NCBI GenBank assembly: GCA_017303575.1
Contig: JAFLCL010000019.1
Coordinates: 1-63,023 of the forward strand
DNA length: 63,023 bases
Reading direction: 5' to 3'
Source: Deltaproteobacteria bacterium
GTDB lineage: Bacteria; Myxococcota_A; Polyangia; Polyangiales; Sandaracinaceae
Shown: piece after piece, positions 1-63,023 of the stretch
How the letters are laid out: each line of letters opens with the position of its first letter
Numbering within the stretch: the first letter of the stretch is position 1
Notes under the pieces: model-generated
Told to the model about the DNA's origin: nothing
The model's database searches: none
What the model saw: only the letters and a program-made list of their open reading frames with translations
Position numbers and translations under genes: made by a program

Positions 1-62
1 GGAACAATGAGGACATCGTCGAAGGTGAGGGAATCAAATTTATTGAAAAGTTCTTCGTTCAT
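1..62 (-). CDS. guaB: IMP dehydrogenase, N-terminal fragment running off the left edge
   Basis: Only the first 20 codons are present. The translation starts MNEELFNKFDSLTFDDVLIV, and LTFDDVL(I/L)VP is the well-known opening of IMP dehydrogenase, which oxidises IMP to XMP in guanine nucleotide synthesis. The ATG at 60-62 follows a good Shine-Dalgarno (AGGAG, about 8 nt upstream). It lies downstream of purH on the same strand, which fits a purine operon. Base composition is much poorer in GC than the rest of the window, so it belongs to the foreign left-end segment. Confidence 0.82.
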   Translation of the reverse strand, partial: MNEELFNKFDSLTFDDVLIV

Positions 63-82
63 CGGGGAGTCTCCTTTTTAAT

Positions 83-117
83 AACGTGACAGTCACTTAT
101 AAAGTGACTGTCACGTT
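83..117. promoter_or_regulatory. Perfect 16-bp palindrome with 3-nt loop between purH and guaB
   Basis: Positions 83-98 (AACGTGACAGTCACTT) are the exact reverse complement of 102-117, with ATA between. It begins right after the purH stop and ends about 10 nt before the guaB Shine-Dalgarno. There is no T-run on either side, so it is not a classical intrinsic terminator. It could be an attenuating or mRNA-processing hairpin, or a dyad operator for a TetR-like repressor. The sequence does not decide which. Confidence 0.75.
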
Positions 118-125
118 GGCTTGAT

Positions 126-704
126 CTATTCGGCTTGTCTTTTCAAATACTCGTGAATAGCTGTGTCGTAATGTGCTGTGGAGGCGAAGCCTTTGATGGA
201 TAATTTCGTGCGCGTTTTGGCTGAGATGCCACCTGCTCGAAGTTCCTCCAAAACGGCAGCGTAATCGGATGGGTCACAAACAAGGGTGACTCGTTCGTGG
301 TTCTTTGCTGCAGCACGGATAAGAGTGACGCCGCCGATATCAATGTTTTCAATGGCATCGGCATGGGTGACATCTGGCTTGGCAATGGTCGCTTCGAATG
401 GGTAGAGATTGACCGCAACAAGGTCTATGTAATCCCAACCGAGGTTGAGAAGCTGTTGATGGTCTTCGTCGGTGGGGCGGGCGAGCAAGCCGCCGTGAAT
501 AGCGGGGTGCAGGGTTTTGACGCGGCCGCCAAGAATTTCGGGTGACTTGGTGTAGTCGGCGACTTCGGTTACTGGGATATTTTGTTCACGGAGCATTTTG
601 GCAGTGCCGCCAGAGGCGAGCAGAGTCCAGCCGAGAGAAGCGAGGCTTTGGGCAAATTCGATGAGTCCGGTTTTGTTGTGGACAGAGAGGATGGCAATAG
701 GCAT
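126..704 (-). CDS. purH: IMP cyclohydrolase domain of PurH (stand-alone, no AICAR transformylase domain)
   Basis: The 192-residue product matches the N-terminal IMP cyclohydrolase (MGS-like) domain of PurH, with LSVHNKTGL, the phosphate loop [21 protein letters not shown] and IHGGLLAR. This domain closes FAICAR to IMP, the last step of de novo purine synthesis. Bifunctional PurH is about 520 residues; here a TAG stop follows directly after the cyclohydrolase domain and guaB comes next, so the transformylase must be encoded elsewhere. The ATG at 702-704 has a Shine-Dalgarno (AAGGA) and lies 9 bp after the purN stop, consistent with an operon. Codon use is AT-richer than in the main contig. Confidence 0.85.
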
Positions 705-713
705 AAGAATTCC

Positions 714-870
714 TTATAGAGTTATAGGTTTTGAGAAGATCGATTTGAGGGTGTTTACAAGAAGGCGATGTTCAGTTTGGTGAATGCGAATTTCAAGGGA
801 TTCGAGCGTATCTTCTGCATAAATAGGGATAGTTTCGGTTGCAAGCACAGGTCCGTTGGCAGGGCTGAGT
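714..870 (-). pseudogene. purN: 3' end of phosphoribosylglycinamide formyltransferase (PurN), 5' part missing
   Basis: About 50 codons remain. The translation GPVLATETIPI followed by DTLESLEIRIHQTEHRLL matches the conserved C-terminus of PurN (GPxxxxxxxPV...DT...L..R(I/V)...EH.L). PurN transfers a formyl group to GAR early in purine synthesis, which fits purH and guaB downstream. The 5' part is replaced, in frame, by an unrelated SseB-like coding sequence of far higher GC. I read it as a fragment truncated at an assembly join; a real gene fusion is much less likely. Confidence 0.7.
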
Positions 871-890
871 GATCCAGGCGGCGGCGTGGG
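855..890. other. Composition break: probable chimeric contig junction
   Basis: To the left the DNA is AT-richer and encodes an ordinary purine operon. To the right third codon positions are almost all G or C, as in the remaining 62 kb. The break falls inside one open reading frame, between an SseB-like N-terminal part and a PurN C-terminal tail, two families that are not known to be joined. The exact base cannot be placed; 855-890 covers the change. Confidence 0.75.
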
Positions 891-1385
891 CGCTCGCACC
901 GCGGCGATGCCGGGCTCCGACTTGCGCGACACCGCGGCCATCAAGCTCGACTCCACACGCCCCGTGGCCGCGAAAGGCCCGCCGGCAGACTCGCGTCGGT
1001 TCTGTGTGAGCAGCGGCTCGAGCTCGTCGCGCGAGATCTCGAGGGAGTGCTCGCTCGTGATGTCCACGACGACGAAGCCCAGGCTCTTCTCGTGCGCGTA
1101 GCCGAACGCGGCGCGCGCGCCGATCTCCTTGTGCGCGATGCCGCCGCTCGGCGTGAGCCAGCCGAAGCGCTGTGCGGCCTCGGTGAGCTCGGCCTCCGAC
1201 GTGAACACTGGCAGCGCTGCGAGCCCCGTGCTGTTCACCAGCGTGCGATAGCCCTCGACGCCCTCCCACGGCACGACCCACAGCGTGCGCTGCGAGAGAG
1301 CGACCATCGCGTCGACCTTGGCCTGACCGCCCGCGCTGGCATCGGTCAGGAGGCGCTTGAGGGCCTCGTTCTGTCGTTCCGTCAT
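871..1385 (-). CDS. SseB-like protein, 3' end lost at the junction
   Basis: About 170 residues are present. The stretch around residues 34-75 (LWVVPW, a GYRTLVN segment, LPVFTSEAELTEAA) follows the pattern of the SseB N-terminal domain, a small alpha/beta fold of uncertain role named after a protein linked to enhanced serine sensitivity. Start is the ATG at 1383-1385. It reads in the same direction as, and lies 134 bp downstream of, the sensor-kinase gene. The C-terminus is unknown because the frame runs into PurN-like codons at the junction. Confidence 0.55.
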
Positions 1386-1519
1386 TCCCGGGCCTCGTCT
1401 CCTCGGCGCGCTTGCGGCGATGGAGAATTCGTTGTTCCGGAAATGCTAGCCCGACCGCTCCGTGTCCCCGCAACTTTCGCGCAGCGGGCCGTGACTTTCC
1501 CGCCTGTCGGCTTACGCCG

Positions 1520-2929
1520 TCACTCCGCCGCTTCGCGCGTCGCCGGGCGGTTCGCGGGGAGATCGTCGGGCCGCGAGACCACAGAGAACGACACGCGCGC
1601 GCCCGTCACGCGGCCGTCCTCGACCACGTTCTCCGCCCACGCCCGTCCGCCGTGCGCCTGCGCGATGCGCGACACCAGCGAGAGGCCGAGCCCGAGCGAC
1701 TGGTGCGCCGCCCCTGCGCGATGCTCCCCTCGGTAGAAGGGATCGAACACCCGCTCGATCTCGTTCGGATCGAAGCCTGCGCCGTGGTCGAGCACGCTGA
1801 ACACGATCTCACGCTGGCTCCCAGCGCCTCCGCGTGTCGCCACCTCGAGCTTGACCGCGCCCTCGCCGTAGCGGCGCGCGTTCTCGAGCAGGTTCGCGAG
1901 CGCGCGACCGATCAGCGTCGCGTCACCCGAGAAGGCGATCGAGTCCTCGTCGGACGCGAGCAGCTCGAGCGACAGGCCCATGCGCTCGAGCGCGCGCGCC
2001 CCGAGATCGAGGCCCTCGACGGTGCGCATCGACAGCGTATCGAACGAGAGCCGAGAGCTCGCCAAGAGCTCGCCCACCAGATCGTCGACCTCGAGGATCT
2101 CCTTCTCCAGCTCGTCGACGAGCTTCGCGTCGGTGCCCGAGTCCCGCGCCATCTCGAGGAGGATCCGCAGGTGGCCCAGCGGCGTTCGTAGCTCGTGCGA
2201 TACGGCCGCGAGGAGCTCGCGCTGATCCTCCAATTGCTGCTGGATGCGCCCTGCCATCTCGTTGATGGAGTTGCCGAGCACCCGGATCTCGCCCACACGG
2301 TGCCGCGGATCGAGCTCGACACGGGCGGCCAGGTTTCCTTCTCCGATCTCGCGCGCGACGCTCGCGACCTGACCGATCGGCTTCGCGATGCGGCGCGCGA
2401 TCACGCCCGCGGCCGCCCAGAGCGTGCAGCCCGCCACCAGGAACGCGAGCGCGATGAGGCCCCACGGCTTCACCTCGTGGCGAGCGCAGATGCCCACCTC
2501 GCCGCGCAGCGGACCACCGTCGATCGCGACCGGCGCGACGAAGTGGGGCGTGCCCTCGCAGCGCAGCGGGCCGTAGTCGCCCATCGGGATGCCGTTCGGG
2601 TCGAGCAGTCGGATGCCGACGTCGAGCTCCTCCGCCATCGCGTTCGCGAGTGCGCCGCGCCGCGCGGGCTCGTCCCACACCTCCGCGAAGCGGTTCCCCA
2701 CGAAGGTCTGGAGGCGCATGTACTGCTCGCGCGGATCGCGCTCTGCTGGAAAGAACAGCGAGAGCACGATCACGACGGTCGCGCCGGTCATCACGATCGA
2801 GGCGCCGAACCACATGAACAGTCGACGGTGCAGGCGACTGCGCACGTAGTGCTGCACCGCCGCGATCGGCGCGCGCCGCGCGATCTCGTCTTCGCTCTGG
2901 CAGTACGGATGGTGGCGGCGAAAGCCCAT
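1520..2929 (-). CDS. Membrane sensor histidine kinase (CpxA/EnvZ type)
   Basis: This 469-residue kinase has two membrane segments (about 38-61 and 156-178) flanking a roughly 95-residue periplasmic domain, then a HAMP linker (178-232). The H-box VSHELRTPL has phospho-acceptor His245. The ATPase domain has the N-box NLLENARRYG (Asn350), G1 DHGAGF, F-box FDPFYRG and G2 LGLGL. It would autophosphorylate and pass the phosphate to the regulator encoded 9 bp upstream. All elements are present, so it should be active. Together with the CpxP-like gene it forms an envelope- or metal-stress module; the signal is not evident. Confidence 0.92.
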   Translation of the reverse strand: MGFRRHHPYCQSEDEIARRAPIAAVQHYVRSRLHRRLFMWFGASIVMTGATVVIVLSLFFPAERDPREQYMRLQTFVGNRFAEVWDEPARRGALANAMAEELDVGIRLLDPNGIPMGDYGPLRCEGTPHFVAPVAIDGGPLRGEVGICARHEVKPWGLIALAFLVAGCTLWAAAGVIARRIAKPIGQVASVAREIGEGNLAARVELDPRHRVGEIRVLGNSINEMAGRIQQQLEDQRELLAAVSHELRTPLGHLRILLEMARDSGTDAKLVDELEKEILEVDDLVGELLASSRLSFDTLSMRTVEGLDLGARALERMGLSLELLASDEDSIAFSGDATLIGRALANLLENARRYGEGAVKLEVATRGGAGSQREIVFSVLDHGAGFDPNEIERVFDPFYRGEHRAGAAHQSLGLGLSLVSRIAQAHGGRAWAENVVEDGRVTGARVSFSVVSRPDDLPANRPATREAAE

Positions 2930-2938
2930 CGCTCTACC

Positions 2939-3649
2939 TCAGGCGGCCGGGACCAGGCCGTCCTTGGACAGCACGTAGCCGACGCCGCGCACCGTCTTGA
3001 TGCGCGCCTGGTCGTCGTCTCCGATCTTCTTGCGGAGACGCGAGATGTGCACGTCCACCGTGCGCTCGCCGACCACCACGTCGTCGCGACCCGCCTCTGC
3101 GAGCAGCGCGTTGCGAGGGATCACGCGACCCGCACGACGAAGGAGGGCCGCGAGGATGTCGAACTCGAGGCCTGTGAGCTCCACGGCTTTTCCGTCCACG
3201 GTGACCTCGCGCGTGCCCACGTCGGCGGTGATGCCCGCTGCCGAGAGCTTCTCGCCCGTGGTGTCGGGTGCCACACGACGCAGCACCGCGCGGATGCGCG
3301 CCAGCAGCTCACGCGGCCCGAACGGCTTGGCGACGTAGTCGTCCGCGCCGAGCTCGAGCCCGACGACACGATCCGTCTCGTCGCCCCGCGCGGTCAGCAT
3401 GATGACGGGGATGTTCGACTCGAGGCGGATCCGCCGGAGCACCTCGAGCCCGTCGATGTGGGGCATCATCACGTCGAGCAGCACGGCGTCGTAGCCGTTG
3501 CCCGAGCTGGTCGATGCGTTGGGGCGCAGGAGCTCGAGCCCGTGCTTGCCGTCGGACGCGTGGGTCAGCGTCACTCCGTTCTGCGCGAGGTAGCCCTCGA
3601 GCAGCTCGGAGAGACGCTTGTCGTCGTCGATGAGGAGCAGGCGGATCAT
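2939..3649 (-). CDS. OmpR/CpxR-family response regulator
   Basis: The 236-residue protein has a receiver domain (1-120) with the acidic pocket DDD8-10, phospho-acceptor Asp59 in LLDVMMP, Thr86 and Lys108 of DDYVAKPF. A winged-helix DNA-binding domain follows (about 135-230), with ERTVDVHISRLRKKI and KTVRGVGYVL typical of OmpR-class regulators. A short Ser/Gly/Asn-rich insertion (about 43-52) sits before the phosphorylated Asp and is slightly unusual. It is co-directional with the kinase (9-bp gap) and the two small envelope genes before it. It probably regulates this operon and cell-envelope genes. Confidence 0.93.
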   Translation of the reverse strand: MIRLLLIDDDKRLSELLEGYLAQNGVTLTHASDGKHGLELLRPNASTSSGNGYDAVLLDVMMPHIDGLEVLRRIRLESNIPVIMLTARGDETDRVVGLELGADDYVAKPFGPRELLARIRAVLRRVAPDTTGEKLSAAGITADVGTREVTVDGKAVELTGLEFDILAALLRRAGRVIPRNALLAEAGRDDVVVGERTVDVHISRLRKKIGDDDQARIKTVRGVGYVLSKDGLVPAA

Positions 3650-3661
3650 GGGTCGCCGATG

Positions 3662-3892
3662 TTACTCGCTGACGCGCGTGACGTCCTCGACGCTCGCGGT
3701 TCGTTCTCCGCGCTCGTCGTAGACGCGATGCGCCGAGCGCGTGCAGATGTCCGAGACCCGGTTCTCGAACGCGTGACGTCGCGCCTCGTGGTGCTGTGCG
3801 CAGTGACCGAGGTGAGCGAAGCCGGAGGCGAAGCCGCCCACGGTGCCGAGGGAGAAGACGACGACGAGGAACGCTCGCTTGATGGGATGCAT
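3662..3892 (-). CDS. Small exported or membrane-anchored protein
   Basis: 76 residues. After a basic start (MHPIKR) there is one hydrophobic segment (about 7-25) that can act as a signal peptide or anchor. The rest is polar and His-rich (HLGHCAQHHEARRH) with two Cys. The start has a strong Shine-Dalgarno (AGGAGAG). It sits between the CpxP-like gene and the response regulator, with only a 12-bp gap to the regulator, so it is probably co-transcribed. The His/Cys content would suit metal binding, but that is inference. I do not recognise a family. Confidence 0.6.
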   Translation of the reverse strand: MHPIKRAFLVVVFSLGTVGGFASGFAHLGHCAQHHEARRHAFENRVSDICTRSAHRVYDERGERTASVEDVTRVSE

Positions 3893-3944
3893 GAAGAGAC
3901 TCTCCTGAAAGAGATGGGTGTTGTCGGGGCGAAGGCGCGAGTGA

Positions 3945-4571
3945 CTAGTTGCGGTAGGGGCCTCCGCCGAAGAAGCCGCCGCCCTGGCGGTCGAGCATGT
4001 CGGCGAGCGTCTTGCGCTGATCCTCGTCGAGCGCCTCGGTCACCTTCGCGAGCGCGCCGAAGAAGGTCGTGCGCATCGTGCGCAGGGCCTCGTCGTGACG
4101 CGCGTAGAGCGCGCCCATCTGCGTCTCGTCGATGTTGCCCGCGCGGATGGCGGCCGCGATCTCGCGGCGGCTCGCGTCGAGCTCGCCACGGCCCCCCTTC
4201 ATCGCCTCACGCACCTCGTCGTAGGCCTGACGGATCACCTTCTCCTGACCCGGCGTGGTGTCGAGGCGCTCGAACACCCAGCGCAGGCCGAACGCGTTGC
4301 GTCCGCGCTCTGCCCAACCACCGTGGCCCCAACCGCCGCGACCCTCACCGCGCGACTCCCAGCCTCCGTCGCGACCGCCGTGGTGACCCCAGCCTCCGCC
4401 GTGGCCCCAGCCGCCGTGATGACCGCCCCCGCCGTGGCCGCCGTGCCAGCCATGACCGCCGCCACCCCAGCCCCGTCCACCGCATGCGCCCATGCGGCCG
4501 TAGCCGCGACCCGCGCGCAGGACCTTCACCAACCCGACCAGACTCAACGCACCGATGACGAATCCGAACAT
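3945..4571 (-). CDS. CpxP/ZraP-like periplasmic stress sensor with Gly/His-rich N-terminus
   Basis: 208 residues. A hydrophobic N-terminus (1-20) is followed by a long Gly/His/Trp-rich tract (about 25-90), then a helical domain (about 95-195) with the Spy/CpxP-like pattern of two LTxxQ-type turns (DTTPGQEKVIRQ and LDEDQRKTLADML). Family members are periplasmic chaperones or metal sensors that restrain a Cpx-type kinase. Gene order fits: it is the first gene of the operon, before the regulator and kinase. The start has a strong Shine-Dalgarno (GAGGAGG). The His-rich tract could bind Zn, Cu or Ni; the helical-domain call is good, the metal idea is inference. Confidence 0.75.
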   Translation of the reverse strand: MFGFVIGALSLVGLVKVLRAGRGYGRMGACGGRGWGGGGHGWHGGHGGGGHHGGWGHGGGWGHHGGRDGGWESRGEGRGGWGHGGWAERGRNAFGLRWVFERLDTTPGQEKVIRQAYDEVREAMKGGRGELDASRREIAAAIRAGNIDETQMGALYARHDEALRTMRTTFFGALAKVTEALDEDQRKTLADMLDRQGGGFFGGGPYRN

Positions 4572-4740
4572 GCTGCCTCCTCGTCGCGTCTCCTCGACTG
4601 CGAGGTGGCGACGAGGTCCAGCATGCGGAGGTCATGTGAAGGGTCCTCCCCGCGGCCGATGAAGAAACGTGGCATCCGCGATCCACCGACCCGCCAGCCC
4701 ATTTGCCAGGACAAAGGCGTTCGTCTACGAAGCGCGCCTC

Positions 4741-5829
4741 ATGCCCTCTCGCCTCGGCCCCGTTTCACGCGCGCTCGCCTCGATCGCGCTCGTCACGGTC
4801 GCGGCGTGCGGCGCATCGCAGCAGGGTCCTGCGCTCAGCTATGGCGAGAGCGCGCGTCGCGACTACGAGCGCGCGCTCGGCGCCTACCGCGACAACGACT
4901 GCCTCACCGCCACGCCGCTCTTCCAGCACGTGCGCCGCGAGTACCCGTACAGCCGCTACGCCGCGCTCGCGGAGCTGCGCGCCGCCGACTGCGAGCTCGA
5001 GCAGCAGCACTACAGCGAGGCGATCCGTCAGTACCGCTCGTTCATCCGCGCGCGCCCCACGCACGCCGACCTCGACTACGCGCACTTCCGCGTGGCCGTC
5101 GCCTACTTCCGGCAGATCCCGCAGGACTTCTTCCTCTCGCCGCCGCGCGAAGAGCGCGACCAGGGCCCCACGCGCTCGGCGCTGCGCGTGATCGAGCGCT
5201 TCGTGCGCGAGTACGAAGACAGCGAGCACGTCGCCGAAGCGCAGCGCATGCAGCGCGACGTCCTGGCGCTGCTCGCGCGCCACGAGCTGTTCGTCGCGGA
5301 CTTCTATCTCTTCCGTGATCGCCCGCGCGCCACCATCTCGCGCATCGAAGGGATGCTCGAGGACTACCAGGGCTCGGGCCTCGAGCCGCTCGCGCTGGTC
5401 TTGCTCGGTCGCACGTACCTCCACATGGGCGAGCCCGATCAGGCGCGCGTCGCCTTCGAAGACGTGGTCGCGCACTACGGCGAGAGCGGCTTCGCAGCGC
5501 AGGCGCGCAACTTCCTCGAGCGCATGGACCGAGGCGCCGCCACGGTGGACGAAGGCGAGCCGCCCGCGCCCGAGCCCCAGCCGGAGATCGATCCCGACGC
5601 GGAGCCCATCGAAGAAGAGGCGCTCCCCGAGCCCGAGCCCGACGACGGCGATCAGAGCGCGACCATCACCGAGCCCACGGGCGTGGTGGTGGACGAGCCC
5701 GTCGAGACGCCTCCCGAAGAAGAAGACGACGAAGACGACACGTCGGTCCGCGACACCAACGATCCGCCCACCGGGCCCGATCGTCCGCGCGCGCCGGAGC
5801 CGGATCGGCCGCAGGGCCAGACCCCGTAG
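4741..5829 (+). CDS. bamD: Outer-membrane assembly lipoprotein BamD with acidic C-terminal extension
   Basis: 362 residues from the ATG at 4741, chosen because it gives a clean lipoprotein signal (LVTVAAC, lipid Cys at 23). BamD is the TPR lipoprotein of the BAM complex that inserts beta-barrel proteins into the outer membrane. TPR repeats cover about 35-260, including the typical YPYSRYA, YSEAIRQYRSFI and the VAYFRQIP motif. A long Pro/Glu/Asp-rich tail (about 265-362) is not found in ordinary BamD of about 245 residues. It is divergent from the CpxP-like operon, a sensible pairing of envelope functions. Confidence 0.88.
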   Translation: MPSRLGPVSRALASIALVTVAACGASQQGPALSYGESARRDYERALGAYRDNDCLTATPLFQHVRREYPYSRYAALAELRAADCELEQQHYSEAIRQYRSFIRARPTHADLDYAHFRVAVAYFRQIPQDFFLSPPREERDQGPTRSALRVIERFVREYEDSEHVAEAQRMQRDVLALLARHELFVADFYLFRDRPRATISRIEGMLEDYQGSGLEPLALVLLGRTYLHMGEPDQARVAFEDVVAHYGESGFAAQARNFLERMDRGAATVDEGEPPAPEPQPEIDPDAEPIEEEALPEPEPDDGDQSATITEPTGVVVDEPVETPPEEEDDEDDTSVRDTNDPPTGPDRPRAPEPDRPQGQTP

Positions 5830-5835
5830 CGTCGA

Positions 5836-6120
5836 TCAGATCACGAGCAGGCCCGCGTCGGCGCACTCGCGCGCGATCTGCGTGGCCGAAGGCACCGTGT
5901 CCTCGAGCCCCAAGCGTCGCGCGATCTCCCGCGCCGCGCCGCGCACCTCGCGCATCGAGGGCACCGGGCTCGCGACGTCCGAGGTGCGACAGCGCGCCCA
6001 CGCCAGCCGCCACGCCGCGAGCACGAGCGATCCCGCGTCGCGCAAGAGCGCCTGGTGCGCGTCGCGGTGCGCGGCCCAGAACAGCAGCCACTCGTTCGGC
6101 ATCTTCTCGATGGACGGCAT
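5836..6120 (-). CDS. Hypothetical 94-residue protein
   Basis: Start is the ATG at 6118-6120 with a very good Shine-Dalgarno (AAGGAGGG) 6 nt before it. The upstream in-frame extension has shadow-like composition and was left out. The product is soluble and helical, with WLLFWAAHRDAHQALL near the N-terminus. No family is recognised. It ends 6 bp from the bamD stop, converging with it, so it is a separate transcript. The 244 bases between it and the glycosyltransferase must hold both divergent promoters. Confidence 0.65.
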   Translation of the reverse strand: MPSIEKMPNEWLLFWAAHRDAHQALLRDAGSLVLAAWRLAWARCRTSDVASPVPSMREVRGAAREIARRLGLEDTVPSATQIARECADAGLLVI

Positions 6121-6364
6121 GGGACCCTCCTTCGGCGTGCGGATGAGACCGGGGCGTCGCGCCCTCTCTTGGCCCTTCGGATGGTGAGGTTCCTCGTATG
6201 AGGGAGCCGGCGCAGAAGACGCAACTTTTCGACGAACCACCCCTCCGAGGGCCTGTCGGGGAACACGGCTCGCGCTCGATCCCGTTCGACGTGCGGCGAT
6301 CGCGTGGCGCGTACTAAGCTCCGCCGCCTTTTCGCCTGACGGCGCACGCGGGCCAGGACTTCGA

Positions 6365-9300
6365 ATGAGCGAGCAAGAGAAGAAGGACGTGGAGACCGAC
6401 ACCCCGTCCGAGACCGAGACGTCCAACGCCGACGCCGCGAAGGCCGACGCCACGAAGGCCGACGCCGCGAGCGCCGACGCGAAGGCCGACGATGCGAAGG
6501 CCAGCGACCCTGCGCACGAGATCGGTGCGAAGGCCGCGGCCTCGTCCGACCTCGAGCACGAGATCGGCGCGCCGCCGTCGCGTCCCGCCACCTCGGACCT
6601 CGCCGCGTCTGCCGAGTCGGAGCTCACGCCAGGTCCCGCGCCCACACCGCCGGCGCCCACGGTGCCCCTGGCGCCTGCCGCGCCCGCGCGTCCTCGCCGC
6701 ACGCCCGCGCAGATCGGTCGCGGCGTGTTCCTCACCCTGCTCGGCCTCGTCCCGCTCTTCACGATCATGGCGCTCGATCACCAGATCGCGCGCGGACCGC
6801 TGTGGGGGATCCTCTCGACGCTCGTGCTCGCGGTCGGCGTGCTCGATCTCGTCGGTCTCTTCACGCCCGCCCACGTCGACCTCGACGCCGCGCGCCCGTG
6901 GCGCGAGACGTGGATCGCGCCGGAGAAGGGCGAGCCCATGTTCCTGGCGCCCGTCGTCGCGATCCCGGTCGCCGCCCTGCTCGTCATCGGCGGCGCGCTC
7001 TTCGCGAGCTGGTCGGCGCTGCCGTGGATCATCCTCGCAGCGCTCGGCTGCCTGGTGCCTGCGGCGCTGCGTCGGCCGGGTCTTCTCGTCTTCACGTTCG
7101 GCTCCGCGATCATCCTCCCGTTCCTCGGCACCATGGGCCTCTGGGATCCGTGGGAGACGCACTACGGCGAGGTCGCCCGCGAGATCCTCTCGCGCGACGA
7201 CTGGATCAGCACGTGGTGGGCGCACGAGGAGTGGTTCTTCTCCAAGCCCATCTTCATCTTCTGGGTCGAGTCGCTCTCGATGGGCGCGCTGGGTGTGGGC
7301 TTTCAGCCCGACATGATGCTCTCGCCCACGCCCGAGCTCGCGCACCCCGAGTGGGCGATCCGTCTGCCGCACTACCTCGAGTCGATCGTCGCGATCGTCG
7401 CGGTCTACGTCGCGATCTCGCGCAACTTCGGCAAGCGCGCGGGCGCCCTCGCGAGCGTGGTGCTCGTGACGATGCCGCACTTCTTCTTCCTGTCGCACCA
7501 GTCGATCACGGACATGCCGTTCGTCTCGACGATGACGATCGCGATGTCGTTCCTCATCCTCGCGATCTCGGAGGACCCCGAGCGCGAGGTGCGCGGCGTG
7601 CGCTTCGGCAACGTCGTCCTCTCGTTCCAGCACCTCGTCGCGTTCGGTCTCGTGGCGCTGATCACGCCGCAGGCGCTCTACCTCGTGAGCCGCAACGTCA
7701 CGCTGGTCGAGGGCGGCTTCGCGTGGCACCGCGATCAGTTCTGGTTCGGCTCGGGCGGCGGAAACGCCGGAAATCCGGGCAATCCCGCGCTCCGCGAGAT
7801 GTTCCCCGCCTACGAAGGTCCGTTCGCGCAGCCGACCGCGCAGGGCCTCTACTGGCTCATCGGCCTCGGCGTGTTGCTCTACTTCCTCCGCAAGGAGCGG
7901 CGCGCGCAGGCCTTCGCGATGTTCGGCTTCTACGTGTTCTGCGCGCTCTCGTTCATGGCCAAGGGCATCCCCGGCTTCGCGCTGCCGGGCCTCGTGGCGC
8001 TCTTCTTCCTCCTCGGCAGCAAGCGCTGGGCGCTGCTCCTCGAGGGACGTCTTCGCGTCGCGCTCGGTATCGTGACGGTGCTCTCGGTCGGTGGGCCTTG
8101 GTACGTGGCGATGTACATCCGCCACGGCTCGGCGTTCACCGATCGCCTGCTCATCCACGATCACATCAACCGCCTCACCGCGGGCGTGCACGGCGACACC
8201 GGCAGCGCCGAGTACTTCTTCGAGCAGCTCGGCTTCGGCACCTTCCCGTGGATCGCGATGGCGCCGCTCGCGATCGGCGCGTGGGCCTTCTACGCGCGCC
8301 GCGACAACGCGAGCGCCGAGGAGCGCAGGAAGAGTGACGTCGCGATGCTCGTCGGCCTCTGGGGCACGAGCGCGTTCGTCCTCTTCTCCGCGATGACGAC
8401 GAAGTTCCACCACTACATCTTCCCGGCCGTGCCGCCCGCGGGGATCTTGATCGGCCTCGCGCTCGAGCCGCTGTGGGCGCAGGCCACGACCCATCGTTGG
8501 AAGAACGCGCTCGGCACGGTGATCGCCGCCCTCGCGCCGCTGCCCGCGGTGCTCGGTGTGGGCGGCCTCTGGGGCGATCTGCGCGGCATCGCGCCGCGCG
8601 TGATCGACGGCGAGGTGCTCACCGGACAGCAGCTCCGCGACTGGGTCACGCAGCACCCGCACCCGAGCTCGTACGCATGGGCCGGCGCCGCCGCATCGAT
8701 CGCGCTCTTCGTGATCGCGTGGCGTGTGCTGCGCCCCGCGCAGGGCGAGACGCTGCCCGTCGCCCAGGCGCAACCGCTCGCGATGACGGGCGTGTTCACC
8801 TCGCCCGCGCTGCCGGCCGCAGGCGTCGGCCTCGTCGCGGCCACGGCGCTCGTCGGCGTGGTCGGTCGCGATCTCTCGTGGGCCACGGACTCGCGTCCGT
8901 TCGGCTACGAGCGGCTCATCCACCTCTTCGTCTACAACTACCAGCGCAGCTGGCCCGACCAGTACGACTACCGCCCGATCCTCACGGGCTTCGCGATCGC
9001 AGCGGGCGTGCTGATCGGCCTCGCGGCGCTCTCGTTCTTCCGGGCCACCGCGCTGCGCGCGCTCGTCGGCCTCGCCTTCTCCTTCGCGGTCTGGGGCCTG
9101 GACGTCTACCTGCCGGATCTGTCGCCGCACTGGGGACAGCGCAGCCTCTTCGCGCCGTACTACGAGCGCCGCACGGGCCCCGAGGAGCGCGTGATCGCGT
9201 GGCAGATGAACTGGAAGGGCGAGAACTTCTACAGCGGCAACGCTTGCTACATCTTCGTCGACCTCGACACACGCGCGCTCACCACGTGGGCCGGTGAGCA

Positions 9301-9514
9301 CGATGGCGAGCGTCACTTCGTGGTGCTCGAGCCCTCGCGCGTGGGGGGCCTCCGCTCGACGCTGCGCGGCAGCGAGGTCGTGCGCGAGACGACGACCTAC
9401 GACAACAACCACTTCATGCTCGTGTCGGTGATCCTCGGCCGCACCGGCGAGGCCGCGCGCCGCTACCGCGAAGAGCACGGCATCCCCGAGCCCACCCCCG
9501 AACAGCTCCAGTGA
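6365..9514 (+). CDS. Large GT39/ArnT-like polyprenyl-phosphate glycosyltransferase
   Basis: 1049 residues. The first ~125 are disordered and Ala/Asp/Pro-rich with short repeats (KADA units). A polytopic membrane domain then carries the GT39/GT83-like region WETHYGEVAREIL, followed by EWFFSKPIFIFW, typical of enzymes that move a sugar from a polyprenyl-phosphate donor onto protein or lipid A. More than ten membrane helices are visible through residue ~910, then a periplasmic C-terminal part. It is longer than ArnT (about 550), mainly because of the N-terminal tract and extra helices. The acceptor is unknown. It is followed by rsgA after 52 bp. Confidence 0.82.
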   Translation: MSEQEKKDVETDTPSETETSNADAAKADATKADAASADAKADDAKASDPAHEIGAKAAASSDLEHEIGAPPSRPATSDLAASAESELTPGPAPTPPAPTVPLAPAAPARPRRTPAQIGRGVFLTLLGLVPLFTIMALDHQIARGPLWGILSTLVLAVGVLDLVGLFTPAHVDLDAARPWRETWIAPEKGEPMFLAPVVAIPVAALLVIGGALFASWSALPWIILAALGCLVPAALRRPGLLVFTFGSAIILPFLGTMGLWDPWETHYGEVAREILSRDDWISTWWAHEEWFFSKPIFIFWVESLSMGALGVGFQPDMMLSPTPELAHPEWAIRLPHYLESIVAIVAVYVAISRNFGKRAGALASVVLVTMPHFFFLSHQSITDMPFVSTMTIAMSFLILAISEDPEREVRGVRFGNVVLSFQHLVAFGLVALITPQALYLVSRNVTLVEGGFAWHRDQFWFGSGGGNAGNPGNPALREMFPAYEGPFAQPTAQGLYWLIGLGVLLYFLRKERRAQAFAMFGFYVFCALSFMAKGIPGFALPGLVALFFLLGSKRWALLLEGRLRVALGIVTVLSVGGPWYVAMYIRHGSAFTDRLLIHDHINRLTAGVHGDTGSAEYFFEQLGFGTFPWIAMAPLAIGAWAFYARRDNASAEERRKSDVAMLVGLWGTSAFVLFSAMTTKFHHYIFPAVPPAGILIGLALEPLWAQATTHRWKNALGTVIAALAPLPAVLGVGGLWGDLRGIAPRVIDGEVLTGQQLRDWVTQHPHPSSYAWAGAAASIALFVIAWRVLRPAQGETLPVAQAQPLAMTGVFTSPALPAAGVGLVAATALVGVVGRDLSWATDSRPFGYERLIHLFVYNYQRSWPDQYDYRPILTGFAIAAGVLIGLAALSFFRATALRALVGLAFSFAVWGLDVYLPDLSPHWGQRSLFAPYYERRTGPEERVIAWQMNWKGENFYSGNACYIFVDLDTRALTTWAGEHDGERHFVVLEPSRVGGLRSTLRGSEVVRETTTYDNNHFMLVSVILGRTGEAARRYREEHGIPEPTPEQLQ

Positions 9515-9566
9515 GCGGCCAGGCTCTCGCATCGAGCCGCGTCAGCAAGCGCGGGCGCGCGCGTCG

Positions 9567-10493
9567 GTGGCGCACGTGAGCGACTCGATCGAAGGCCTCG
9601 TCACCCGCGCCGTCAGCGGCTTCTTCACGGTGCGCACCGACGCGGGAGAGATCCTCACCTGCAAGCTGCGGGGCAAGCTCAAGCAGGAGCGGCAGAAGAG
9701 CGAGCTCGCGGTCGCGGGTGATCGCGTGCGTGTCGAGCCCACGGACGCCGGCGAGGGCGTGATCGACGCGGTGCTCGAGCGTCGCTCGTGGATCATGCGA
9801 CGCGAGCCGGGCCCGCGCGGCAAGCACTTCGACGACCTCGTCGTCGCCAACGTCGATGTGCTCGTGATCTGCGGCGCGGCCACCGATCCGCCGCTCCAGC
9901 CCGGCCTCGTGGATCGTTTCCTCGTCGCCGCCGCGCTCGGCAACGTGGCTGGCCTGCTCGCGGTGACCAAGCGCGATGCGCTCGACGACGCGTCCGCCGA
10001 AGCCGCGACGCTGCGCGACACGCTCGAGGTCTACCGTCGCATCGGGGTGCCCGTGATCGAGACGAGCGCGCGCTCGGGCGTGGGCATCGACGCGCTGCGC
10101 GAGGCCCTGCGCGGCAAGATCTCGGCGTTCATGGGCAAGAGCGGCGCCGGGAAGTCGAGCCTCGTCAACGCGCTCGATCCCAGCCTGAGCCTCGCCGTCG
10201 GTGAGATCAGCGGCACCAGCAAGAAGGGTCTCCACACCACGCGCGTGGCGACGCTCCATCCCTTCGGCGAAGGCTGGCTCGTCGACACGCCCGGCCTGCG
10301 CGAGCTCGCGCTCCCCGAGCTCGACGTCGCCACGCTCACGTCGCTCTACCCCGAGCTCGCCGCGCTCGGGATGTGTCAGTTCACCAACTGCCGACACACG
10401 CGTGAGCCCGGCTGCGTCGTGCGCCCCGCCATCGAGCGCGGCGAGATCGCGGCGTTCCGCCTCGACAGCTTCAGAAAGCTCCTCGAGACCTGA
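9567..10493 (+). CDS. rsgA: Ribosome small-subunit-dependent GTPase A
   Basis: 308 residues. RsgA is a late 30S-assembly GTPase. An OB-fold (about 8-75) precedes a circularly permuted GTPase domain: G4 as TKRD (134-137, usually NKxD), G5 TSARSG, G1 GKSGAGKS (190-197) and G3 DTPG (240-243). The C-terminal zinc site has Cys270, Cys275, His277 and Cys283 in the expected C-x4-C-x-H-x5-C pattern. The likely start is GTG at 9567; a second GTG lies at 9576. Length and domain order match the family. Confidence 0.95.
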   Translation: MAHVSDSIEGLVTRAVSGFFTVRTDAGEILTCKLRGKLKQERQKSELAVAGDRVRVEPTDAGEGVIDAVLERRSWIMRREPGPRGKHFDDLVVANVDVLVICGAATDPPLQPGLVDRFLVAAALGNVAGLLAVTKRDALDDASAEAATLRDTLEVYRRIGVPVIETSARSGVGIDALREALRGKISAFMGKSGAGKSSLVNALDPSLSLAVGEISGTSKKGLHTTRVATLHPFGEGWLVDTPGLRELALPELDVATLTSLYPELAALGMCQFTNCRHTREPGCVVRPAIERGEIAAFRLDSFRKLLET

Positions 10494-10502
10494 CGATGCG
10501 GC

Positions 10503-11372
10503 TCAGCGCCGCGCGCGGAACGAGGGCTCGAGGTGTCCCATCTCGCCGCGCGCGTGACGCGCGAACGCGTCCTGGATCTCGGCGCGGCTCGTCATCGCGA
10601 AGGGCCCACCGAAGATCACGGGCTCGCCGATCGGCGCGCCCGCGAGCACCAGCACCTCGAGCCCCGTCGATCCTGCCGAGAGCGCGACCTCGTCGCCGTC
10701 ATCCGCGAAGGCCGCCGCGGCGTGCTCGGGCAGCGCGCGGTGATCGGCATCGGCGCCCACCAGCCCCGAGCCCGCGATGGCGAGCACCACGCCGTTGTGC
10801 CCGCGCGGCAAGGGAACACGCAGCGTCGCGCTGGGCTCGAGGTGCACGTCGAGGAACACGATCGGCGTGAGGAGCTCGGTCAGCGTCGATCGATGTCCGT
10901 CGAGCTCGCCTGCCAGCACCCGCACGCGCGCGCCGTCTCCGCGCACCTCGGGCACGTCCTGCGCCTCCACGTGGAACGCGCGAGGCGCCGCGTCCTTGTG
11001 CGCGCGCCGGAGGTTCACGAACATCTGGATGCCGTGGCACTCGAGGCCTGCGACGCTCGGGATCTCCTCGTGCATCATGCCGCGCCCTGCCTGGGTCCAG
11101 TGGAGCGCGCCGGGCCCGATCACGCTGCGATCCCCGAGGCTGTCGCGGTTGACGAACGAGCCCTTCGAGTCCTCGAAGAGGTAGGTGACCGCCGAGAACC
11201 CTGCGTGCGGGTGGGGCGGGAACGTGGGCTCGGACATGCGGAAGTCGTCGACGTTCAGGATCGGATCGAGCGACGCGCCGGCGATCGTGCGCAGTCCATA
11301 CGACGTGAAGGCCGCGCTCATGCGGTGCTCTTCGAGCCGTGTCACCGCCCGTACGCTCCGCGCGTGGCCCAT
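10503..11372 (-). CDS. Pirin-family cupin protein
   Basis: 289 residues if the ATG at 11370-11372 is used. This start overlaps the stop of the upstream NmrA-like gene (TGATG), a normal sign of translational coupling; an internal ATG at 11321 would give 272. The N-terminal cupin has the pirin motif FPPHPHAGFSAVTYL plus MHEE downstream, giving the expected His/His/His/Glu metal site. Pirins are iron-binding proteins; some are quercetin dioxygenases. A second cupin-like half ends with GGPFAMTSRAEIQDA. It is transcribed with the NmrA-like gene and divergent from the LysR regulator. Confidence 0.85.
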   Translation of the reverse strand: MGHARSVRAVTRLEEHRMSAAFTSYGLRTIAGASLDPILNVDDFRMSEPTFPPHPHAGFSAVTYLFEDSKGSFVNRDSLGDRSVIGPGALHWTQAGRGMMHEEIPSVAGLECHGIQMFVNLRRAHKDAAPRAFHVEAQDVPEVRGDGARVRVLAGELDGHRSTLTELLTPIVFLDVHLEPSATLRVPLPRGHNGVVLAIAGSGLVGADADHRALPEHAAAAFADDGDEVALSAGSTGLEVLVLAGAPIGEPVIFGGPFAMTSRAEIQDAFARHARGEMGHLEPSFRARR

Positions 11373-12286
11373 CAGACGGCTCCGCGCGCCATCGCCTGCG
11401 CGACGGTCTCGGCCTGGATGGCTGGGTAGCGCGCGTTGTGTGTCGGCCCGAGCAAGGCCTCTCCGCCGAAGACGCCGCGCGCATACATGAGCGGCAGCCA
11501 CGCGTAGAGGTTGCTCGGCTCCGCGGCGAGGCGTCGCTGCGTCTCGCGCTCGAGATCCTCGAGCGAGCCGAGCCGCTCGCGTGTGAGCGTCCTTCCATGC
11601 ACGCGCTCCCAGGTGTCCGCGAAGGTGAGCGCGTCCATGCGGTCGCCCGAGACGTGGAGCCGCGCGGGCACCGAGCTCTCGTCGAGCGCCGCCGCGGCCG
11701 CGAAGCGCGCGGTGTCCTCCCACGTGGTCCAGTCGATCGGCGTCGTGCCGTCACCCCAGTAGCGGAGCACCCCGTGCTCCGCATCGAGCAGGCCGAGGAA
11801 GCCGAGCACGTAGCGGTCGGCGAAGATGCCCTGGAGCACGTGCACGACCTCGAACGAAGGGCTCACGAGCTCGGCGGCGCGCTCGGCGAACGTGCGACGC
11901 CAGTCCGAGTTGACGTTGATCCCGGCGGGCAACGTGAAGAAGTCGAAGGAGTAGTCCGAGGGGAGGAAGCGCCGCGCGCCCGCAGCCTTCGCAGCGCGGG
12001 CGAGCGCGAGCTGCGCGTCGATGATCACGTCCGGGCCACCCTGGAGCGCGGAGACGACAGCGAACGCGCCGCGCACCGCCTGGGCGCGCTCGGCGTCGGT
12101 GGCGGACACGGCGTCGAACGCCACGAGCTCCACGCGATCACCGGCGAGCGCCGCGACCTCGGGCTTGCTCGGATCGCGCACGAGGACCCGCACGCGGGCG
12201 CCCCGCTGCTCGAGGACCGATTCCACGATCAGGCGACCGAGCTTGCCTGCACCACCCACGACCACGATCAGTGTTTCGTCGTTCAT
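11372..12286 (-). CDS. NmrA-like NAD(P)-binding protein
   Basis: 304 residues from the ATG at 12284-12286, which gives the Rossmann motif VVVGGAGKLGR at the very N-terminus as the family requires. NmrA/isoflavone-reductase-like atypical short-chain dehydrogenases act either as redox sensors or as reductases; the substrate is not evident. FLPSDYSFDF in the middle matches the phenylcoumaran-benzylic-ether-reductase-like branch. It starts 70 bp from a divergent LysR gene and is coupled by a TGATG overlap to the pirin gene, so the pair is probably that regulator's target. Confidence 0.82.
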   Translation of the reverse strand: MNDETLIVVVGGAGKLGRLIVESVLEQRGARVRVLVRDPSKPEVAALAGDRVELVAFDAVSATDAERAQAVRGAFAVVSALQGGPDVIIDAQLALARAAKAAGARRFLPSDYSFDFFTLPAGINVNSDWRRTFAERAAELVSPSFEVVHVLQGIFADRYVLGFLGLLDAEHGVLRYWGDGTTPIDWTTWEDTARFAAAAALDESSVPARLHVSGDRMDALTFADTWERVHGRTLTRERLGSLEDLERETQRRLAAEPSNLYAWLPLMYARGVFGGEALLGPTHNARYPAIQAETVAQAMARGAV

Positions 12287-12314
12287 GAGGCCCACCCTGC
12301 GCCCCGCATGGCAT

Positions 12315-12350
12315 CCTGACAATGATGGCAACCACGGACTCATCGTCAGG
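12315..12350. promoter_or_regulatory. Candidate LysR operator between the NmrA/pirin operon and the LysR gene
   Basis: CCTGACAATGA (12315-12325) and TCATCGTCAGG (12340-12350) form an inverted repeat with 10 of 11 bases matching and 14 bases between the arms. It lies in the 70-bp divergent intergenic region and its right arm reaches the Shine-Dalgarno of the LysR gene. This is the usual place for a LysR-type regulator to repress itself and activate the divergent operon. The size and spacing fit, but binding is inferred. Confidence 0.6.
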
Positions 12351-12356
12351 CACTGC

Positions 12357-13277
12357 ATGACGAACGCGATCTCGCCTGCGGACATGGTCCTCTTCGCCGC
12401 CGTCGTGCGCGACGGGGGCTTCACCCACGCCGCGCGCACGCTCGGCCTCTCGAAGCAGACCGTCAGCGAGCGCATCGCGAAGCTCGAGTCTCGACTCGGC
12501 GTGCGCCTGCTCGAGCGCACCACGCGCAGGCTCCGCACCACGGAGCCGGGCGCTGCGTACTACGCCCGCTGCGCGTCCATCGCGTCGCAGATCGAGGACG
12601 CGAACCGCGAGGTGCAGAGCGGTCACGACGCGCCGGTGGGGCTCTTGCGCGTGTCGGCGCCGGTCCTCTACGGGCGACGCTTCCTCGCGCCCGTGGTCGT
12701 CGACTACCTCCGGCGCCACCCCGCGATGCGCGTGGAGATCGCGCTCGCGGATCGGCGCGTCGACCTCGTGGAGGAGGGCTTCGACCTCGCGATCCGCGTC
12801 GGTGAGCTCGACGACTCGTCGCTCACCGCCAAGCGGCTCGGTGACGCGCACAGCTACTACGTGGCGAGCCCCGCGTTCCTCGCTGCGCACGGCAGACCCA
12901 CGGTGCGTGGGCTGCGGAGCCTGCCGACGATCGGCATGAGATCGTCGGAGACCTGGGAGATCGGCGGTGCCTCGCAGAAGATCGAGCCGGTGCTCGTCGT
13001 GAACGATCTCGAGGCCGGATGTGAGGCCGCGGCGGCTGGGGTGGGCATCGCGCGCTCGCCTGCGCTCGTGTGCCGTGAGGCCGTGCTCGAGGGTCGCCTC
13101 GTGGTGCTCTTCGACGACGAGACGTCGGCGCTGCGGCCCGTGTTCGCGCTGTACCCGAGCCGACGCTTCCTCGCCGCGAAGGTCCGCGTGTTCCTCGAGG
13201 CGCTCGAGAGGCTCGTCGCGCCGATGCAGCCGATCGAGCGCGTCGTGGGTCGGCGAGGCCGTCGCACCCGGGCTTGA
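12357..13277 (+). CDS. LysR-type transcriptional regulator
   Basis: 306 residues. The N-terminal winged helix-turn-helix (about 7-65) has FAAVVRDGGFTHAARTLGLS followed by RIAKLESRLGVRLLERTTR, the standard LysR pattern of the CrgA/DmlR-like subgroup. The effector-binding domain (about 90-295) has FDLAIRVGELDDSSLTAKRL. The inducer is not evident. It is divergent from the NmrA/pirin operon and shares its control region, so local regulation of those genes is the simplest reading. Confidence 0.92.
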   Translation: MTNAISPADMVLFAAVVRDGGFTHAARTLGLSKQTVSERIAKLESRLGVRLLERTTRRLRTTEPGAAYYARCASIASQIEDANREVQSGHDAPVGLLRVSAPVLYGRRFLAPVVVDYLRRHPAMRVEIALADRRVDLVEEGFDLAIRVGELDDSSLTAKRLGDAHSYYVASPAFLAAHGRPTVRGLRSLPTIGMRSSETWEIGGASQKIEPVLVVNDLEAGCEAAAAGVGIARSPALVCREAVLEGRLVVLFDDETSALRPVFALYPSRRFLAAKVRVFLEALERLVAPMQPIERVVGRRGRRTRA

Positions 13278-13278
13278 G

Positions 13279-14388
13279 TCAGGGCACGCAGCAGCGGGGC
13301 TCGACGAGCGGGTGGAGCGACGCGACCCACACGAGATCGGCGTCGAGCAGATCGGTGGGCACGGGCGCGCCACCCTCGGTGATCAGCATCGTGCTGGCGC
13401 CCGGCCACGTCGGATCCTCGGCCCGTGAGACGACCCCATCGCCTCGCGGATCGCTCACGCGATCGGGCTGAGGCGCGTCGATGCCGAACACGCTCTCGAT
13501 GCGGACGCGATCGATCACGCCGCCCGGCAGATCGAACGACGCGAGGTCGTAGCGCGTGGCGAACAGGCGATCGGTGTCGCTGAAGGCGTCGAAGAACTCC
13601 CAGCGCCGCCGTGACCACGCGCCCGTGCGTGCGTCGCGCACGGCCACCGTGAACGCCTCGGGCTCGGTGATGGGATCGCCTTGCTCGAGCACCACGAAGT
13701 CGTCGCCCGGCCCGTCGTACACGACGAAGCTCGCGTCCCACGCCACCTCGAACGCCACGCGATCCACGTTCGGCTCGAGCGCGGCGTCGCCGCCCACGAA
13801 CGGCAGCGCCGCGCCCTGCGGGGAGCTCGACGGGGGCGCGACGAGCAGGTTGCCGATCGTGAATTCGGGCGCGAGCAAGAGCGCGCCTGGCGTGGTGATG
13901 GGGAACACCAGCTCGATCCCGCCCACCACGAGGCTCGCCGAGCGCAGCGCATCGGACGCGTCCCAGCGCGATCCCACCACCGTCACGTCGCCCGAGCGCG
14001 GAGGGCTCGTGCACGCGTCCCACCGCGCGACGACCGTGAACGTCTCGTCCACACGCTCATCGCAGTCGTCGTCGAGGCCATTGCACCGCTCGGGCACGGC
14101 GGGACAGAACGCGTCGGGCGCGAGCGCATCCTCGTCGGCATCGATCTCCGAGGACGCATCGACCTCGGTCCCCGCATCGGAGGCCGCGGCATCGATCGTC
14201 GCGTCGAGGCCTCCGTCGATCCCCACGTCGGTCCCCGGAGCCAACGCCGCGTCGAGCGCGGCATCCGTCACCTCGTCGGTCCCGGCGTCCGGTCCCGTGT
14301 CCGCGCGGTAGCCGATGCGCCCGCAGCCTCCGAGCACGAGGAGCGCGAGGAGTGGGATGCGCGAGGCCCGCTCGATCGCGCGCGTCAC
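13279..14388 (-). CDS. Lipoprotein with MopE-like CNGLDDDCD motif
   Basis: 369 residues from a GTG at 14386-14388 that overlaps the thioesterase stop (GTGA), indicating coupling. The signal ends in a lipobox (ALLVLGGC), followed by a long Asp/Ala linker of repeated DA units (about 30-105), then CNGLDDDCDERVDE, the metal-binding motif of MopE-related proteins. The C-terminal ~230 residues look like beta-sheet and include LVWVASLHPLVEPRCC at the end. It is probably on the outer membrane or cell surface; ligand unknown. It ends one base from the convergent LysR stop. Confidence 0.75.
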   Translation of the reverse strand: MTRAIERASRIPLLALLVLGGCGRIGYRADTGPDAGTDEVTDAALDAALAPGTDVGIDGGLDATIDAAASDAGTEVDASSEIDADEDALAPDAFCPAVPERCNGLDDDCDERVDETFTVVARWDACTSPPRSGDVTVVGSRWDASDALRSASLVVGGIELVFPITTPGALLLAPEFTIGNLLVAPPSSSPQGAALPFVGGDAALEPNVDRVAFEVAWDASFVVYDGPGDDFVVLEQGDPITEPEAFTVAVRDARTGAWSRRRWEFFDAFSDTDRLFATRYDLASFDLPGGVIDRVRIESVFGIDAPQPDRVSDPRGDGVVSRAEDPTWPGASTMLITEGGAPVPTDLLDADLVWVASLHPLVEPRCCVP

Positions 14389-14918
14389 GTCGTGCCGGGG
14401 ACGTTCGCGCCTTCGACGGCCACGCGCGGCCCGAGGATGCGATCGACGAGCACCTTCGGGGTCTCGAAGAGCATCTCGTCCTCGCCGGGGCCGTGCTTGG
14501 TCCGGTGCGTGGTGACGAGCGTCGTCTTGCCGCGCGCGACGCGGTGGCCTTCCTTCTCGCTCGTCACCTCGTAGGCGACGCCGACGCGGCTCTCGTGCTC
14601 GGTGAACCACGCGGCCACGCGGAAGCGCTCGCCATAACGAAGCGGCTTGATGTGACGCGCGCGCGTCTCGACCACGTAGAAGCCGAGGTTCAGCGGGATC
14701 ATGTCGACAGCGTCGATGTGATGCGCGCGGAAGAGCGCCGTGCGCGCGATCTCGAAGTACTTGTAGTACCAGCCGTGCCACGCGACGAAGAGCGGATCGA
14801 GGTCGTGGAACGGCACCTCGAGCACGATGGAGACGGCGTCCGCGGGCGCGCGCTGTCGCATCTCGCTCGCCTCTCGCTGCTCTCGGTTCCTCGCGGGGCT
14901 CCTCGTGGGGCTCGTCAT
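14385..14918 (-). CDS. Acyl-CoA thioesterase, 4HBT hot-dog fold
   Basis: 177 residues (ATG at 14918; an internal ATG at 14861 gives 158). The N-terminal half has HDLDPLFVAWHGWYYKYFE, matching the active-site strand and helix of 4-hydroxybenzoyl-CoA-type thioesterases (D-x-D/G-x-V-x(H/N)...Y..Y.E.AR). These enzymes hydrolyse acyl-CoA or acyl-ACP. The gene lies between two surface lipoprotein genes and downstream of a second hot-dog gene, so the operon may handle an acylated lipid or secondary metabolite; this is inference. Confidence 0.82.
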   Translation of the reverse strand: MTSPTRSPARNREQREASEMRQRAPADAVSIVLEVPFHDLDPLFVAWHGWYYKYFEIARTALFRAHHIDAVDMIPLNLGFYVVETRARHIKPLRYGERFRVAAWFTEHESRVGVAYEVTSEKEGHRVARGKTTLVTTHRTKHGPGEDEMLFETPKVLVDRILGPRVAVEGANVPGTT

Positions 14919-14947
14919 GGTGCGTCGTCCATCGTGCCCGATCGCGA

Positions 14948-16726
14948 TCAGGGCGCCACGCCCATCACCAGCGTGCGCAGCGTCTCGACGTCGCAGCCCA
15001 CCGGTCCGCCCGTCGACGAGGCAGTGAAGAACGGGCTCGTCGGCGAGAGCGCCCAGTCGCTCGCGCTCGCCTCGACGAAGCCCACGTCGTCGACGCTCGC
15101 GACCACCGTGCTGCTCGCGCCGTACACGCTCGGGCGCGGGCCGATCACGACGAGGTTCCCAAGATCGGGGAACGCCGCGATGCCTTCGTCCGTGCCCACG
15201 ACGAAGCCGAACGCGCCCGTCGCGAGGATGCTGTCGCGCACAGTGATCAGGCCGCGCGCGCCGGGCTCTGCGAGGAGACCGTTCTGGATCGCGCCGGGTG
15301 CGGTGACTCGATCGATCACGACCTCTGAGATCGGCCCCGCGCCGCCTGCGAGCAGCTGCACGATGCGGCCGGTGTCCGCGCCGAAACGTCCGAGCTCGAT
15401 CGGCTCGAACAGCGACTGACCCACAAACACGCGCGAGAGCGCGGGGCTCGTGTCGGGGCCCGCCCCGAGCGAGATCCCCTCGGGCACGTCGCGCACGTGG
15501 TTCCACACGAAGGTCACGTCCACGACACGCCCCGAGCCTGCGCCGCCGAGATCGCCGGGCACGATCGAGAGCGCACGCGCGCCACTGCCGCGCGTCGTCT
15601 CCCATGCGCGCTCGATCACGTTGCCCGCGATCAGCACGCGCTCCGCGTCGTAGACGCCGATCAGCGGGCCCGTGGGCCACTCGATGCCTGCGTAGCTCGG
15701 ATGCCCCGGATACCAGGTGAGAGGGCGCGTGATGTGGTTCCTGCAGATCACCGCATCGCTCGGTGCGCTCTCGGGCGTCAGAGGCACCTCCGTCCCGAAC
15801 ACCACGCCCTCGCCGCTCGACTCCAGGTGGTTGTCGAGGATCGCCATCGACGATCCGAACGTGTAGAGCAGCACCGCAGGCCGTGGTCCGCGGTTCGCGT
15901 GGATCTCCGAGACGTGGCTGCGCGCGAGCACCGTGCGCGCACCGTTCAGCTCGAGCCCTGCACGCGCATCGCGCGCGTCGCTGCCGTGCACCCAGAGGCG
16001 CTCGAGGATCACGTCGGTCGCCGCGGGCGTGGTGCGCACGATCGAGGGCGCATCGAGCGCGTCGGTCGCGATCTCGAGCCCCACCACACGTACGTTGGGC
16101 GCCTCGATGCTCAGCGAGGGCAACGTGCCGCCGCTCACGATGCGTGCGAGCGCGGGCGCGTCCGTCGGAGCCACGCGCGAGGTCGCCGGCACGGCCGCGT
16201 CGATCGCGCGCGTGCGGATCGTGAGGTCGCCTCGCGAGACCACGTAGGCCGATCGGTAGCTCACGCCCGGCTCGAGCTCGATCACGTCGCCTGGCATCGA
16301 GACGGCGAGCGCGGCGGTGAGCGCTGCCGTGTCCGCGACCGGCACCACCCGACGCTCGACCGGAGCCATCGGCGCGACGAACGCCGGCAGGGTCGCCGTC
16401 CCGGTCGTGCCCAGCAGGCACTCCGTCGGCAGACCGACCATGCCGGCGTCGCGATCGAGCGCCGCGTCCGGCGCCGCTGCGTCGATCGAAGGCGCGTCGA
16501 TCGAAGGCGCGTCGAGGCCGGGCGCATCGATCGCGGCATCCGGCGCGAAGGCATCGAGGCCGGGCGCGTCGATCGATGCGTCGATCGTGATCGCGTCGAG
16601 GGCCGCATCGAGGCCGGGCGCGTCGATCGCATCGGCATCGCCAGGCTCGTAACGCAGTCGCCCGCACGCAGAGAGCGCGCACACGGCGAGCGACGCCACG
16701 ACCACCCGCCCCGCCGCCCGCCTCAT
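14948..16726 (-). CDS. Surface lipoprotein with right-handed beta-helix
   Basis: 592 residues from the ATG at 16724-16726, giving the lipobox VCALSAC. A low-complexity linker of repeated DAPGLDA and DAPSIDA units covers about 28-85. The DNA there is a tandem repeat built on GCGTCGATCG. From about 100 to 580 the protein is rich in short beta-strands with turns such as NRGPRPAVLL, LDNHLESSGEGVVFG and ICRNHI, the pattern of parallel beta-helix (pectate-lyase-like) proteins. No catalytic triad can be assigned. It lies 4 bp after the upstream hot-dog gene. Confidence 0.75.
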   Translation of the reverse strand: MRRAAGRVVVASLAVCALSACGRLRYEPGDADAIDAPGLDAALDAITIDASIDAPGLDAFAPDAAIDAPGLDAPSIDAPSIDAAAPDAALDRDAGMVGLPTECLLGTTGTATLPAFVAPMAPVERRVVPVADTAALTAALAVSMPGDVIELEPGVSYRSAYVVSRGDLTIRTRAIDAAVPATSRVAPTDAPALARIVSGGTLPSLSIEAPNVRVVGLEIATDALDAPSIVRTTPAATDVILERLWVHGSDARDARAGLELNGARTVLARSHVSEIHANRGPRPAVLLYTFGSSMAILDNHLESSGEGVVFGTEVPLTPESAPSDAVICRNHITRPLTWYPGHPSYAGIEWPTGPLIGVYDAERVLIAGNVIERAWETTRGSGARALSIVPGDLGGAGSGRVVDVTFVWNHVRDVPEGISLGAGPDTSPALSRVFVGQSLFEPIELGRFGADTGRIVQLLAGGAGPISEVVIDRVTAPGAIQNGLLAEPGARGLITVRDSILATGAFGFVVGTDEGIAAFPDLGNLVVIGPRPSVYGASSTVVASVDDVGFVEASASDWALSPTSPFFTASSTGGPVGCDVETLRTLVMGVAP

Positions 16727-16730
16727 GGGA

Positions 16731-17234
16731 TCACTCGTCGTCCGTGCCCGTCGGCAGCGACATTCCTTCTTCGATCTTGAGCCACATCGCGGTCTGATCG
16801 CCGACGTAGACGAGGCTCGTGCCCTGGTAGAAGCGCAGGTCGTAGCGCGCGACGATGCGCTTGCTCCCGCGCCGCAGCTTGGTCGCCTGGCACTCGATCT
16901 CGATCGGCACGCCGGGGATCGCGAGCGCCTTGTAGCGCGCGTCGTGGATGCGACCGCCGTAGCCGATCCACCCATCCGCGTGTCGCAGATCGAGCACGTA
17001 GTAGGCGTGGACGAAGCCAGCCATGCCCGTCATGTGCACCATCAGGCCGCCCGAGACGTGGCGCGGGTGCTTGAGCGGGTGCACGCGCTGCTCGCGCGTG
17101 ATGGGGAGGTCGTCGTGCGTGGGCATGCGCACGCGTACGAGGCTCTTGTCGCGATCGACCGCGAGGATCTCGTCGAGGAGCATGCCGCCAGGCGCGTAGG
17201 GACAGTCGTCGATGAACGCTCGATCGATGGGCAT
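16731..17234 (-). CDS. Hot-dog-fold protein (FabZ-like / acyl thioester dehydratase-like)
   Basis: 167 residues. The central helix region DDLPITREQRVHPLKHPRHV, followed by SGGLMVHMTGMAGFVHAYYV, resembles the hot-dog helix and following strand of FabZ/ApeP-like 3-hydroxyacyl-carrier dehydratases, with PYAPGGMLLDEILAVD at the front in the usual place. A conserved catalytic His/Glu pair is not clear, so the reaction is uncertain. Immediate neighbours (8 and 4 bp away) are a membrane protein and the beta-helix lipoprotein, and a thioesterase follows. Confidence 0.6.
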   Translation of the reverse strand: MPIDRAFIDDCPYAPGGMLLDEILAVDRDKSLVRVRMPTHDDLPITREQRVHPLKHPRHVSGGLMVHMTGMAGFVHAYYVLDLRHADGWIGYGGRIHDARYKALAIPGVPIEIECQATKLRRGSKRIVARYDLRFYQGTSLVYVGDQTAMWLKIEEGMSLPTGTDDE

Positions 17235-17242
17235 GGAGGCGC

Positions 17243-17824
17243 TCAGCTCTTGAGAGTGTCCGAGGCCTTCGCTTCACTCTTGGTGGCCTTGGCCTTCTCG
17301 GCCACGCGGCGCGTCCAGAGCAGCGTGCCAGCGCCGAGGAGCAGCGAGAGGAACGCAGCGCCCGTCGTGATCCACAGGCCCATGCCCGTGTGCGCGACGA
17401 AGAGCTGGAAGAGCACGTACGCGGCGTAGCCGAAGAGCAGCATGCTGACGGCGATCGCGACGTACGCCGTGTAGCGAAAGCCCGTGAACGCGATGGCCGC
17501 GAGCGCTGTGCCCAGCACCGGCACCACGATCACGGCGATCGAAGGCGTGCCCGCGAGGCTCTCCTGCGAGAGCAGCGAGAGGCCGTTCAGCATCACCGTG
17601 CCGTGATCGGCCGCGAGATCGAGGCGCACCCAGTCGAGGAAGAAGCCCACCAGCATCGCGAGGCCCGTGGCGCCGATCAGCGCGCGGAACGCGATCGGCA
17701 CGGCGTTCGGATCGGGCTTCTTGGGCTCGGCCTTGTCGCCGTCGCTCTTGGTGAGCTCGCCCTTCTTGCTCGTGTCGGCGAGCGAGGGCGCGAGCTCTTC
17801 GTCCTTGAGGGTCGTGTCCGCCAT
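17243..17824 (-). CDS. Four-helix membrane protein, function unknown
   Basis: 193 residues from the ATG at 17822-17824. The N-terminal 45 residues are charged and Lys/Glu/Asp-rich. Four hydrophobic segments follow (about 48-66, 90-110, 115-140 and 150-168), then a short Lys-rich tail. No family motif is seen. It starts the minus-strand run that ends with the MopE-like lipoprotein (8 bp to the next gene) and is divergent from the gene at 17887. Confidence 0.72.
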   Translation of the reverse strand: MADTTLKDEELAPSLADTSKKGELTKSDGDKAEPKKPDPNAVPIAFRALIGATGLAMLVGFFLDWVRLDLAADHGTVMLNGLSLLSQESLAGTPSIAVIVVPVLGTALAAIAFTGFRYTAYVAIAVSMLLFGYAAYVLFQLFVAHTGMGLWITTGAAFLSLLLGAGTLLWTRRVAEKAKATKSEAKASDTLKS

Positions 17825-17886
17825 AGGTGGGCCGACTCTATCCGGAACCCTCGGATCGGCACACGTTCGCGGTACGGTCGTCGCTC

Positions 17887-18924
17887 GTGAGCGAGCCCCC
17901 GCGTCCGAGATCGATGCTGCCGAACGCGACCCGGGCGATCGTGCTCGGCGCGATCGTGATCGTGCTCTCGCTCCTGGCCGCCGTGATCGTCGTGCGGCTC
18001 GCGCGTCCGGCCGAGATTCCCCACCCACCGATCGGCCTCGAGGTGCTCGGCACACCACCGCCCACGAGCGCGACCGACGTGATCGCGCGCGAGTCGAGGC
18101 GTCTCACCTCGCCGCCCGGCCCCGACGAGGTGCACCAGCGCTTCCTCGAGAGCTCGCCCGACGCCGACCTCGTGATCGACGACGCGCTACGCGCCGCGAT
18201 CGCTGGGATCGATCGCGCCCGGCTCGACGACCTCGGACGCCTCGTCGACGCGATCTACACCGGCGCTCCGATGGGCGATCGATGCGCCGATCTCGACGCA
18301 CGCTGCCCCGGCCTCGAGATCCTCCGCGCCGCGCAGGCGGCGGAGCTCGTCTTGCTCGATCGCTGGATCGCTGGCGATCGTGAGGGCGCGACACGCCTCT
18401 TGATCCGCTTGTTGCTCTCGTCGATGGAGCTCGCGCGGACCGGCCGCGCGGTGATGACGCAGGTCGTCGCGGTCTCGACGCTGCTCCGCGCCACGGGCCT
18501 CGTCGTCATGCTCCAGCGCGATGGCCTCACCATCGAGGGGCCGCTGCGCGCTGCGCTCGAGCCCGTGGCCGATCCGTCGTTGGACATGGGCCGCGGCTGG
18601 ATCGAAGAGATGCACCGCACGGAGCGGGCGCTGCGCACGCTCCCGCCGTACGGCATCGTCGAGCAGCTCGCGTTCGATCGTGCGGCCGCGGCGCGCGCGA
18701 TCTACGTCGGGCAAGAGGCCTGCGTCCGCTACGCGCGCGATCCGAGCGCGCCTCGTCCCGCGCCGCTGCCGCTGCCCACGCCGAGCGGCGCGTTCGTGTC
18801 GAGCCAGACCGAGCTCGCGCTGATCGAGGCCATCCTCCCGGAGTGCGAGCGGATGATCGACTCCGCGCGCTCTCGGCTCGATCGCTCGCGTGATCGAGCA
18901 CGCGTGCTCCTCGCGCGGCCTTGA
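17887..18924 (+). CDS. Single-pass membrane protein, function unknown
   Basis: 345 residues from a GTG at 17887, chosen because longer versions would overlap the divergent gene's start. One N-terminal membrane helix (about 18-40) anchors a soluble helical domain of about 300 residues. The pair GDRCADLDARCPGLE suggests a disulfide, which places the domain outside the cytoplasm. No known family. mrp begins 35 bp after its stop on the same strand and may be co-transcribed. Confidence 0.72.
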   Translation: MSEPPRPRSMLPNATRAIVLGAIVIVLSLLAAVIVVRLARPAEIPHPPIGLEVLGTPPPTSATDVIARESRRLTSPPGPDEVHQRFLESSPDADLVIDDALRAAIAGIDRARLDDLGRLVDAIYTGAPMGDRCADLDARCPGLEILRAAQAAELVLLDRWIAGDREGATRLLIRLLLSSMELARTGRAVMTQVVAVSTLLRATGLVVMLQRDGLTIEGPLRAALEPVADPSLDMGRGWIEEMHRTERALRTLPPYGIVEQLAFDRAAAARAIYVGQEACVRYARDPSAPRPAPLPLPTPSGAFVSSQTELALIEAILPECERMIDSARSRLDRSRDRARVLLARP

Positions 18925-18959
18925 CGCTCCAGGCCCGAGCACCCACAACGCGCGCCGCC

Positions 18960-20060
18960 ATGCTCGATCTGCCCACGCTGGAGGCCGCGCTCGACCCGGT
19001 GCTCGATCCCGTCTTCGAGAAGCCGATGCGCGCGATCGGCTCGCTGCTCGAGGTGAAGCTCGAGGGCACCAAGGCCTCGCTGCGCATCAAGCTGCCTTCG
19101 CCTTCGCCCACGATCGAGGCCAAGGCGCGTCGTCGCCTCGAAGAGGCGGCCAAGCGTGTGGGCGTCACCGAGGTGGTGCTCGACATCCAGGTCGAGGTCC
19201 CGACGCGCGAGGTGCTGGGCGACGATCCCGTGCCCGGCGTGCGCAACGTGATCCTCGTGATGTCGGGCAAGGGCGGGGTGGGCAAGAGCACCACCGCCGT
19301 GAACCTCACGCTCGCGCTCGCCAAGCTCGGCCACCGCGTGGGCCTGCTCGACGCCGACATCTATGGTCCCTCGATCCCCACGATGATGGGCGTCTCGGGC
19401 CAGCCGATCTCCAAGGACGGAAAGCGCATCTCTCCGCTCGAGCGCTTCGGCGTGAAGATGATGTCGATCGGCTTCCTCCTCGAGGACGAGAAGCAGGCCG
19501 TCGTGTGGCGCGGCCCGATGCTGCACGGCGCGCTCAAGCAGTTCCTCGAGGACGTGGACTGGGGCACGCTCGACTTCCTCGTGCTCGATCTGCCGCCGGG
19601 CACGGGCGACGTCGCGCTGACGATGGCGCAGAAGCTCAAGGTGACCGGCGTCGTGATGGTGACGACGCCGCAAGAGGTGGCCCTCCAGGACGTCTACAAG
19701 TCCGTCTCGATGTGCCACAAGCTCTCGCTCCCGATCCTCGGCGTGGTCGAGAACATGAGCTACTTCGTGGACCCCGCGGGCGGTCGTCACGACCTCTTCG
19801 GCAAGGGTGGCGGACAGAAGATCGCGGACTTCGCGCAGGCGCCGCTGCTCGGTCAGATCCCGATCGTGCAGGCCGTGCGCGAGCAGGGCGACAAGGGCTT
19901 CCCCATCGTGCAGGCCCAGCCCGACGGCGAGGTCACTGCCGTGTTCCTCAGCGTCGCGGAGGCGCTCGTCGAGAAGGTCCTCAAGGACCACTTCGAGCGC
20001 ACGGGCGGCGAGAAGCTCCCCGCAGGCAAGGGCCCCACCCGCCTCAAGATCATGCGTTGA
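18960..20060 (+). CDS. mrp: Mrp/NBP35-family iron-sulfur carrier ATPase lacking the CxxC motif
   Basis: 366 residues. An N-terminal DUF59/MIP18-like region (about 1-85) precedes a deviant Walker A, SGKGGVGKST, the DADIYGPSIP motif, LDLPPGTGD and VTTPQEVAL, all diagnostic for Mrp/ApbC proteins that carry Fe-S clusters to apo-proteins. The position that in most bacterial Mrp proteins reads ENMSYFVCPxCG reads ENMSYFVDPAGGRHDLFG, so both cluster-binding Cys are absent. The protein may use other ligands, as plant HCF101 does, or act differently. ATG at 18960 is preferred to TTG at 18921. Confidence 0.9.
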   Translation: MLDLPTLEAALDPVLDPVFEKPMRAIGSLLEVKLEGTKASLRIKLPSPSPTIEAKARRRLEEAAKRVGVTEVVLDIQVEVPTREVLGDDPVPGVRNVILVMSGKGGVGKSTTAVNLTLALAKLGHRVGLLDADIYGPSIPTMMGVSGQPISKDGKRISPLERFGVKMMSIGFLLEDEKQAVVWRGPMLHGALKQFLEDVDWGTLDFLVLDLPPGTGDVALTMAQKLKVTGVVMVTTPQEVALQDVYKSVSMCHKLSLPILGVVENMSYFVDPAGGRHDLFGKGGGQKIADFAQAPLLGQIPIVQAVREQGDKGFPIVQAQPDGEVTAVFLSVAEALVEKVLKDHFERTGGEKLPAGKGPTRLKIMR

Positions 20061-20067
20061 TGTCACC

Positions 20068-20091
20068 CTGCGCGCGCCGAATGGCGCGCAG
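20068..20091 (+). terminator. Hairpin after mrp
   Basis: CTGCGCGC (20068-20075) pairs with GCGCGCAG (20084-20091) around an 8-base loop, starting 7 bases after the mrp stop. There is no following T-run, so it is a weak candidate for an intrinsic terminator; it may protect the 3' end of the message. The rest of the 177-bp gap to the next gene shows nothing recognisable. Confidence 0.4.
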
Positions 20092-20237
20092 AAACAGAGC
20101 GCCCGATCCGCACTGCGCCGCAACGGCACGGCGGATCGAGTGGCCACTCGTCGCCTCCGATCGCCCTTTTTCTCAGCGATTCCGCGCGTACAGCCTCACC
20201 TGCCGCTGGCACGTGATCTGCTGACGCGCGCGTCACC

Positions 20238-20591
20238 GTGGACACCCGCAGCCTCCTCCTCGACGACGAAGACCCGACGCAGATCGACAAGATCCCCGCG
20301 CCGCTCCTGCACGCGCTGCTGGTTCCGCCGCCGAAGAAGAAGCCGTCGGTGATCCCGCCCCCGCTGCCGCTGTCGCTCACGCGCAAGGTCGAGCCCGCGC
20401 GCCTCACGGACTCCGACGAGGTGTGGCTCGCGTCGCTCCCGCTCGCGACGCGCGCGGTCCTCGAGGCCGCACGTCACGCGCCGAGCGAGTGGCCCTCGGC
20501 CCCGCGCCTCGAGCACGCCGTGATCCGTCCCGTCGTCGGAGACGGCACCGTGCCGCTCGTGTCCGCGGAGCTCGAGCTCATCGACGCTTGA
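20238..20591 (+). CDS. Hypothetical 117-residue protein
   Basis: GTG start at 20238. The protein is soluble with a Pro/Lys stretch (VPPPKKKPSVIPPPLPL) near residue 30-45 and an acidic N-terminus (LLLDDEDPTQID). No family is recognised. Third-position GC is high, consistent with a real gene. It lies between mrp and the MopE-like lipoprotein and ends 35 bp before the latter. Confidence 0.55.
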   Translation: MDTRSLLLDDEDPTQIDKIPAPLLHALLVPPPKKKPSVIPPPLPLSLTRKVEPARLTDSDEVWLASLPLATRAVLEAARHAPSEWPSAPRLEHAVIRPVVGDGTVPLVSAELELIDA

Positions 20592-20626
20592 GTTGACAAC
20601 GCCGCACACCCCCTCGATCGTTGCGC

Positions 20627-22336
20627 ATGGCGTGGATGCGGTGGGCGTGGCTGGGCGCGGCAGTGATCGTTGGGTGTCCGGGCCCCGTGCAGGAGCCACC
20701 ACCGACCCCGCGCTGCACGACCGTCGTGCGCTACGCCGATGCGGATCGCGACGGCTTCGGTGCCGGCATGCAGTCCGTGTGTGCCGAGAATGCGCCTCCG
20801 GGTCTCGTGGAACGCGCGGGGGACTGTGACGACGGTGATTCCGCGATCCACCCCGCTGGCTTCGAGGTCTGTGGTGGTGCAGACGAAGACTGCGACGGCG
20901 TGCTCGACGAGGGCGCGGGCTTCGAGTTCGTCGCCGACGGTGATGGGGATGGCTACGGGAGCATGCGGTCCGACGCGCGAACGATGCGAGCGTGCACAGC
21001 GCCAGAGGGCTTCGTGCGGTTTCGTGACGACTGCGACGATCGGGCATCGACCACGCATCCGATGGCCAGCGAGCGATGCGACGATGTCGACCAGGACTGC
21101 AACGGACTCTCGGATGACGATCCGAGCTTCACGTGCCGACTCGGTGAGAGCGTCGCGTGCCGCACGACCTGCGGCAGCGCAGGCACCGCGGCGTGTGCGG
21201 CATGCGTCGGGCCCGCGGCCAGTTGCACCCCGCCTGCAGAGAGATGCAACGCCTTCGACGACGACTGCGATGGTCTGATCGACGATGGCGTACGGTCGGT
21301 GAGCATCCTCGACCACACCGAGATGACCGGCGCGACCTTCGTGCGGAGCGTAGGAACGCTCGACGGTTGGATCGTGGTGGCTCAGCTCGCCGACGGATCT
21401 CTCGCCGCACAGACCGTCACCGAAGACGGCACGCTCGGCAGTGTGGTGACGCTCGTGGCCGGCAGTCACGCGAGCCGCTCGGGGGCCACGCGCTTCGACG
21501 TCGCTGCCAACGACACGTCGCTGTTCGTGTCGTGGTCGGGCAACCGAAGACTGCAGCTGCTCGAGACGAGCGTGGCCGCCCCAGCCGCGTCGACGCCCCA
21601 GTCGGTCTACACGGGTGCCTATGGTGTGGGCGACACGGTCTCCATCGCGCTGCTGGAGGAGTACATCGCGCTCACGTACGTAGACCCGGGCCGTTCGCTC
21701 TATTTGACGGCCTACGCCTACGATGGCTCGCGCACGCGAGAGCTGATGGTCTACTCGTCGACGGCGACGGCTCTGCGGCCGGACATCGTGCGCATCGCCG
21801 ACGAGTATGCGGTGGTCGTCCACGGCAATGGGACGGGTGGTGTCGCCGCCCGCGCCTTCTGGTTCAACGGGACGGGCAGCGGCTACATCACGCAGGTCTC
21901 CGACGCGGCCCACGTCTCGTCTACGTCTGGCCCCGTGGAGTCCCTCTCCGCCGTGCAGGTCTCGGGGGCGCGCGTTGCAGTCGTGTGGTCGGTCGGCGCG
22001 GAGTCGACCCTCGAGGTGCTCGACTACACGTACGCCTCCGACAGCTTCAGCACACACGTGGCGCCATCGCCGCGTGCCGTGCCCACGCTGCCGAGCCCGT
22101 GCGCACACGATCTCACCATGATGGGCTCTCGCGTCCTCGTGGGCCTCGCACGCGCGCCCGCGCAGCTCGAGGTGGAGAGCGTCACCTCATCCGGCGTGAG
22201 CGAGGCGACGGACGTGCTCGACGACGACGTGGGCTCGATCACGTGCCGCACGATGCAGACCAGCGCATCCGGCGACATCGCGCTCTACACGGTCGTCGGG
22301 CCGAGCCACGTGGTGAGCTACCGGTGGGGGTGTTGA
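20627..22336 (+). CDS. MopE-like calcium-binding-motif surface lipoprotein
   Basis: 569 residues from the ATG at 20627, which gives a short signal and lipobox (AAVIVGC). The N-terminal third repeats MopE motifs: DADRDGFG, GDCDDGDSAIHP, DEDCDGVLDEG, DGDGDGYG, QDCNGLSDDD and CNAFDDDCDGLIDDG. These DxDxDG loops resemble EF-hand/dockerin calcium sites and are common in myxobacterial surface proteins. The remaining ~350 residues look like a beta-propeller or repeated beta-sheet region with no catalytic motif. Its stop overlaps the start of the next gene (TGATG), so the two are coupled. Confidence 0.8.
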   Translation: MAWMRWAWLGAAVIVGCPGPVQEPPPTPRCTTVVRYADADRDGFGAGMQSVCAENAPPGLVERAGDCDDGDSAIHPAGFEVCGGADEDCDGVLDEGAGFEFVADGDGDGYGSMRSDARTMRACTAPEGFVRFRDDCDDRASTTHPMASERCDDVDQDCNGLSDDDPSFTCRLGESVACRTTCGSAGTAACAACVGPAASCTPPAERCNAFDDDCDGLIDDGVRSVSILDHTEMTGATFVRSVGTLDGWIVVAQLADGSLAAQTVTEDGTLGSVVTLVAGSHASRSGATRFDVAANDTSLFVSWSGNRRLQLLETSVAAPAASTPQSVYTGAYGVGDTVSIALLEEYIALTYVDPGRSLYLTAYAYDGSRTRELMVYSSTATALRPDIVRIADEYAVVVHGNGTGGVAARAFWFNGTGSGYITQVSDAAHVSSTSGPVESLSAVQVSGARVAVVWSVGAESTLEVLDYTYASDSFSTHVAPSPRAVPTLPSPCAHDLTMMGSRVLVGLARAPAQLEVESVTSSGVSEATDVLDDDVGSITCRTMQTSASGDIALYTVVGPSHVVSYRWGC

Positions 22337-23301
22337 TGCGCGCGCTCGTTCTCGTGGTCCTGCTCGTCGCAGGGTGTGAAGCGACAGTGCTCCCCTACGA
22401 CCCCTCGTGCAGCGCGACGCAGACCTCGTGTGATGGTGTCCGATGTGTCGACCTCTCGCGTGACCCGCTTCACTGCGGTGCCTGCGGGACGATCTGTGAG
22501 GGACTCGAAGAGTGTCGCCTCGGAGCGTGCGTCTGCCCCGAGGGCCTCGCGCCCTGCGATGGCCGCTGCGTGGACTTGGCGTCCGCCTCCGACTGCGGGT
22601 CGTGTGGCAACGCGTGTGGAGCCGACGAGCGCCTTTGCGCGGACGGGGCGTGTACGGCGTGCGGCGGCCGCCTCGAACCCTGTTGCGAGTCGGGTGCGTG
22701 TCGAAGTGCGTCGAACGTCTGCAGCGACGGCGAGTGCGTGAGCTGCGGCCTGGACGGTCAGCTCTGTTGTGCGGATGGCGGGTGCGCGACGGGGCTCGCG
22801 TGCACATCGGAGGGGCGCTGCGGGCAGTGCGGCGCGGCGGGCGAAGCGTGCTGCGCAGGCGACGTCTGCGACGGGCCGATCGTCCACACGTGCTCGGAGG
22901 ATCGCTGTCTTCAACGGAGCTGCGACGCGTTCGAGACGCTCGGGTTCGTCGAGGGCTGGGCACCGCGTGGTCACTGTGGCGACGAGACGTGGGAGTGCGC
23001 GCACGACGGCATCACGGCACCGCGCGTGTGCGTCGCAGGCGACGACACACCGATGCGTGACGGCTTCGGCTGCGCGGAGTGCGTCATGCATCAGTGGCTC
23101 AGCTGTTCCGTCGAGCACGGCTGCGCGCGCCAGGCCTCGGAGTTGCTGTGTTGTTGGGCGGCGCGTTGCCCCGACGCTCGCTACCCATGCTCCTCGTGCG
23201 ACGAAGAGAACGAGGCGCTCGGTGCCTGCAACCTACGCGACCCCTCGGGCTCCTACTGCGACCGGTTCTTCGCCGGCGGGGCGATCTCTCGCTGCTTCTG
23301 A
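22336..23301 (+). CDS. Cysteine-rich surface lipoprotein
   Basis: 321 residues. The lipobox LLVAGC lies within the first 15 residues, so the protein is lipid-anchored. It has roughly 50 Cys in repeats such as CGACGTICEGLEECRLGACV, CGSCGNAC, CCESGACRSASNVCSDGEC and CCADGGCATGLACTSEGRC, a pattern seen in myxobacterial stigma-type and EGF/DUF-like surface proteins. The Cys are presumably paired in disulfides outside the cell. Translation is coupled to the MopE-like gene, so the two are probably made together and may interact. Confidence 0.75.
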   Translation: MRALVLVVLLVAGCEATVLPYDPSCSATQTSCDGVRCVDLSRDPLHCGACGTICEGLEECRLGACVCPEGLAPCDGRCVDLASASDCGSCGNACGADERLCADGACTACGGRLEPCCESGACRSASNVCSDGECVSCGLDGQLCCADGGCATGLACTSEGRCGQCGAAGEACCAGDVCDGPIVHTCSEDRCLQRSCDAFETLGFVEGWAPRGHCGDETWECAHDGITAPRVCVAGDDTPMRDGFGCAECVMHQWLSCSVEHGCARQASELLCCWAARCPDARYPCSSCDEENEALGACNLRDPSGSYCDRFFAGGAISRCF

Positions 23302-23342
23302 GGAACGTCGACGCCCGCGCGGTCACCGACCAGACTTTGCGA

Positions 23343-24188
23343 ATGGACCCGATCGTCACCGTCGCCGAGCTGATCGCGCTGCGTCCACACGTGCCCGTGC
23401 TCATCGACGCGCGTCGGTCGCGCGAGGCGTTCCTCACCTCGCACCTCGCGGGCGCGCGCTTCGTCGGTCTCGACCGAGAGCTCGCAGGTCCCGTCGCGAG
23501 CGCGTCAGAGGGCGGACGTCATCCGCTGCCCTCGCCCGAGGCCTTCGCGAAGACGCTCTCGCGGCTCGGCGTGACGCCCAAGAGCGACGTCGTCGTGTAC
23601 GACGATCAGAGCGGCGCGATCTCGGCCGCGCGCGTGTGGTGGATGCTGCGCGCGTACGGACACGATCGTGTGCGGGTGCTCGATGGCGGATGGGCCGCGA
23701 TCACCGACGCTGCCTCACGCGGTGAGCTCGCGCTCGAGAGCGGGGAAGCGCCCGACGCGCAGTCGCAGCATCCAGTGCGCGCTTGGAGGGGCGAGACCGT
23801 CGATCGCACCGCCGTCGATCGTGCGCGTGTCGATCCGTCCTCGCTCGTGATCGACGTGCGCGCGGCCGATCGTTTCCGCGGCGAGAACGAGACGATGGAT
23901 CCCGTCGCAGGCCACATCCCCGGCGCCATCAACGCGCCCTACGCGACGACGAACCTCGACGACGCGGGCCGCTTCCTCGACGCGACGACTCTCAGGGATC
24001 GCTACGTCGCGCTGCTCCGCGGTCGAACGATCGATCGCACGATCGTGCACTGCGGCTCGGGCGTCACAGCGTGCCACACGCTGCTCGCGCTCGATCGTGC
24101 AGGCCTCCACGGCGCCAAGCTCTACGTCGGCAGCTGGAGCGAGTGGTGCCGAAGGCCCGAGCTCCCTCGCGAGACTCGAGTGGATTGA
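23343..24188 (+). CDS. Thiosulfate/3-mercaptopyruvate sulfurtransferase (tandem rhodanese)
   Basis: 281 residues with two rhodanese domains. The N-terminal domain (about 5-125) is the inactive one (VVVYDDQSGAISAARVWWML). The C-terminal domain has the active-site loop CGSGVTA with catalytic Cys237, preceded by GHIPGAINAPY. The CGSGVTA loop, as in E. coli SseA, favours 3-mercaptopyruvate over thiosulfate as sulfur donor. Length matches the family. It follows the Cys-rich lipoprotein by about 40 bp and could be in the same transcript, though a functional link is not obvious. Confidence 0.92.
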   Translation: MDPIVTVAELIALRPHVPVLIDARRSREAFLTSHLAGARFVGLDRELAGPVASASEGGRHPLPSPEAFAKTLSRLGVTPKSDVVVYDDQSGAISAARVWWMLRAYGHDRVRVLDGGWAAITDAASRGELALESGEAPDAQSQHPVRAWRGETVDRTAVDRARVDPSSLVIDVRAADRFRGENETMDPVAGHIPGAINAPYATTNLDDAGRFLDATTLRDRYVALLRGRTIDRTIVHCGSGVTACHTLLALDRAGLHGAKLYVGSWSEWCRRPELPRETRVD

Positions 24189-24277
24189 GTCGAGAGACCG
24201 GCGCCCCATAGGCCCGTTTAAGTCGGCCTAATTCGAGGGGACCCCGCGTCGAGCGCAAGCCTCGGCGCGAGGTCACC

Positions 24278-24772
24278 ATGAATCGACGCACGTTCCTCCT
24301 CCGCTCCAGCGCCGCCACCGGCGCGCTCCTCGTGGGCTGCTCGGCCGCGCACGATCTGCCCGGCGACGCAGGCCCCCCACACGACAGCAGCGCGCACGAC
24401 GGCGGCACGCTCTTCCCCGACGCGCCTCCGCTGCGTGACGCCGCGCTCGGTGGCGCGCTCGTGATCGAGACGGCGTTCGTCGTGAACCTCAACGACCCCT
24501 CGTGCACGCACAACGGGCACACCGTCTACGTCGAGGCCGGCGCGTGGGACGACGACGTCGAGGTCAGCTTCCTCGGCGGCTCGCACGAGGTGCGCTTCAG
24601 GGTGAGCGAGCTGCTCGCGCTCCAAGCAGGCGAGCGGCTGCCCTTCGCGACGATGGGCAACGGACCGGGCCACGGCCACTGCGGCACCGCATGGCGCCGC
24701 GAGGTCGGCCCCTTCGACGACACGCTCGTCGATCACTGCACCCCCCGCGGCACCGCCGTCTGCGAGCAATGA
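24278..24772 (+). CDS. Putative Tat-exported lipoprotein
   Basis: 164 residues. The N-terminus MNRRTFLLRSSAATGALLVG has a twin-arginine motif (NRRTFL) and is followed at once by a lipobox Cys (residue 21). An Asp/His/Pro linker precedes a compact C-terminal domain with Cys at SCTHNGH, GHCGTAW, DHCTP and AVCEQ, probably disulfide-bonded or metal-binding. No family is recognised. The start has a GAGGT Shine-Dalgarno. Confidence 0.7.
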   Translation: MNRRTFLLRSSAATGALLVGCSAAHDLPGDAGPPHDSSAHDGGTLFPDAPPLRDAALGGALVIETAFVVNLNDPSCTHNGHTVYVEAGAWDDDVEVSFLGGSHEVRFRVSELLALQAGERLPFATMGNGPGHGHCGTAWRREVGPFDDTLVDHCTPRGTAVCEQ

Positions 24773-24936
24773 CGCTCGATGAGAGGGTCACTTCTCCGCT
24801 TCCAAGTCCCCCAGAACATTGGGCGCGTTCGGCACACCGTGCAGGTTCGCTTCATCGCTTGGTTCCAGCGGTGTCCGAACGAATCAATGGCGGCGCTCCC
24901 TCCAGACCTCCATCGTTCTCGGGCGAGGAGGATTCG

Positions 24937-25161
24937 ATGACCGATGCGACGACTGGTGTTCCGCCGTGGAAGTTCTGGCACCCGCTCCCGTTCTGGCAGG
25001 TGATCGTGATCGCGTTCGTGATGCAGATCCTGTGCATCATCCCGCTCGTGGCGCTGAACCAGCTCGCGGGCCTCGCGATCCCCGAGTGGGTCGCCAGCGG
25101 CATCGCGGGCGCCGGCATGTTCGTGGCCGTGCGCTTCTTCGCGAACCGTCGCCTCGCTTGA
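24937..25161 (+). CDS. Small two-helix membrane protein
   Basis: 74 residues from the ATG at 24937, with a strong Shine-Dalgarno (GAGGAGG). Two hydrophobic segments (about 20-42 and 52-70) are separated by IPEW. No known family; the gene is too short for firm assignment. It lies alone between the Tat lipoprotein and the AraC gene. The 164 bases upstream show no other feature. Confidence 0.65.
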   Translation: MTDATTGVPPWKFWHPLPFWQVIVIAFVMQILCIIPLVALNQLAGLAIPEWVASGIAGAGMFVAVRFFANRRLA

Positions 25162-25215
25162 GTTGGCCGGGTCGAGGGCGTCGAGCGATCGCACGACAAG
25201 TGCGATGCTCGCGGG

Positions 25216-26097
25216 GTGCTGCGGCAGGACATGGAGGTCGCCCTCCCGGTCGAAGGCGCGCGCGCTCGCTACGGCAGCGTGCGTGATCAGGGCTTCGCCG
25301 TGTCGGTGCTGTGGAGCGCAGGCATCGCGAGCGACTGGGGCATCTTGTCGCGCCTCACGTCCTACATCGCGCGCCAGCGTCGCCCGCAGCTCTCCGTCGT
25401 CTTGCGCGGTCGCGGCTACGTCGCGACCGACGGCGTCGTGACCAGCCTCGGCGTGGGTGATGTCGTCGTGCTCGATCAGTCGCGCCAAGACCACGAGGGC
25501 TACGCAGGCTCGCCGTGCGAGGTGCTCGTCTTCGAGTGGGAGCCCGACATCGGCCTGGGTCCCGCGCACGTGGGGCCGCCCTTCATCGGCCGCCTGGGAC
25601 CGCGCGATCTCGCGCGCCTGCAGGCGCTCACGTCGCGCTTCTCCGAGGAGACGGCGCTCGCGTGGATGCTCGAGCTGGTCGAGCTGCTGCGCGTGCTCGG
25701 CCTCGGCGCAGAGGCGCTGCCCCGCGCGCCCGCGATCGTCACGCCGCGCGTCGCGCAGCTCTACCGCGCGCTCGGCGAGCTGCGTGGACAGCTGGATCGA
25801 CATCCCTCGCTGCCCGAGCTCGGCGAGGCGGTGGGCCTCTCGGAGCGCCAGGCGCGCCGCGATCTCGACGAGCTCGAGTCGCAGTTCTCCATGCCGATCG
25901 ACGGCTTCCGCGACGCGCTCTCCGACATGCGCATGAGCCACGCCCAGCAGCTGCTCTCGATCGAGTCACTCTCGCTCGCCCGCGTCGCCCAGCTGAGCGG
26001 CTTCCGCTCCGCCATCGCGCTGAGCCACGCGTTCACCGCGCGCTCGGGCCAGACCCCCGGCGAGATCCGCACCCTGCTCCGTCACCGCTGGCGGTGA
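25216..26097 (+). CDS. AraC-family transcriptional regulator
   Basis: 293 residues from GTG at 25216 (an ATG at 25231 is also possible). The N-terminal half is a cupin-like sensor domain (LSVVLRGRGYVATDGVVTSL). The C-terminal ~95 residues carry the two AraC helix-turn-helix units, the second as LARVAQLSGFRSAIALSHAF with a GQTPGEIR end. The effector is unknown and no target gene is clear; the downstream ohr has its own MarR-type control. Its stop lies inside a small tandem repeat. Confidence 0.85.
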   Translation: MLRQDMEVALPVEGARARYGSVRDQGFAVSVLWSAGIASDWGILSRLTSYIARQRRPQLSVVLRGRGYVATDGVVTSLGVGDVVVLDQSRQDHEGYAGSPCEVLVFEWEPDIGLGPAHVGPPFIGRLGPRDLARLQALTSRFSEETALAWMLELVELLRVLGLGAEALPRAPAIVTPRVAQLYRALGELRGQLDRHPSLPELGEAVGLSERQARRDLDELESQFSMPIDGFRDALSDMRMSHAQQLLSIESLSLARVAQLSGFRSAIALSHAFTARSGQTPGEIRTLLRHRWR

Positions 26098-26144
26098 GGG
26101 GGCTGGCGGTGAGGGGGCTGGCGGTGAGGGGCTCGCGGTGAGGG
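26088..26144 (+). repeat. 15-bp tandem repeat spanning the AraC stop codon
   Basis: CTGGCGGTGAGGGGG at 26088-26102 is repeated exactly at 26103-26117, again less one G at 26118-26131, and once more with a changed base at 26132-26144. The first copy contains the last codons and TGA of the AraC gene, so each copy repeats a stop codon. It looks like slippage or duplication at the gene end. Confidence 0.85.
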
Positions 26145-26162
26145 TGCAAGCACTCAAGCTCC

Positions 26163-26186
26163 CCTCTCCCGCGAGAGCGGGAGAGG
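26163..26186. repeat. REP-like hairpin downstream of the AraC gene
   Basis: CCTCTCCCGC (26163-26172) pairs perfectly with GCGGGAGAGG (26177-26186) around a GAGA tetraloop. A closely similar hairpin (CCCCTCCCGC / GCGGGAGGGG) occurs at 35194-35217. Such elements are common interspersed palindromes in GC-rich genomes. It may also act as the AraC terminator. Confidence 0.6.
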
Positions 26187-26287
26187 ACACGCGGGCTTGG
26201 GCCCCGCGAGGTGAGGGCTACGTGGCTCGCGCCGACCAACGCCCCGAACACTCCAACGTCCGCCGTCACATTACGTTGTAAACAAAT

Positions 26288-26303
26288 CGATTGCATACAA
26301 TCG
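26288..26303. promoter_or_regulatory. Candidate OhrR operator overlapping the ohr promoter
   Basis: CGATTG (26288-26293), CATA and CAATCG (26298-26303) form a dyad inside an unusually AT-rich stretch 57 bp before ohr. It resembles the AT-rich inverted repeats bound by OhrR repressors, and it contains a -10-like TACAAT (26296-26301). With ohrR encoded just downstream, peroxide-relieved repression of ohr is the obvious model; binding itself is inferred. Confidence 0.65.
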
Positions 26304-26359
26304 AAATGGCGTCAGAGTGTGCTCACGCCGAACGAACACGGCGCAACAAGGAGCCCTCC

Positions 26360-26803
26360 ATGACCATCGCGACGCCGAGCCCCGTCCTCTACACCGCCAC
26401 CGCCACTGCCTTCGGAGGCCGCGAAGGCCGCGTCGCCTCGGACGACGGCATCCTCGAGCTCCAGGTCGTCCCGCCCAAGACGATGGGCGGCAAGGGCGGC
26501 GCGACCAACCCCGAGCAGCTCTTCGCGGCCGGCTACTCCGCGTGCTTCGGCAGCGCCGTCGCCCACGTCGCACGCTCGCAGAAGCTCGTGACCGGCCCCG
26601 TCGAGATCACCGCGAAGGTCGGCATCGGCCCGATCACGCGCGCCGACGGCGGCCAGGGCTTCGGCCTCACCGTCGCGCTCGAGGCCAAGATCCCCGAGCT
26701 GTCGCGCGAGCAAGCCGAGGCGCTCGTGAACACGGCGCACCAGGTGTGCCCCTACTCGAACGCGACCCGTGGCAATGTCCCAGTGACCGTCACGGTCGTT
26801 TGA
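26360..26803 (+). CDS. ohr: Organic hydroperoxide resistance protein
   Basis: 147 residues, the usual Ohr length. Ohr is a thiol peroxidase that reduces organic and fatty-acid hydroperoxides using lipoylated protein as electron donor. The two redox Cys are present: Cys62 in SACFGSA and Cys130 in QVCPYSNATRGN. The catalytic environment NPEQLFAAGYSACF is intact. The start has an AAGGAG Shine-Dalgarno. An OhrR-like operator lies upstream and ohrR downstream, the classical arrangement. Confidence 0.95.
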   Translation: MTIATPSPVLYTATATAFGGREGRVASDDGILELQVVPPKTMGGKGGATNPEQLFAAGYSACFGSAVAHVARSQKLVTGPVEITAKVGIGPITRADGGQGFGLTVALEAKIPELSREQAEALVNTAHQVCPYSNATRGNVPVTVTVV

Positions 26804-26978
26804 GCTCTGTTTCCCGCGCCTCCGGCGCTCGGTACGGGGAGACCCGGCAGCTCCCCCGCGTCGCACAGAATGTGCGCCAGAGGGCGCGGCCCCCCTGCTC
26901 GTCCTTCGTCGCTTCGCACACGTTTCCTCGCGCCTTCGGCGCTGACTGCTCGGATGCCGTGCCGGCATCCTCCGCTCG

Positions 26979-27020
26979 CTGCTCCAGGGGGAACTTCGTT
27001 CCCCCGCCGCAAGGCGCCCC
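26979..27020 (+). repeat. Intergenic stem-loop element, copy 1
   Basis: A 42-bp element that recurs at 36276-36317 in the same orientation. Its stem is GGGGGAAC (26987-26994) with GTTCCCCC (26998-27005) and a TTC loop, flanked by CTGCTCCA on the left and GCCGCAAGGCGCCCC on the right. It sits in the 249-bp gap between ohr and ohrR, just before ohrR. Stem bases differ between the copies in a compensated way. Confidence 0.75.
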
Positions 27021-27052
27021 ATCCGCGGCGTGATTCTCAAGGACGGTCTTCG

Positions 27053-27493
27053 ATGAGCCTCCGACTCGACGATCAGCTCTGCTTCGCGCTCTACGCGGCC
27101 TCGCGCGCCGTCACGGCGGCGTACGCGCCGCTGCTCGCGCCGCTCGGTCTGACGTACCCGCAGTACCTCGTGATGTTGGTGCTGTGGGAGACCGACGGCG
27201 TGTCGGTGAAGCAGATCGGCGAGCGCCTCGCGCTCGACTCGGGGACGCTCACGCCGCTCCTCAAGCGCCTCGAGTCGCAGGGCCTGCTCGCGCGTCAGCG
27301 CAGCGCGGAGGACGAGCGCGTCGTCGAGATCCACCTCAGCGCAGACGGCAAGAAGCTCAAGCAGCGCGCCAAGTCGATCCCCGAGAAGCTCGGCTGCAAG
27401 TTCGGCGTGCCCCTCGAAGAGATCATCGACCTTCGCGATCGTCTGCACGCGCTGACGAGCGCGACACGCACTTCCGCGACCGAAGACGCATGA
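27053..27493 (+). CDS. ohrR: MarR-family organic-peroxide sensor OhrR
   Basis: 146 residues. The N-terminal [15 protein letters not shown] contains the peroxide-sensing Cys10 at the place conserved in OhrR. The winged helix follows with [20 protein letters not shown], then [16 protein letters not shown] and [13 protein letters not shown]. Oxidation of the Cys releases the repressor from DNA. The single sensing Cys plus a later one (LGCKF) suggests either a 1-Cys or 2-Cys mechanism. It is 249 bp downstream of ohr, more than usual, with the stem-loop element between. Confidence 0.93.
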
Positions 27494-27816
27494 GTCACGG
27501 ATCGGCAGCTGCGTAGCCGCCCGGCGCCGACAGCGGTGCGTGAATATCCACACGCTCTCCTCGTCCTGCCCACGCCCCGCGAACGGCGTCACCGCTCCAC
27601 CTCAGAGCACCAGTGCCGTCACCAGCGCACCCCGAGTCCACCGCGTAATGGATGGAGTATCGCCCTCCAGTGGGCGACACCCACGTTCGCGCATTACGTT
27701 GATACGCATAGTGCTTCAAGGTGCTGGACGCCTGGGCCCTACCATGCTCCCGAGCAACGGCGGTGGAGCCACGACGGTGCTGGCTCACGCCAGATCGTGG
27801 AAATGCAGGCATTCGA
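27494..27816. other. Intergenic stretch at the edge of the lower-GC defence island
   Basis: No gene can be supported in these 323 bases. GC falls from left to right. A nested pair of inverted repeats is visible: CGTAATG (27644-27650) with CATTACG (27692-27698), enclosing CGCCC (27661-27665) with GGGCG (27672-27676). The minus strand has an open frame of 105 codons (27495-27812) ending near ohrR, but it has no start signal or recognisable product. This could be the remnant of an insertion boundary. Confidence 0.4.
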
Positions 27817-28641
27817 CTAAGGCGTCCGGAGCGGTACCTGCGACGGCAGTGGCCATGTCACCCCAGCAGACGGAGGGACCAGCAGCTCCATCGCGTCGCG
27901 CGCCAAAAGTGCATAAGCATGTCGAGAGGTCATTATCTCAGTGGCACGACGAACGGCGGCGCGCACACTCGCTCGAGTGCCAGCCGTGAGTGCAGCCAGA
28001 ACCAAGTCCGCCTCCCTTCGCACGACCGTTTCCACGTGATCACGACGCATATCTAGAAGGTTGCTGTGGTTCAGTCTCAACACGTTGATCGTGGCATCGC
28101 CTCTCTCGCTAGCCCCACGCGGGCGCGCACACCATTGCGGCGGACCCCCCAGACGCGGGTCTACGGGCTCATACTTGAACTGGATATGCGTCGCGGGATT
28201 CGTACGTCCCGCTGGATCGAGGAGCAGGGGAACCTCCCCGCCGGGAGGGTCGGCCTCTGGGTGCAAGACGCCGCTCCCTGACTTCAGAGGGAAGCTGTCG
28301 TTCTTGCCTGATCGGTTACAGTTGGCGCATGCGAAGAGCATGTTTGACCAGTTCCAAGCAAGCCACCAGTACCCGTGCGTGAAAGAGCTTCCGGGTCGAC
28401 GATCTCCTCGCGCCTTCGGCCGGTAGTGCTCAACGTCGTTGTACACGCAGTGAAGCCTGGTTTCGCAGTAGCAACACTTGTGAAACTGCCGGTGCCACAA
28501 AACCTCTGCGGCGATGTCGTAGCCATTGATCTCTCTTGAGGTGGGTGCTCGTGCGCATGCGATGCGCCGGATCCTGGGGAGATGTGTCAGTCGAGCGGCG
28601 CCGACTGCTGCGGGTTCCCGGCCGCGCCGGACGCGAATCAC
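27817..28641 (-). CDS. PtuB-like HNH endonuclease (Septu / retron-associated HNH family)
   Basis: 274 residues from a GTG at 28639-28641 that overlaps the stop of the upstream ATPase gene (GTGA). The HNH core is complete: KCCYCE (Cys56/57/59), EHYRPK (Glu71, His72), GYWWLAWNW and ACANCN (Cys105, Cys108), giving two CxxC zinc pairs around the catalytic His. VPLLLDP and the later THIQF segment are also typical of PtuB/TIGR02646 proteins. In Septu systems this nuclease works in complex with the ATPase PtuA to cut DNA on phage infection. The gene is GC-poorer than its surroundings, as expected for a transferred defence gene. Confidence 0.85.
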   Translation of the reverse strand: MIRVRRGREPAAVGAARLTHLPRIRRIACARAPTSREINGYDIAAEVLWHRQFHKCCYCETRLHCVYNDVEHYRPKARGDRRPGSSFTHGYWWLAWNWSNMLFACANCNRSGKNDSFPLKSGSGVLHPEADPPGGEVPLLLDPAGRTNPATHIQFKYEPVDPRLGGPPQWCARPRGASERGDATINVLRLNHSNLLDMRRDHVETVVRREADLVLAALTAGTRASVRAAVRRATEIMTSRHAYALLARDAMELLVPPSAGVTWPLPSQVPLRTP

Positions 28642-31600
28642 GCTCGGCCCCCACTCGTCGTTGTCTTCCGCCCCTTGGACGATCGCCTACTGCGTGCGAC
28701 AGTTGGCCACGGAGGGACGATACCGGCGATGGCGAGCTCGCCAGAGATGGCCGCTAGTTCGCTATCCTCCTGATCGCTCCGCGCAGCCAGGTTAGCAAGG
28801 AAGCCATGCCGATCGAGCTGGCGCCCCAGCAAGTCGGGCTTCAAGTCGCCTATCCCAAAATACTGGCGAAGGATCTGTCCGCTGGTAAGGAGCATCGCGG
28901 GGTCAGTCCCCTGCACGGCCTCGATCCCGGTCGGTCCGCGCGAAAGAATCCACGTTTCGTCCGCGCGCACCCCGACCAGGGTGAGTGGGTTGTGCGTCGT
29001 AACGACGAACGACATCTGCGGCAAGATCTCGCGTACACGGGAGATCGCTGTCATCTGCCACTGGGGGTGCAAATGCAGGTCGAACTCGTCGATAAGCACT
29101 AGCCCCCGTGCGTGGGACAGAAAGTCCGGGCTCAGTTCGCGGCCATCCTCTTCGGCCATTTCGGACCATCGCGCAACGAAGTCAAGGAACCAGCCCGCCG
29201 TGGTAAGATACCCGTCGCTCATGGACTCGAATGGGATTCGTGCGCCGTGACGTTCAGTGACCCAAAGGCGCTTGCCGTCAACCTCGATCTCGGCGACGTC
29301 GAGCAACTTCTTAAGCGCCAGAAGAACTATAGCAAGAAGGTCGCGCGACCGCGGACTTCGACCAGCATCCCCATCGAGGATGAGGATCCACGTCTCCGCG
29401 TGGATCAGGTCGCGAGCCTCGCTGAAAAGCGTTGCCACCTCTGGCCCACCATCGGTCTTGATGGTGGCCTCGCGTGTGCGTCCTCCCAGGGCAGACCCAC
29501 GCCGACAGCCGTATCCGAACAACGGGAAGAGCCGTTCCCGAGTCTGCACGGGAACCTGTGTGACCCGGGGACCGGTATCAGCGCGGAGGCGGCTCTCGTG
29601 GAAATCAGATCCACCGACTTCGACAACGACGCGGGCTTCGTCTGTTCCCATACGAGGCCAAGGAGCCGCGAAAGCATCATCTGGCCAAATCGCCGGGTCC
29701 TGTGCATTTCGGCACGCAAGCGCAATACTGCGCAGTATGGTCGTCTTTCCGACGCCATTCGGACCCAGTAGAACTATCCACTGGCCGCGGCCCTTGGGCG
29801 GTGAAGGAAACGTCAGCTGAAGATTGGACAGTCCACGAACGTCTCTCAGTGCTACCCGGGAGAGCGTGACTGGAGCTTCGGGCACCCGCGCCGCCTGAGG
29901 CGCATTGGTTGACGCCGGCGGCGGATTGGGCAGTGTGAGACGACTCCAAGTATCGCTGACATCGAGTGACGAACTTTCCCGTTGCTGCAACTCCCGGAGT
30001 TGATGAAATGCGTACGAAGCGTAGCGGCAATCCACGCCCATTTCGCGGAGCACGCGCGCTAACGCGGCAGTTCGTCGCATCCGCGGCATTCCGCTTTCCC
30101 GCACTGCGTCCACGAGGAAGACCCAAGCGTCTGGGTGCTCCGTCGCGATGCTGCCGACGGCGCTGATCGCGTCGGTCTCTTCCGACGTCGTAAGGTCGCC
30201 GCCAAAAACCGCGAGAATTGCTGACCATCCGCTCCGCCCTTCCGTCGCTGAAACCAGGGACGTTACTTCGCGCGCTAGACGTCGCGCTTCCGACAACTCA
30301 GTCTCATCGTGGTGGGGCCCGAAGTGGTGCGTGAACGCAATGGCCGCCAGCCTGATTGTCGTCGGATGCCCATTCGACTCTAGGCAGGCCTGCAACAGAA
30401 GAACTCGGTTGCCTCGCGAAAAGACATTCACCGGATCCAAGGGAAACTTGTTAAGCAGTTCTAGCCAGAGTGATCGATCGAGCGCGGGTGGACGCGGCAC
30501 GAGGTAATCGATGCCCGTGGTCGACGCTTGCAACCAAGATGACGGATCAATGGCGCCGGCCCGCTGCCCAAGCGAACTGAATGTGGCAAGGCACAGTCTG
30601 GCAAAGGCCTCCTTTAGGTTTGGATTCAATGCCTTGCTGAAGGCGTTGTTCGCGTCGCTCATGCGGAGGCGAGTAGATGACGAGCGCCAGAAGTGAGACC
30701 ACGCAGGAATGGCCAGAGGGGGGGCTCCAGCATGAAGCTGGGACGTCGTCCATGGGGCTCTCAGGTGAGAGAGCGAAGGCAGTATGTCTCCCTCATCTAC
30801 GCGCCATCTCTGCTCCGCCTGGATCCACTCGAGAGTGTCTCCGAGTTGTTCGGCGCGGAGCGACCTTGCGAAGCTGCGGAGATCTTTCGCACTGCGTGCT
30901 GCCCGCAGACACGTTGCGAGTGGCCATGCGCAGAAGTCAGCGACCATTCTCCAGTCATCCAGTTTCCAGTGCTCCGCAAAAACTTCTAGCGCGAGCGCAG
31001 CAGTCTTCGCACTGGGATCCAAGGCAAAATCGCAGAGCGCGAGAACAGGCTCCCATCCACGGGGACAGGGCGTGGACGGTCTTCGACTCGTCGTTGCGTG
31101 TCGCACTCTCGGTCCAACGCGGTAGACGGACCATCGTCTCAGGTTCTCAGTGGAGCGGCGGAGCGATCGCGAAACCCACGCGCACCATTCGCCCGCCTCG
31201 GAGCCTCTCTCGGACCCGGCGAGCAGGGGCACGACCTGCGCGGATGGAAAGGCGTCTCCGGCGTCCGCAATCCTACGGAGAAGCCAGTCTCGCGGTCGGA
31301 TGTTCGCCGTGTACCCGATGGCTATCATGCGCGGTAGTTGGCTGGGCGAACCGAGGTACCGTTCTACAAGTCCAAGCGCCCAAACCTGACCAACCCCAAC
31401 GCTCTCGATCAAGCATGCGATGGCACCAGAAGCCGGCGCCGATCGCCGCAGCCGTTCTTCGATCGCTTCCGCAAGTAAGCTGCCCCACTCAGACTCAGCC
31501 ACTCGAGCTAGACGCAGGTGGGCGTCAGAGGGCGGGAGATCTAGGAGTCGGACCGCGCGAGCAAGAAGGGCCGCGGCCTGGCGTGGTTGGTTGAGTACCG

Positions 31601-33458
31601 ATCCTTCCTCCAGAATCTCAAGCGCCAACGATGCTCCGATACCGGCGTGGCTACCTGGCCAAGAGTCCGCAACCGCGTCGGCTTCTACGCAGAGCGTGTC
31701 GGCGAGCCCGCCCCGAAGGTGCGAGTTCTCGCTGAAGAGTCTACTGGCCATGAACAGGAGGACATTGCGAAACATGGAGGCGCGCGAGATCTGCTCGAGG
31801 CGCGCGCTGATCATGACGTCCGGTCCTGCCGAGAGTGCCCACGCTGCCATGAACTCTTGCAACGAGCGAATCTCGAAGCCAAACTGCCCGGGCTCGGGCT
31901 CCACGAGGAACACCAGGCGCTGTTCGGCCGCCTTGAGCATGTCGGCGACCAACTCCTCGCGCTGGTTCAGAGCGTCACTTTCGTGTGGCGCAGTGTCAAT
32001 TGTCTCCTCGCCGAGGACCTCGTGTACGACGGCCCGCAGTTGTGCTGACGACATTCGTGCAGGGGCCCCGCCGGCTCGTTCCGCCTCAACTTGTAGGAGC
32101 AGAGCAACTCGCGTATGGATTGCCTCGATGTGGCTGCGATGGTCCGCTAGAAGCGCTGATGCGAACGTTCCGCGTTCGATCTCTCGATTGTATGTGTAGT
32201 CGAAGTATCTAGCGAAGAGTCTCCATCGTTCGCGGGGTGCTCGCCCTTGCTGTTGGATGAGCGCAGTGATGATTGTCACTTGAAGCGGCGTCGTCATCAG
32301 ACGAGCGGTTGACGGGTTTTCCGCGGCCTCTCGCATGCGTTCCAAGAGACGTTGCTGCTCGTCCACGCCTGGAACTTTGGCGGCCAGCAATCTGGCGGCG
32401 TATTCTAGGGCGTGGGACGGATCTAGCGAGGCTAGAATCTGCGGTCTTAGCGGAATGCCCAGGGCGGCCAGTTCACCGGCGTATCCCTGTGGCCTGGTTG
32501 TAGCGAGGACCTGCGCGTGGCAGTTGTTGCCGGCCAGTGTGAGCAGGAGACGTCGTGCGGCGATGACAATGGCTTCTCGATCGTCGGTAGCACCCACCTC
32601 ATCAAATCCATCGAACACAATGAGGAACCCGATGTGTCCAGATATTGCGAGTAGGTGCCGTGGCGACAGGCCCACGGTATGCGCACTGGGGAGTGTCGCG
32701 ATGAAGTTCAGGATGTCCCCGGACTTTACTCCAGAGCGTGCTTGGCTGGACAGCCAGGCAGCCAACGCGGGCAGCGAGACATGCAACGGAAGCAGGGCCT
32801 TGTCGGGCAATGAAAGGCGCAGTTCGCCGTTTGCCGCGGATCCTTCTTCAAAGGTGGCAAGCACGATCTGTTCGCGCGTCGCCAGGTGCTCCTTGGCTGA
32901 CCTGAGAAGGGCGACACGGTGTAGTTGGCATGCAATCTGACCCAGGGTCGACTTGCCTTGGCCCGGACCGCCGATGAGCAGCACGCCGGACGCGCTAGGA
33001 TGAGGTCGGGGAGGACGTCCGTTGCGGATTCGTAGGGCTGTTTCGCTAGCGTCGTCTTCGTGGTTCGGCGGCAAGTCGCAGAAGAAGAAGCTGAGGGGAA
33101 GCGGACTAGCACCCATCAGACTTCCCAGGAACGGCTCACCTGACTCGGCGTGGGGTGAGTTCTTGACCGGCAGGTCGACGAAGACCCGCCGCAACGGCAC
33201 ATCCGTAAGCGTGTGTCCAGCCTGGCCGAGCTTCGCGAACTCGTCGGCGAGCATGAGCTTCGCCAGCCAATCGCGTATTGCACGAACGTCGTCGGGCCCC
33301 AGGCCTGCACTCGTCGCTGCGTCCGCAAGCATGTCGGGCGTGGCTTCGGGGTCACCGAGCGGATGGAGGCGAGGTTTCCTCGCGCTCGGGCGGCGTGGAG
33401 GGGTGCGTTTTTGGGTGCCAGACGGCGACCCGACCTTGGTCTTTTGCTTGCTAGGCAT
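28638..33458 (-). CDS. NACHT NTPase fused to a PtuA-like ABC/SMC-type ATPase
   Basis: 1606 residues. Residues 155-330 form a NACHT/STAND NTPase: Walker A GGPGQGKST (Lys169), Walker B VFDGFDE (Asp283, Asp286, Glu287), TTRP at 320-323, then the helical arm ending in RSLQEFMAAWAL (531-542). Residues ~560-1180 are helical with no motif, a plausible sensor. Residues 1195-1510 form a second ATPase of the AAA_15/OLD/PtuA kind: LGPNGVGKTT (Lys1238), signature-like MSDG, LVLIDEFDLHLHP (Asp1457, Glu1458) and TTHNPL. The HNH gene follows with a 4-base overlap. PtuA normally has only the second part (about 500-600 residues). Start ATG at 33458 follows an AGGGAGG sequence. Codon use is less GC-biased than in neighbours. 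Confidence 0.85.
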   Translation of the reverse strand: MPSKQKTKVGSPSGTQKRTPPRRPSARKPRLHPLGDPEATPDMLADAATSAGLGPDDVRAIRDWLAKLMLADEFAKLGQAGHTLTDVPLRRVFVDLPVKNSPHAESGEPFLGSLMGASPLPLSFFFCDLPPNHEDDASETALRIRNGRPPRPHPSASGVLLIGGPGQGKSTLGQIACQLHRVALLRSAKEHLATREQIVLATFEEGSAANGELRLSLPDKALLPLHVSLPALAAWLSSQARSGVKSGDILNFIATLPSAHTVGLSPRHLLAISGHIGFLIVFDGFDEVGATDDREAIVIAARRLLLTLAGNNCHAQVLATTRPQGYAGELAALGIPLRPQILASLDPSHALEYAARLLAAKVPGVDEQQRLLERMREAAENPSTARLMTTPLQVTIITALIQQQGRAPRERWRLFARYFDYTYNREIERGTFASALLADHRSHIEAIHTRVALLLQVEAERAGGAPARMSSAQLRAVVHEVLGEETIDTAPHESDALNQREELVADMLKAAEQRLVFLVEPEPGQFGFEIRSLQEFMAAWALSAGPDVMISARLEQISRASMFRNVLLFMASRLFSENSHLRGGLADTLCVEADAVADSWPGSHAGIGASLALEILEEGSVLNQPRQAAALLARAVRLLDLPPSDAHLRLARVAESEWGSLLAEAIEERLRRSAPASGAIACLIESVGVGQVWALGLVERYLGSPSQLPRMIAIGYTANIRPRDWLLRRIADAGDAFPSAQVVPLLAGSERGSEAGEWCAWVSRSLRRSTENLRRWSVYRVGPRVRHATTSRRPSTPCPRGWEPVLALCDFALDPSAKTAALALEVFAEHWKLDDWRMVADFCAWPLATCLRAARSAKDLRSFARSLRAEQLGDTLEWIQAEQRWRVDEGDILPSLSHLRAPWTTSQLHAGAPPLAIPAWSHFWRSSSTRLRMSDANNAFSKALNPNLKEAFARLCLATFSSLGQRAGAIDPSSWLQASTTGIDYLVPRPPALDRSLWLELLNKFPLDPVNVFSRGNRVLLLQACLESNGHPTTIRLAAIAFTHHFGPHHDETELSEARRLAREVTSLVSATEGRSGWSAILAVFGGDLTTSEETDAISAVGSIATEHPDAWVFLVDAVRESGMPRMRRTAALARVLREMGVDCRYASYAFHQLRELQQRESSSLDVSDTWSRLTLPNPPPASTNAPQAARVPEAPVTLSRVALRDVRGLSNLQLTFPSPPKGRGQWIVLLGPNGVGKTTILRSIALACRNAQDPAIWPDDAFAAPWPRMGTDEARVVVEVGGSDFHESRLRADTGPRVTQVPVQTRERLFPLFGYGCRRGSALGGRTREATIKTDGGPEVATLFSEARDLIHAETWILILDGDAGRSPRSRDLLAIVLLALKKLLDVAEIEVDGKRLWVTERHGARIPFESMSDGYLTTAGWFLDFVARWSEMAEEDGRELSPDFLSHARGLVLIDEFDLHLHPQWQMTAISRVREILPQMSFVVTTHNPLTLVGVRADETWILSRGPTGIEAVQGTDPAMLLTSGQILRQYFGIGDLKPDLLGRQLDRHGFLANLAARSDQEDSELAAISGELAIAGIVPPWPTVARSRRSSKGRKTTTSGGRA

Positions 33459-34206
33459 CTTCGCTCGCAGCCCTCCCTGGACGAACGTACTGGAGCCAAC
33501 CCTGAGATGTCGAGGCTTCTTCTCGCTGCGAGCACGCCGTTGCGCCTGACCTACCGGCTGGTCGCTGGCCTCTGAGACGTCTTGCGCCGTGGGTCTGGGC
33601 GCCCGCCAGTCGGCGAATTCCCGGGGTGGAGTTGGCGATGAGAAGGCCTCGGGGCCTTGACGGAGGAGGCCGCACGCCGTCCGGGCGCGACTCGGCCGAG
33701 CCGGAGCATCGGCGTAGGCGCCCAGGGATCGCGCGAAGCGAGCTGCTCATGGTCAGCGAGCGCCTGGGCGCCTTTGGAGAAGGCCGGTCATCGTCGGAGG
33801 CCTGGCCGCCCCTCGGCTGACGTGAAGCACCGTCGGAGGGCGCCTCGGCTCCGTTCGCCCGAAGTGGGTCATCGTCGGACAGCGCCTGGCCGCCCCTCGG
33901 CGGACGGGAGGCATCGTCGGAGGGCACCTGAGCGCCCTCGAGCGGAAGCGGCTCATCGACGGAGGGCGCCTGGGCGCCCGACGGCGGAAGCCGGTCATCG
34001 TCGGAGGGCACCTGGGCGCCCTCTGGAGGAAGCGGTTCATCGTCGGAGGGCACCTGGGCGCCCTCCGGAGAAGACCGTGCCAACTTTTTCGCTGCCGGGC
34101 GCGAATGAGCACGAAACTCGGCGCGGCTGCTCTCGATACGTGCCCTGACAGCGGAAGAACCGCCCAGGAGCAGAGCAGCCATGAGCAAGAGACGCATCCC
34201 GTCCAT
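33451..34206 (-). pseudogene. Possible exported repeat protein, probably frameshifted
   Basis: An ATG at 34204-34206 with a strong Shine-Dalgarno (GGAGGT) opens a frame with a convincing signal peptide (MRLLLMAALLLGGSSAVRA) followed by seven 14-residue repeats of the type GAQVPSDDEPLPPE. Third positions in the repeats favour G/C in this frame. After the repeats the composition becomes shadow-like; a change of frame would instead continue with GAQALADHEQL. It overlaps the start of the divergent paralogue-1 gene by 26 bp, which weakens the case. It may be a decayed gene or a chance frame over a minisatellite. Confidence 0.35.
33761..34070. repeat. 42-bp minisatellite, about seven degenerate copies
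   Basis: The unit contains GGTCATCGTCGGAGGGCACC and GGGCGCCC and recurs every 42 bp (one copy about 39). The copies nearest 34070 are best conserved; those near 33780 are more diverged. A 42-bp period equals 14 codons, which would be selected in a coding repeat. It lies in the 722-bp gap between the defence operon and the paralogue/HerA operon; outside the repeats this gap shows no other signal. Confidence 0.85.
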
Positions 34207-35023
34207 CGACACCTCCCTCGATCCCGCCACCCTCGGCGGGCCGGCGCTCGAAGCCGTGCGCGACGAGCTGCTCGCGATCGACGAGCGCGACCTCCTCAGC
34301 CTCAACGTCGAGGTCTCCGCGGCCGCGACGCTCATCGTCGGGGCTGCGCCGGTGATCCGCCGCCACCGCGCGGCGCTCGTCGCGCAGTTCGGTGAGCCGA
34401 TGACGGGGGCCGCCCTCGATCGGCTCGAGCTGCTCGCGCGCGCCGCGCTCCAAGCGCACGCGGCCTACCGCGCGCTCGAGAGCGGGACCGACGTGCAGCA
34501 GCTCTCGGCCGATGTCGTGAAGTACCGCGAGGTGCTCGTCGCCGAGGTGCGCACGCTCGTCCTGCGCGGCGTGCTCTCGCGCGGTGTCGTCGGTGAGCTG
34601 CAGGGGACCAAGGGGTTCAGGAACCAGTACCTCGACCTCATGCAGCTCACGGCGGTCCTCACGGAGCACTGGGACACCGTGGAGCCGCAGACGGGCCTCG
34701 AGCTCGCGTACGTCCAGCAAGCCGAGGCCGCGGCGCACGCGCTCGTCGATGCGATCGGCGCGCGCAGCCTCGCGTCGCAGTCGCCCGCGGCGGAGCTCCG
34801 GCAGCGCGCGTTCACGCTGATGGCGAGCACCTACGACGACGCGCGACGCCTCATCTCCTTCCTCCGCTGGAAGCGCGGCGACGCCGACCGCATCGCACCT
34901 TCTCTCTTCGCGGGTCGCAGCAACGGTCGTCGCGCGAAGCCGAGCGAGAGCACCGAGGAGCCCTCGCCTGACGTGACTCCATCGCCCGATGCGCCCGACG
35001 GCGACCCGTTCGCCGGCACTTGA
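34181..35023 (+). CDS. Paralogue 1 of a tandem family of unknown function
   Basis: 280 residues, start ATG at 34181 with an AGGAG Shine-Dalgarno. The protein is mostly helical, with a shared core in all three tandem copies: an early VVIGA/LIVGAAP turn, GTKGFRN in the middle and RWKRGDADRIAPSLFAGR near residue 235-250. A flexible Pro/Asp/Glu tail follows and ends DAPDGDPFAGT. No signal peptide, membrane segment or catalytic motif is seen, so it is probably cytoplasmic. It heads a plus-strand run with paralogues 2 and 3 and a HerA-like ATPase. High GC suggests it is native. Confidence 0.75.
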   Translation: MSKRRIPSIDTSLDPATLGGPALEAVRDELLAIDERDLLSLNVEVSAAATLIVGAAPVIRRHRAALVAQFGEPMTGAALDRLELLARAALQAHAAYRALESGTDVQQLSADVVKYREVLVAEVRTLVLRGVLSRGVVGELQGTKGFRNQYLDLMQLTAVLTEHWDTVEPQTGLELAYVQQAEAAAHALVDAIGARSLASQSPAAELRQRAFTLMASTYDDARRLISFLRWKRGDADRIAPSLFAGRSNGRRAKPSESTEEPSPDVTPSPDAPDGDPFAGT

Positions 35024-35039
35024 AAAAAAACGATGACGA

Positions 35040-35157
35040 GCACGCAACACGCCCGCGGCCTCGTCGATAAGTGAACCGGCGACGAGAGAAGCGCGTCGCG
35101 AGAGAAAAAAGAAACGACGCACGCAACAGGCTCGAAGACGCGTCGATAAGTGAACCG
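35040..35157 (+). repeat. Two direct repeats of 39 bp, 79 bp apart
   Basis: 35040-35078 and 35119-35157 share GCACGCAACA at the left and CGTCGATAAGTGAACCG at the right, separated in both by 12 variable bases. Both are followed by GA-rich sequence (GAGAGAAG / GAGAGAAA). The fixed spacing of two constant blocks suggests a binding site or a small structured element more than simple slippage. Confidence 0.8.
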
Positions 35158-35193
35158 CGAGAGAGAAAGAAGCTCTCGTGTCCCCTCCCCCGG

Positions 35194-35217
35194 CCCCTCC
35201 CGCCGTCGCGGGAGGGG
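35194..35217. terminator. Strong hairpin upstream of paralogue 2
   Basis: CCCCTCCCGC (35194-35203) pairs with GCGGGAGGGG (35208-35217) around CGTC. It resembles the REP-like hairpin at 26163-26186. Only a short GGTCTT follows, so termination without Rho is uncertain. Confidence 0.45.
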
Positions 35218-35372
35218 GGTCTTGCTGAGTCGCCTCGGCCTTTGATTGCGCGCTCACCGGAGTCGCTCCGAGTGAGGCGTGAAGAGTCCCGCACCGCGAT
35301 TCGCCCAGCGCGATCGGCAGTGCAGGTCTGGTGCCCCTTTGTCTCCACACAGTGTCTCGAAAGGACCTCGTC

Positions 35373-36203
35373 ATGCCTGAAGTGTCTGTTCCCTCCACGT
35401 CTGCATCCGTCGACCAGCTCGCGAGCTTGCGCTCGGAGATCGACGCCCTCCTCGACCGCGACGTGCTCACGCCGCGGATCGACGTCGCTGCCGCCGCGCC
35501 TGTGGTGATCGGCGCGATGCCCACGATCGAGAAGCACCGCGCGGCCGTGCTCGCCATCTTCGGCGAGCGAGGCTCACGCACGCTCGATCGACTCGTGCCG
35601 CTCGCACGAGCTCTGTCGCTCGCACACGCGATCACCGTCGCCACCACCGAGCGGGACCTCGAGCCCCTGGCGAAACGAGCCTTCGAGGTGCGTAACGGGC
35701 TCTACCTCGCGGCCTCCGCGCTCATCGAGCGCGACGTCGTCTCGAAGAGGTCGCTCGTGAAGCTCACCGGCGGCACGAGCTACCAGGGCTGCGTCGAGGA
35801 CACGCGAGCGCTCGCATCCTGGTTCCGTGCACTGCCCAGCGACGCGCGCGCGCAGTGCAAGGTGAGCGACGCCGACCTCGCTCGCGCCCACACGATGGCC
35901 GACGAATTCGAGGCAGCGTTCTCAGAGCGCAACTTCGCCCGCGTGGCGGGGACCCTCGCGATGGAGGACCGCGCTCGCGTGTTCACGCTGTTCTTCCGTG
36001 CCTACGACCGAGCGCGCCAGATGCTCTCGTACGTGCGCTGGCACGAGGGCGACATCGATCGGATCGCACCCTCGCTCTACGCCGGCCGCGCGACGCGCAG
36101 GAGCGACTCCGCAGTCGTCACACCGCCGCAGGCGCCCACGCCGATCACCCCGACGCCCGTCGTGTCTCCCGACATGCCTGGCGCCGATCCGTTCCCCGTC
36201 TGA
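35373..36203 (+). CDS. Paralogue 2 of a tandem family of unknown function
   Basis: 276 residues from the ATG at 35373. It is homologous to its neighbours on both sides: PVVIGAMPTIEKHRAA, GGTSYQG, FFRAYDRARQMLSYVRW and GDIDRIAPSLYAGR align with the same blocks. The tail is Pro/Thr-rich and ends PDMPGADPFPV. No localisation signal or enzyme motif. Intergenic DNA on both sides carries repeats (39-bp repeats before, the 42-bp stem-loop after), so this copy may be expressed independently. Confidence 0.75.
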   Translation: MPEVSVPSTSASVDQLASLRSEIDALLDRDVLTPRIDVAAAAPVVIGAMPTIEKHRAAVLAIFGERGSRTLDRLVPLARALSLAHAITVATTERDLEPLAKRAFEVRNGLYLAASALIERDVVSKRSLVKLTGGTSYQGCVEDTRALASWFRALPSDARAQCKVSDADLARAHTMADEFEAAFSERNFARVAGTLAMEDRARVFTLFFRAYDRARQMLSYVRWHEGDIDRIAPSLYAGRATRRSDSAVVTPPQAPTPITPTPVVSPDMPGADPFPV

Positions 36204-36275
36204 GTTGGCCTGGGTCGAGGGACCTCTGGCCCCTCGAGCTCCCCGTCGCTCACTCCGCTTCGCTCCGCATCGCTC

Positions 36276-36317
36276 CTGCTCCAGGGGGAGCTGCGCTCCC
36301 CCGCCGCAAGGCGCCCC
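36276..36317 (+). repeat. Intergenic stem-loop element, copy 2
   Basis: Matches 26979-27020 over 42 bp. The stem is GGGGGAGC (36284-36291) with GCTCCCCC (36295-36302) and a TGC loop. Relative to copy 1 an A-T stem pair is replaced by G-C, keeping the pairing. It lies in the gap between paralogues 2 and 3. Confidence 0.75.
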
Positions 36318-36365
36318 CGATCTGAATCGCTCCTGAACCCCTCGAGAAAGAAAGAGAGTCTGATC

Positions 36366-37253
36366 ATGCCTTCCCCCCGTACCTACGATCCCCGACACCC
36401 GGCCTTCACCCATGCGCTCGACGCGATGCGCGCGGAGCTCGGGGCCATCCCGCAGGGCGAGCTCCTGCCCATCCGGCTCGACATCACGTCCGCCATCATC
36501 ACGGCGTTCGGTGTCCTGCCCAAGGTGGTGAAGCTGCGCGAGGCCATCGTGGACGAGCTCGGCGCCACCGCCGTGCGCTACGTCGATCAGCTCGAGCGCA
36601 GCACGCAGGCATGTGCTCGCGCGCATGCGCTCTACCTCACGACGATCCACGGCACCGAGGTGGAAGAGAAGGTGTCCGAGCTCAGCGGCGTGCGTCGTGT
36701 CCTCTTGGTCGAGGCCCAGGGCCTCGTCGCGAAGAAGCGCCTCTCGGCGTCGTCGCTCGCGGAGATCGTGGGAGGCACGGGCTTCAAGGCGATGTGCATC
36801 GACGTGCTCCAGCTCGTGTCGGCGCTCCGCGCGGACTGGCCGGCGATCGAGGCACACACACCGGTGACGTCGCTCGAGCTCGACGAGGCCGAGGCCCTCG
36901 CGAACGCCGTCGCGGCGCTGCTCGGAGAGGCCGAGCAAGCGAGCGCGAGCTCGCCCGAGGCCGTGATGCGTCAGCGCGCATACACGCACTTCATGCGCAC
37001 GTACGACGAGGTGCGCCGCGCGGTGGCCTGCGTCCGCTGGGTCGAGGAAGACGCGGACGACTTCGCCCCGTCGCTCTTCGCGAACCGAGAGCGTCGACGC
37101 GACGACGACACCGAGATCGATCCCGTCGTCACCCCGATCGTCCCGATCGTTCCGATCGTCCCGATCGTCGCAGCACCGACGAACGGTCCCGTGGCGCCGG
37201 TCGTACCGTTCAACCCTGATCTGCCGGGCGCTCCGCCCTTCGTGACGTCGTGA
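36366..37253 (+). CDS. Paralogue 3 of a tandem family of unknown function
   Basis: 295 residues. The shared blocks are present as GGTGFKA, TYDEVRRAVACVRW and DADDFAPSLFANR. The tail contains a short PIVPIV repeat and ends FNPDLPGAPPFVTS. Its TGA overlaps the GTG start of the HerA-like ATPase gene (GTGA), so the two are translationally coupled. This is the strongest evidence that the paralogues work with that ATPase. Function unknown. Confidence 0.78.
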   Translation: MPSPRTYDPRHPAFTHALDAMRAELGAIPQGELLPIRLDITSAIITAFGVLPKVVKLREAIVDELGATAVRYVDQLERSTQACARAHALYLTTIHGTEVEEKVSELSGVRRVLLVEAQGLVAKKRLSASSLAEIVGGTGFKAMCIDVLQLVSALRADWPAIEAHTPVTSLELDEAEALANAVAALLGEAEQASASSPEAVMRQRAYTHFMRTYDEVRRAVACVRWVEEDADDFAPSLFANRERRRDDDTEIDPVVTPIVPIVPIVPIVAAPTNGPVAPVVPFNPDLPGAPPFVTS

Positions 37254-38665
37254 GCAACGCGCTCAAGCTCGGCGCGAAGCGCCCTGTCGACGGCAAGCAA
37301 GACCTCGGCGCGTACGTGCTCGATCCCGATCACCTCACGACGCACGGCGTGATCGTGGGCATGACCGGCAGCGGCAAGACGGGCCTGGTCATGGTGCTCG
37401 TCGAAGAGGCGCTCGCGAACGAGATCCCCGTGCTCGTCATCGACGTGAAGGGTGATCTCCCCAACCTGCTCCTCGCGGTTCCGTCGTTCGATCCAGAGCC
37501 GCTCGCGCCCTGGGTCGAGGCACCGCGAGGAGACGAAGACGGCATCGCCGATCCTCCGCTCGTCGCGGAGGTCGCCGCGAAGCGCGCGTCGAGCCTGCGG
37601 AGCTGGGGCATCGACGAGGACGCGCCGCGTGACTTCGGCGAGAAGCACCACATCCGCATCGTCACGCCCGGCTCCGACGCAGGCGAGCAGCTCCATCTGC
37701 TCTCGGCGCTCGAACGTCGCTCGCCTCGATGGGACGACGACCTCGAGGGCGCGCGCTCGACGTTGGGCGCTGCGATCTCTCTGGTGATGCGGCTCGTCGG
37801 TCGCGACGCCGAGCCAGGCAAGAGCCGAGAGCACGCGCTCTTGTCGGTGCTCGCCGAGAAGCGACTGATCGCCGGCAAGGACGCATCACTCGGTGCGTTG
37901 GTGCCAGAGATCCTCGAGCCACCGTTCGTCACGATCGGTGCGTTGGAGGTCGACGAGTTCCTCTCGCCCCGCGCGAGGAAAGAGCTCGCGGCGGACCTCA
38001 ACACACTGCTCGCCGCACCGTCGCTCGCTGGATGGAGAACGGGCGCGAGCCTCGACGTGGCTGCGTGGATGGCGCCGGTGGAGGGCAAGACACCGGCAAC
38101 GGTGGTGAGCGTCGCGCACCTCGACGAGGACGAGTGCCAGATGGTCCTCGGCGTGATCCTCGAAGAGGTGCTCACGTGGGTCCGCACGCTGCCCGGCACC
38201 TCACAGCTGCGCGCGCTGGTGGTCTTCGACGAGATGTACGGCTTCGTGCCGCCACATCCCGCGAGCCCACCGACGAAGCGGCCCATCGTGTCGCTGATGA
38301 AGCAGGCCCGCGCCTACGGAGTCGGCGTGGTCCTCGCGACGCAGAACCCGATGGACCTCGACTACCGGGCCCTGTCGAACGCTGGCCTCTGGATGCTCGG
38401 CCGCCTCCAGACCGATGCAGACCGGGAGCGTGTGCTCGAGGGCCTGGGTGAGACGGGCAAGAAGAGCCCGCTCGGCAACGTGCTGAAGAAGCTGCCACCG
38501 CGCTGGTTCGTGGTGAGGAACAGCCACGACAAGGGCCCGCCGATGCTCCTCCAGCCTCGCTACGCGATCTCGTATCTGCGCGGTCCGATGACGCGAGAGG
38601 AGATTCGCAAGGCGAGGCTCCCGCGCGACGCCGCGTTTGAGACGACCGTCGAAGAGAATCAGTGA
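37250..38665 (+). CDS. HerA/DUF853-like ATPase
   Basis: 471 residues with a GTG start overlapping paralogue 3. Walker A is GMTGSGKTG (Lys43) and the N-terminus DPDHLTTHGVIVG is typical of HerA/FtsK-superfamily proteins that bind a ring-forming ATPase to DNA or membrane partners. VLVIDVKGDLPNL follows, Walker B is VVFDEMYGFVPP, and FVVRNSHDKGPPMLLQPRYA is a late conserved region. Related genes in bacteria often act with defence or DNA-processing partners, but some have no known role. The stop overlaps the convergent Mrr gene by 7 bp. Confidence 0.82.
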   Translation: MSNALKLGAKRPVDGKQDLGAYVLDPDHLTTHGVIVGMTGSGKTGLVMVLVEEALANEIPVLVIDVKGDLPNLLLAVPSFDPEPLAPWVEAPRGDEDGIADPPLVAEVAAKRASSLRSWGIDEDAPRDFGEKHHIRIVTPGSDAGEQLHLLSALERRSPRWDDDLEGARSTLGAAISLVMRLVGRDAEPGKSREHALLSVLAEKRLIAGKDASLGALVPEILEPPFVTIGALEVDEFLSPRARKELAADLNTLLAAPSLAGWRTGASLDVAAWMAPVEGKTPATVVSVAHLDEDECQMVLGVILEEVLTWVRTLPGTSQLRALVVFDEMYGFVPPHPASPPTKRPIVSLMKQARAYGVGVVLATQNPMDLDYRALSNAGLWMLGRLQTDADRERVLEGLGETGKKSPLGNVLKKLPPRWFVVRNSHDKGPPMLLQPRYAISYLRGPMTREEIRKARLPRDAAFETTVEENQ

Positions 38666-39927
38666 GGACCGGCCCCGTCGTCCTCGTCACTGCGGCCGTA
38701 CACTTTCAGCCAGCGGACCAAGCGGTGATAATCGACGAGGTCCAGAGCGACTCCAGCCTTATGTGGCGCCCCCTGTTCATACTCAAACGCTTGCGGTTGG
38801 AACTCGCTCGTCGTGACGAGAACGCCGCGGTCGAGGTTTGACCAAAGAAGCGATCCCATCAGCTCACGCACCATCGCGCCGCTCACCTTGTTGTCGGTAT
38901 TCTTCCGCTTGCACTGGATGCCCATGACGAACTGACCGACGCCCTGTTTTCGGACGGCCAGTATGTCTATGCCATGGTCGGGGTGTCCACGGCCGCTCTT
39001 GGGTTGGAGCTTCACCTCGTACCCGTCCCGGTCGAGAAGGTGCGCGACGATCTTCTCAAATTCCCGTGGGTCGAGAGTCATGAGGTCGTACGGTTGTCGT
39101 CCCAACGAGTCGACCAACGCGCGCATGTCGGCGTCGGCATGTACGATCGCTGGTGAGGTCTCACCGAGAGGTCTGCCATCTGGACCGACGATTGCCGGGA
39201 CGGCAAAGGCGTCTGCGACGTCGGCCATCGCTCCGTACGACAGTGGTACGGGTACGGAACCCTTCCAGTCAGGGCCGAGTGCCCCCACGCCCTGCGGCAT
39301 CGGGGCACTTCGATGAAGGTGCACGGCTTCGTACAAAGATTGGGTTGCAAGCAACGCAAACGCGTGGTGCACGGGATGCTGCAGTAGTGGGGTTTCCGTG
39401 ACGACAAGATTCCCGTCGACCGTCTTCGGAAGATCTCTAGCGTCATCTGCCGCGGACCGAGCCCGCAACGCATCCTCCGCCGTGCGGTAGACCGCCCATC
39501 GTTGACGGTCAGATCTTCCGCCTATTGGAGACGAGGGGAAACGACCGCCCTCAATCTGTGGATAGCTAAACAAGCAATCTGAGAGAATCCGAGCTTCCAC
39601 GCCTGGCTCTCCCAGATACAGGGCCCCGGAGACGTTGCCCATACGGGAGTCACGCATCACGCTGTGGCGTGACCAGATCGGACTTGGCGTTACCCGGATC
39701 GACGTTACGCCTTCGGCGTCACGCAACAACAGAGTGACATCCGTGGTCCGGTCTCGCGACCGAAGGAAGATCGAAAAGCAATACGCGCCGGGCGGGACAG
39801 GACCTGCGAGAAAGGCGTGCTGCGTCTCCGCTCGTGCGAGCGCGAGACATACGCTCGCCGGGTCTGGACCAGGTCCGCCCGCACTCGGGTCTTGAAACTC
39901 CGCGGCTGCAAGCGAAAGCGTCGGCAT
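38659..39927 (-). CDS. Mrr-type restriction endonuclease domain protein
   Basis: 422 residues. The C-terminal third is an Mrr-like PD-(D/E)xK nuclease: LDPREFEKIVAHLL (Glu291), HPDHGIDILAV (Asp321) and IQCKRK (Gln338, Lys340), then VRELMGSLLW and RGVLVTTSEF. Mrr enzymes cut modified DNA and are type IV-like defence nucleases. The N-terminal ~280 residues match nothing I know and may sense a ligand or bind a partner. The gene has lower GC than the smc region, so it is probably acquired. No methylase is nearby. Confidence 0.85.
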   Translation of the reverse strand: MPTLSLAAAEFQDPSAGGPGPDPASVCLALARAETQHAFLAGPVPPGAYCFSIFLRSRDRTTDVTLLLRDAEGVTSIRVTPSPIWSRHSVMRDSRMGNVSGALYLGEPGVEARILSDCLFSYPQIEGGRFPSSPIGGRSDRQRWAVYRTAEDALRARSAADDARDLPKTVDGNLVVTETPLLQHPVHHAFALLATQSLYEAVHLHRSAPMPQGVGALGPDWKGSVPVPLSYGAMADVADAFAVPAIVGPDGRPLGETSPAIVHADADMRALVDSLGRQPYDLMTLDPREFEKIVAHLLDRDGYEVKLQPKSGRGHPDHGIDILAVRKQGVGQFVMGIQCKRKNTDNKVSGAMVRELMGSLLWSNLDRGVLVTTSEFQPQAFEYEQGAPHKAGVALDLVDYHRLVRWLKVYGRSDEDDGAGPH

Positions 39928-39931
39928 CCGG

Positions 39932-40444
39932 TCAGCGCGGATCGATCTGAAACTGGATCATGAAACCGCCCGAGTTGCAGACGAGTGTGCGCTGCCTCAG
40001 CAGGCTTGCGGTGATGGGAGAGCCCTCGCAGGTGAACATCAGGTCGTTGGCGCTGACATCCTCGTCCCAGACCTCGATTGCGAGGCTCCCACCGCCGATG
40101 AGCGTCGCATCGTAGGGACCAAAGAAGGTTCCACCGAACGCGTCGTCGCGTGTTGCGCTGGTGGCGATAGGGGTTCCGTTGACGGCGACGACGATGAACG
40201 GGTCCGGGGCTCCCCCGAACGCATCCCACGCGTCTCCCACCGGATCCGAGCTCGGTACCGAGACCTGAACGTCGGTGATCGAGTAGACGCGTCCGAACGC
40301 CGCCTCGCAGGCGCCGCCGATGCAGATGGTCTCGCCGCTGCACTCGTCCACCGACGGCGAACAGCTTTCGCCAGGACCAGGGCCGGATCCCCCGCAGGCA
40401 CCCAAGGTCAGCGCAACCGCAACCGCTCCCACCCACTTCGTCAT
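39932..40444 (-). CDS. Small lipoprotein with a C2-like or beta-sandwich domain
   Basis: 170 residues. The signal MTKWVGAVAVALTLGAC is followed by a Gly/Ser stretch and CSPSVDECSGETICIGGAC, a disulfide-rich myxobacterial pattern. The rest (about 55-165) is beta-rich with DPFIVVAVNG and IEVWDEDVSANDL, which look like the calcium loops of C2 domains; this is tentative. It lies 4 bp upstream of the Mrr gene on the same strand, though a functional link is doubtful. Confidence 0.65.
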   Translation of the reverse strand: MTKWVGAVAVALTLGACGGSGPGPGESCSPSVDECSGETICIGGACEAAFGRVYSITDVQVSVPSSDPVGDAWDAFGGAPDPFIVVAVNGTPIATSATRDDAFGGTFFGPYDATLIGGGSLAIEVWDEDVSANDLMFTCEGSPITASLLRQRTLVCNSGGFMIQFQIDPR

Positions 40445-40822
40445 GGCTGAACGCTACGCTCGATCTGTCGGGCGTCGCAAGCGCCCTCGACACTACGCGT
40501 CTCGACTGCGCGTAGCTGGAGAAGCGATCCTGGCCTCGTCGAAAGGTGCCGCGTGAAGTCGCGCATCCATCGCCTGGCGGCCTCGACCGTGATCCGCTTC
40601 CGAGCCGCACGCGCATCGTCCGCGATCCCCTAGGGGTCGCTGGCCCCCTACCGGATCATGGGCGATGCACCCCAACCCGTGGTGGAGGTCACGGGCTGAG
40701 CCCCACCACCCCTCGTTCTTTTTCGTTGCGATCGCCGGGGGTGGATCGTAGAAGAGCCCACCCCTCCGGCGGCTCTGGGAACGGCTCTGGGCACGACCAA
40801 CGGGCGGGGACCTCGCGTCACC
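40445..40822. other. Intergenic region upstream of smc
   Basis: 378 bases with no supportable gene. It separates the divergent lipoprotein and smc genes and must hold both promoters. A short palindrome-rich patch (CCCCTAGGGG near 40628-40637, followed by GGCCCCCTA) and a T-rich stretch (TTCTTTTTCG near 40713) are the only visible features. No operator or RNA gene is recognised. Confidence 0.4.
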
Positions 40823-44437
<3,615 letters not shown>

Positions 44438-44484
44438 CGCTCGACGCTCTCAGACCGGTCGCGCTGGTCGGTCGCCGCCTCGTG

Positions 44485-45030
44485 TCAGCTCGCTCCGTGG
44501 AGGAGCAGCGAGAACGCGGTGGCGGCGACGATCCAGGCCAGCACGGCGACGCCCGAGAGCGCGGCCATCGCGCCGAGCCTGACGACGACGTGTAGATCAC
44601 GCCGACTGGCGATCGCACGGTTCAAGGACCACGCGATCGCTCCGATCACGCCGCCCAGCGCACCACCGACGACCGCGAGGAGGAACGGGATCGCGGCTGC
44701 CACCGCCAGCCACACGGGGATCGGCTCCCCGAGCACGCGCTCGATGCCCGCGCCGCGTACCTGCACCACGCCTCGGAGTCCGTCTGCCCACACCTCGAGC
44801 TCGACCGGCGAGCCGTTCGCCCCGGGCAGCACGTAGCTGCGCCCGAAGAAGCTCTTCTTCGACACCACCCGACCGCCGTGACGAACGACGAGGCCCCGGA
44901 CCAAGCTCGGTTCTTGGACCTCCAGAGGTCCCTCGAGCCCCGGGATCTCCACGCGATGGACGCCTTCCTGCTCCGCCTGCATGGACCGAGCATAGCGGAA
45001 GGACGTGGCGGCCTCGCGCGGGTGATCCAT
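44485..45030 (-). CDS. Two-helix membrane protein, function unknown
   Basis: 181 residues from the ATG at 45030, which overlaps the stop of the upstream gene (TGATG); an internal ATG at 44982 gives 165. A soluble N-terminal part (about 1-100, beta-rich) is followed by two hydrophobic segments (about 105-135 and 150-178). No family motif. It converges with smc, whose stop is 47 bp away. Confidence 0.62.
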   Translation of the reverse strand: MDHPREAATSFRYARSMQAEQEGVHRVEIPGLEGPLEVQEPSLVRGLVVRHGGRVVSKKSFFGRSYVLPGANGSPVELEVWADGLRGVVQVRGAGIERVLGEPIPVWLAVAAAIPFLLAVVGGALGGVIGAIAWSLNRAIASRRDLHVVVRLGAMAALSGVAVLAWIVAATAFSLLLHGAS

Positions 45031-45485
45031 CAGGGCTTGCGAGGCGCGTGGTCGAGGAGGTCGATGGCCGCGGTGAAGCGCGTGAGGCCTTCACGGATCT
45101 GCTCGGTGCTCACGAGGCCCGCGTCCGGAAGCTCGAGAGCGTCTCCGTCTTTGACGGCGTCGAGCACGTCGATCACGAAGCCCCACGCGTGCTCCGCGTC
45201 GGTGGTGTCGTCCTCGCGTGCGTCGATCGCGTCGCGCAGCGCACCGAGGTCGTACGACGGTCCCTCGACCAGCGTCGGTCGATCGGGCCACTGCGAGGCG
45301 AAGAGCTGCGCGTGCTCGCGGCGCGAGAAGCACGGCGCGAGGCGTCGCGAGGCCGCGCCGAGGACGCTTCGCTCGTAGGTGTACACGATGCCCTCGCCGT
45401 CTCGCAGGACGTAGCCGAAGCACGTCTCGTCGAGGTCGAAGTGCACGCTCTCCCACACGCGCGCCGTCACGTCGTCATCATCCAT
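45030..45485 (-). CDS. Hypothetical 151-residue acidic protein
   Basis: Soluble and acidic, starting MDDDDVTARVWESVHFDLDE. The pattern of short beta-strands and helices does not point to a family. It is coupled by TGATG to the downstream membrane protein gene and is divergent from the gene at 45554, with 68 bp between them. Confidence 0.6.
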   Translation of the reverse strand: MDDDDVTARVWESVHFDLDETCFGYVLRDGEGIVYTYERSVLGAASRRLAPCFSRREHAQLFASQWPDRPTLVEGPSYDLGALRDAIDAREDDTTDAEHAWGFVIDVLDAVKDGDALELPDAGLVSTEQIREGLTRFTAAIDLLDHAPRKP

Positions 45486-45553
45486 CGCGCGAGCGTACCG
45501 AACGCGGCGCGTTTCGACTTTGCAGGTCGCGCGCCCTGACGCAGCATCGCGCG

Positions 45554-46522
45554 ATGCGTACCTGGGGCACCGAGGTGTCCGTCGCCGACGAGGCTGGATC
45601 GCGCGCGCACTTCGATGCGCTCGCGCGGCGCCTTCCCGCGGTCCCGTCCGCCTACCACCCGAGCGGTGCGCTGCCGTTCACGGGCTTGCTCGCGCTGCTC
45701 GTCGGTGGCGCCCTGGGCGCGGTGCTCGGCGCGGCCACCGGGCTCGTGCTCGCGGCGGTGTCGCTCGGCCTGTTCTCGTTGATGGCGCTCCTCATCGCGG
45801 TGATCGCGGCGTGTGGCTTCGTCGCGTGCATCACGCTGGTGTGGGGGCTCGGCGTGGCGGTCGTCGGAGGCGGGCTCACGTTCGGCGGCCTGGGCTGGGT
45901 CGCGGCGTGGACGACGGCGCGCGTGGGTAAGCTGGGCAAGAACCGCAACGTCACGGCCGCGGTGGTGATCGCGTTCGCGGCCACGTTCGTGGCCTGGAGC
46001 GTGGTCGCCTCGGTGCCGCCGATCGTCGCGTCGTTCGTGCCGCCCTCGAGCGACGACTTCTCGCTGAACGGCCTCGTCCACATCTTCGGCGACTACGGGT
46101 GGTTCCACGTGGTCGTCTTGATCGTGGGCTTGCTCTTCGCGTTCGTGATGGCGTTCGTGGGCGCCGAGGACGAGGTGAAGTCGCAGACGTTCTGCGAGCC
46201 CTGCGGCGCGTTCATGACCACCAAGAGGCTGCCTGCGATGAGCCTCGTCGTCGCGGAGCAGGTCGCGCGCTCGCTCGCGGTGCGCGACATGATCGCGATC
46301 GTCGACGTGCTCGCGAGCGACACCGGCAGCGACGTCGAGCCGACGCTCCATCGCTGCGCGCGATGCGGCGCGGGCTACCTCGACGGCAGGCTGTGGGCGC
46401 ACGCGAAGTACGTGGACTCCAAGGGCGACAAGATCGTCGACCGCGACTGGCTCGCGATCTCCACGCAGCTACGGCCCGAGCACGCATTGCCTCTCTCGCG
46501 GCTGCCCGATCGCAAGGATTGA
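45554..46522 (+). CDS. Polytopic membrane protein with CxxC pairs
   Basis: 322 residues. Five or so membrane segments occupy about 38-200 (LPFTGLLALLVGGALGAVLG onward). A cytoplasmic tail has two CxxC pairs, CEPCG and CARCG, about 57 residues apart, which can form a zinc ribbon. No known family. The divergent neighbour is the acidic 151-residue protein. Confidence 0.65.
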   Translation: MRTWGTEVSVADEAGSRAHFDALARRLPAVPSAYHPSGALPFTGLLALLVGGALGAVLGAATGLVLAAVSLGLFSLMALLIAVIAACGFVACITLVWGLGVAVVGGGLTFGGLGWVAAWTTARVGKLGKNRNVTAAVVIAFAATFVAWSVVASVPPIVASFVPPSSDDFSLNGLVHIFGDYGWFHVVVLIVGLLFAFVMAFVGAEDEVKSQTFCEPCGAFMTTKRLPAMSLVVAEQVARSLAVRDMIAIVDVLASDTGSDVEPTLHRCARCGAGYLDGRLWAHAKYVDSKGDKIVDRDWLAISTQLRPEHALPLSRLPDRKD

Positions 46523-46604
46523 GAGGGCGAGAGAGAATCCCCGCTTCGGAATCGGGCCGCGGCGGAGGGGATCCGATGCTCGAACATCCTCGGCCTTCGG
46601 CCTC

Positions 46605-47567
46605 TCACGCTGACTCGCGCATCGCCCGGAGGCCTTCGTCGATCGTGATCACGGGGCGGTAGCCGAGGTCGCGGCGGGCGGCGGCGTCGTTCACGGTGAC
46701 CGTGGAGGACATCATCGCGATCGCGAAGCGGCTCATCGGGGGGCGGGCGCCGGTGACCGACCACAGGGACTCGACCACGCTCGAGAGAGGTCGCGCGAGC
46801 CAGCTCGGGAGGTTGCGCGACGGAAGCGTCACGCCGCGTGTCTCGGCGAGGCTGCTCAGCGTGTCCTTGATCGAACGATCGACGCCGTCGGTCACGAAGT
46901 AGGCGCGGCCGCCCTGGCCCTTCTCGAGCGCGAGCACCAGCGCCTCGACGAGGTTCGCGACGTGACAGGTGGAGGTCTGATGGCGCCCGTGATCGAGCCA
47001 CGCGTACGCGCCCTTCGCGTTCATCTCGAGCACCGCGGGCAGGATGCTCGTGTCGCGGGGGCCCCACACGAAGCGCGGACGGATGGAGATCGTCGTCATG
47101 CCGTCGCGCCCGTTCGCGGCGAGCACGAGCTTCTCAGCCTCGGCTTTGGTCTCGGGATAGAGGAAACGATGGCGCGTGGGGTAGGGGTGGGACTCGTCGA
47201 CGCGCACCAGATCGTGTCCGTCGAAGAGCGCGGCTTCGGTGCCCACGTGCACGAAGCGCTTCACGCCGGCCTTGCTCGCGGCGTCGAGCGCGTTGCGCGT
47301 GCCCTCGACGTTGGCCTCGAAGAACTGGGCGCGCGTGCCGTGCTCTTCGACGTACGCCGCGCAGTGGATCAGCGCGTCGATGGCCTCGAGGTGCTTCGGC
47401 TCGAGCGCGCCGAGTGAGGCGGTCACCGCCCTCGCGCCCAGCGCCTCCACGGTCTTTCCGCTGCTCGCGGATCGCGCCATCGCGGACACCTCGTGGCCGT
47501 CGCGCACGAGGCGCTCGATCAGGTGACCGCCGACGAAGCCCGAACCACCGGTCACGAACACACGCAT
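46605..47567 (-). CDS. NAD-dependent epimerase/dehydratase (extended SDR)
   Basis: 320 residues. The N-terminus MRVFVTGGSGFVGGHLIERL holds the Rossmann GGxGFxG motif of extended SDRs, and YPETK gives the active-site Tyr and Lys. HCAAYV and FEANVEGTRN are also typical. Such enzymes act on nucleotide sugars or 3-beta-hydroxysteroid-like substrates; the substrate is unclear. The ATG overlaps the upstream stop (TGATG) and has a strong AAGGAGG Shine-Dalgarno. Confidence 0.88.
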   Translation of the reverse strand: MRVFVTGGSGFVGGHLIERLVRDGHEVSAMARSASSGKTVEALGARAVTASLGALEPKHLEAIDALIHCAAYVEEHGTRAQFFEANVEGTRNALDAASKAGVKRFVHVGTEAALFDGHDLVRVDESHPYPTRHRFLYPETKAEAEKLVLAANGRDGMTTISIRPRFVWGPRDTSILPAVLEMNAKGAYAWLDHGRHQTSTCHVANLVEALVLALEKGQGGRAYFVTDGVDRSIKDTLSSLAETRGVTLPSRNLPSWLARPLSSVVESLWSVTGARPPMSRFAIAMMSSTVTVNDAAARRDLGYRPVITIDEGLRAMRESA

Positions 47568-48094
47568 CACGCGCCTCCTTCGCGATCGGTCCTCGCCTGC
47601 TGCGAGGCCGACCACGCGTCCCAGTACGCGCGACCCAGCGCCTCGAACGACGCGAGGTCGTGTCTGGTTCCATCGCTCTCGGCGAGCGTCACGCGCGCGC
47701 AGTCGATGACGAGCGCGGTCCACACGCTCTTGTCCGTGTGCCCCTCGAGACGCAGGCGCACGCCGTGCTGGAGCTCTACGTAGACGTGCACGATCGCGAG
47801 CACCGGCTCGTCGCGCCATGCGACCTCGCGGAACGCCTTCGTCTCTTCGACCCACTGCAACAGGTGCTTCGCGACCACGTGCTCGCAGCGCACGAGGTAG
47901 CGGTGGTCCTTCGGTCGCTCGTGGTGCGCGCGCACGAACGGCACGTCGATCACGAGCTCGAGCAGCTCGTGATCGCCGGCGTTGCGTCCCACCGCCTCTT
48001 CACCCTCGTCGCCCTCGACGTCGATGCGCTCGAGCACGCCGTCGTGCAGCGTGGTCTCGAGTCGGCGATCGGCATCGGCGCGGGGCGCGTCCAC
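47567..48094 (-). CDS. Hypothetical 175-residue protein
   Basis: GTG start at 48092-48094. The product is soluble, rich in charged residues and beta-strand pattern (AIVHVYVELQHGVRLRLEGH). No family recognised. It is coupled to the epimerase gene by a TGATG overlap and lies 42 bp downstream of ssb, so it may be part of the ssb transcript. Confidence 0.6.
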   Translation of the reverse strand: MDAPRADADRRLETTLHDGVLERIDVEGDEGEEAVGRNAGDHELLELVIDVPFVRAHHERPKDHRYLVRCEHVVAKHLLQWVEETKAFREVAWRDEPVLAIVHVYVELQHGVRLRLEGHTDKSVWTALVIDCARVTLAESDGTRHDLASFEALGRAYWDAWSASQQARTDREGGA

Positions 48095-48136
48095 GGACCG
48101 AGTGTCGCGTGTTCGCGCCTCACGTCGAGCCTTGGT

Positions 48137-48700
48137 TCAAAACGGGATGTCGTCGTCGACGAAGTCGTCGGTGGGGAAGTCGTCTCCACCGCCGCCGCCA
48201 CCACCCGAGCCACCGCCGCGCGGTCCGCCACCACCACCGCCACCCGAGCCACCACCACCGCCGCCGCGCGGTCCGCCACCACCGCCGCCGCTGGAGCCGC
48301 CACCGCGCGGTCCGCCGTAGCCGCCCCCGCCGCCGCCCTCACCACCACCGCCGCCGCCGCCGCCGTCACTGCGGCCACCGAGCAGGATGATGTCGTTCGC
48401 GTTGATGTCGGTCGCGTACTTCTTCACGCCATCTTTGTCCTCGTAGGAGCGCGTCTGGATACGGCCCTCGACGTAGATGGTCTTTCCCTTGTGGAGGAAC
48501 TTGTGGAGGGCCTCGGCGCGCTTTCCCCACAGCACGACCGTGTGCCACTCGGTGCGCTCCTGACGCTCACCGGCCTTGTTCAAGAACGTCTCCGTCGTCG
48601 CGAGACGGATCTTGAGGACCGACTGCCCCCCTTGCGTGAACTTGAGCTCGGGGTCCTGCCCGAGATTGCCGATCAGCATCACCTTGTTCAGTCCAGCCAT
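48137..48700 (-). CDS. ssb: Single-stranded DNA-binding protein
   Basis: 187 residues. The OB-fold (1-110) has MAGLNKVMLIGNLGQDPE, TEWHTVVLWGKRAE and IYVEGRIQTRSYED. A long Gly-rich linker (about 112-172, mostly GGGG with PRGG spacers) precedes the acidic tip ending DDDIPF, the partner-binding peptide of bacterial SSB. Start ATG at 48698-48700 with a strong AAGGAAGG sequence. The linker is longer and more Gly-biased than in E. coli SSB. SSB coats single-stranded DNA in replication and repair. Confidence 0.96.
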   Translation of the reverse strand: MAGLNKVMLIGNLGQDPELKFTQGGQSVLKIRLATTETFLNKAGERQERTEWHTVVLWGKRAEALHKFLHKGKTIYVEGRIQTRSYEDKDGVKKYATDINANDIILLGGRSDGGGGGGGGEGGGGGGYGGPRGGGSSGGGGGGPRGGGGGGSGGGGGGGPRGGGSGGGGGGGDDFPTDDFVDDDIPF

Positions 48701-48770
48701 GACTCTCTTCCTTCCTTGAATTCTGGCGGATTCCGGGCCCCTCACGCTCGTCGTCGTCGACGAGGCGCTG

Positions 48771-50309
48771 TCAGGACCGTCCGCTCTCCTCGCTGCGTGC
48801 GCGTCTCTTCGACGGCTCGCTCTCGTCGTTGCTCGCGATCTGCGCGGAGCCGCTCTTTCGTTTCGGGCCCTCGGCCTTGGACCTCGCTGCTCGGTCGCCC
48901 TCGGGGCGTCCGGTCTTGCTCGAGGCTGCCTCGGCGGTCCCCAGGCGTTCGTCCAGATAGAAGAGCACGGCCAGCTCTCGGACGATCGCCGCGCGCCTGG
49001 ACTGACGCGTCTCGGGCCCGATCTCGCCGCTGGCGAGCTGCCTCTCGAGCTCGGCCGCCTCTTCGAGGAGCGCGTTGCGACGCGCGACGCGCTCGGCTCG
49101 GCCGCGATCGTCGGTCGGCTTGCGGCTGAACAGCAGCACACCGCCGAGGAGGAGCAGGCTCGCGACGGCGATGGCGTAGAGACGCGCCGGGCTCGGGCCC
49201 GGGATGTCGCGCAGGCGCACGTGGATCGTGGAGAACGCGGGCTCGTCGGGCGCGCGCTGGATCTCGGTGCCCAGCAGCGGCTGTCCTTGATCCTCGAAGC
49301 GCACCGCCTGCGGCATGCCCTCGACGTCCATGCTCATCCCGCGCGGCGCGGTGCTGATCACGCGGTACTGGAAGGTGCGGAAGGGGTTCGGGATCTCGAT
49401 GTCCATCTCGCTGCCGGTGACCGGCAGATCGAAGGCCCACGCGAGCGTGACCTGGCCCGTGGGCAGCGAGCCCTCGATGCGCACGCCCTCGCCCGCGAGC
49501 TCGACCACGCGCTGATCCGTCATCACGGGCTGCGTCTGGAACGAGACGTAGCCCTCGGGCAGCTCGATGCGCGTGCCGCCCTCGGGGAAGAGGTACGTCG
49601 CGGCGCCGAGGTTCGAGAGGCGCGCCTGCTGGATCACGTGGATGCGCTCGTCGCGCAGCTCGAGCATCGTCTGGCCGAGCACGAGGAGGAGCGAGCGATC
49701 GGAGCGCACCGTCTGCTGCGTCTGGACGCGCACGTCGTAGCCGATCGCCGTGGGCAGCTGGAACGGTGTGGAGCTGTAGGTCGCCCCGCCGCGCGGGACG
49801 TTGACGCGGTACGCCTGGCCGCTGCCGGTGGGGAGCTCGGTGTAGGTGAACGTGCCCGTCGCGTCGGTGCGTCCAGGCGTGCGCTCGCGGTCACCGCCCT
49901 GTCGCATGATGCCGAGCTGGATCTCCTGATCGGCGAGGGGCGCGCCGTGCTCGTCGACGACGCGGATGCGGATCTGACCCGCGGGGATCGAAGGATTGGG
50001 ATCGGCGCTCGCGACGCGTGGCTCGCGGAAGGCGCGCTCCATCGTCTCGTCCATCGGCGTCGCGTGACCGTGCGGATCCTCGACGGGCGTGGGCGCATCG
50101 GCCGTGGGCGGAGGATGACCGGGCGGCAGCTCGCCCTCGATCGGCGGGCCGTGTCCCTCGGGCGCGGGATCGGTCGGTGGCGCTTCGGGCGCGGGCGCCT
50201 CGAGCGGCGGATGGTCCGGCGGCAGCTCGTCGGGCGGCGCGTCTTGCGCGAGCAGCGACGCGGGCGCCATCAGCGCGAGCGAGAGGAGGAGCTTGCTCGT
50301 GGTCCTCAC
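48771..50309 (-). CDS. Exported protein with CarboxypepD_reg-like domain and C-terminal anchor
   Basis: 512 residues, GTG start overlapping the upstream gene (GTGA). A signal peptide (about 1-22) is followed by a Pro/Glu-rich tract (about 24-100), a beta-sandwich of the carboxypeptidase regulatory type (about 110-180, IRIRVVDEHGAPLADQ), a second beta region, one membrane helix (about 382-402, LYAIAVASLLLLGGVLLF) and a charged cytoplasmic tail. Its role is unknown. It is coupled to the CcmI-like gene upstream. Confidence 0.75.
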   Translation of the reverse strand: MRTTSKLLLSLALMAPASLLAQDAPPDELPPDHPPLEAPAPEAPPTDPAPEGHGPPIEGELPPGHPPPTADAPTPVEDPHGHATPMDETMERAFREPRVASADPNPSIPAGQIRIRVVDEHGAPLADQEIQLGIMRQGGDRERTPGRTDATGTFTYTELPTGSGQAYRVNVPRGGATYSSTPFQLPTAIGYDVRVQTQQTVRSDRSLLLVLGQTMLELRDERIHVIQQARLSNLGAATYLFPEGGTRIELPEGYVSFQTQPVMTDQRVVELAGEGVRIEGSLPTGQVTLAWAFDLPVTGSEMDIEIPNPFRTFQYRVISTAPRGMSMDVEGMPQAVRFEDQGQPLLGTEIQRAPDEPAFSTIHVRLRDIPGPSPARLYAIAVASLLLLGGVLLFSRKPTDDRGRAERVARRNALLEEAAELERQLASGEIGPETRQSRRAAIVRELAVLFYLDERLGTAEAASSKTGRPEGDRAARSKAEGPKRKSGSAQIASNDESEPSKRRARSEESGRS

Positions 50310-50914
50310 GACGCGTCCTCCTTCGAGGCTTCGGGCGCGGTCGCGATCTCGTGCTCGGCCTTCGGCTCGGCCTCGTCCTTCGTTCCGCGCGCGAGCTGCT
50401 CCAGGCGCTCGGCCTCGGCGCGGAGGGCGCGCGCTCGCTCGCGCAGCGACGCCTCGTGCTCGGCCTCGCTCTTCTTCGTGGTGTCGTCTTCGCGCGGCGC
50501 GTCGTCGAGCTCCTTGGTGGGCTTCGCGATCGGCGCGTCGGCATCCGAGGCCGTGACGCCCACGTAGTGCGCGACGAGATCCTCGGCGCGTGATCGGTAG
50601 GGCGCGAGATCTTGCTCGAGCAGCACGAGCACTTCCTTGGCGCGCACCCGGTACGCGAGGTCGAGGCGCTGGAAGTCCTCGGGTGAGATCTTGCCGACGG
50701 CGTGCTCGTACTCGAGATCCTTGATCGCGCGCAGGAGCGACTTCTTCTCGTCGATCAGCGCGGCGCGATCCGGAAGCTCGGCAGACTCGGAGATCGCCTC
50801 GACCTCACCGCTCGCGGCCGCCAAGGCACGGCGCAGGCTGCTCCACAGCGCGACCAGCGCGAGGAGGAGCGCTGTCGACGCGAGGATCATGAAGAGCAGC
50901 GGAAGAGCGGCCAC
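50306..50914 (-). CDS. Membrane-anchored coiled-coil protein, CcmI-like
   Basis: 202 residues from a GTG at 50912-50914. An N-terminal helix (about 3-25) is followed by LIDEKKSLLRAIKDLEYEHA and GKISPEDFQRLDLAYR, the pattern seen in CcmI/CcmH-like proteins of cytochrome c maturation (AL.DLE.D...GK...EDY). The Ala/Glu-rich tail is predicted coiled coil. No other ccm gene is nearby, so the role is uncertain. It starts a two-gene unit with the CarboxypepD-like gene. Confidence 0.65.
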   Translation of the reverse strand: MAALPLLFMILASTALLLALVALWSSLRRALAAASGEVEAISESAELPDRAALIDEKKSLLRAIKDLEYEHAVGKISPEDFQRLDLAYRVRAKEVLVLLEQDLAPYRSRAEDLVAHYVGVTASDADAPIAKPTKELDDAPREDDTTKKSEAEHEASLRERARALRAEAERLEQLARGTKDEAEPKAEHEIATAPEASKEDAS

Positions 50915-51033
50915 GTGGGCCCATCGTCTATCACGCCATGACGCACGCGTCTGCACGCGCGATCGCCCTGTTTGCAGGGGCTGTCGAGGCTCCGCCGTCT
51001 GGTGTGCGCGCGCCCTCCGTGACACGTTCCGCC

Positions 51034-52131
51034 ATGCGCTCGCGCCTCGGCCCGCTGCTGGTCACTGGCCTGGTCCTCGGTCACCTCGCGTCGGGCTGCG
51101 GACCTTCCGGCGAGGGCTCGTCTTCGGAGCCTCGTCGCGATCGCGCGCGACGGACGGCCGGTGACGAGGCACGAACGCTGCCCGAGGAGACGCCGCCGCC
51201 CGCGACGCGCTCGGCACGCGACCTCGAGATCGACGCGACCTTCCTCGACCTCGTCGCGGCCGCGCGGAGACAAGACGACCTACGCGATCAGGACTCGAGC
51301 CTCGGCTGCCTCGTGCGATCGAGCCCGCTGCGCCTCGAGGCCGATCTCGCCGCCGCGGTGCGCCCGTTGCCCGAGCCTCCGCCCTCGCTCACCGCGCGCC
51401 TCGAGTCACGCGTGGTGGTGCTCACGCGGTACGGCGCGATCGGCGAGCCCTCGGCGCCGCTCGGTCTGGTGGCGTTCACGACGACGAGGCCCGCCGCGGG
51501 CGCCATCGCGCAGGTGTTGATCGTGACGCCTCGCGCGCTCTTTCTCGGTCGCACCGATCGACAGCGCTTCGACGAGATCGACCGCTCGCGCCTCGCGAGC
51601 CTCGACGACGGCGCGAGCCAGCTCTTCGTCACCGCGAGCGCAGGCATGCCTGTCGCGGAGCTGGTGTCGGTCCTCGGCGCGCTGCCTCCGATGCCGGGAC
51701 GCATCGCCCTCGCCGTCGCGCTGCCGGAGGGCACACGGCTGCCCGAGCCCGCGCCCTCGACCGCCGAGACGGCGGCGATCTGTCAGCTCGAGCCGCTGAC
51801 GGACGCGCAGTGGGGGGACCTCGCGACGTCCTCGATCCGCAGCGCCGTGGAGCCGCTCGTCGATCGGGCGCGCCTGTGTGCCGGGACCACGGACGGGCCC
51901 GGCGCGCTCGGCGGGCGGGTGGTCGTGACGATGCGGATCGATCCGAGCGGTCGCGTCTCGGACGCGTGCGTGAGCGAGGACGGCACCAACGACGGCGCGC
52001 TGCGCGCGTGTCTCTTGGCCGCGGCGCGCGAGCTCGCGTTCCCTTCGCCCACGGGCGGATCGGTCGATGTGGCCTTGCCGCTCGTGATCGAGCCTGGCGC
52101 GACGCACCGTCAGGTCGCGCTCTGTCGCTGA
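51034..52131 (+). CDS. Lipoprotein with TonB/AgmX-like C-terminal domain
   Basis: 365 residues. The lipobox HLASGC puts lipid Cys at 22. The middle is unassigned. The C-terminal ~90 residues, with GGRVVVTMRIDPSGRVSDAC and FPSPTGGSVDVALPLV, match the AgmX/PglI C-terminal (TonB-like) domain common in Myxococcota, associated with envelope and gliding proteins. It is divergent from the CcmI-like gene and followed by a TPR/PEGA gene. Confidence 0.72.
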   Translation: MRSRLGPLLVTGLVLGHLASGCGPSGEGSSSEPRRDRARRTAGDEARTLPEETPPPATRSARDLEIDATFLDLVAAARRQDDLRDQDSSLGCLVRSSPLRLEADLAAAVRPLPEPPPSLTARLESRVVVLTRYGAIGEPSAPLGLVAFTTTRPAAGAIAQVLIVTPRALFLGRTDRQRFDEIDRSRLASLDDGASQLFVTASAGMPVAELVSVLGALPPMPGRIALAVALPEGTRLPEPAPSTAETAAICQLEPLTDAQWGDLATSSIRSAVEPLVDRARLCAGTTDGPGALGGRVVVTMRIDPSGRVSDACVSEDGTNDGALRACLLAAARELAFPSPTGGSVDVALPLVIEPGATHRQVALCR

Positions 52132-52192
52132 ACAGTCGTGTGGAGGGGGTGGCCTCGACGCATGGCGCGCCTGTCTGGTAACTCCTCGGTCC

Positions 52193-53152
52193 ATGCGCGC
52201 TCTGAGCTCGATCGTGGTGCTCGTCGCGGGCGTCCTGCTCGCGGCGCCCGCGCGCGCGCAAGTGCCGAGCGCTGCCGCCGAGACCGAGGCTCGCGAGCAC
52301 TACGATCGGGGCGTGGCTCTGTTCGACGAGTCGCAGTTCGTCGCGGCGCTCGCGGAGTTCGAGGCTGCGTACGCGCTCACGGCGCGCCCCGCGCTCCTCT
52401 TCAACATCGGACAGATCCACGCGCGGCTCGGCCACGCCGTGGAGGCGACCGACGTGCTCGGGCGCTATCTCGCCGAGATGTCCGAGATCGCGCCCGAACG
52501 ACGTGCCCTCGTCGAGAGCGAGATCGCGACGCAGCGCAGTCGCATCGGCCTCGTACGCGTGGAGGTCCGTACGCGCGGAGCGCTGCTCTCGGGCGCAGCC
52601 GTCTCACTCGACGACGTGGCGCGCGGCACGACTCCGCTCGAGGCGCCGCTGCGGGTGAGCGCGGGAGAGCACGTGCTCTCGGTGGTGGCTGCGGGCCACG
52701 AGGCCACACGCGAGCGCTTTCGCGTCGCGGGCGGTGAAGAGCGAACGCTCTCGCTCGAGCTCGTCCGCGACGCGCGCGACGAGATCGTGAGCACGTCGTC
52801 CTCGACGGTGCCCACGACCCGTCCAGAACGCGCGTTCCCTGCGCTCACGGTGGTGGGCGCGACGCTCGCGGGCGCGGGCCTCGTCACGTTCGTGGTGTCC
52901 GGTGTGGCCACGTTGCTCGAGGCCGACCGTCTTCGTCTGCCGGTCGACGAAGGGGGCTGCTCTCCTTCGTGCACGACGGCAGAGACGGCGACGATCGACG
53001 CCACCCGCATCGTCGCCGACGTGGGCCTCGGCGTGCTCGTCCTCGGCGGTGTGCTCACTGTGATCGGCGCCGTGCTCGAGCTCGGCGGACCGAGCGAGAC
53101 GGAAGGGCCGCGGCTCTCGCTCCACGCGAACGGTCTCGAGGTGCAGTGGTGA
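52193..53152 (+). CDS. Exported TPR/PEGA-domain membrane protein
   Basis: 319 residues. After a signal peptide (about 1-23) come TPR-like helices (AREHYDRGVALFDESQFVAA), then a PEGA-like beta domain (about 120-190), and two membrane segments (about 218-240 and 278-300). PEGA domains occur in surface and cell-wall proteins of Myxococcota. Its TGA overlaps the GTG start of the next gene (GTGA). Confidence 0.78.
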   Translation: MRALSSIVVLVAGVLLAAPARAQVPSAAAETEAREHYDRGVALFDESQFVAALAEFEAAYALTARPALLFNIGQIHARLGHAVEATDVLGRYLAEMSEIAPERRALVESEIATQRSRIGLVRVEVRTRGALLSGAAVSLDDVARGTTPLEAPLRVSAGEHVLSVVAAGHEATRERFRVAGGEERTLSLELVRDARDEIVSTSSSTVPTTRPERAFPALTVVGATLAGAGLVTFVVSGVATLLEADRLRLPVDEGGCSPSCTTAETATIDATRIVADVGLGVLVLGGVLTVIGAVLELGGPSETEGPRLSLHANGLEVQW

Positions 53153-54654
53153 TCGCGGCGGCGATCCGGCGGGGCCTCGCGTGCGTCGCGCTGACGAGCG
53201 CGTCGTGCACGTTTCTCTACGATCCAGCGCAGTTCCGGACGACCGACGCGAGCTCGGGCACGCACGACGCAGGCCTCGACGCGTTCGTCCCGCCCGAGCT
53301 CGACGCAGCGCTCGACGCGTGGTCGCTCGACGCTCCGGCCACCGACTCCTCCGCCACCGACACGGCGAGCCTCGACGCGAACGCGCCCGACGCATCGTTG
53401 CCGTGTCCGTTGCCCCCACGCTCGCTCGAGCTCCCGACGTGCGCGAGCACCGCCGCCCTCTACTACTGCGTGCCGGGCGTCTCGGACGACGTCGCGATGT
53501 TCTCGGCCGTCAACGCGATGGCCGTCCAGCCTCTCACCGTCGGTCACCGGCTCGGCGTGTTGGGCAACGGGATCGACGTGGCGAGCGCGCCCAGTGGCGC
53601 GATCGTCGATCACGAGATCACACGGACGGACAGCGACCTCGTCGTCCACGTGCTCGGTCGGGACGCCCTCGAGGGCACCAGCGAGGCCCCCGTGCTCGCG
53701 CGCCGCCTCTACCAAGTGGCCGAAGCTCGGCTGATGGAGCAGTCCTTGGCCGTGTACGAGACGGACCTGTTGGAGGTCGGCGATGTCTCGGTCGCGCCGG
53801 AGCGGGTCGACGCTGTCACGGTGCTCACGACGGGCACGGACGACCGCTGGGTCTCGCAGTCCTGCGCGAGCCCCACGACGTGCGTCACGACCCCGCTCCC
53901 GATACAGCCGGCGAGGGGCGAGAGCCCGTTCGTGGCCAACGCAGACGGCGCCGTGATCGCCGCGTTCTCCCTGTCGTCTTCCCGCCTCCAGGTCCAGCGC
54001 CTGCAGCCTGGACCGAACGTCGAGGCGGACGTTCCGAGCCCACGCATCACATCGCTCCGCAGCACCAGCGGCCGCCTCGTGTACACCGACGGCGCGATGG
54101 CCGACGAGCAGAGCGCGTTCGTCGTGGGGGAGGAGGCGACCGCGATCGCACATCTCCCGATCGGAACGGGTCGCCCGCGGATCGCGCAACTCGACGAGGA
54201 TCACTTCGCGCTCGTGCGTGTTCGCGAGATGGGCAGCCTCGCGTTCATCACGAGGCTCGAGATCGACTGCACGAGCGGCACGTGCGCGTGCGTAGGCGGA
54301 TGCGAGAGCAGCGGGGCGGAGGAAGCATCGGTCGTGCTCCGCACCGGGGGCCTTCGTGACTGGACCTTTCACCAGGTCGGCGACGTGCGGATCGCCGTGC
54401 TCCTCAGCGGCGACTCGGGCGGCACGGACGTGTCGGTCGCGCTCTGGTCTTCGAGGGTGTTCCGACCGATGCTGGCGCCCGTGGTGATCGCGTCTGGTCG
54501 CCTCGACGCGGTGATGGGTGTGGGTCGCAGCGTCCGCAGCGTCGTCCGCGTGGACGACTCGCGGATCGAGGTGTTCGCGTCCGCGCTCGTCGACGTGGGG
54601 ACCATGGACATGGTGTTCCTCTCGGGCCTGCGCCTCGAGGGCTGCTCGAGCTGA
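53149..54654 (+). CDS. Surface lipoprotein with Asp-Ala linker
   Basis: 501 residues, GTG start coupled to the TPR/PEGA gene. The signal ends VALTSASC, a plausible lipobox. An Asp/Ala/Ser linker (about 35-80, LDAALDAWSLDAP) leads to a ~400-residue beta-rich domain with repeated short strands, possibly a beta-propeller. Cys pairs such as CTSGTCACVGGC suggest disulfides. No known family; same architecture class as the lipoproteins at 13279 and 14948. Confidence 0.7.
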   Translation: MIAAAIRRGLACVALTSASCTFLYDPAQFRTTDASSGTHDAGLDAFVPPELDAALDAWSLDAPATDSSATDTASLDANAPDASLPCPLPPRSLELPTCASTAALYYCVPGVSDDVAMFSAVNAMAVQPLTVGHRLGVLGNGIDVASAPSGAIVDHEITRTDSDLVVHVLGRDALEGTSEAPVLARRLYQVAEARLMEQSLAVYETDLLEVGDVSVAPERVDAVTVLTTGTDDRWVSQSCASPTTCVTTPLPIQPARGESPFVANADGAVIAAFSLSSSRLQVQRLQPGPNVEADVPSPRITSLRSTSGRLVYTDGAMADEQSAFVVGEEATAIAHLPIGTGRPRIAQLDEDHFALVRVREMGSLAFITRLEIDCTSGTCACVGGCESSGAEEASVVLRTGGLRDWTFHQVGDVRIAVLLSGDSGGTDVSVALWSSRVFRPMLAPVVIASGRLDAVMGVGRSVRSVVRVDDSRIEVFASALVDVGTMDMVFLSGLRLEGCSS

Positions 54655-54712
54655 GCCGCCCGAGCGCGCGGCGATAGCGATCACCTGGCCGTGGGCCTAC
54701 GCTCGCGCCGCC

Positions 54713-56077
54713 ATGCGCCTCGCGTCTCTCTTCGGCCCCGACTTCCACGCGACGCTCGCGGAGGATCCGCAGGCCTTTCGTGAGGCGCTCGAGGAGTTCC
54801 ACGAGGAGGACATCGCCGAGATCGTCGAGGAGCTCCCGATCGAGGACATCGTGGCGCTCTTCCGCGTGCTGCCCGACGACTTCGGCGCGGGCGTGCTCGA
54901 GCGCCTCCCCGAAGATCGCCGCAGCGAGCTCCTCGAGAAGCTCAAGGTCGAAGAGGCCGCGAGCCTGCTCGCGGAGATGCAGCCCGACGATCGCGCCGAC
55001 GCGGTCCAAGATCTCGACGAAGGCCTCAAGGACAAGCTCCTCGCGCAGCTCGACGAGGTCGAGCCCGAGGCCGCACAAGAGGTCCGCGATCTCGCGCGCT
55101 ACGAGGACGGCTCGGTCGGCTCGATCATGACGACGGCCTACGTGGGCCTGCCGCCCGAGACCAAGATCTGGAAGGTCATCGAAGAGGTCCGTCGCCTGAC
55201 GAAGGAGCGTGAGCTCGAGAGCCTCTACTACGTCTACGGCCTCGCGTTCGGCGACAAGCTCGTGGGCGTCGCCTCGCTGCGCGAGCTGATCCTCGCGGAC
55301 CCGAGCCAGGAGCTCGCGGACGTGATGGCGCACAACGTCGTGCGCGTGCTCGACACCGAAGATCGTGAGGCCGCCGCGCGCGCGATCGCGAAGTACGACT
55401 TCCACGCGATGCCCGCCGTCGACCTCCAGGGAAAGATGGTCGGCATGGTCACCGTCGACGACGTCGTCGACGTCGTCATCGACGAGGCCACCGAGGACGC
55501 CCAGAAGATGGGCGCCGTCTCGCCGATCGAAGGTGGCTACTTCCAGACCGCGTTCTTCGACTACTGGAAGAGCCGCGTCACGTGGCTCGTGGTGCTCTTC
55601 CTCGGCGGCTTCCTCACGGCGAACGTGATGCAGTCGTTCGCGGGCGAGATCGAGCGTGTCGTCACGCTCGCCGTGTTCATCCCGCTCATCATCTCGACGG
55701 GCGGCAACGCGGGCTCGCAGAGCGCGACGCTGATCATCCGCGCGCTCTCGCTCCACGAGGTGGAGCCGAGCGACTGGATGCGCGTGCTCGGCCGCGAGCT
55801 GCTCGCGGGCATCACGCTCGGCCTGGTGGTCGGTGTGCTGGGCTTTGCGCGCGCCTACTTCGCGGCCGACACGGATGCGCTCTCGCTCGCGCTCGTGGTG
55901 TCGGTGAGCATCGTCGCCGTCGTGCTCGTGGGCAGCCTCGTGGGCTCGCTCCTGCCGCTCCTGATCCAGCGCGTGGGGCTCGATCCAGCGGTCAGCTCGA
56001 CGCCCTTCATCGCCTCGCTCAGCGATGTCGTGGGCCTGCTCGTCTACCTCGGCATCGCGAGCGCGATGCTGGGTTGA
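54713..56077 (+). CDS. mgtE: Magnesium transporter MgtE
   Basis: 454 residues. The MgtE N-terminal domain (about 25-130) is followed by two CBS domains (130-255, GSIMTTAYVGLPPET and ADVMAHNVVRV) that close the pore at high magnesium, then five membrane helices (about 285-454) with the selectivity motif STGGNAGSQS (328-337). All parts are present and the length is usual. It stands alone on the plus strand. Confidence 0.95.
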   Translation: MRLASLFGPDFHATLAEDPQAFREALEEFHEEDIAEIVEELPIEDIVALFRVLPDDFGAGVLERLPEDRRSELLEKLKVEEAASLLAEMQPDDRADAVQDLDEGLKDKLLAQLDEVEPEAAQEVRDLARYEDGSVGSIMTTAYVGLPPETKIWKVIEEVRRLTKERELESLYYVYGLAFGDKLVGVASLRELILADPSQELADVMAHNVVRVLDTEDREAAARAIAKYDFHAMPAVDLQGKMVGMVTVDDVVDVVIDEATEDAQKMGAVSPIEGGYFQTAFFDYWKSRVTWLVVLFLGGFLTANVMQSFAGEIERVVTLAVFIPLIISTGGNAGSQSATLIIRALSLHEVEPSDWMRVLGRELLAGITLGLVVGVLGFARAYFAADTDALSLALVVSVSIVAVVLVGSLVGSLLPLLIQRVGLDPAVSSTPFIASLSDVVGLLVYLGIASAMLG

Positions 56078-56138
56078 TCGCGGCGCGGCCGCGCAGGCAT
56101 CGCCCGCGCGGACGCACCGATCGATGCGACGTGCCGTG

Positions 56139-56759
56139 TCAGAGCGGATCGAGGGCGGCGGAGAACTCCACGCTGCCCTCGGGCGGGACGTCCCAGCGCA
56201 TCGTCGTCAGCCCGAAGCCCGCCTCGCGGTAGGCCTCCCTGGCCGCGTCGAAGAACGCCGCGAGCTCCACGTCGACGGGCAGGTCCTCCGGCTTCTGACC
56301 GGGCACACGACGGATCAGCCGCTGACGATCGCGATCCTGCACGAGCGTCAGGCGCTCCCAGCCACGCGGAGAGCTCGCGCTGCTCGAGCGCAGCGCAGTC
56401 GCGACCTTCCCGTCCACCGGCGCGCGACGATCGACCGCCGCATCGTGCGCGGCCTTCGTGAGCGGGAACGTGTTGACCGTCCACGCGGACTTCTTGCTCG
56501 CGCGCTCGGCGCGCACCGAGAGCTGATGGAGCGGCGTGCCCTCCGCCTCGTAGGCCGCGAAGATCGTCGTGTACGCGGCCTTGGTCTTGGCGTCGTCCGT
56601 CTCGACCGGAGGCTTGGCGGCCGCGAAGAAGCGCCCACCGTGGAACGCGCCGGGCTCCACACGTCCGTGCACGGCGACGGATACGTGTGGCGTCTTGGAC
56701 GCCTTGAGGATGGCGCTGATCGACGCGCGGAACTCGTCGATGCTCGTTTCGATCGTCAT
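56139..56759 (-). CDS. Hypothetical protein downstream of the Rhs locus
   Basis: 206 residues. Start ATG overlaps the upstream stop (ATGA). The protein is soluble with mixed alpha/beta content (SVAVHGRVEPGAFHGGRFF). No family recognised. It is the last of four co-directional genes after the Rhs toxin gene and may be an immunity or accessory gene; this is based on position only. Confidence 0.6.
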   Translation of the reverse strand: MTIETSIDEFRASISAILKASKTPHVSVAVHGRVEPGAFHGGRFFAAAKPPVETDDAKTKAAYTTIFAAYEAEGTPLHQLSVRAERASKKSAWTVNTFPLTKAAHDAAVDRRAPVDGKVATALRSSSASSPRGWERLTLVQDRDRQRLIRRVPGQKPEDLPVDVELAAFFDAAREAYREAGFGLTTMRWDVPPEGSVEFSAALDPL

Positions 56760-57274
56760 GCGGCGCAGAGTGAGGGAGTCGTGAACGAGAAAGCAACCAC
56801 GCGTTGAGCCGCGCCGTCGATCTGTTCAGGCCCCCGTGGGTGACGGCCGCCCGAACGCCGGCCAGCCGCCCTGCCTCGATCGATGCCCAGCACGGCGATG
56901 CCGGACGCGTGGTACGGGCAGCGCAGGCGCCGGCGTAGCCCTCCTCCGAGTGCTTGATGCTTCGCAGCAAGTCCGTCGCGGGTCACCACGCCATACAGCA
57001 GGAGCGGCTTTCCTTCGCGGTCATGGAACGAGGTGAGCTGTCCGGATCGGTCCCAGAGGACGCGCTTCAGGATCGTCTTCTTTCCAGCGACGAACTTCCA
57101 AGCCTCCTCCAGGCACCGCTCCACGGATTGCCAGTCTGCACCATCCACGAAGCCCTTGTAGAGAGGTAGGAGACGCTCCGAGATGGCAGCACAGAGCGCG
57201 ACACGAGCCTTCGCGGACACCTCTGTCATCTCGCGCTCGACCGCCGGGTCGACCGCATTCAGGTCCAATCTCAT
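56756..57274 (-). CDS. Hypothetical protein, possibly frameshifted at the 3' end
   Basis: 172 residues. The first ~105 look like a normal folded domain (RLLPLYKGFVDGADWQSVER, LLLYGVVTRDGL). The last ~65 are Arg/Gly-rich and shadow-like, so a frameshift may have changed the C-terminus. However, its TGA overlaps the next ATG (ATGA) as expected for an intact operon gene. No family recognised. Confidence 0.5.
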   Translation of the reverse strand: MRLDLNAVDPAVEREMTEVSAKARVALCAAISERLLPLYKGFVDGADWQSVERCLEEAWKFVAGKKTILKRVLWDRSGQLTSFHDREGKPLLLYGVVTRDGLAAKHQALGGGLRRRLRCPYHASGIAVLGIDRGRAAGRRSGGRHPRGPEQIDGAAQRVVAFSFTTPSLCAA

Positions 57275-57355
57275 CGCTCACCCTCCTCGAGGACTTGATG
57301 GTTCATCCGTCGTGGACCTGGCAAGTCGATGTGGCAGCGAGAGATCCGCCCGAGG

Positions 57356-58099
57356 TCACGCGCGCGTCGGGAGTGGATTCGCGAACGATGGCCAGCGTGG
57401 TCCGCGGCCGAGTTGGACGCCGTTCCAGGTCCGCACGAGGCCGGCGGTCACGAGCGTCGTGCGAAGGCGCTTCATGCCTTCTTCGACGCGCGCGGGCGAC
57501 TCGGCCCACGGTCTCGGGACAGCGTCGAGGCAGAGCATCCGAGGCGACAACGAGACTGCCTCCAGCGTCGAGCCGGCGGCGAGCTCGGCGGCGAGGAACG
57601 TTCGAGGGAACACGTCGTCGAGGCCGTACTGAGCCACGACCTCGTCATGAATGCCCGACGCGCCAGCCTGGCTCTTCGGATCACCGTCCCAGTCCGCGAG
57701 CTGGATGCCTCCGTAGAGAGCGTCGAGCGTGACCACGAGTCGATCGCAGACCGAGAAAAAGCTCGCCAACGTGCTCGGCGTCGCGTCGGGGAGGAGGGCG
57801 AGCTGAAACGTGCCTCCGGCTGGGCGGGGCGTCAGGACCCAGCGAAGGAGGTAGTGAGGGGGCTCGGTCATGCGACGCACCACGAGCTCTTCCTCGCGCC
57901 CGTCCGCGTCGCGATCGATCGGAAGCCAGCTCAGGAGATCGGCCTCCGAGAAGGGCCGCCTCTGCTGGATGCTCGGACCCCAGTGTGACGGCTGCCACCC
58001 CGGCTCCTCGCTCAGGATCGCGAGGACGGAGCGGACCGCCTCGTGGGACCGCGCTCGAAGGCGCGGCATCACCGTCAGCTGGGCGCGTCGCCAGGTCAT
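57356..58099 (-). CDS. Candidate immunity-locus protein (247 residues)
   Basis: Start ATG overlaps the stop of the first gene after rhs (ATGA). Soluble, with LLRWVLTPRPAGGTFQLALL and VCDRLVVTLDALYGGIQLAD. The general layout recalls immunity proteins of polymorphic toxin loci (possibly Imm52-like), but I cannot confirm a family. Position and coupling favour an immunity role. Confidence 0.6.
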   Translation of the reverse strand: MTWRRAQLTVMPRLRARSHEAVRSVLAILSEEPGWQPSHWGPSIQQRRPFSEADLLSWLPIDRDADGREEELVVRRMTEPPHYLLRWVLTPRPAGGTFQLALLPDATPSTLASFFSVCDRLVVTLDALYGGIQLADWDGDPKSQAGASGIHDEVVAQYGLDDVFPRTFLAAELAAGSTLEAVSLSPRMLCLDAVPRPWAESPARVEEGMKRLRTTLVTAGLVRTWNGVQLGRGPRWPSFANPLPTRA

Positions 58100-58494
58100 G
58101 CGTAGAAACAGACGCTCTTGGCGCGTCCGGCCTTGTCGAAGTTGACGGCGAGGCTGTGCCCGCCGCGGTGGTAGACCGCCATCGAGGGCTTCGCGGTCGC
58201 AGGCTCTCCGAGGGCGACCTTCACCGAGGCGAGATCACCGTCGAAGGCCAGGCCAGCGGGGAGGGCGCCAGCGAACTGCTTGTATCCGTCGGTGCCATTC
58301 CGGTGGAGCTGGATCATCGACACCAGCCCAGAGCTCTTCTCGACGCCCACGAGGACGCCCGCGTCGAGGTGCTCGTAGAACGTGCGCGCGTCGTCGATCT
58401 CGTCGTCGACGTTCGCCTTGCCGAGCTGGCCACGAAAGGCTGCCACGTCGGCGTCCTGGAAATGCTTCCCGATCAGTGCACCATGATCCGTCAT
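58096..58494 (-). CDS. Probable immunity protein of the Rhs toxin
   Basis: 132 residues, the first gene after the toxin gene (60 bp) on the same strand, with a strong GAAGGAG Shine-Dalgarno. Small, soluble and acidic (DADVAAF, NVDDEIDDARTFYEHLD). Immunity genes typically sit exactly here, directly after the toxin-encoding end. The family is not recognised, so assignment rests on position, size and coupling to the next gene. Confidence 0.62.
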   Translation of the reverse strand: MTDHGALIGKHFQDADVAAFRGQLGKANVDDEIDDARTFYEHLDAGVLVGVEKSSGLVSMIQLHRNGTDGYKQFAGALPAGLAFDGDLASVKVALGEPATAKPSMAVYHRGGHSLAVNFDKAGRAKSVCFYA

Positions 58495-58533
58495 CCGAGG
58501 CTCCTTCGATTCTCTCTCTCGTTCGTCCGCGCC

Positions 58534-58568
58534 GTCTCAGTCGTCGTCGCTGTCTCAGTCGTCGTCGC
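58534..58568. repeat. 18-bp tandem duplication across the rhs stop codon
   Basis: GTCTCAGTCGTCGTCGC at 58534-58550 is repeated exactly at 58552-58568. On the minus strand each copy reads GACGACGACTGA, so the end of the rhs gene, including its stop, has been duplicated. The functional stop is at 58555-58557. Confidence 0.85.
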
Positions 58569-61500
58569 CGCCCCACAGGGAGCTCGGCAAGGGTCGATCA
58601 TAGACGCCCGCAGACTCGTTTCGATCATGGAGTCGGCCCAGGGCGGCGTCGACGGTCGCTGGGTCATGACCTTCGTTGATCAGGTTCTGACGCGCCACGG
58701 TGGTATCGGCTTGCGCAGCGGTGCGGAGGTTGCCTGCGTCGGTGGTGCGCTGCGCTTCGGTGTTTCGTCCACGGAACGTCCGACTCCCGGCGTGCGCGTC
58801 GTCGGACATCGCGATCGTGTTGAGGTTGTTCTTGAGGACCCGCGCCTGCGCCGGAGTCAAGGGCGGCTCGCCGCGCGCCGCACGATCGGAGTTGACCGCG
58901 TCTCGAACGGCAGCGAACGAAGGGATGTGATCGTGCTGGATCGCATCGCCCACGACGGCACGCGCGTTGAGGCCGTCGTAGGTGTCCACATCCAACGGTC
59001 GAACGGGCCCCTCGGCTCCATCGACGTCGGCGGCGGTCTTCGTGGTGGTTGCGCCACTGTCGGTCGCGGGATGCGCCAAGCCCAGGACGTCGACGTCCGT
59101 CAGCGGATTCGTCGGGTAGCCATACAGGTTCGTCGGGCTGCCCTCGTAGCCCAGAGGGTCAGTCTGTAGATAACGGCCCAGCGCTGGGTCGTAGTAGCGG
59201 TAGCGGTTGTAGTGGAGCGCCGTCTCGGGATCGAAGTAGTGGCCGGGCCAGCGGAGGTTGTACTCGAGCTGCGACGACGGGTGGATCTCGATGAAGCCAT
59301 AGGGATCCACGCGGCTCGCCCACCAGACCAATTGACCCTTGGCGTCCTCGATCTGGAGAGGCTGGCCGACGGGGTCGGTGAACACCGTGTAGTGCTTGCC
59401 GCTCTCCGGCGCGGCGTCCGCGCTCGCGTAGTCCGTGAACGCCAGCGGGATCAGCGCGCCGTCGCCCGCGTACTCGTACACGCGCACTGCCCCATTGGGC
59501 ATCACCTCGGCCGCGAGGCGATCGCCGTCCCAGTAGAACTGACGTCGATAGCCGCCGCGGCGCACCTCCGTGCGGCGGCCCAGCGCGTCGTACGTGTACT
59601 GCCACGCAGGCTCGAGCTCCGTGCCGTCCGGCCCGCGCGTCTCGAGGCGTACGAGCATGTCGAAGCTGTCGTAGACGTAGTGCGTCGCTCTGCCCGTGCG
59701 ACGATCCTGCCGTGTGCTCAGCTGGTCGCGGTGGTCGTAGGAAAAGACCTCCGTGTCGCTCGCGACGAGGCGATTGCCGCTCGTCACCTCGAGGCGCGTC
59801 AGCGACTGACGACCGGGTGCGGGCTTGGAGAGCACGTTGTCCGCCAGATCGAGCTCGTAGAAGAGCTCTTGTCCCTCCGGCGTGCGCTCGGAGATCAAGC
59901 GGTGTGCTGCGTCGGTGCGATAGACGGTCGTGCCGCGGAGGCTGTCCAGCACGCGGACGAGATCTCCCTCGGCCGTCCACTCGTAGCGAACGCTCCAGCC
60001 CTGGAGCGCGCCGTCACTGGCACGCTTCCATGCCAGGCGTCCTTCGAGGCGGCCTTGGTCGTCGTATTGAGACAGCTCCCACGTGCCATTGGCGCACTGT
60101 CGCGCGACGAGGCCGTGCTCGTCGAAGCGCAGCGTGCTCTTGCTCCCGCTCGGGCCGACGAGGACCTCGGTGCCCGCGCTGCCGCCGTCGCTCGAGGTGT
60201 GGAAGCGGCCGAGCACGCGTGAACGTCGACCGCCGTCGCCGTAGAGGCGGTGCTCGACGCCGACGCCGTCGCGCACGTCCGAGAGGCGCCGGCCCGAGCC
60301 GTCGTGCCGGAGCTGCACGTCGTGTCGCTCCGTCGAGGCCTCGACGATGCGTCCGCGCGCGTCGTAGCGATAGCGATGCTCGCCGCCGCTCGCGAGCTTG
60401 CGCGTGGCGACGAAGTGACTCTCGGGATCGATCTCGTTCTCGAAGAGGATCGCCCCGTGCGAGTCCTTCTTCGCGACGAGATGATCGCCGCCGTCGAACA
60501 CGTACTCCTCGCGCACCTTGCCCATGCGCGAGACACGCACGAGGCGCTCCTTCAAGTCGTAGTCGTAGCGCGAGACGTTGTCGTTCGGGTCGATCACCGC
60601 GGTGATCTGCTCGAGCTTCGAGTAGCGGTACGCGAGGCGCGCGCCGACTGCGCTGCGCCTCTCGCCCACGAGGTTCCACGACGTGGTGCGCTGTTCGAGC
60701 TGTCGGCCATCGCGGTCGGTCTCGCCGATCACGTTGCCCGTCGCGTCGTACTGCCACGCACGACGGCGTCCCGCGGAGTCCGTCTCGCCGATCACGCGGC
60801 CGAGCGCGTCTCTCTCCACGCGAGGCTCGGGCAAGAGCGGCACGCCCGGCGCTGTCGCGCGGAAGGTGGCCTGTGCGAGCGAGGCGACCTCGGGCGGCAC
60901 CATGCCGAGGAGCGAGCCCATCGCGCCCAGCGCCGCGCGGGGCGAGCTGCCGACGAGCCCATCGAACACGCGGGCGAGCGGCGTGGCGGGGAGGTCTCGC
61001 GCGAACGGATTGCCGAGGTTCGGCGCCTCGAGCTCGGTGGGATACACGTAGCCGAAGCGGTCCATGCGGCCGACGTTCGCGCCGTTCGCATCATAGAGAT
61101 TGCGTACGACTCGACCGCCCGAGTCGATGACCTCGACGACCTTGCCCTCGTCGTCGCGCTTGCGGACGGTCTTTCCGCCGTACGGATCGACGAGCGTGTG
61201 CAGGAATCCGTCGTCGTCGTAGAGGAACTCCCACGTGGCGTTCTCGCCCTCGGTGTAGACGGTCTTCTTCTTCTCGGGGAAGTACTTGACCTCTGCCCAC
61301 CACAAGCCGTCTTCGCCCGACGCCCACACACAACGGCTCTGTGCGTCGTACTTGAACGTGTAGCTGTAGCCGCGCGGATCGGTCTGCTTGACGAGGCGGT
61401 GGAACCAGTCGAGCTCGTACTTCCACTTGCCGCCCAACGCATCACGGGCGTCGGTGAGGTCGCCCGCGCGAGAGTAGGCGTACGCGGCGCGCAAGAGGGG

Positions 61501-63023
61501 CTGTGGCGCGCTCGAGGCGGGCGCGCCGAAGGCCACGAACGGCATCTCGTAGAGGTCCGTGATCCGATCGTCACGGTCGTAGCGCAGCTCGTACCGAGTC
61601 TCCTTCCGCGGCTCCCACTGCCACTCCGTGAACGTCACCAGACGTCCCTTCTCGTCGTAGCCGAGCTCGAGCTCCCGCTCCTTCGTGATCAGCTTCTTCA
61701 GCGGGAACGAGCCGTCGTACTCGCCGCCCGAGAACTCCATGACGGGCTCGTCGCGGTACGCGATCTGGTAGCGGCCGCGGCGCAGGCGCGTGAGCACGTA
61801 GCCATTGCTCTTGCTGACGTCACTGCCCTTCTCGAAGCGCGGGAAGCGGAACTCCTGCCCATCCCAGTCCGTGTAGATGGCTTTGTGCAGCCGCACGCGG
61901 AGCGAGCGCTGGTAGTAGTGTCGATTGCCGTATCCCACGGGGCCGTTCAGGCGCTGTCGTGCAGAGCTGTAGTGGCGCTCCCAGCGGAACATCCCATCGG
62001 AGACGAAGTCGACGTAGCTGTCGAAGTTCTCGCCCGTGATGAGGTAGATGGGGTGCGTGCCGTCGCAGGTGTGCGCGTTGCCGCGCCGGGAATTGCGGAA
62101 GTTCCGTGCTGCGCGCGCGACGGACTGCAGCATCCGCATGAGGCCTTGAACGGCCATCTCGCCCACGGGCGGACAGGGGAATCCGCCGATCAGGATGTTC
62201 GGCACAGGCGGGCCCATCAAGACGCCCATGCCCGGCGGAAGGCCGGGATCTTTGCCGGCCAGCATCTTCAGCGCGAGCACCGCGGCATCGGCAGCGGCCT
62301 GCGCGCCTGCCCACGCATTGCCAGTCGCAACCGCGCCTGCTGCACCTGCGGCCACACCGGCGGCGCCCATCGCCGCAGCCACGGCGCCCATCGAGGTGGG
62401 ATTGCAGTGCTTGGTCATGTCGAGGATGCGCGCCGCGCGCGATCCTCCGATGAAGACGTTGCTCGATCCCGTGTAGACCTCGAACGGAGGTGCGAGCGAT
62501 CCACACGTGACGGCGAGGCCGATGTCGCCCGCGCGCGCGGCGGGAAGGCCTGAGAGGAGAACAGTCACCGACCCTGCACCGACCAACATGCCCAGAGACG
62601 GCAGTGGCACCGGGGGCGCAGGAGGGATGAACGAAGGTGGATGCGTGTGTGTGTGCGGCGGCGCGACGTGCATGCCGAGCAGCGTCACTGCGGGCATCGA
62701 AGGGAACATCGCGGCGATGGGCGCAGTCAGCGCGGCAAAGGCCGTGTCGATGATCTGTTGAGGCGCGCCGATCACGCCCATCACGCCGCCCAGGCCCGCG
62801 GCCACCCAGCCTGCTGCGCCCTGTTCGGCGGGCGGAGCGCTCATGAACGGCGCGGCCGTCGCGTTGATGACGTCGACGACGCAGTTGACGCCGGGGCTGC
62901 CGGTCGGTGCGATCAGCGGTGCAGCGGGTGCAGCGGGTGCGCTTGCGGGACGTCCGCCCGTGCCGGATGTCGAGCCTGATCCCGCCGCGCTCGCGCCAGC
63001 GCCGGTCCCGCCCGCGGGCGCAC
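58555..63023 (-). CDS. PAAR/Rhs polymorphic toxin, 5' end beyond the right edge
   Basis: The frame is open from the right edge (GSPGVNCVVDVINATAAPFM upstream of the first ATG at 62844), so the start is not in the window; 1489 codons are visible. Past the hydrophobic part, PAAR-like segments (TGSSNVFIGGSRAARILDMT, PNILIGGFPCPPV) precede many YD/Rhs repeats and the Rhs core end GRYLQTDPLGYEG with DVDVLGL. The last 173 residues (58558-59076) are the toxin tip with QHDHIPSFAAV, NNLNTI and SRTFRGRN, a pattern of His-centred nuclease toxins. It is probably delivered by a type VI system or outer-membrane exchange; no T6SS gene is in the window. Confidence 0.88.
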   Translation of the reverse strand, partial: APAGGTGAGASAAGSGSTSGTGGRPASAPAAPAAPLIAPTGSPGVNCVVDVINATAAPFMSAPPAEQGAAGWVAAGLGGVMGVIGAPQQIIDTAFAALTAPIAAMFPSMPAVTLLGMHVAPPHTHTHPPSFIPPAPPVPLPSLGMLVGAGSVTVLLSGLPAARAGDIGLAVTCGSLAPPFEVYTGSSNVFIGGSRAARILDMTKHCNPTSMGAVAAAMGAAGVAAGAAGAVATGNAWAGAQAAADAAVLALKMLAGKDPGLPPGMGVLMGPPVPNILIGGFPCPPVGEMAVQGLMRMLQSVARAARNFRNSRRGNAHTCDGTHPIYLITGENFDSYVDFVSDGMFRWERHYSSARQRLNGPVGYGNRHYYQRSLRVRLHKAIYTDWDGQEFRFPRFEKGSDVSKSNGYVLTRLRRGRYQIAYRDEPVMEFSGGEYDGSFPLKKLITKERELELGYDEKGRLVTFTEWQWEPRKETRYELRYDRDDRITDLYEMPFVAFGAPASSAPQPLLRAAYAYSRAGDLTDARDALGGKWKYELDWFHRLVKQTDPRGYSYTFKYDAQSRCVWASGEDGLWWAEVKYFPEKKKTVYTEGENATWEFLYDDDGFLHTLVDPYGGKTVRKRDDEGKVVEVIDSGGRVVRNLYDANGANVGRMDRFGYVYPTELEAPNLGNPFARDLPATPLARVFDGLVGSSPRAALGAMGSLLGMVPPEVASLAQATFRATAPGVPLLPEPRVERDALGRVIGETDSAGRRRAWQYDATGNVIGETDRDGRQLEQRTTSWNLVGERRSAVGARLAYRYSKLEQITAVIDPNDNVSRYDYDLKERLVRVSRMGKVREEYVFDGGDHLVAKKDSHGAILFENEIDPESHFVATRKLASGGEHRYRYDARGRIVEASTERHDVQLRHDGSGRRLSDVRDGVGVEHRLYGDGGRRSRVLGRFHTSSDGGSAGTEVLVGPSGSKSTLRFDEHGLVARQCANGTWELSQYDDQGRLEGRLAWKRASDGALQGWSVRYEWTAEGDLVRVLDSLRGTTVYRTDAAHRLISERTPEGQELFYELDLADNVLSKPAPGRQSLTRLEVTSGNRLVASDTEVFSYDHRDQLSTRQDRRTGRATHYVYDSFDMLVRLETRGPDGTELEPAWQYTYDALGRRTEVRRGGYRRQFYWDGDRLAAEVMPNGAVRVYEYAGDGALIPLAFTDYASADAAPESGKHYTVFTDPVGQPLQIEDAKGQLVWWASRVDPYGFIEIHPSSQLEYNLRWPGHYFDPETALHYNRYRYYDPALGRYLQTDPLGYEGSPTNLYGYPTNPLTDVDVLGLAHPATDSGATTTKTAADVDGAEGPVRPLDVDTYDGLNARAVVGDAIQHDHIPSFAAVRDAVNSDRAARGEPPLTPAQARVLKNNLNTIAMSDDAHAGSRTFRGRNTEAQRTTDAGNLRTAAQADTTVARQNLINEGHDPATVDAALGRLHDRNESAGVYDRPLPSSLWGGDDD

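Follow-up and report, generated by a model that had tools for sequence, protein, structure and literature searches.

A NACHT-like NTPase fused to a PtuA-type ATPase and encoded next to a PtuB-type HNH protein

Results

Two overlapping genes form a NACHT-PtuA and HNH pair

Within the 63,023-nucleotide stretch of a Sandaracinaceae genome that was analysed (contig JAFLCL010000019.1; hereafter the window), we identified a pair of genes that probably forms a single system. One chain, which combines a predicted NACHT (NLR-type) switch, a helical region that is its likely sensor and a PtuA-type ATPase, would activate an HNH nuclease upon infection. All features given here lie on the minus strand. The fusion gene (28638..33458, including the stop codon) starts with an ATG and has an uninterrupted frame of 1606 codons; it is followed by the gene for a PtuB-type HNH nuclease of 274 amino acids with a GTG start (27817..28641). 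As originally predicted, the two genes overlap by four bases (GTGA, 28638..28641), the start of the HNH reading frame lying over the stop codon of the fusion; 4-base overlaps are likewise present in two related loci, L053 and L054. The order of the genes, NACHT-PtuA and then HNH, was observed directly, as was their linkage. Divergence was correlated between the fusion and HNH genes (Mantel), a result that joint inheritance of adjacent genes also predicts and that does not speak to contact between the proteins; nor do contigs of equal length establish that two genes are neighbours or in which order they lie.

The N-terminal half has the motifs and predicted fold of a NACHT module

The original prediction described a 1606-residue protein with both NACHT and PtuA motifs, and every motif that it quoted was found at the place given. 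Residues 155-660 (31479..32996) span a NACHT NTPase with winged-helix and helical domains. The Walker A motif GGPGQGKST (residues 163-171; 32946..32972) follows a pattern found in 111 of the 120 listed homologues, and the Walker B motif VFDGFDE (residues 281-287; 32598..32618) one found in 119 of them. Further motifs of this half are TTRPQGY at residues 320-326 and RSLQEFMAAWAL at 531-542. Preceding the NTPase is a segment (residues 56-154; 32997..33293) that is conserved in alignment A1 and is matched by the NACHT-module HMM, by which it is common to NACHT proteins without PtuA; the sequence ahead of the NACHT gave no Pfam or PADLOC match. Residues 1-36 have a pLDDT under 50 in the predicted model.

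Assignment of this half to NACHT was less straightforward with profile searches. The whole protein matched Pfam NACHT at 33.4 bits, above the cut-off, with its best stretch on the P-loop of the PtuA part, and the match was discarded as proof of a NACHT domain. For that reason the halves were scanned apart and the predicted structure was used. The N-terminal half alone scored 20.2 bits against a gathering cut-off of 26.7, and a genome-wide Pfam NACHT search (E <= 1e-3) returned three other places, with the fusion protein absent from its list. A PADLOC v2 scan of the same half gave no match. Since the half scores under the Pfam cut-off, the NACHT assignment leans on motifs and predicted fold. 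These agree with the original prediction and indicate that the N-terminal NTPase has a predicted NACHT fold with Walker A and B motifs; Pfam did not bear that prediction out.

A diverging helical region and a conserved hinge lead into the PtuA part

Residues 661-1160 (29979..31478) form a fast-diverging region that consists only of helix in the structure model. Mean pairwise identity in A1 falls to 0.23 here, compared with 0.57 and 0.54 on the flanks, and no Pfam or PADLOC match was obtained for it. Its divergence and its position make the region a likely candidate for the sensor. At the junction with the PtuA part lies a hinge (residues 1163-1181; 29916..29972) centred on W1171-x-x-L1174 and prolines P1177, P1179 and P1181, all near-invariant or invariant columns of A1, whose pattern is present in 108 of the 120 listed homologues.

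The PtuA-type ABC ATPase and its C-terminal extension occupy residues 1196-1606 (28641..29873). Its Walker A motif, GPNGVGKTT (residues 1232-1240; 29739..29765), follows a pattern present in all 120 listed homologues, and the ABC signature SDGY (residues 1414-1417; 29208..29219) is invariant in A1, with its pattern in 118 of the 120. D1457 and E1458 of the Walker B motif LVLIDEFDLHLHP (residues 1453-1465; 29064..29102) and T1488 and H1489 of the H-loop TTHNPL (residues 1487-1492; 28983..29000) are likewise invariant in A1; the strict patterns were found in 109 and 107 of the 120, respectively. In structure comparisons the part was closest in fold to the PtuA proteins of retrons and Septu. It scored 96.1 bits with the NCBIfam PtuA equivalog (retron Ec78 type), far from the cut-off of 500. 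The closest PADLOC PtuA model was PDLC00292, an HNH-ATPase in one chain, the first part of which also matches the HNH protein.

The downstream protein is supported by sequence as a PtuB-type nuclease. It matched the PADLOC PtuB model at 3.1e-43, NCBIfam PtuB at 4.9e-11 (42.9 bits against an equivalog cut-off of 150) and TIGR02646 at 2.7e-9, under the curated cut-off; Pfam gave no match. Its HNH core (residues 55-113; 28303..28479) comprises CxxC, EHxRPK, N100 and CxxCN..K, represented by the motifs KCCYCE (55-60), EHYRPK (71-76) and ACANCN (104-109). Residues C56, C59, E71, H72, R74, P75, K76, N100, C105, C108, N109 and K113 are invariant in 35 linked HNH proteins. Profile and structure comparisons thus uphold the PtuA and HNH/PtuB identities first proposed.

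The fusion is widespread and its active sites are conserved

Homology searches, in which 7991 candidates were scored, returned 783 homologues of the fusion at E <= 1e-3; motif checks cover the best 120 of these, which are 1222-1713 amino acids long. Where their sources name them, they are called ATPases ('AAA family ATPase') or hypothetical proteins. All seven motif patterns were present in 85 of the 120, and with 783 homologues this co-occurrence is beyond chance. The NACHT-PtuA build is widespread and is not peculiar to this locus: several independent loci carry the fusion beside an HNH gene, and the HNH protein itself has 834 homologues; for 6 of the 120 listed, the source record gives the name 'TIGR02646 family'. 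The presence of both Walker A motifs in 111 of the 120 listed fusion homologues, together with a single-contig genome (G875) that has the same two-NTPase build, rules out an assembly or annotation artefact. Nine of the 120 start inside the NACHT domain, and at locus L041, one among five loci of the order, the NACHT domain is in a broken frame; a fraction of the copies may thus be non-functional or incorrectly read.

Conservation also bears on what the NACHT half does. From the same phylum, and in one case from the same genome, 20 loci were retrieved in which PtuA and HNH occur without a NACHT module, as would be expected if PtuA and HNH worked here as a stand-alone, Septu-like pair and the NACHT and middle parts served for scaffolding or localisation only. 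We consider this quite improbable, as most of the 120 listed homologues retain both the NACHT active site and the hinge, and NACHT is, with PtuA, the most conserved region of the fusion in A1.

In the PtuA tree, 19 fused rows fall in one supported clade (97/96), and three loci of family f5 group elsewhere, next to the PNP-PtuA of L054 (82/94, on a long branch); the tree is compatible with the fusion having arisen once or twice. Searches of viral contigs with alignment A1, P0087, P0083 and P0028 found no relative. The whole operon was absent from the phage collection, in which seven records match partially and all within the PtuA part, and no record of the plasmid collection covered 80% of the query (102 records match partially). 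Given this absence from all three collections, GC is the only pointer to mobility. A scan of the genome contigs collection gave one distant NACHT-only locus. The full-length fusion was absent from samples of 398 Pseudomonadota, 399 Burkholderiales and 398 Burkholderiaceae genomes, which yielded NACHT-module proteins only; at most two candidates per genome were scored in these samples, named after their centres (E. coli and the Cupriavidus-like G633), which makes the absence weak, and homologues from these groups do exist by name among the listed matches.

Discussion

Relation to known systems

PtuA and PtuB are known as a pair on their own, in Septu, and under retron control. The locus resembles Septu in its PtuA ABC ATPase fold, with intact Walker A, signature, Walker B and H-loop, and in its overlapping downstream PtuB-type HNH gene without a reverse transcriptase (RT) match on the contig. 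However, Septu PtuA is a stand-alone protein, whereas here it forms the last quarter of a 1606-residue chain, behind NACHT and the helical region, and the locus scores far under the NCBIfam PtuA and PtuB equivalog cut-offs. No named Septu subtype of this build was seen: the PADLOC v2 scan left the N-terminal half unmatched, and among the top 25 of 45 NCBIfam matches to the fusion, only PtuA and other ATPase families appeared. The open-access literature yielded no paper describing a NACHT-PtuA fusion. PDLC00292 differs in having HNH, rather than NACHT, fused to PtuA. WonAB and PARIS (AriAB) also pair an OLD-type ABC ATPase with a separate nuclease, which is a PD-(D/E)xK protein in WonB and a Toprim protein in AriB (AriB: PMC12409363); the portions of the sources available describe no NACHT module in either.

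Retrons of type I-A (Ec78/Eco7, Ec83) share the PtuA-HNH effector and are, together with Septu, what the PtuA part most closely resembles in structure. They carry an RT and msr-msd RNA beside PtuAB, whereas the window is without an RT, the two RVT_1 matches of the genome lying on contigs C268 and C63, and a search of 25000-36000 gave no Rfam match; a retron was thereby ruled out. In retrons the controller is the retron itself, and the NACHT module stands here in that place. Like msDNA and RT in retron I-A, the module could act as a lock, one that silences a PtuA-HNH nuclease with activity of its own until infection breaks it. Such a role would fit the structural kinship just described and the occurrence of PtuA and HNH in loci without NACHT, and in the available part of one study RT and msDNA neutralise a toxic PtuAB in retron-Eco7 (PMC11555353). 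We regard it as unlikely, however. The accessible text on bNACHT25 and bNACHT32 describes a nuclease fired by infection or a phage protein, with an active site that is required (PMC12169576), and that on DS-8, which combines NACHT with a metallophosphatase, describes a defence that depends on the enzyme as well as on the NACHT ATPase residue. A passive lock, moreover, would not require a motor, and the NACHT motor is conserved here.

The locus also resembles the bNACHT proteins (e.g. bNACHT25, clade 6), which in the part of the source available likewise have a NACHT switch, a C-terminal helical region and a nuclease output (PMC12169576). The same text portrays them as tripartite, beginning with the effector and ending with the sensor (PMC12169576), whereas the order here is NACHT, helical middle and C-terminal ATPase, and the nuclease is a separate protein. 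This C-terminal effector and the sub-threshold Pfam NACHT score both count against our model. Five REase-NACHT proteins (L039, L040, L055, L029 and L030) share the NACHT module of the fusion (E 5.7e-71 to 1.9e-117); in L039, L040 and L029, but not in L055 and L030, the similarity includes a stretch of the middle region (E 1.1e-17 or better). These proteins have an N-terminal PD-(D/E)xK-like domain, recognised by eye, and lack both PtuA and an HNH neighbour of the fusion-linked family, with the contig of L040 ending 363 bases past the gene.

Proposed mechanism

At rest, the NACHT module would keep the chain inactive, as NACHT NTPases generally do. The helical region 661-1160, to judge from its divergence and position, may detect a phage product or a state of infection, upon which NACHT, with ATP, would form an oligomer and bring the PtuA domains together. 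By analogy with solved PtuAB and retron I-A complexes, these domains would form pairs with ATP between them and keep the HNH protein in an active arrangement. The nuclease would then cut nucleic acid, most likely tRNA, and the infected cell would stop growing. For published PtuAB systems, reports describe depletion or cleavage of tRNA-Tyr, or DNA as the target. Both NTPase active sites (in most of the best 120 fusion homologues) and the HNH residues (in the 35 linked proteins) are conserved. That NACHT switches on PtuAB is our inference. STAND NTPases also serve death systems outside defence; the target might be plasmids or another stress, or the outcome a programmed death unrelated to infection. 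This seems very improbable to us, since each part that was recognised is of a family already known in anti-phage defence.

At least two other nuclease-like N-termini precede the same NACHT module elsewhere, and PtuA-HNH occurs with other controllers (a retron, a PNP-like domain or none), so both halves appear to be interchangeable parts. On balance we favour a distinct, as yet unnamed system, an NLR-gated Septu with two ATP-driven engines, NACHT and the ABC ATPase, and a sensor between them, in which assembly of a NACHT ring resembling an inflammasome would load PtuA-HNH and set it off. To our knowledge, how stand-alone PtuAB senses phage is an open question; the fusion points to a kind of input to which PtuAB can respond, and allows one to ask by experiment whether triggering of NACHT alone fires PtuA-HNH. 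Its layout departs from that of bNACHT in placing the output behind the sensor. With 783 homologues, the checks covering the 120 listed, the build is frequent enough to merit a name of its own in catalogues of defence systems.

A NACHT-PtuA fusion gene overlaps a PtuB-type nuclease gene

The operon lies on the minus strand, where an open frame of 1606 codons (28638-33458) encodes the NACHT-PtuA fusion protein and a second gene of 274 codons (27817-28641) encodes the HNH protein, its GTG start overlapping the fusion-gene stop by four bases. The original prediction had read a complete NACHT module and a complete PtuA-type ATPase in one chain, and the motifs that it quoted for these and for the HNH protein were all recovered in the sequence, each at the position it had been assigned. 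The GC content of the operon is 62.0%, whereas 230 overlapping windows of equal size from the rest of the 63 kb average 69.6% and none falls below 66.3%. This difference suggests that the two genes came in together by horizontal transfer. Five kilobases away, an Mrr-type restriction endonuclease gene (38659-39927, minus strand; Pfam Mrr_cat, 1.5e-22) has a third-position GC of 0.67, low as in the operon, and is a candidate second defence gene. The plus strand at 34181-38665 carries three paralogous-looking genes (280-295 aa, no Pfam match) and, after them and with 4 bases of overlap, a HerA-like ATPase gene (Pfam HerA_C, 5e-10). Two reverse-transcriptase matches were seen elsewhere in the genome (G000:C268 and G000:C63; loci L048 and L049).

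The fusion protein lacks both the stand-alone PtuA that is one defining feature of Septu and the N-terminal effector that is one of bNACHT proteins. No NACHT-PtuA fusion was found in the portions of the open-access literature available; the modules of the protein are all known, and it is by their order and combination that it departs from both kinds of system.

Both NTPases are conserved around a variable middle

A protein search in which 7991 candidates were scored returned 783 homologues of the fusion protein at E <= 1e-3, the best 120 of which were used for family statistics. These 120 span 1222-1713 aa at 37-50% identity, and their source names include Comamonadaceae, Riflebacteria, Uliginosibacterium, Acinetobacter, Paraburkholderia and Polyangiaceae. 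Under strict patterns, all seven motifs of both NTPases were present in 85 of the 120, the NACHT Walker A in 111 and the PtuA Walker A in every one. The nine homologues missing the NACHT Walker A (P0070, P0074, P0078, P0087, P0090, P0108, P0111, P0112 and P0116) start inside the domain, with alignments beginning at window residue 194-283; they may be pseudogenes, wrong starts or products of a split gene. Their source names include Burkholderia cenocepacia, Variovorax and Nitrospira, and a 21-sequence B. cenocepacia cluster is among them. In a 35-row alignment, mean pairwise identity was 0.57 for NACHT (155-660), 0.23 for the middle (661-1160) and 0.54 for PtuA (1161-1560). Six members of 1222-1297 aa (P0081, P0092, P0098, P0117, P0120 and P0121) keep NACHT and PtuA, with much of the middle (~740-1060) absent or replaced. 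A hinge, W-x(1-3)-L-x-L-P, occurs in 108 of the 120 listed homologues, a median of 62 residues ahead of the PtuA Walker A.

Within the order, NACHT-PtuA was found in 4 of 183 genomes (G000, G066, G325 and G875); a fifth match, in G862, is a REase-NACHT protein. The fusion was not found among 398 Pseudomonadota, 399 Burkholderiales and 398 Burkholderiaceae genomes sampled, in searches that scored no more than two candidates from each genome.

The HNH gene follows PtuA

Four more NACHT-PtuA loci, from genomes of the same taxonomic order, have the HNH gene directly downstream: L043 (G066), L042 and L041 (G325; the NACHT front part of L041 is in a different frame) and L053 (single-contig G875). 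The HNH gene also accompanies 20 short-PtuA loci of the phylum (420-682 aa frames) and a PNP-PtuA locus, L054, and is thus present at 25 of 25 loci (4 NACHT-PtuA, 20 short PtuA, 1 PNP-PtuA). No such gene was found beside the distant PtuA of G377 (L037), nor at any of nine fetched loci carrying the NACHT module without PtuA (L004, L029-L032, L044, L045, L055 and L057), where the L045 contig stops 363 bases past the gene. For at least 31 of the 120 listed NACHT-PtuA clusters, the longest contig has exactly the length, and the source, of that of one of 119 HNH clusters, as with contigs of 4,404,085 (Paraburkholderia sp. BL17N1) and 5,207,891 bases (Polyangiaceae), an identity of size that is no proof of adjacency. 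In 400 shifted controls the number of matches averaged 0.46 and never exceeded 4, and the 31 are likely an undercount because only the 120 best rows of each list were compared. Across 35 linked pairs, the two genes show correlated divergence: Mantel r was 0.91 for NACHT and 0.90 for PtuA against HNH, falling to 0.74 and 0.76, respectively, when the two deepest loci were removed (p = 0.0002 in every case, the lowest value that 5000 permutations can give). Both CxxC pairs, H72, N100, N109 and K113 are invariant in the 35 linked HNH proteins.

The NACHT module and PtuA-HNH recur in other combinations

The NACHT module (56-660) recurs in other proteins at E 1.1e-44 to 1.9e-117, including a Streptomyces plasmid protein and single-gene REase-NACHT proteins of ~1306-1325 aa found in a Cupriavidus-like genome, on Variovorax and Klebsiella plasmids and in two further genomes (L039:604-4524, L040:955-4896, L055:5271-9191, L029:7425-11402, L030:7401-11363 and L056, the last with an interrupted frame). 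The N-termini of these REase-NACHT proteins read as PD-(D/E)xK-like; a PADLOC scan of L040, L055 and L029 gave weak matches, lending weak support to this reading in L055 and L029. A middle stretch (~790-900) is common to three of five REase-NACHT proteins (E 1.1e-17 or better) and absent from the other two. An Arthrobacter plasmid protein annotated 'HNH endonuclease' (L031:6509-9937) has an HNH-like N-terminus ahead of the module, and matches on plasmids of Mycobacterium and Rhodococcus bear similar annotations.

The PtuA-HNH pair, for its part, occurs alone, under retrons (PDB entries), behind NACHT in the window and behind a PNP-like domain. The last, in G875 (L054:4991-8274), overlaps its HNH gene by 4 bases; its nucleoside-phosphorylase-like domain (Pfam PF01048, 9e-5) scores 22.4 bits against a cut-off of 25.1, and appears to be another controller on the same effector. 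The window's own genome also holds an ordinary Septu-like pair (L028; G000:C12:22178-22726 region), with a 479-aa PtuA frame and an HNH frame directly after it.

A possible sensor-switch upstream of PtuA-HNH

Available portions of published accounts describe several PtuAB targets. Septu EcB88 cleaves tRNA-Tyr and needs the PtuA Walker and PtuB H-N-H residues (PMC13096335); the RT and msDNA of retron-Eco7 neutralise its PtuAB, which depletes tRNA-Tyr, tRNA is likely not the target of retron-Eco4 PtuAB, and DNA is reported as the target of another Septu (PMC11555353). In bNACHT25 and bNACHT32, infection leads to DNA degradation by the N-terminal nuclease, according to the available part of PMC12169576. 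We favour a model in which NACHT and the helical middle would act as the sensor-switch, and PtuA-HNH would be the output, triggered through assembly. In the main rival reading, the NACHT part would be a lock keeping an active nuclease silent. Because NACHT occurs without PtuA, and PtuA-HNH under varied controllers or none, switch and effector behave, in these sequence comparisons, as separable modules.
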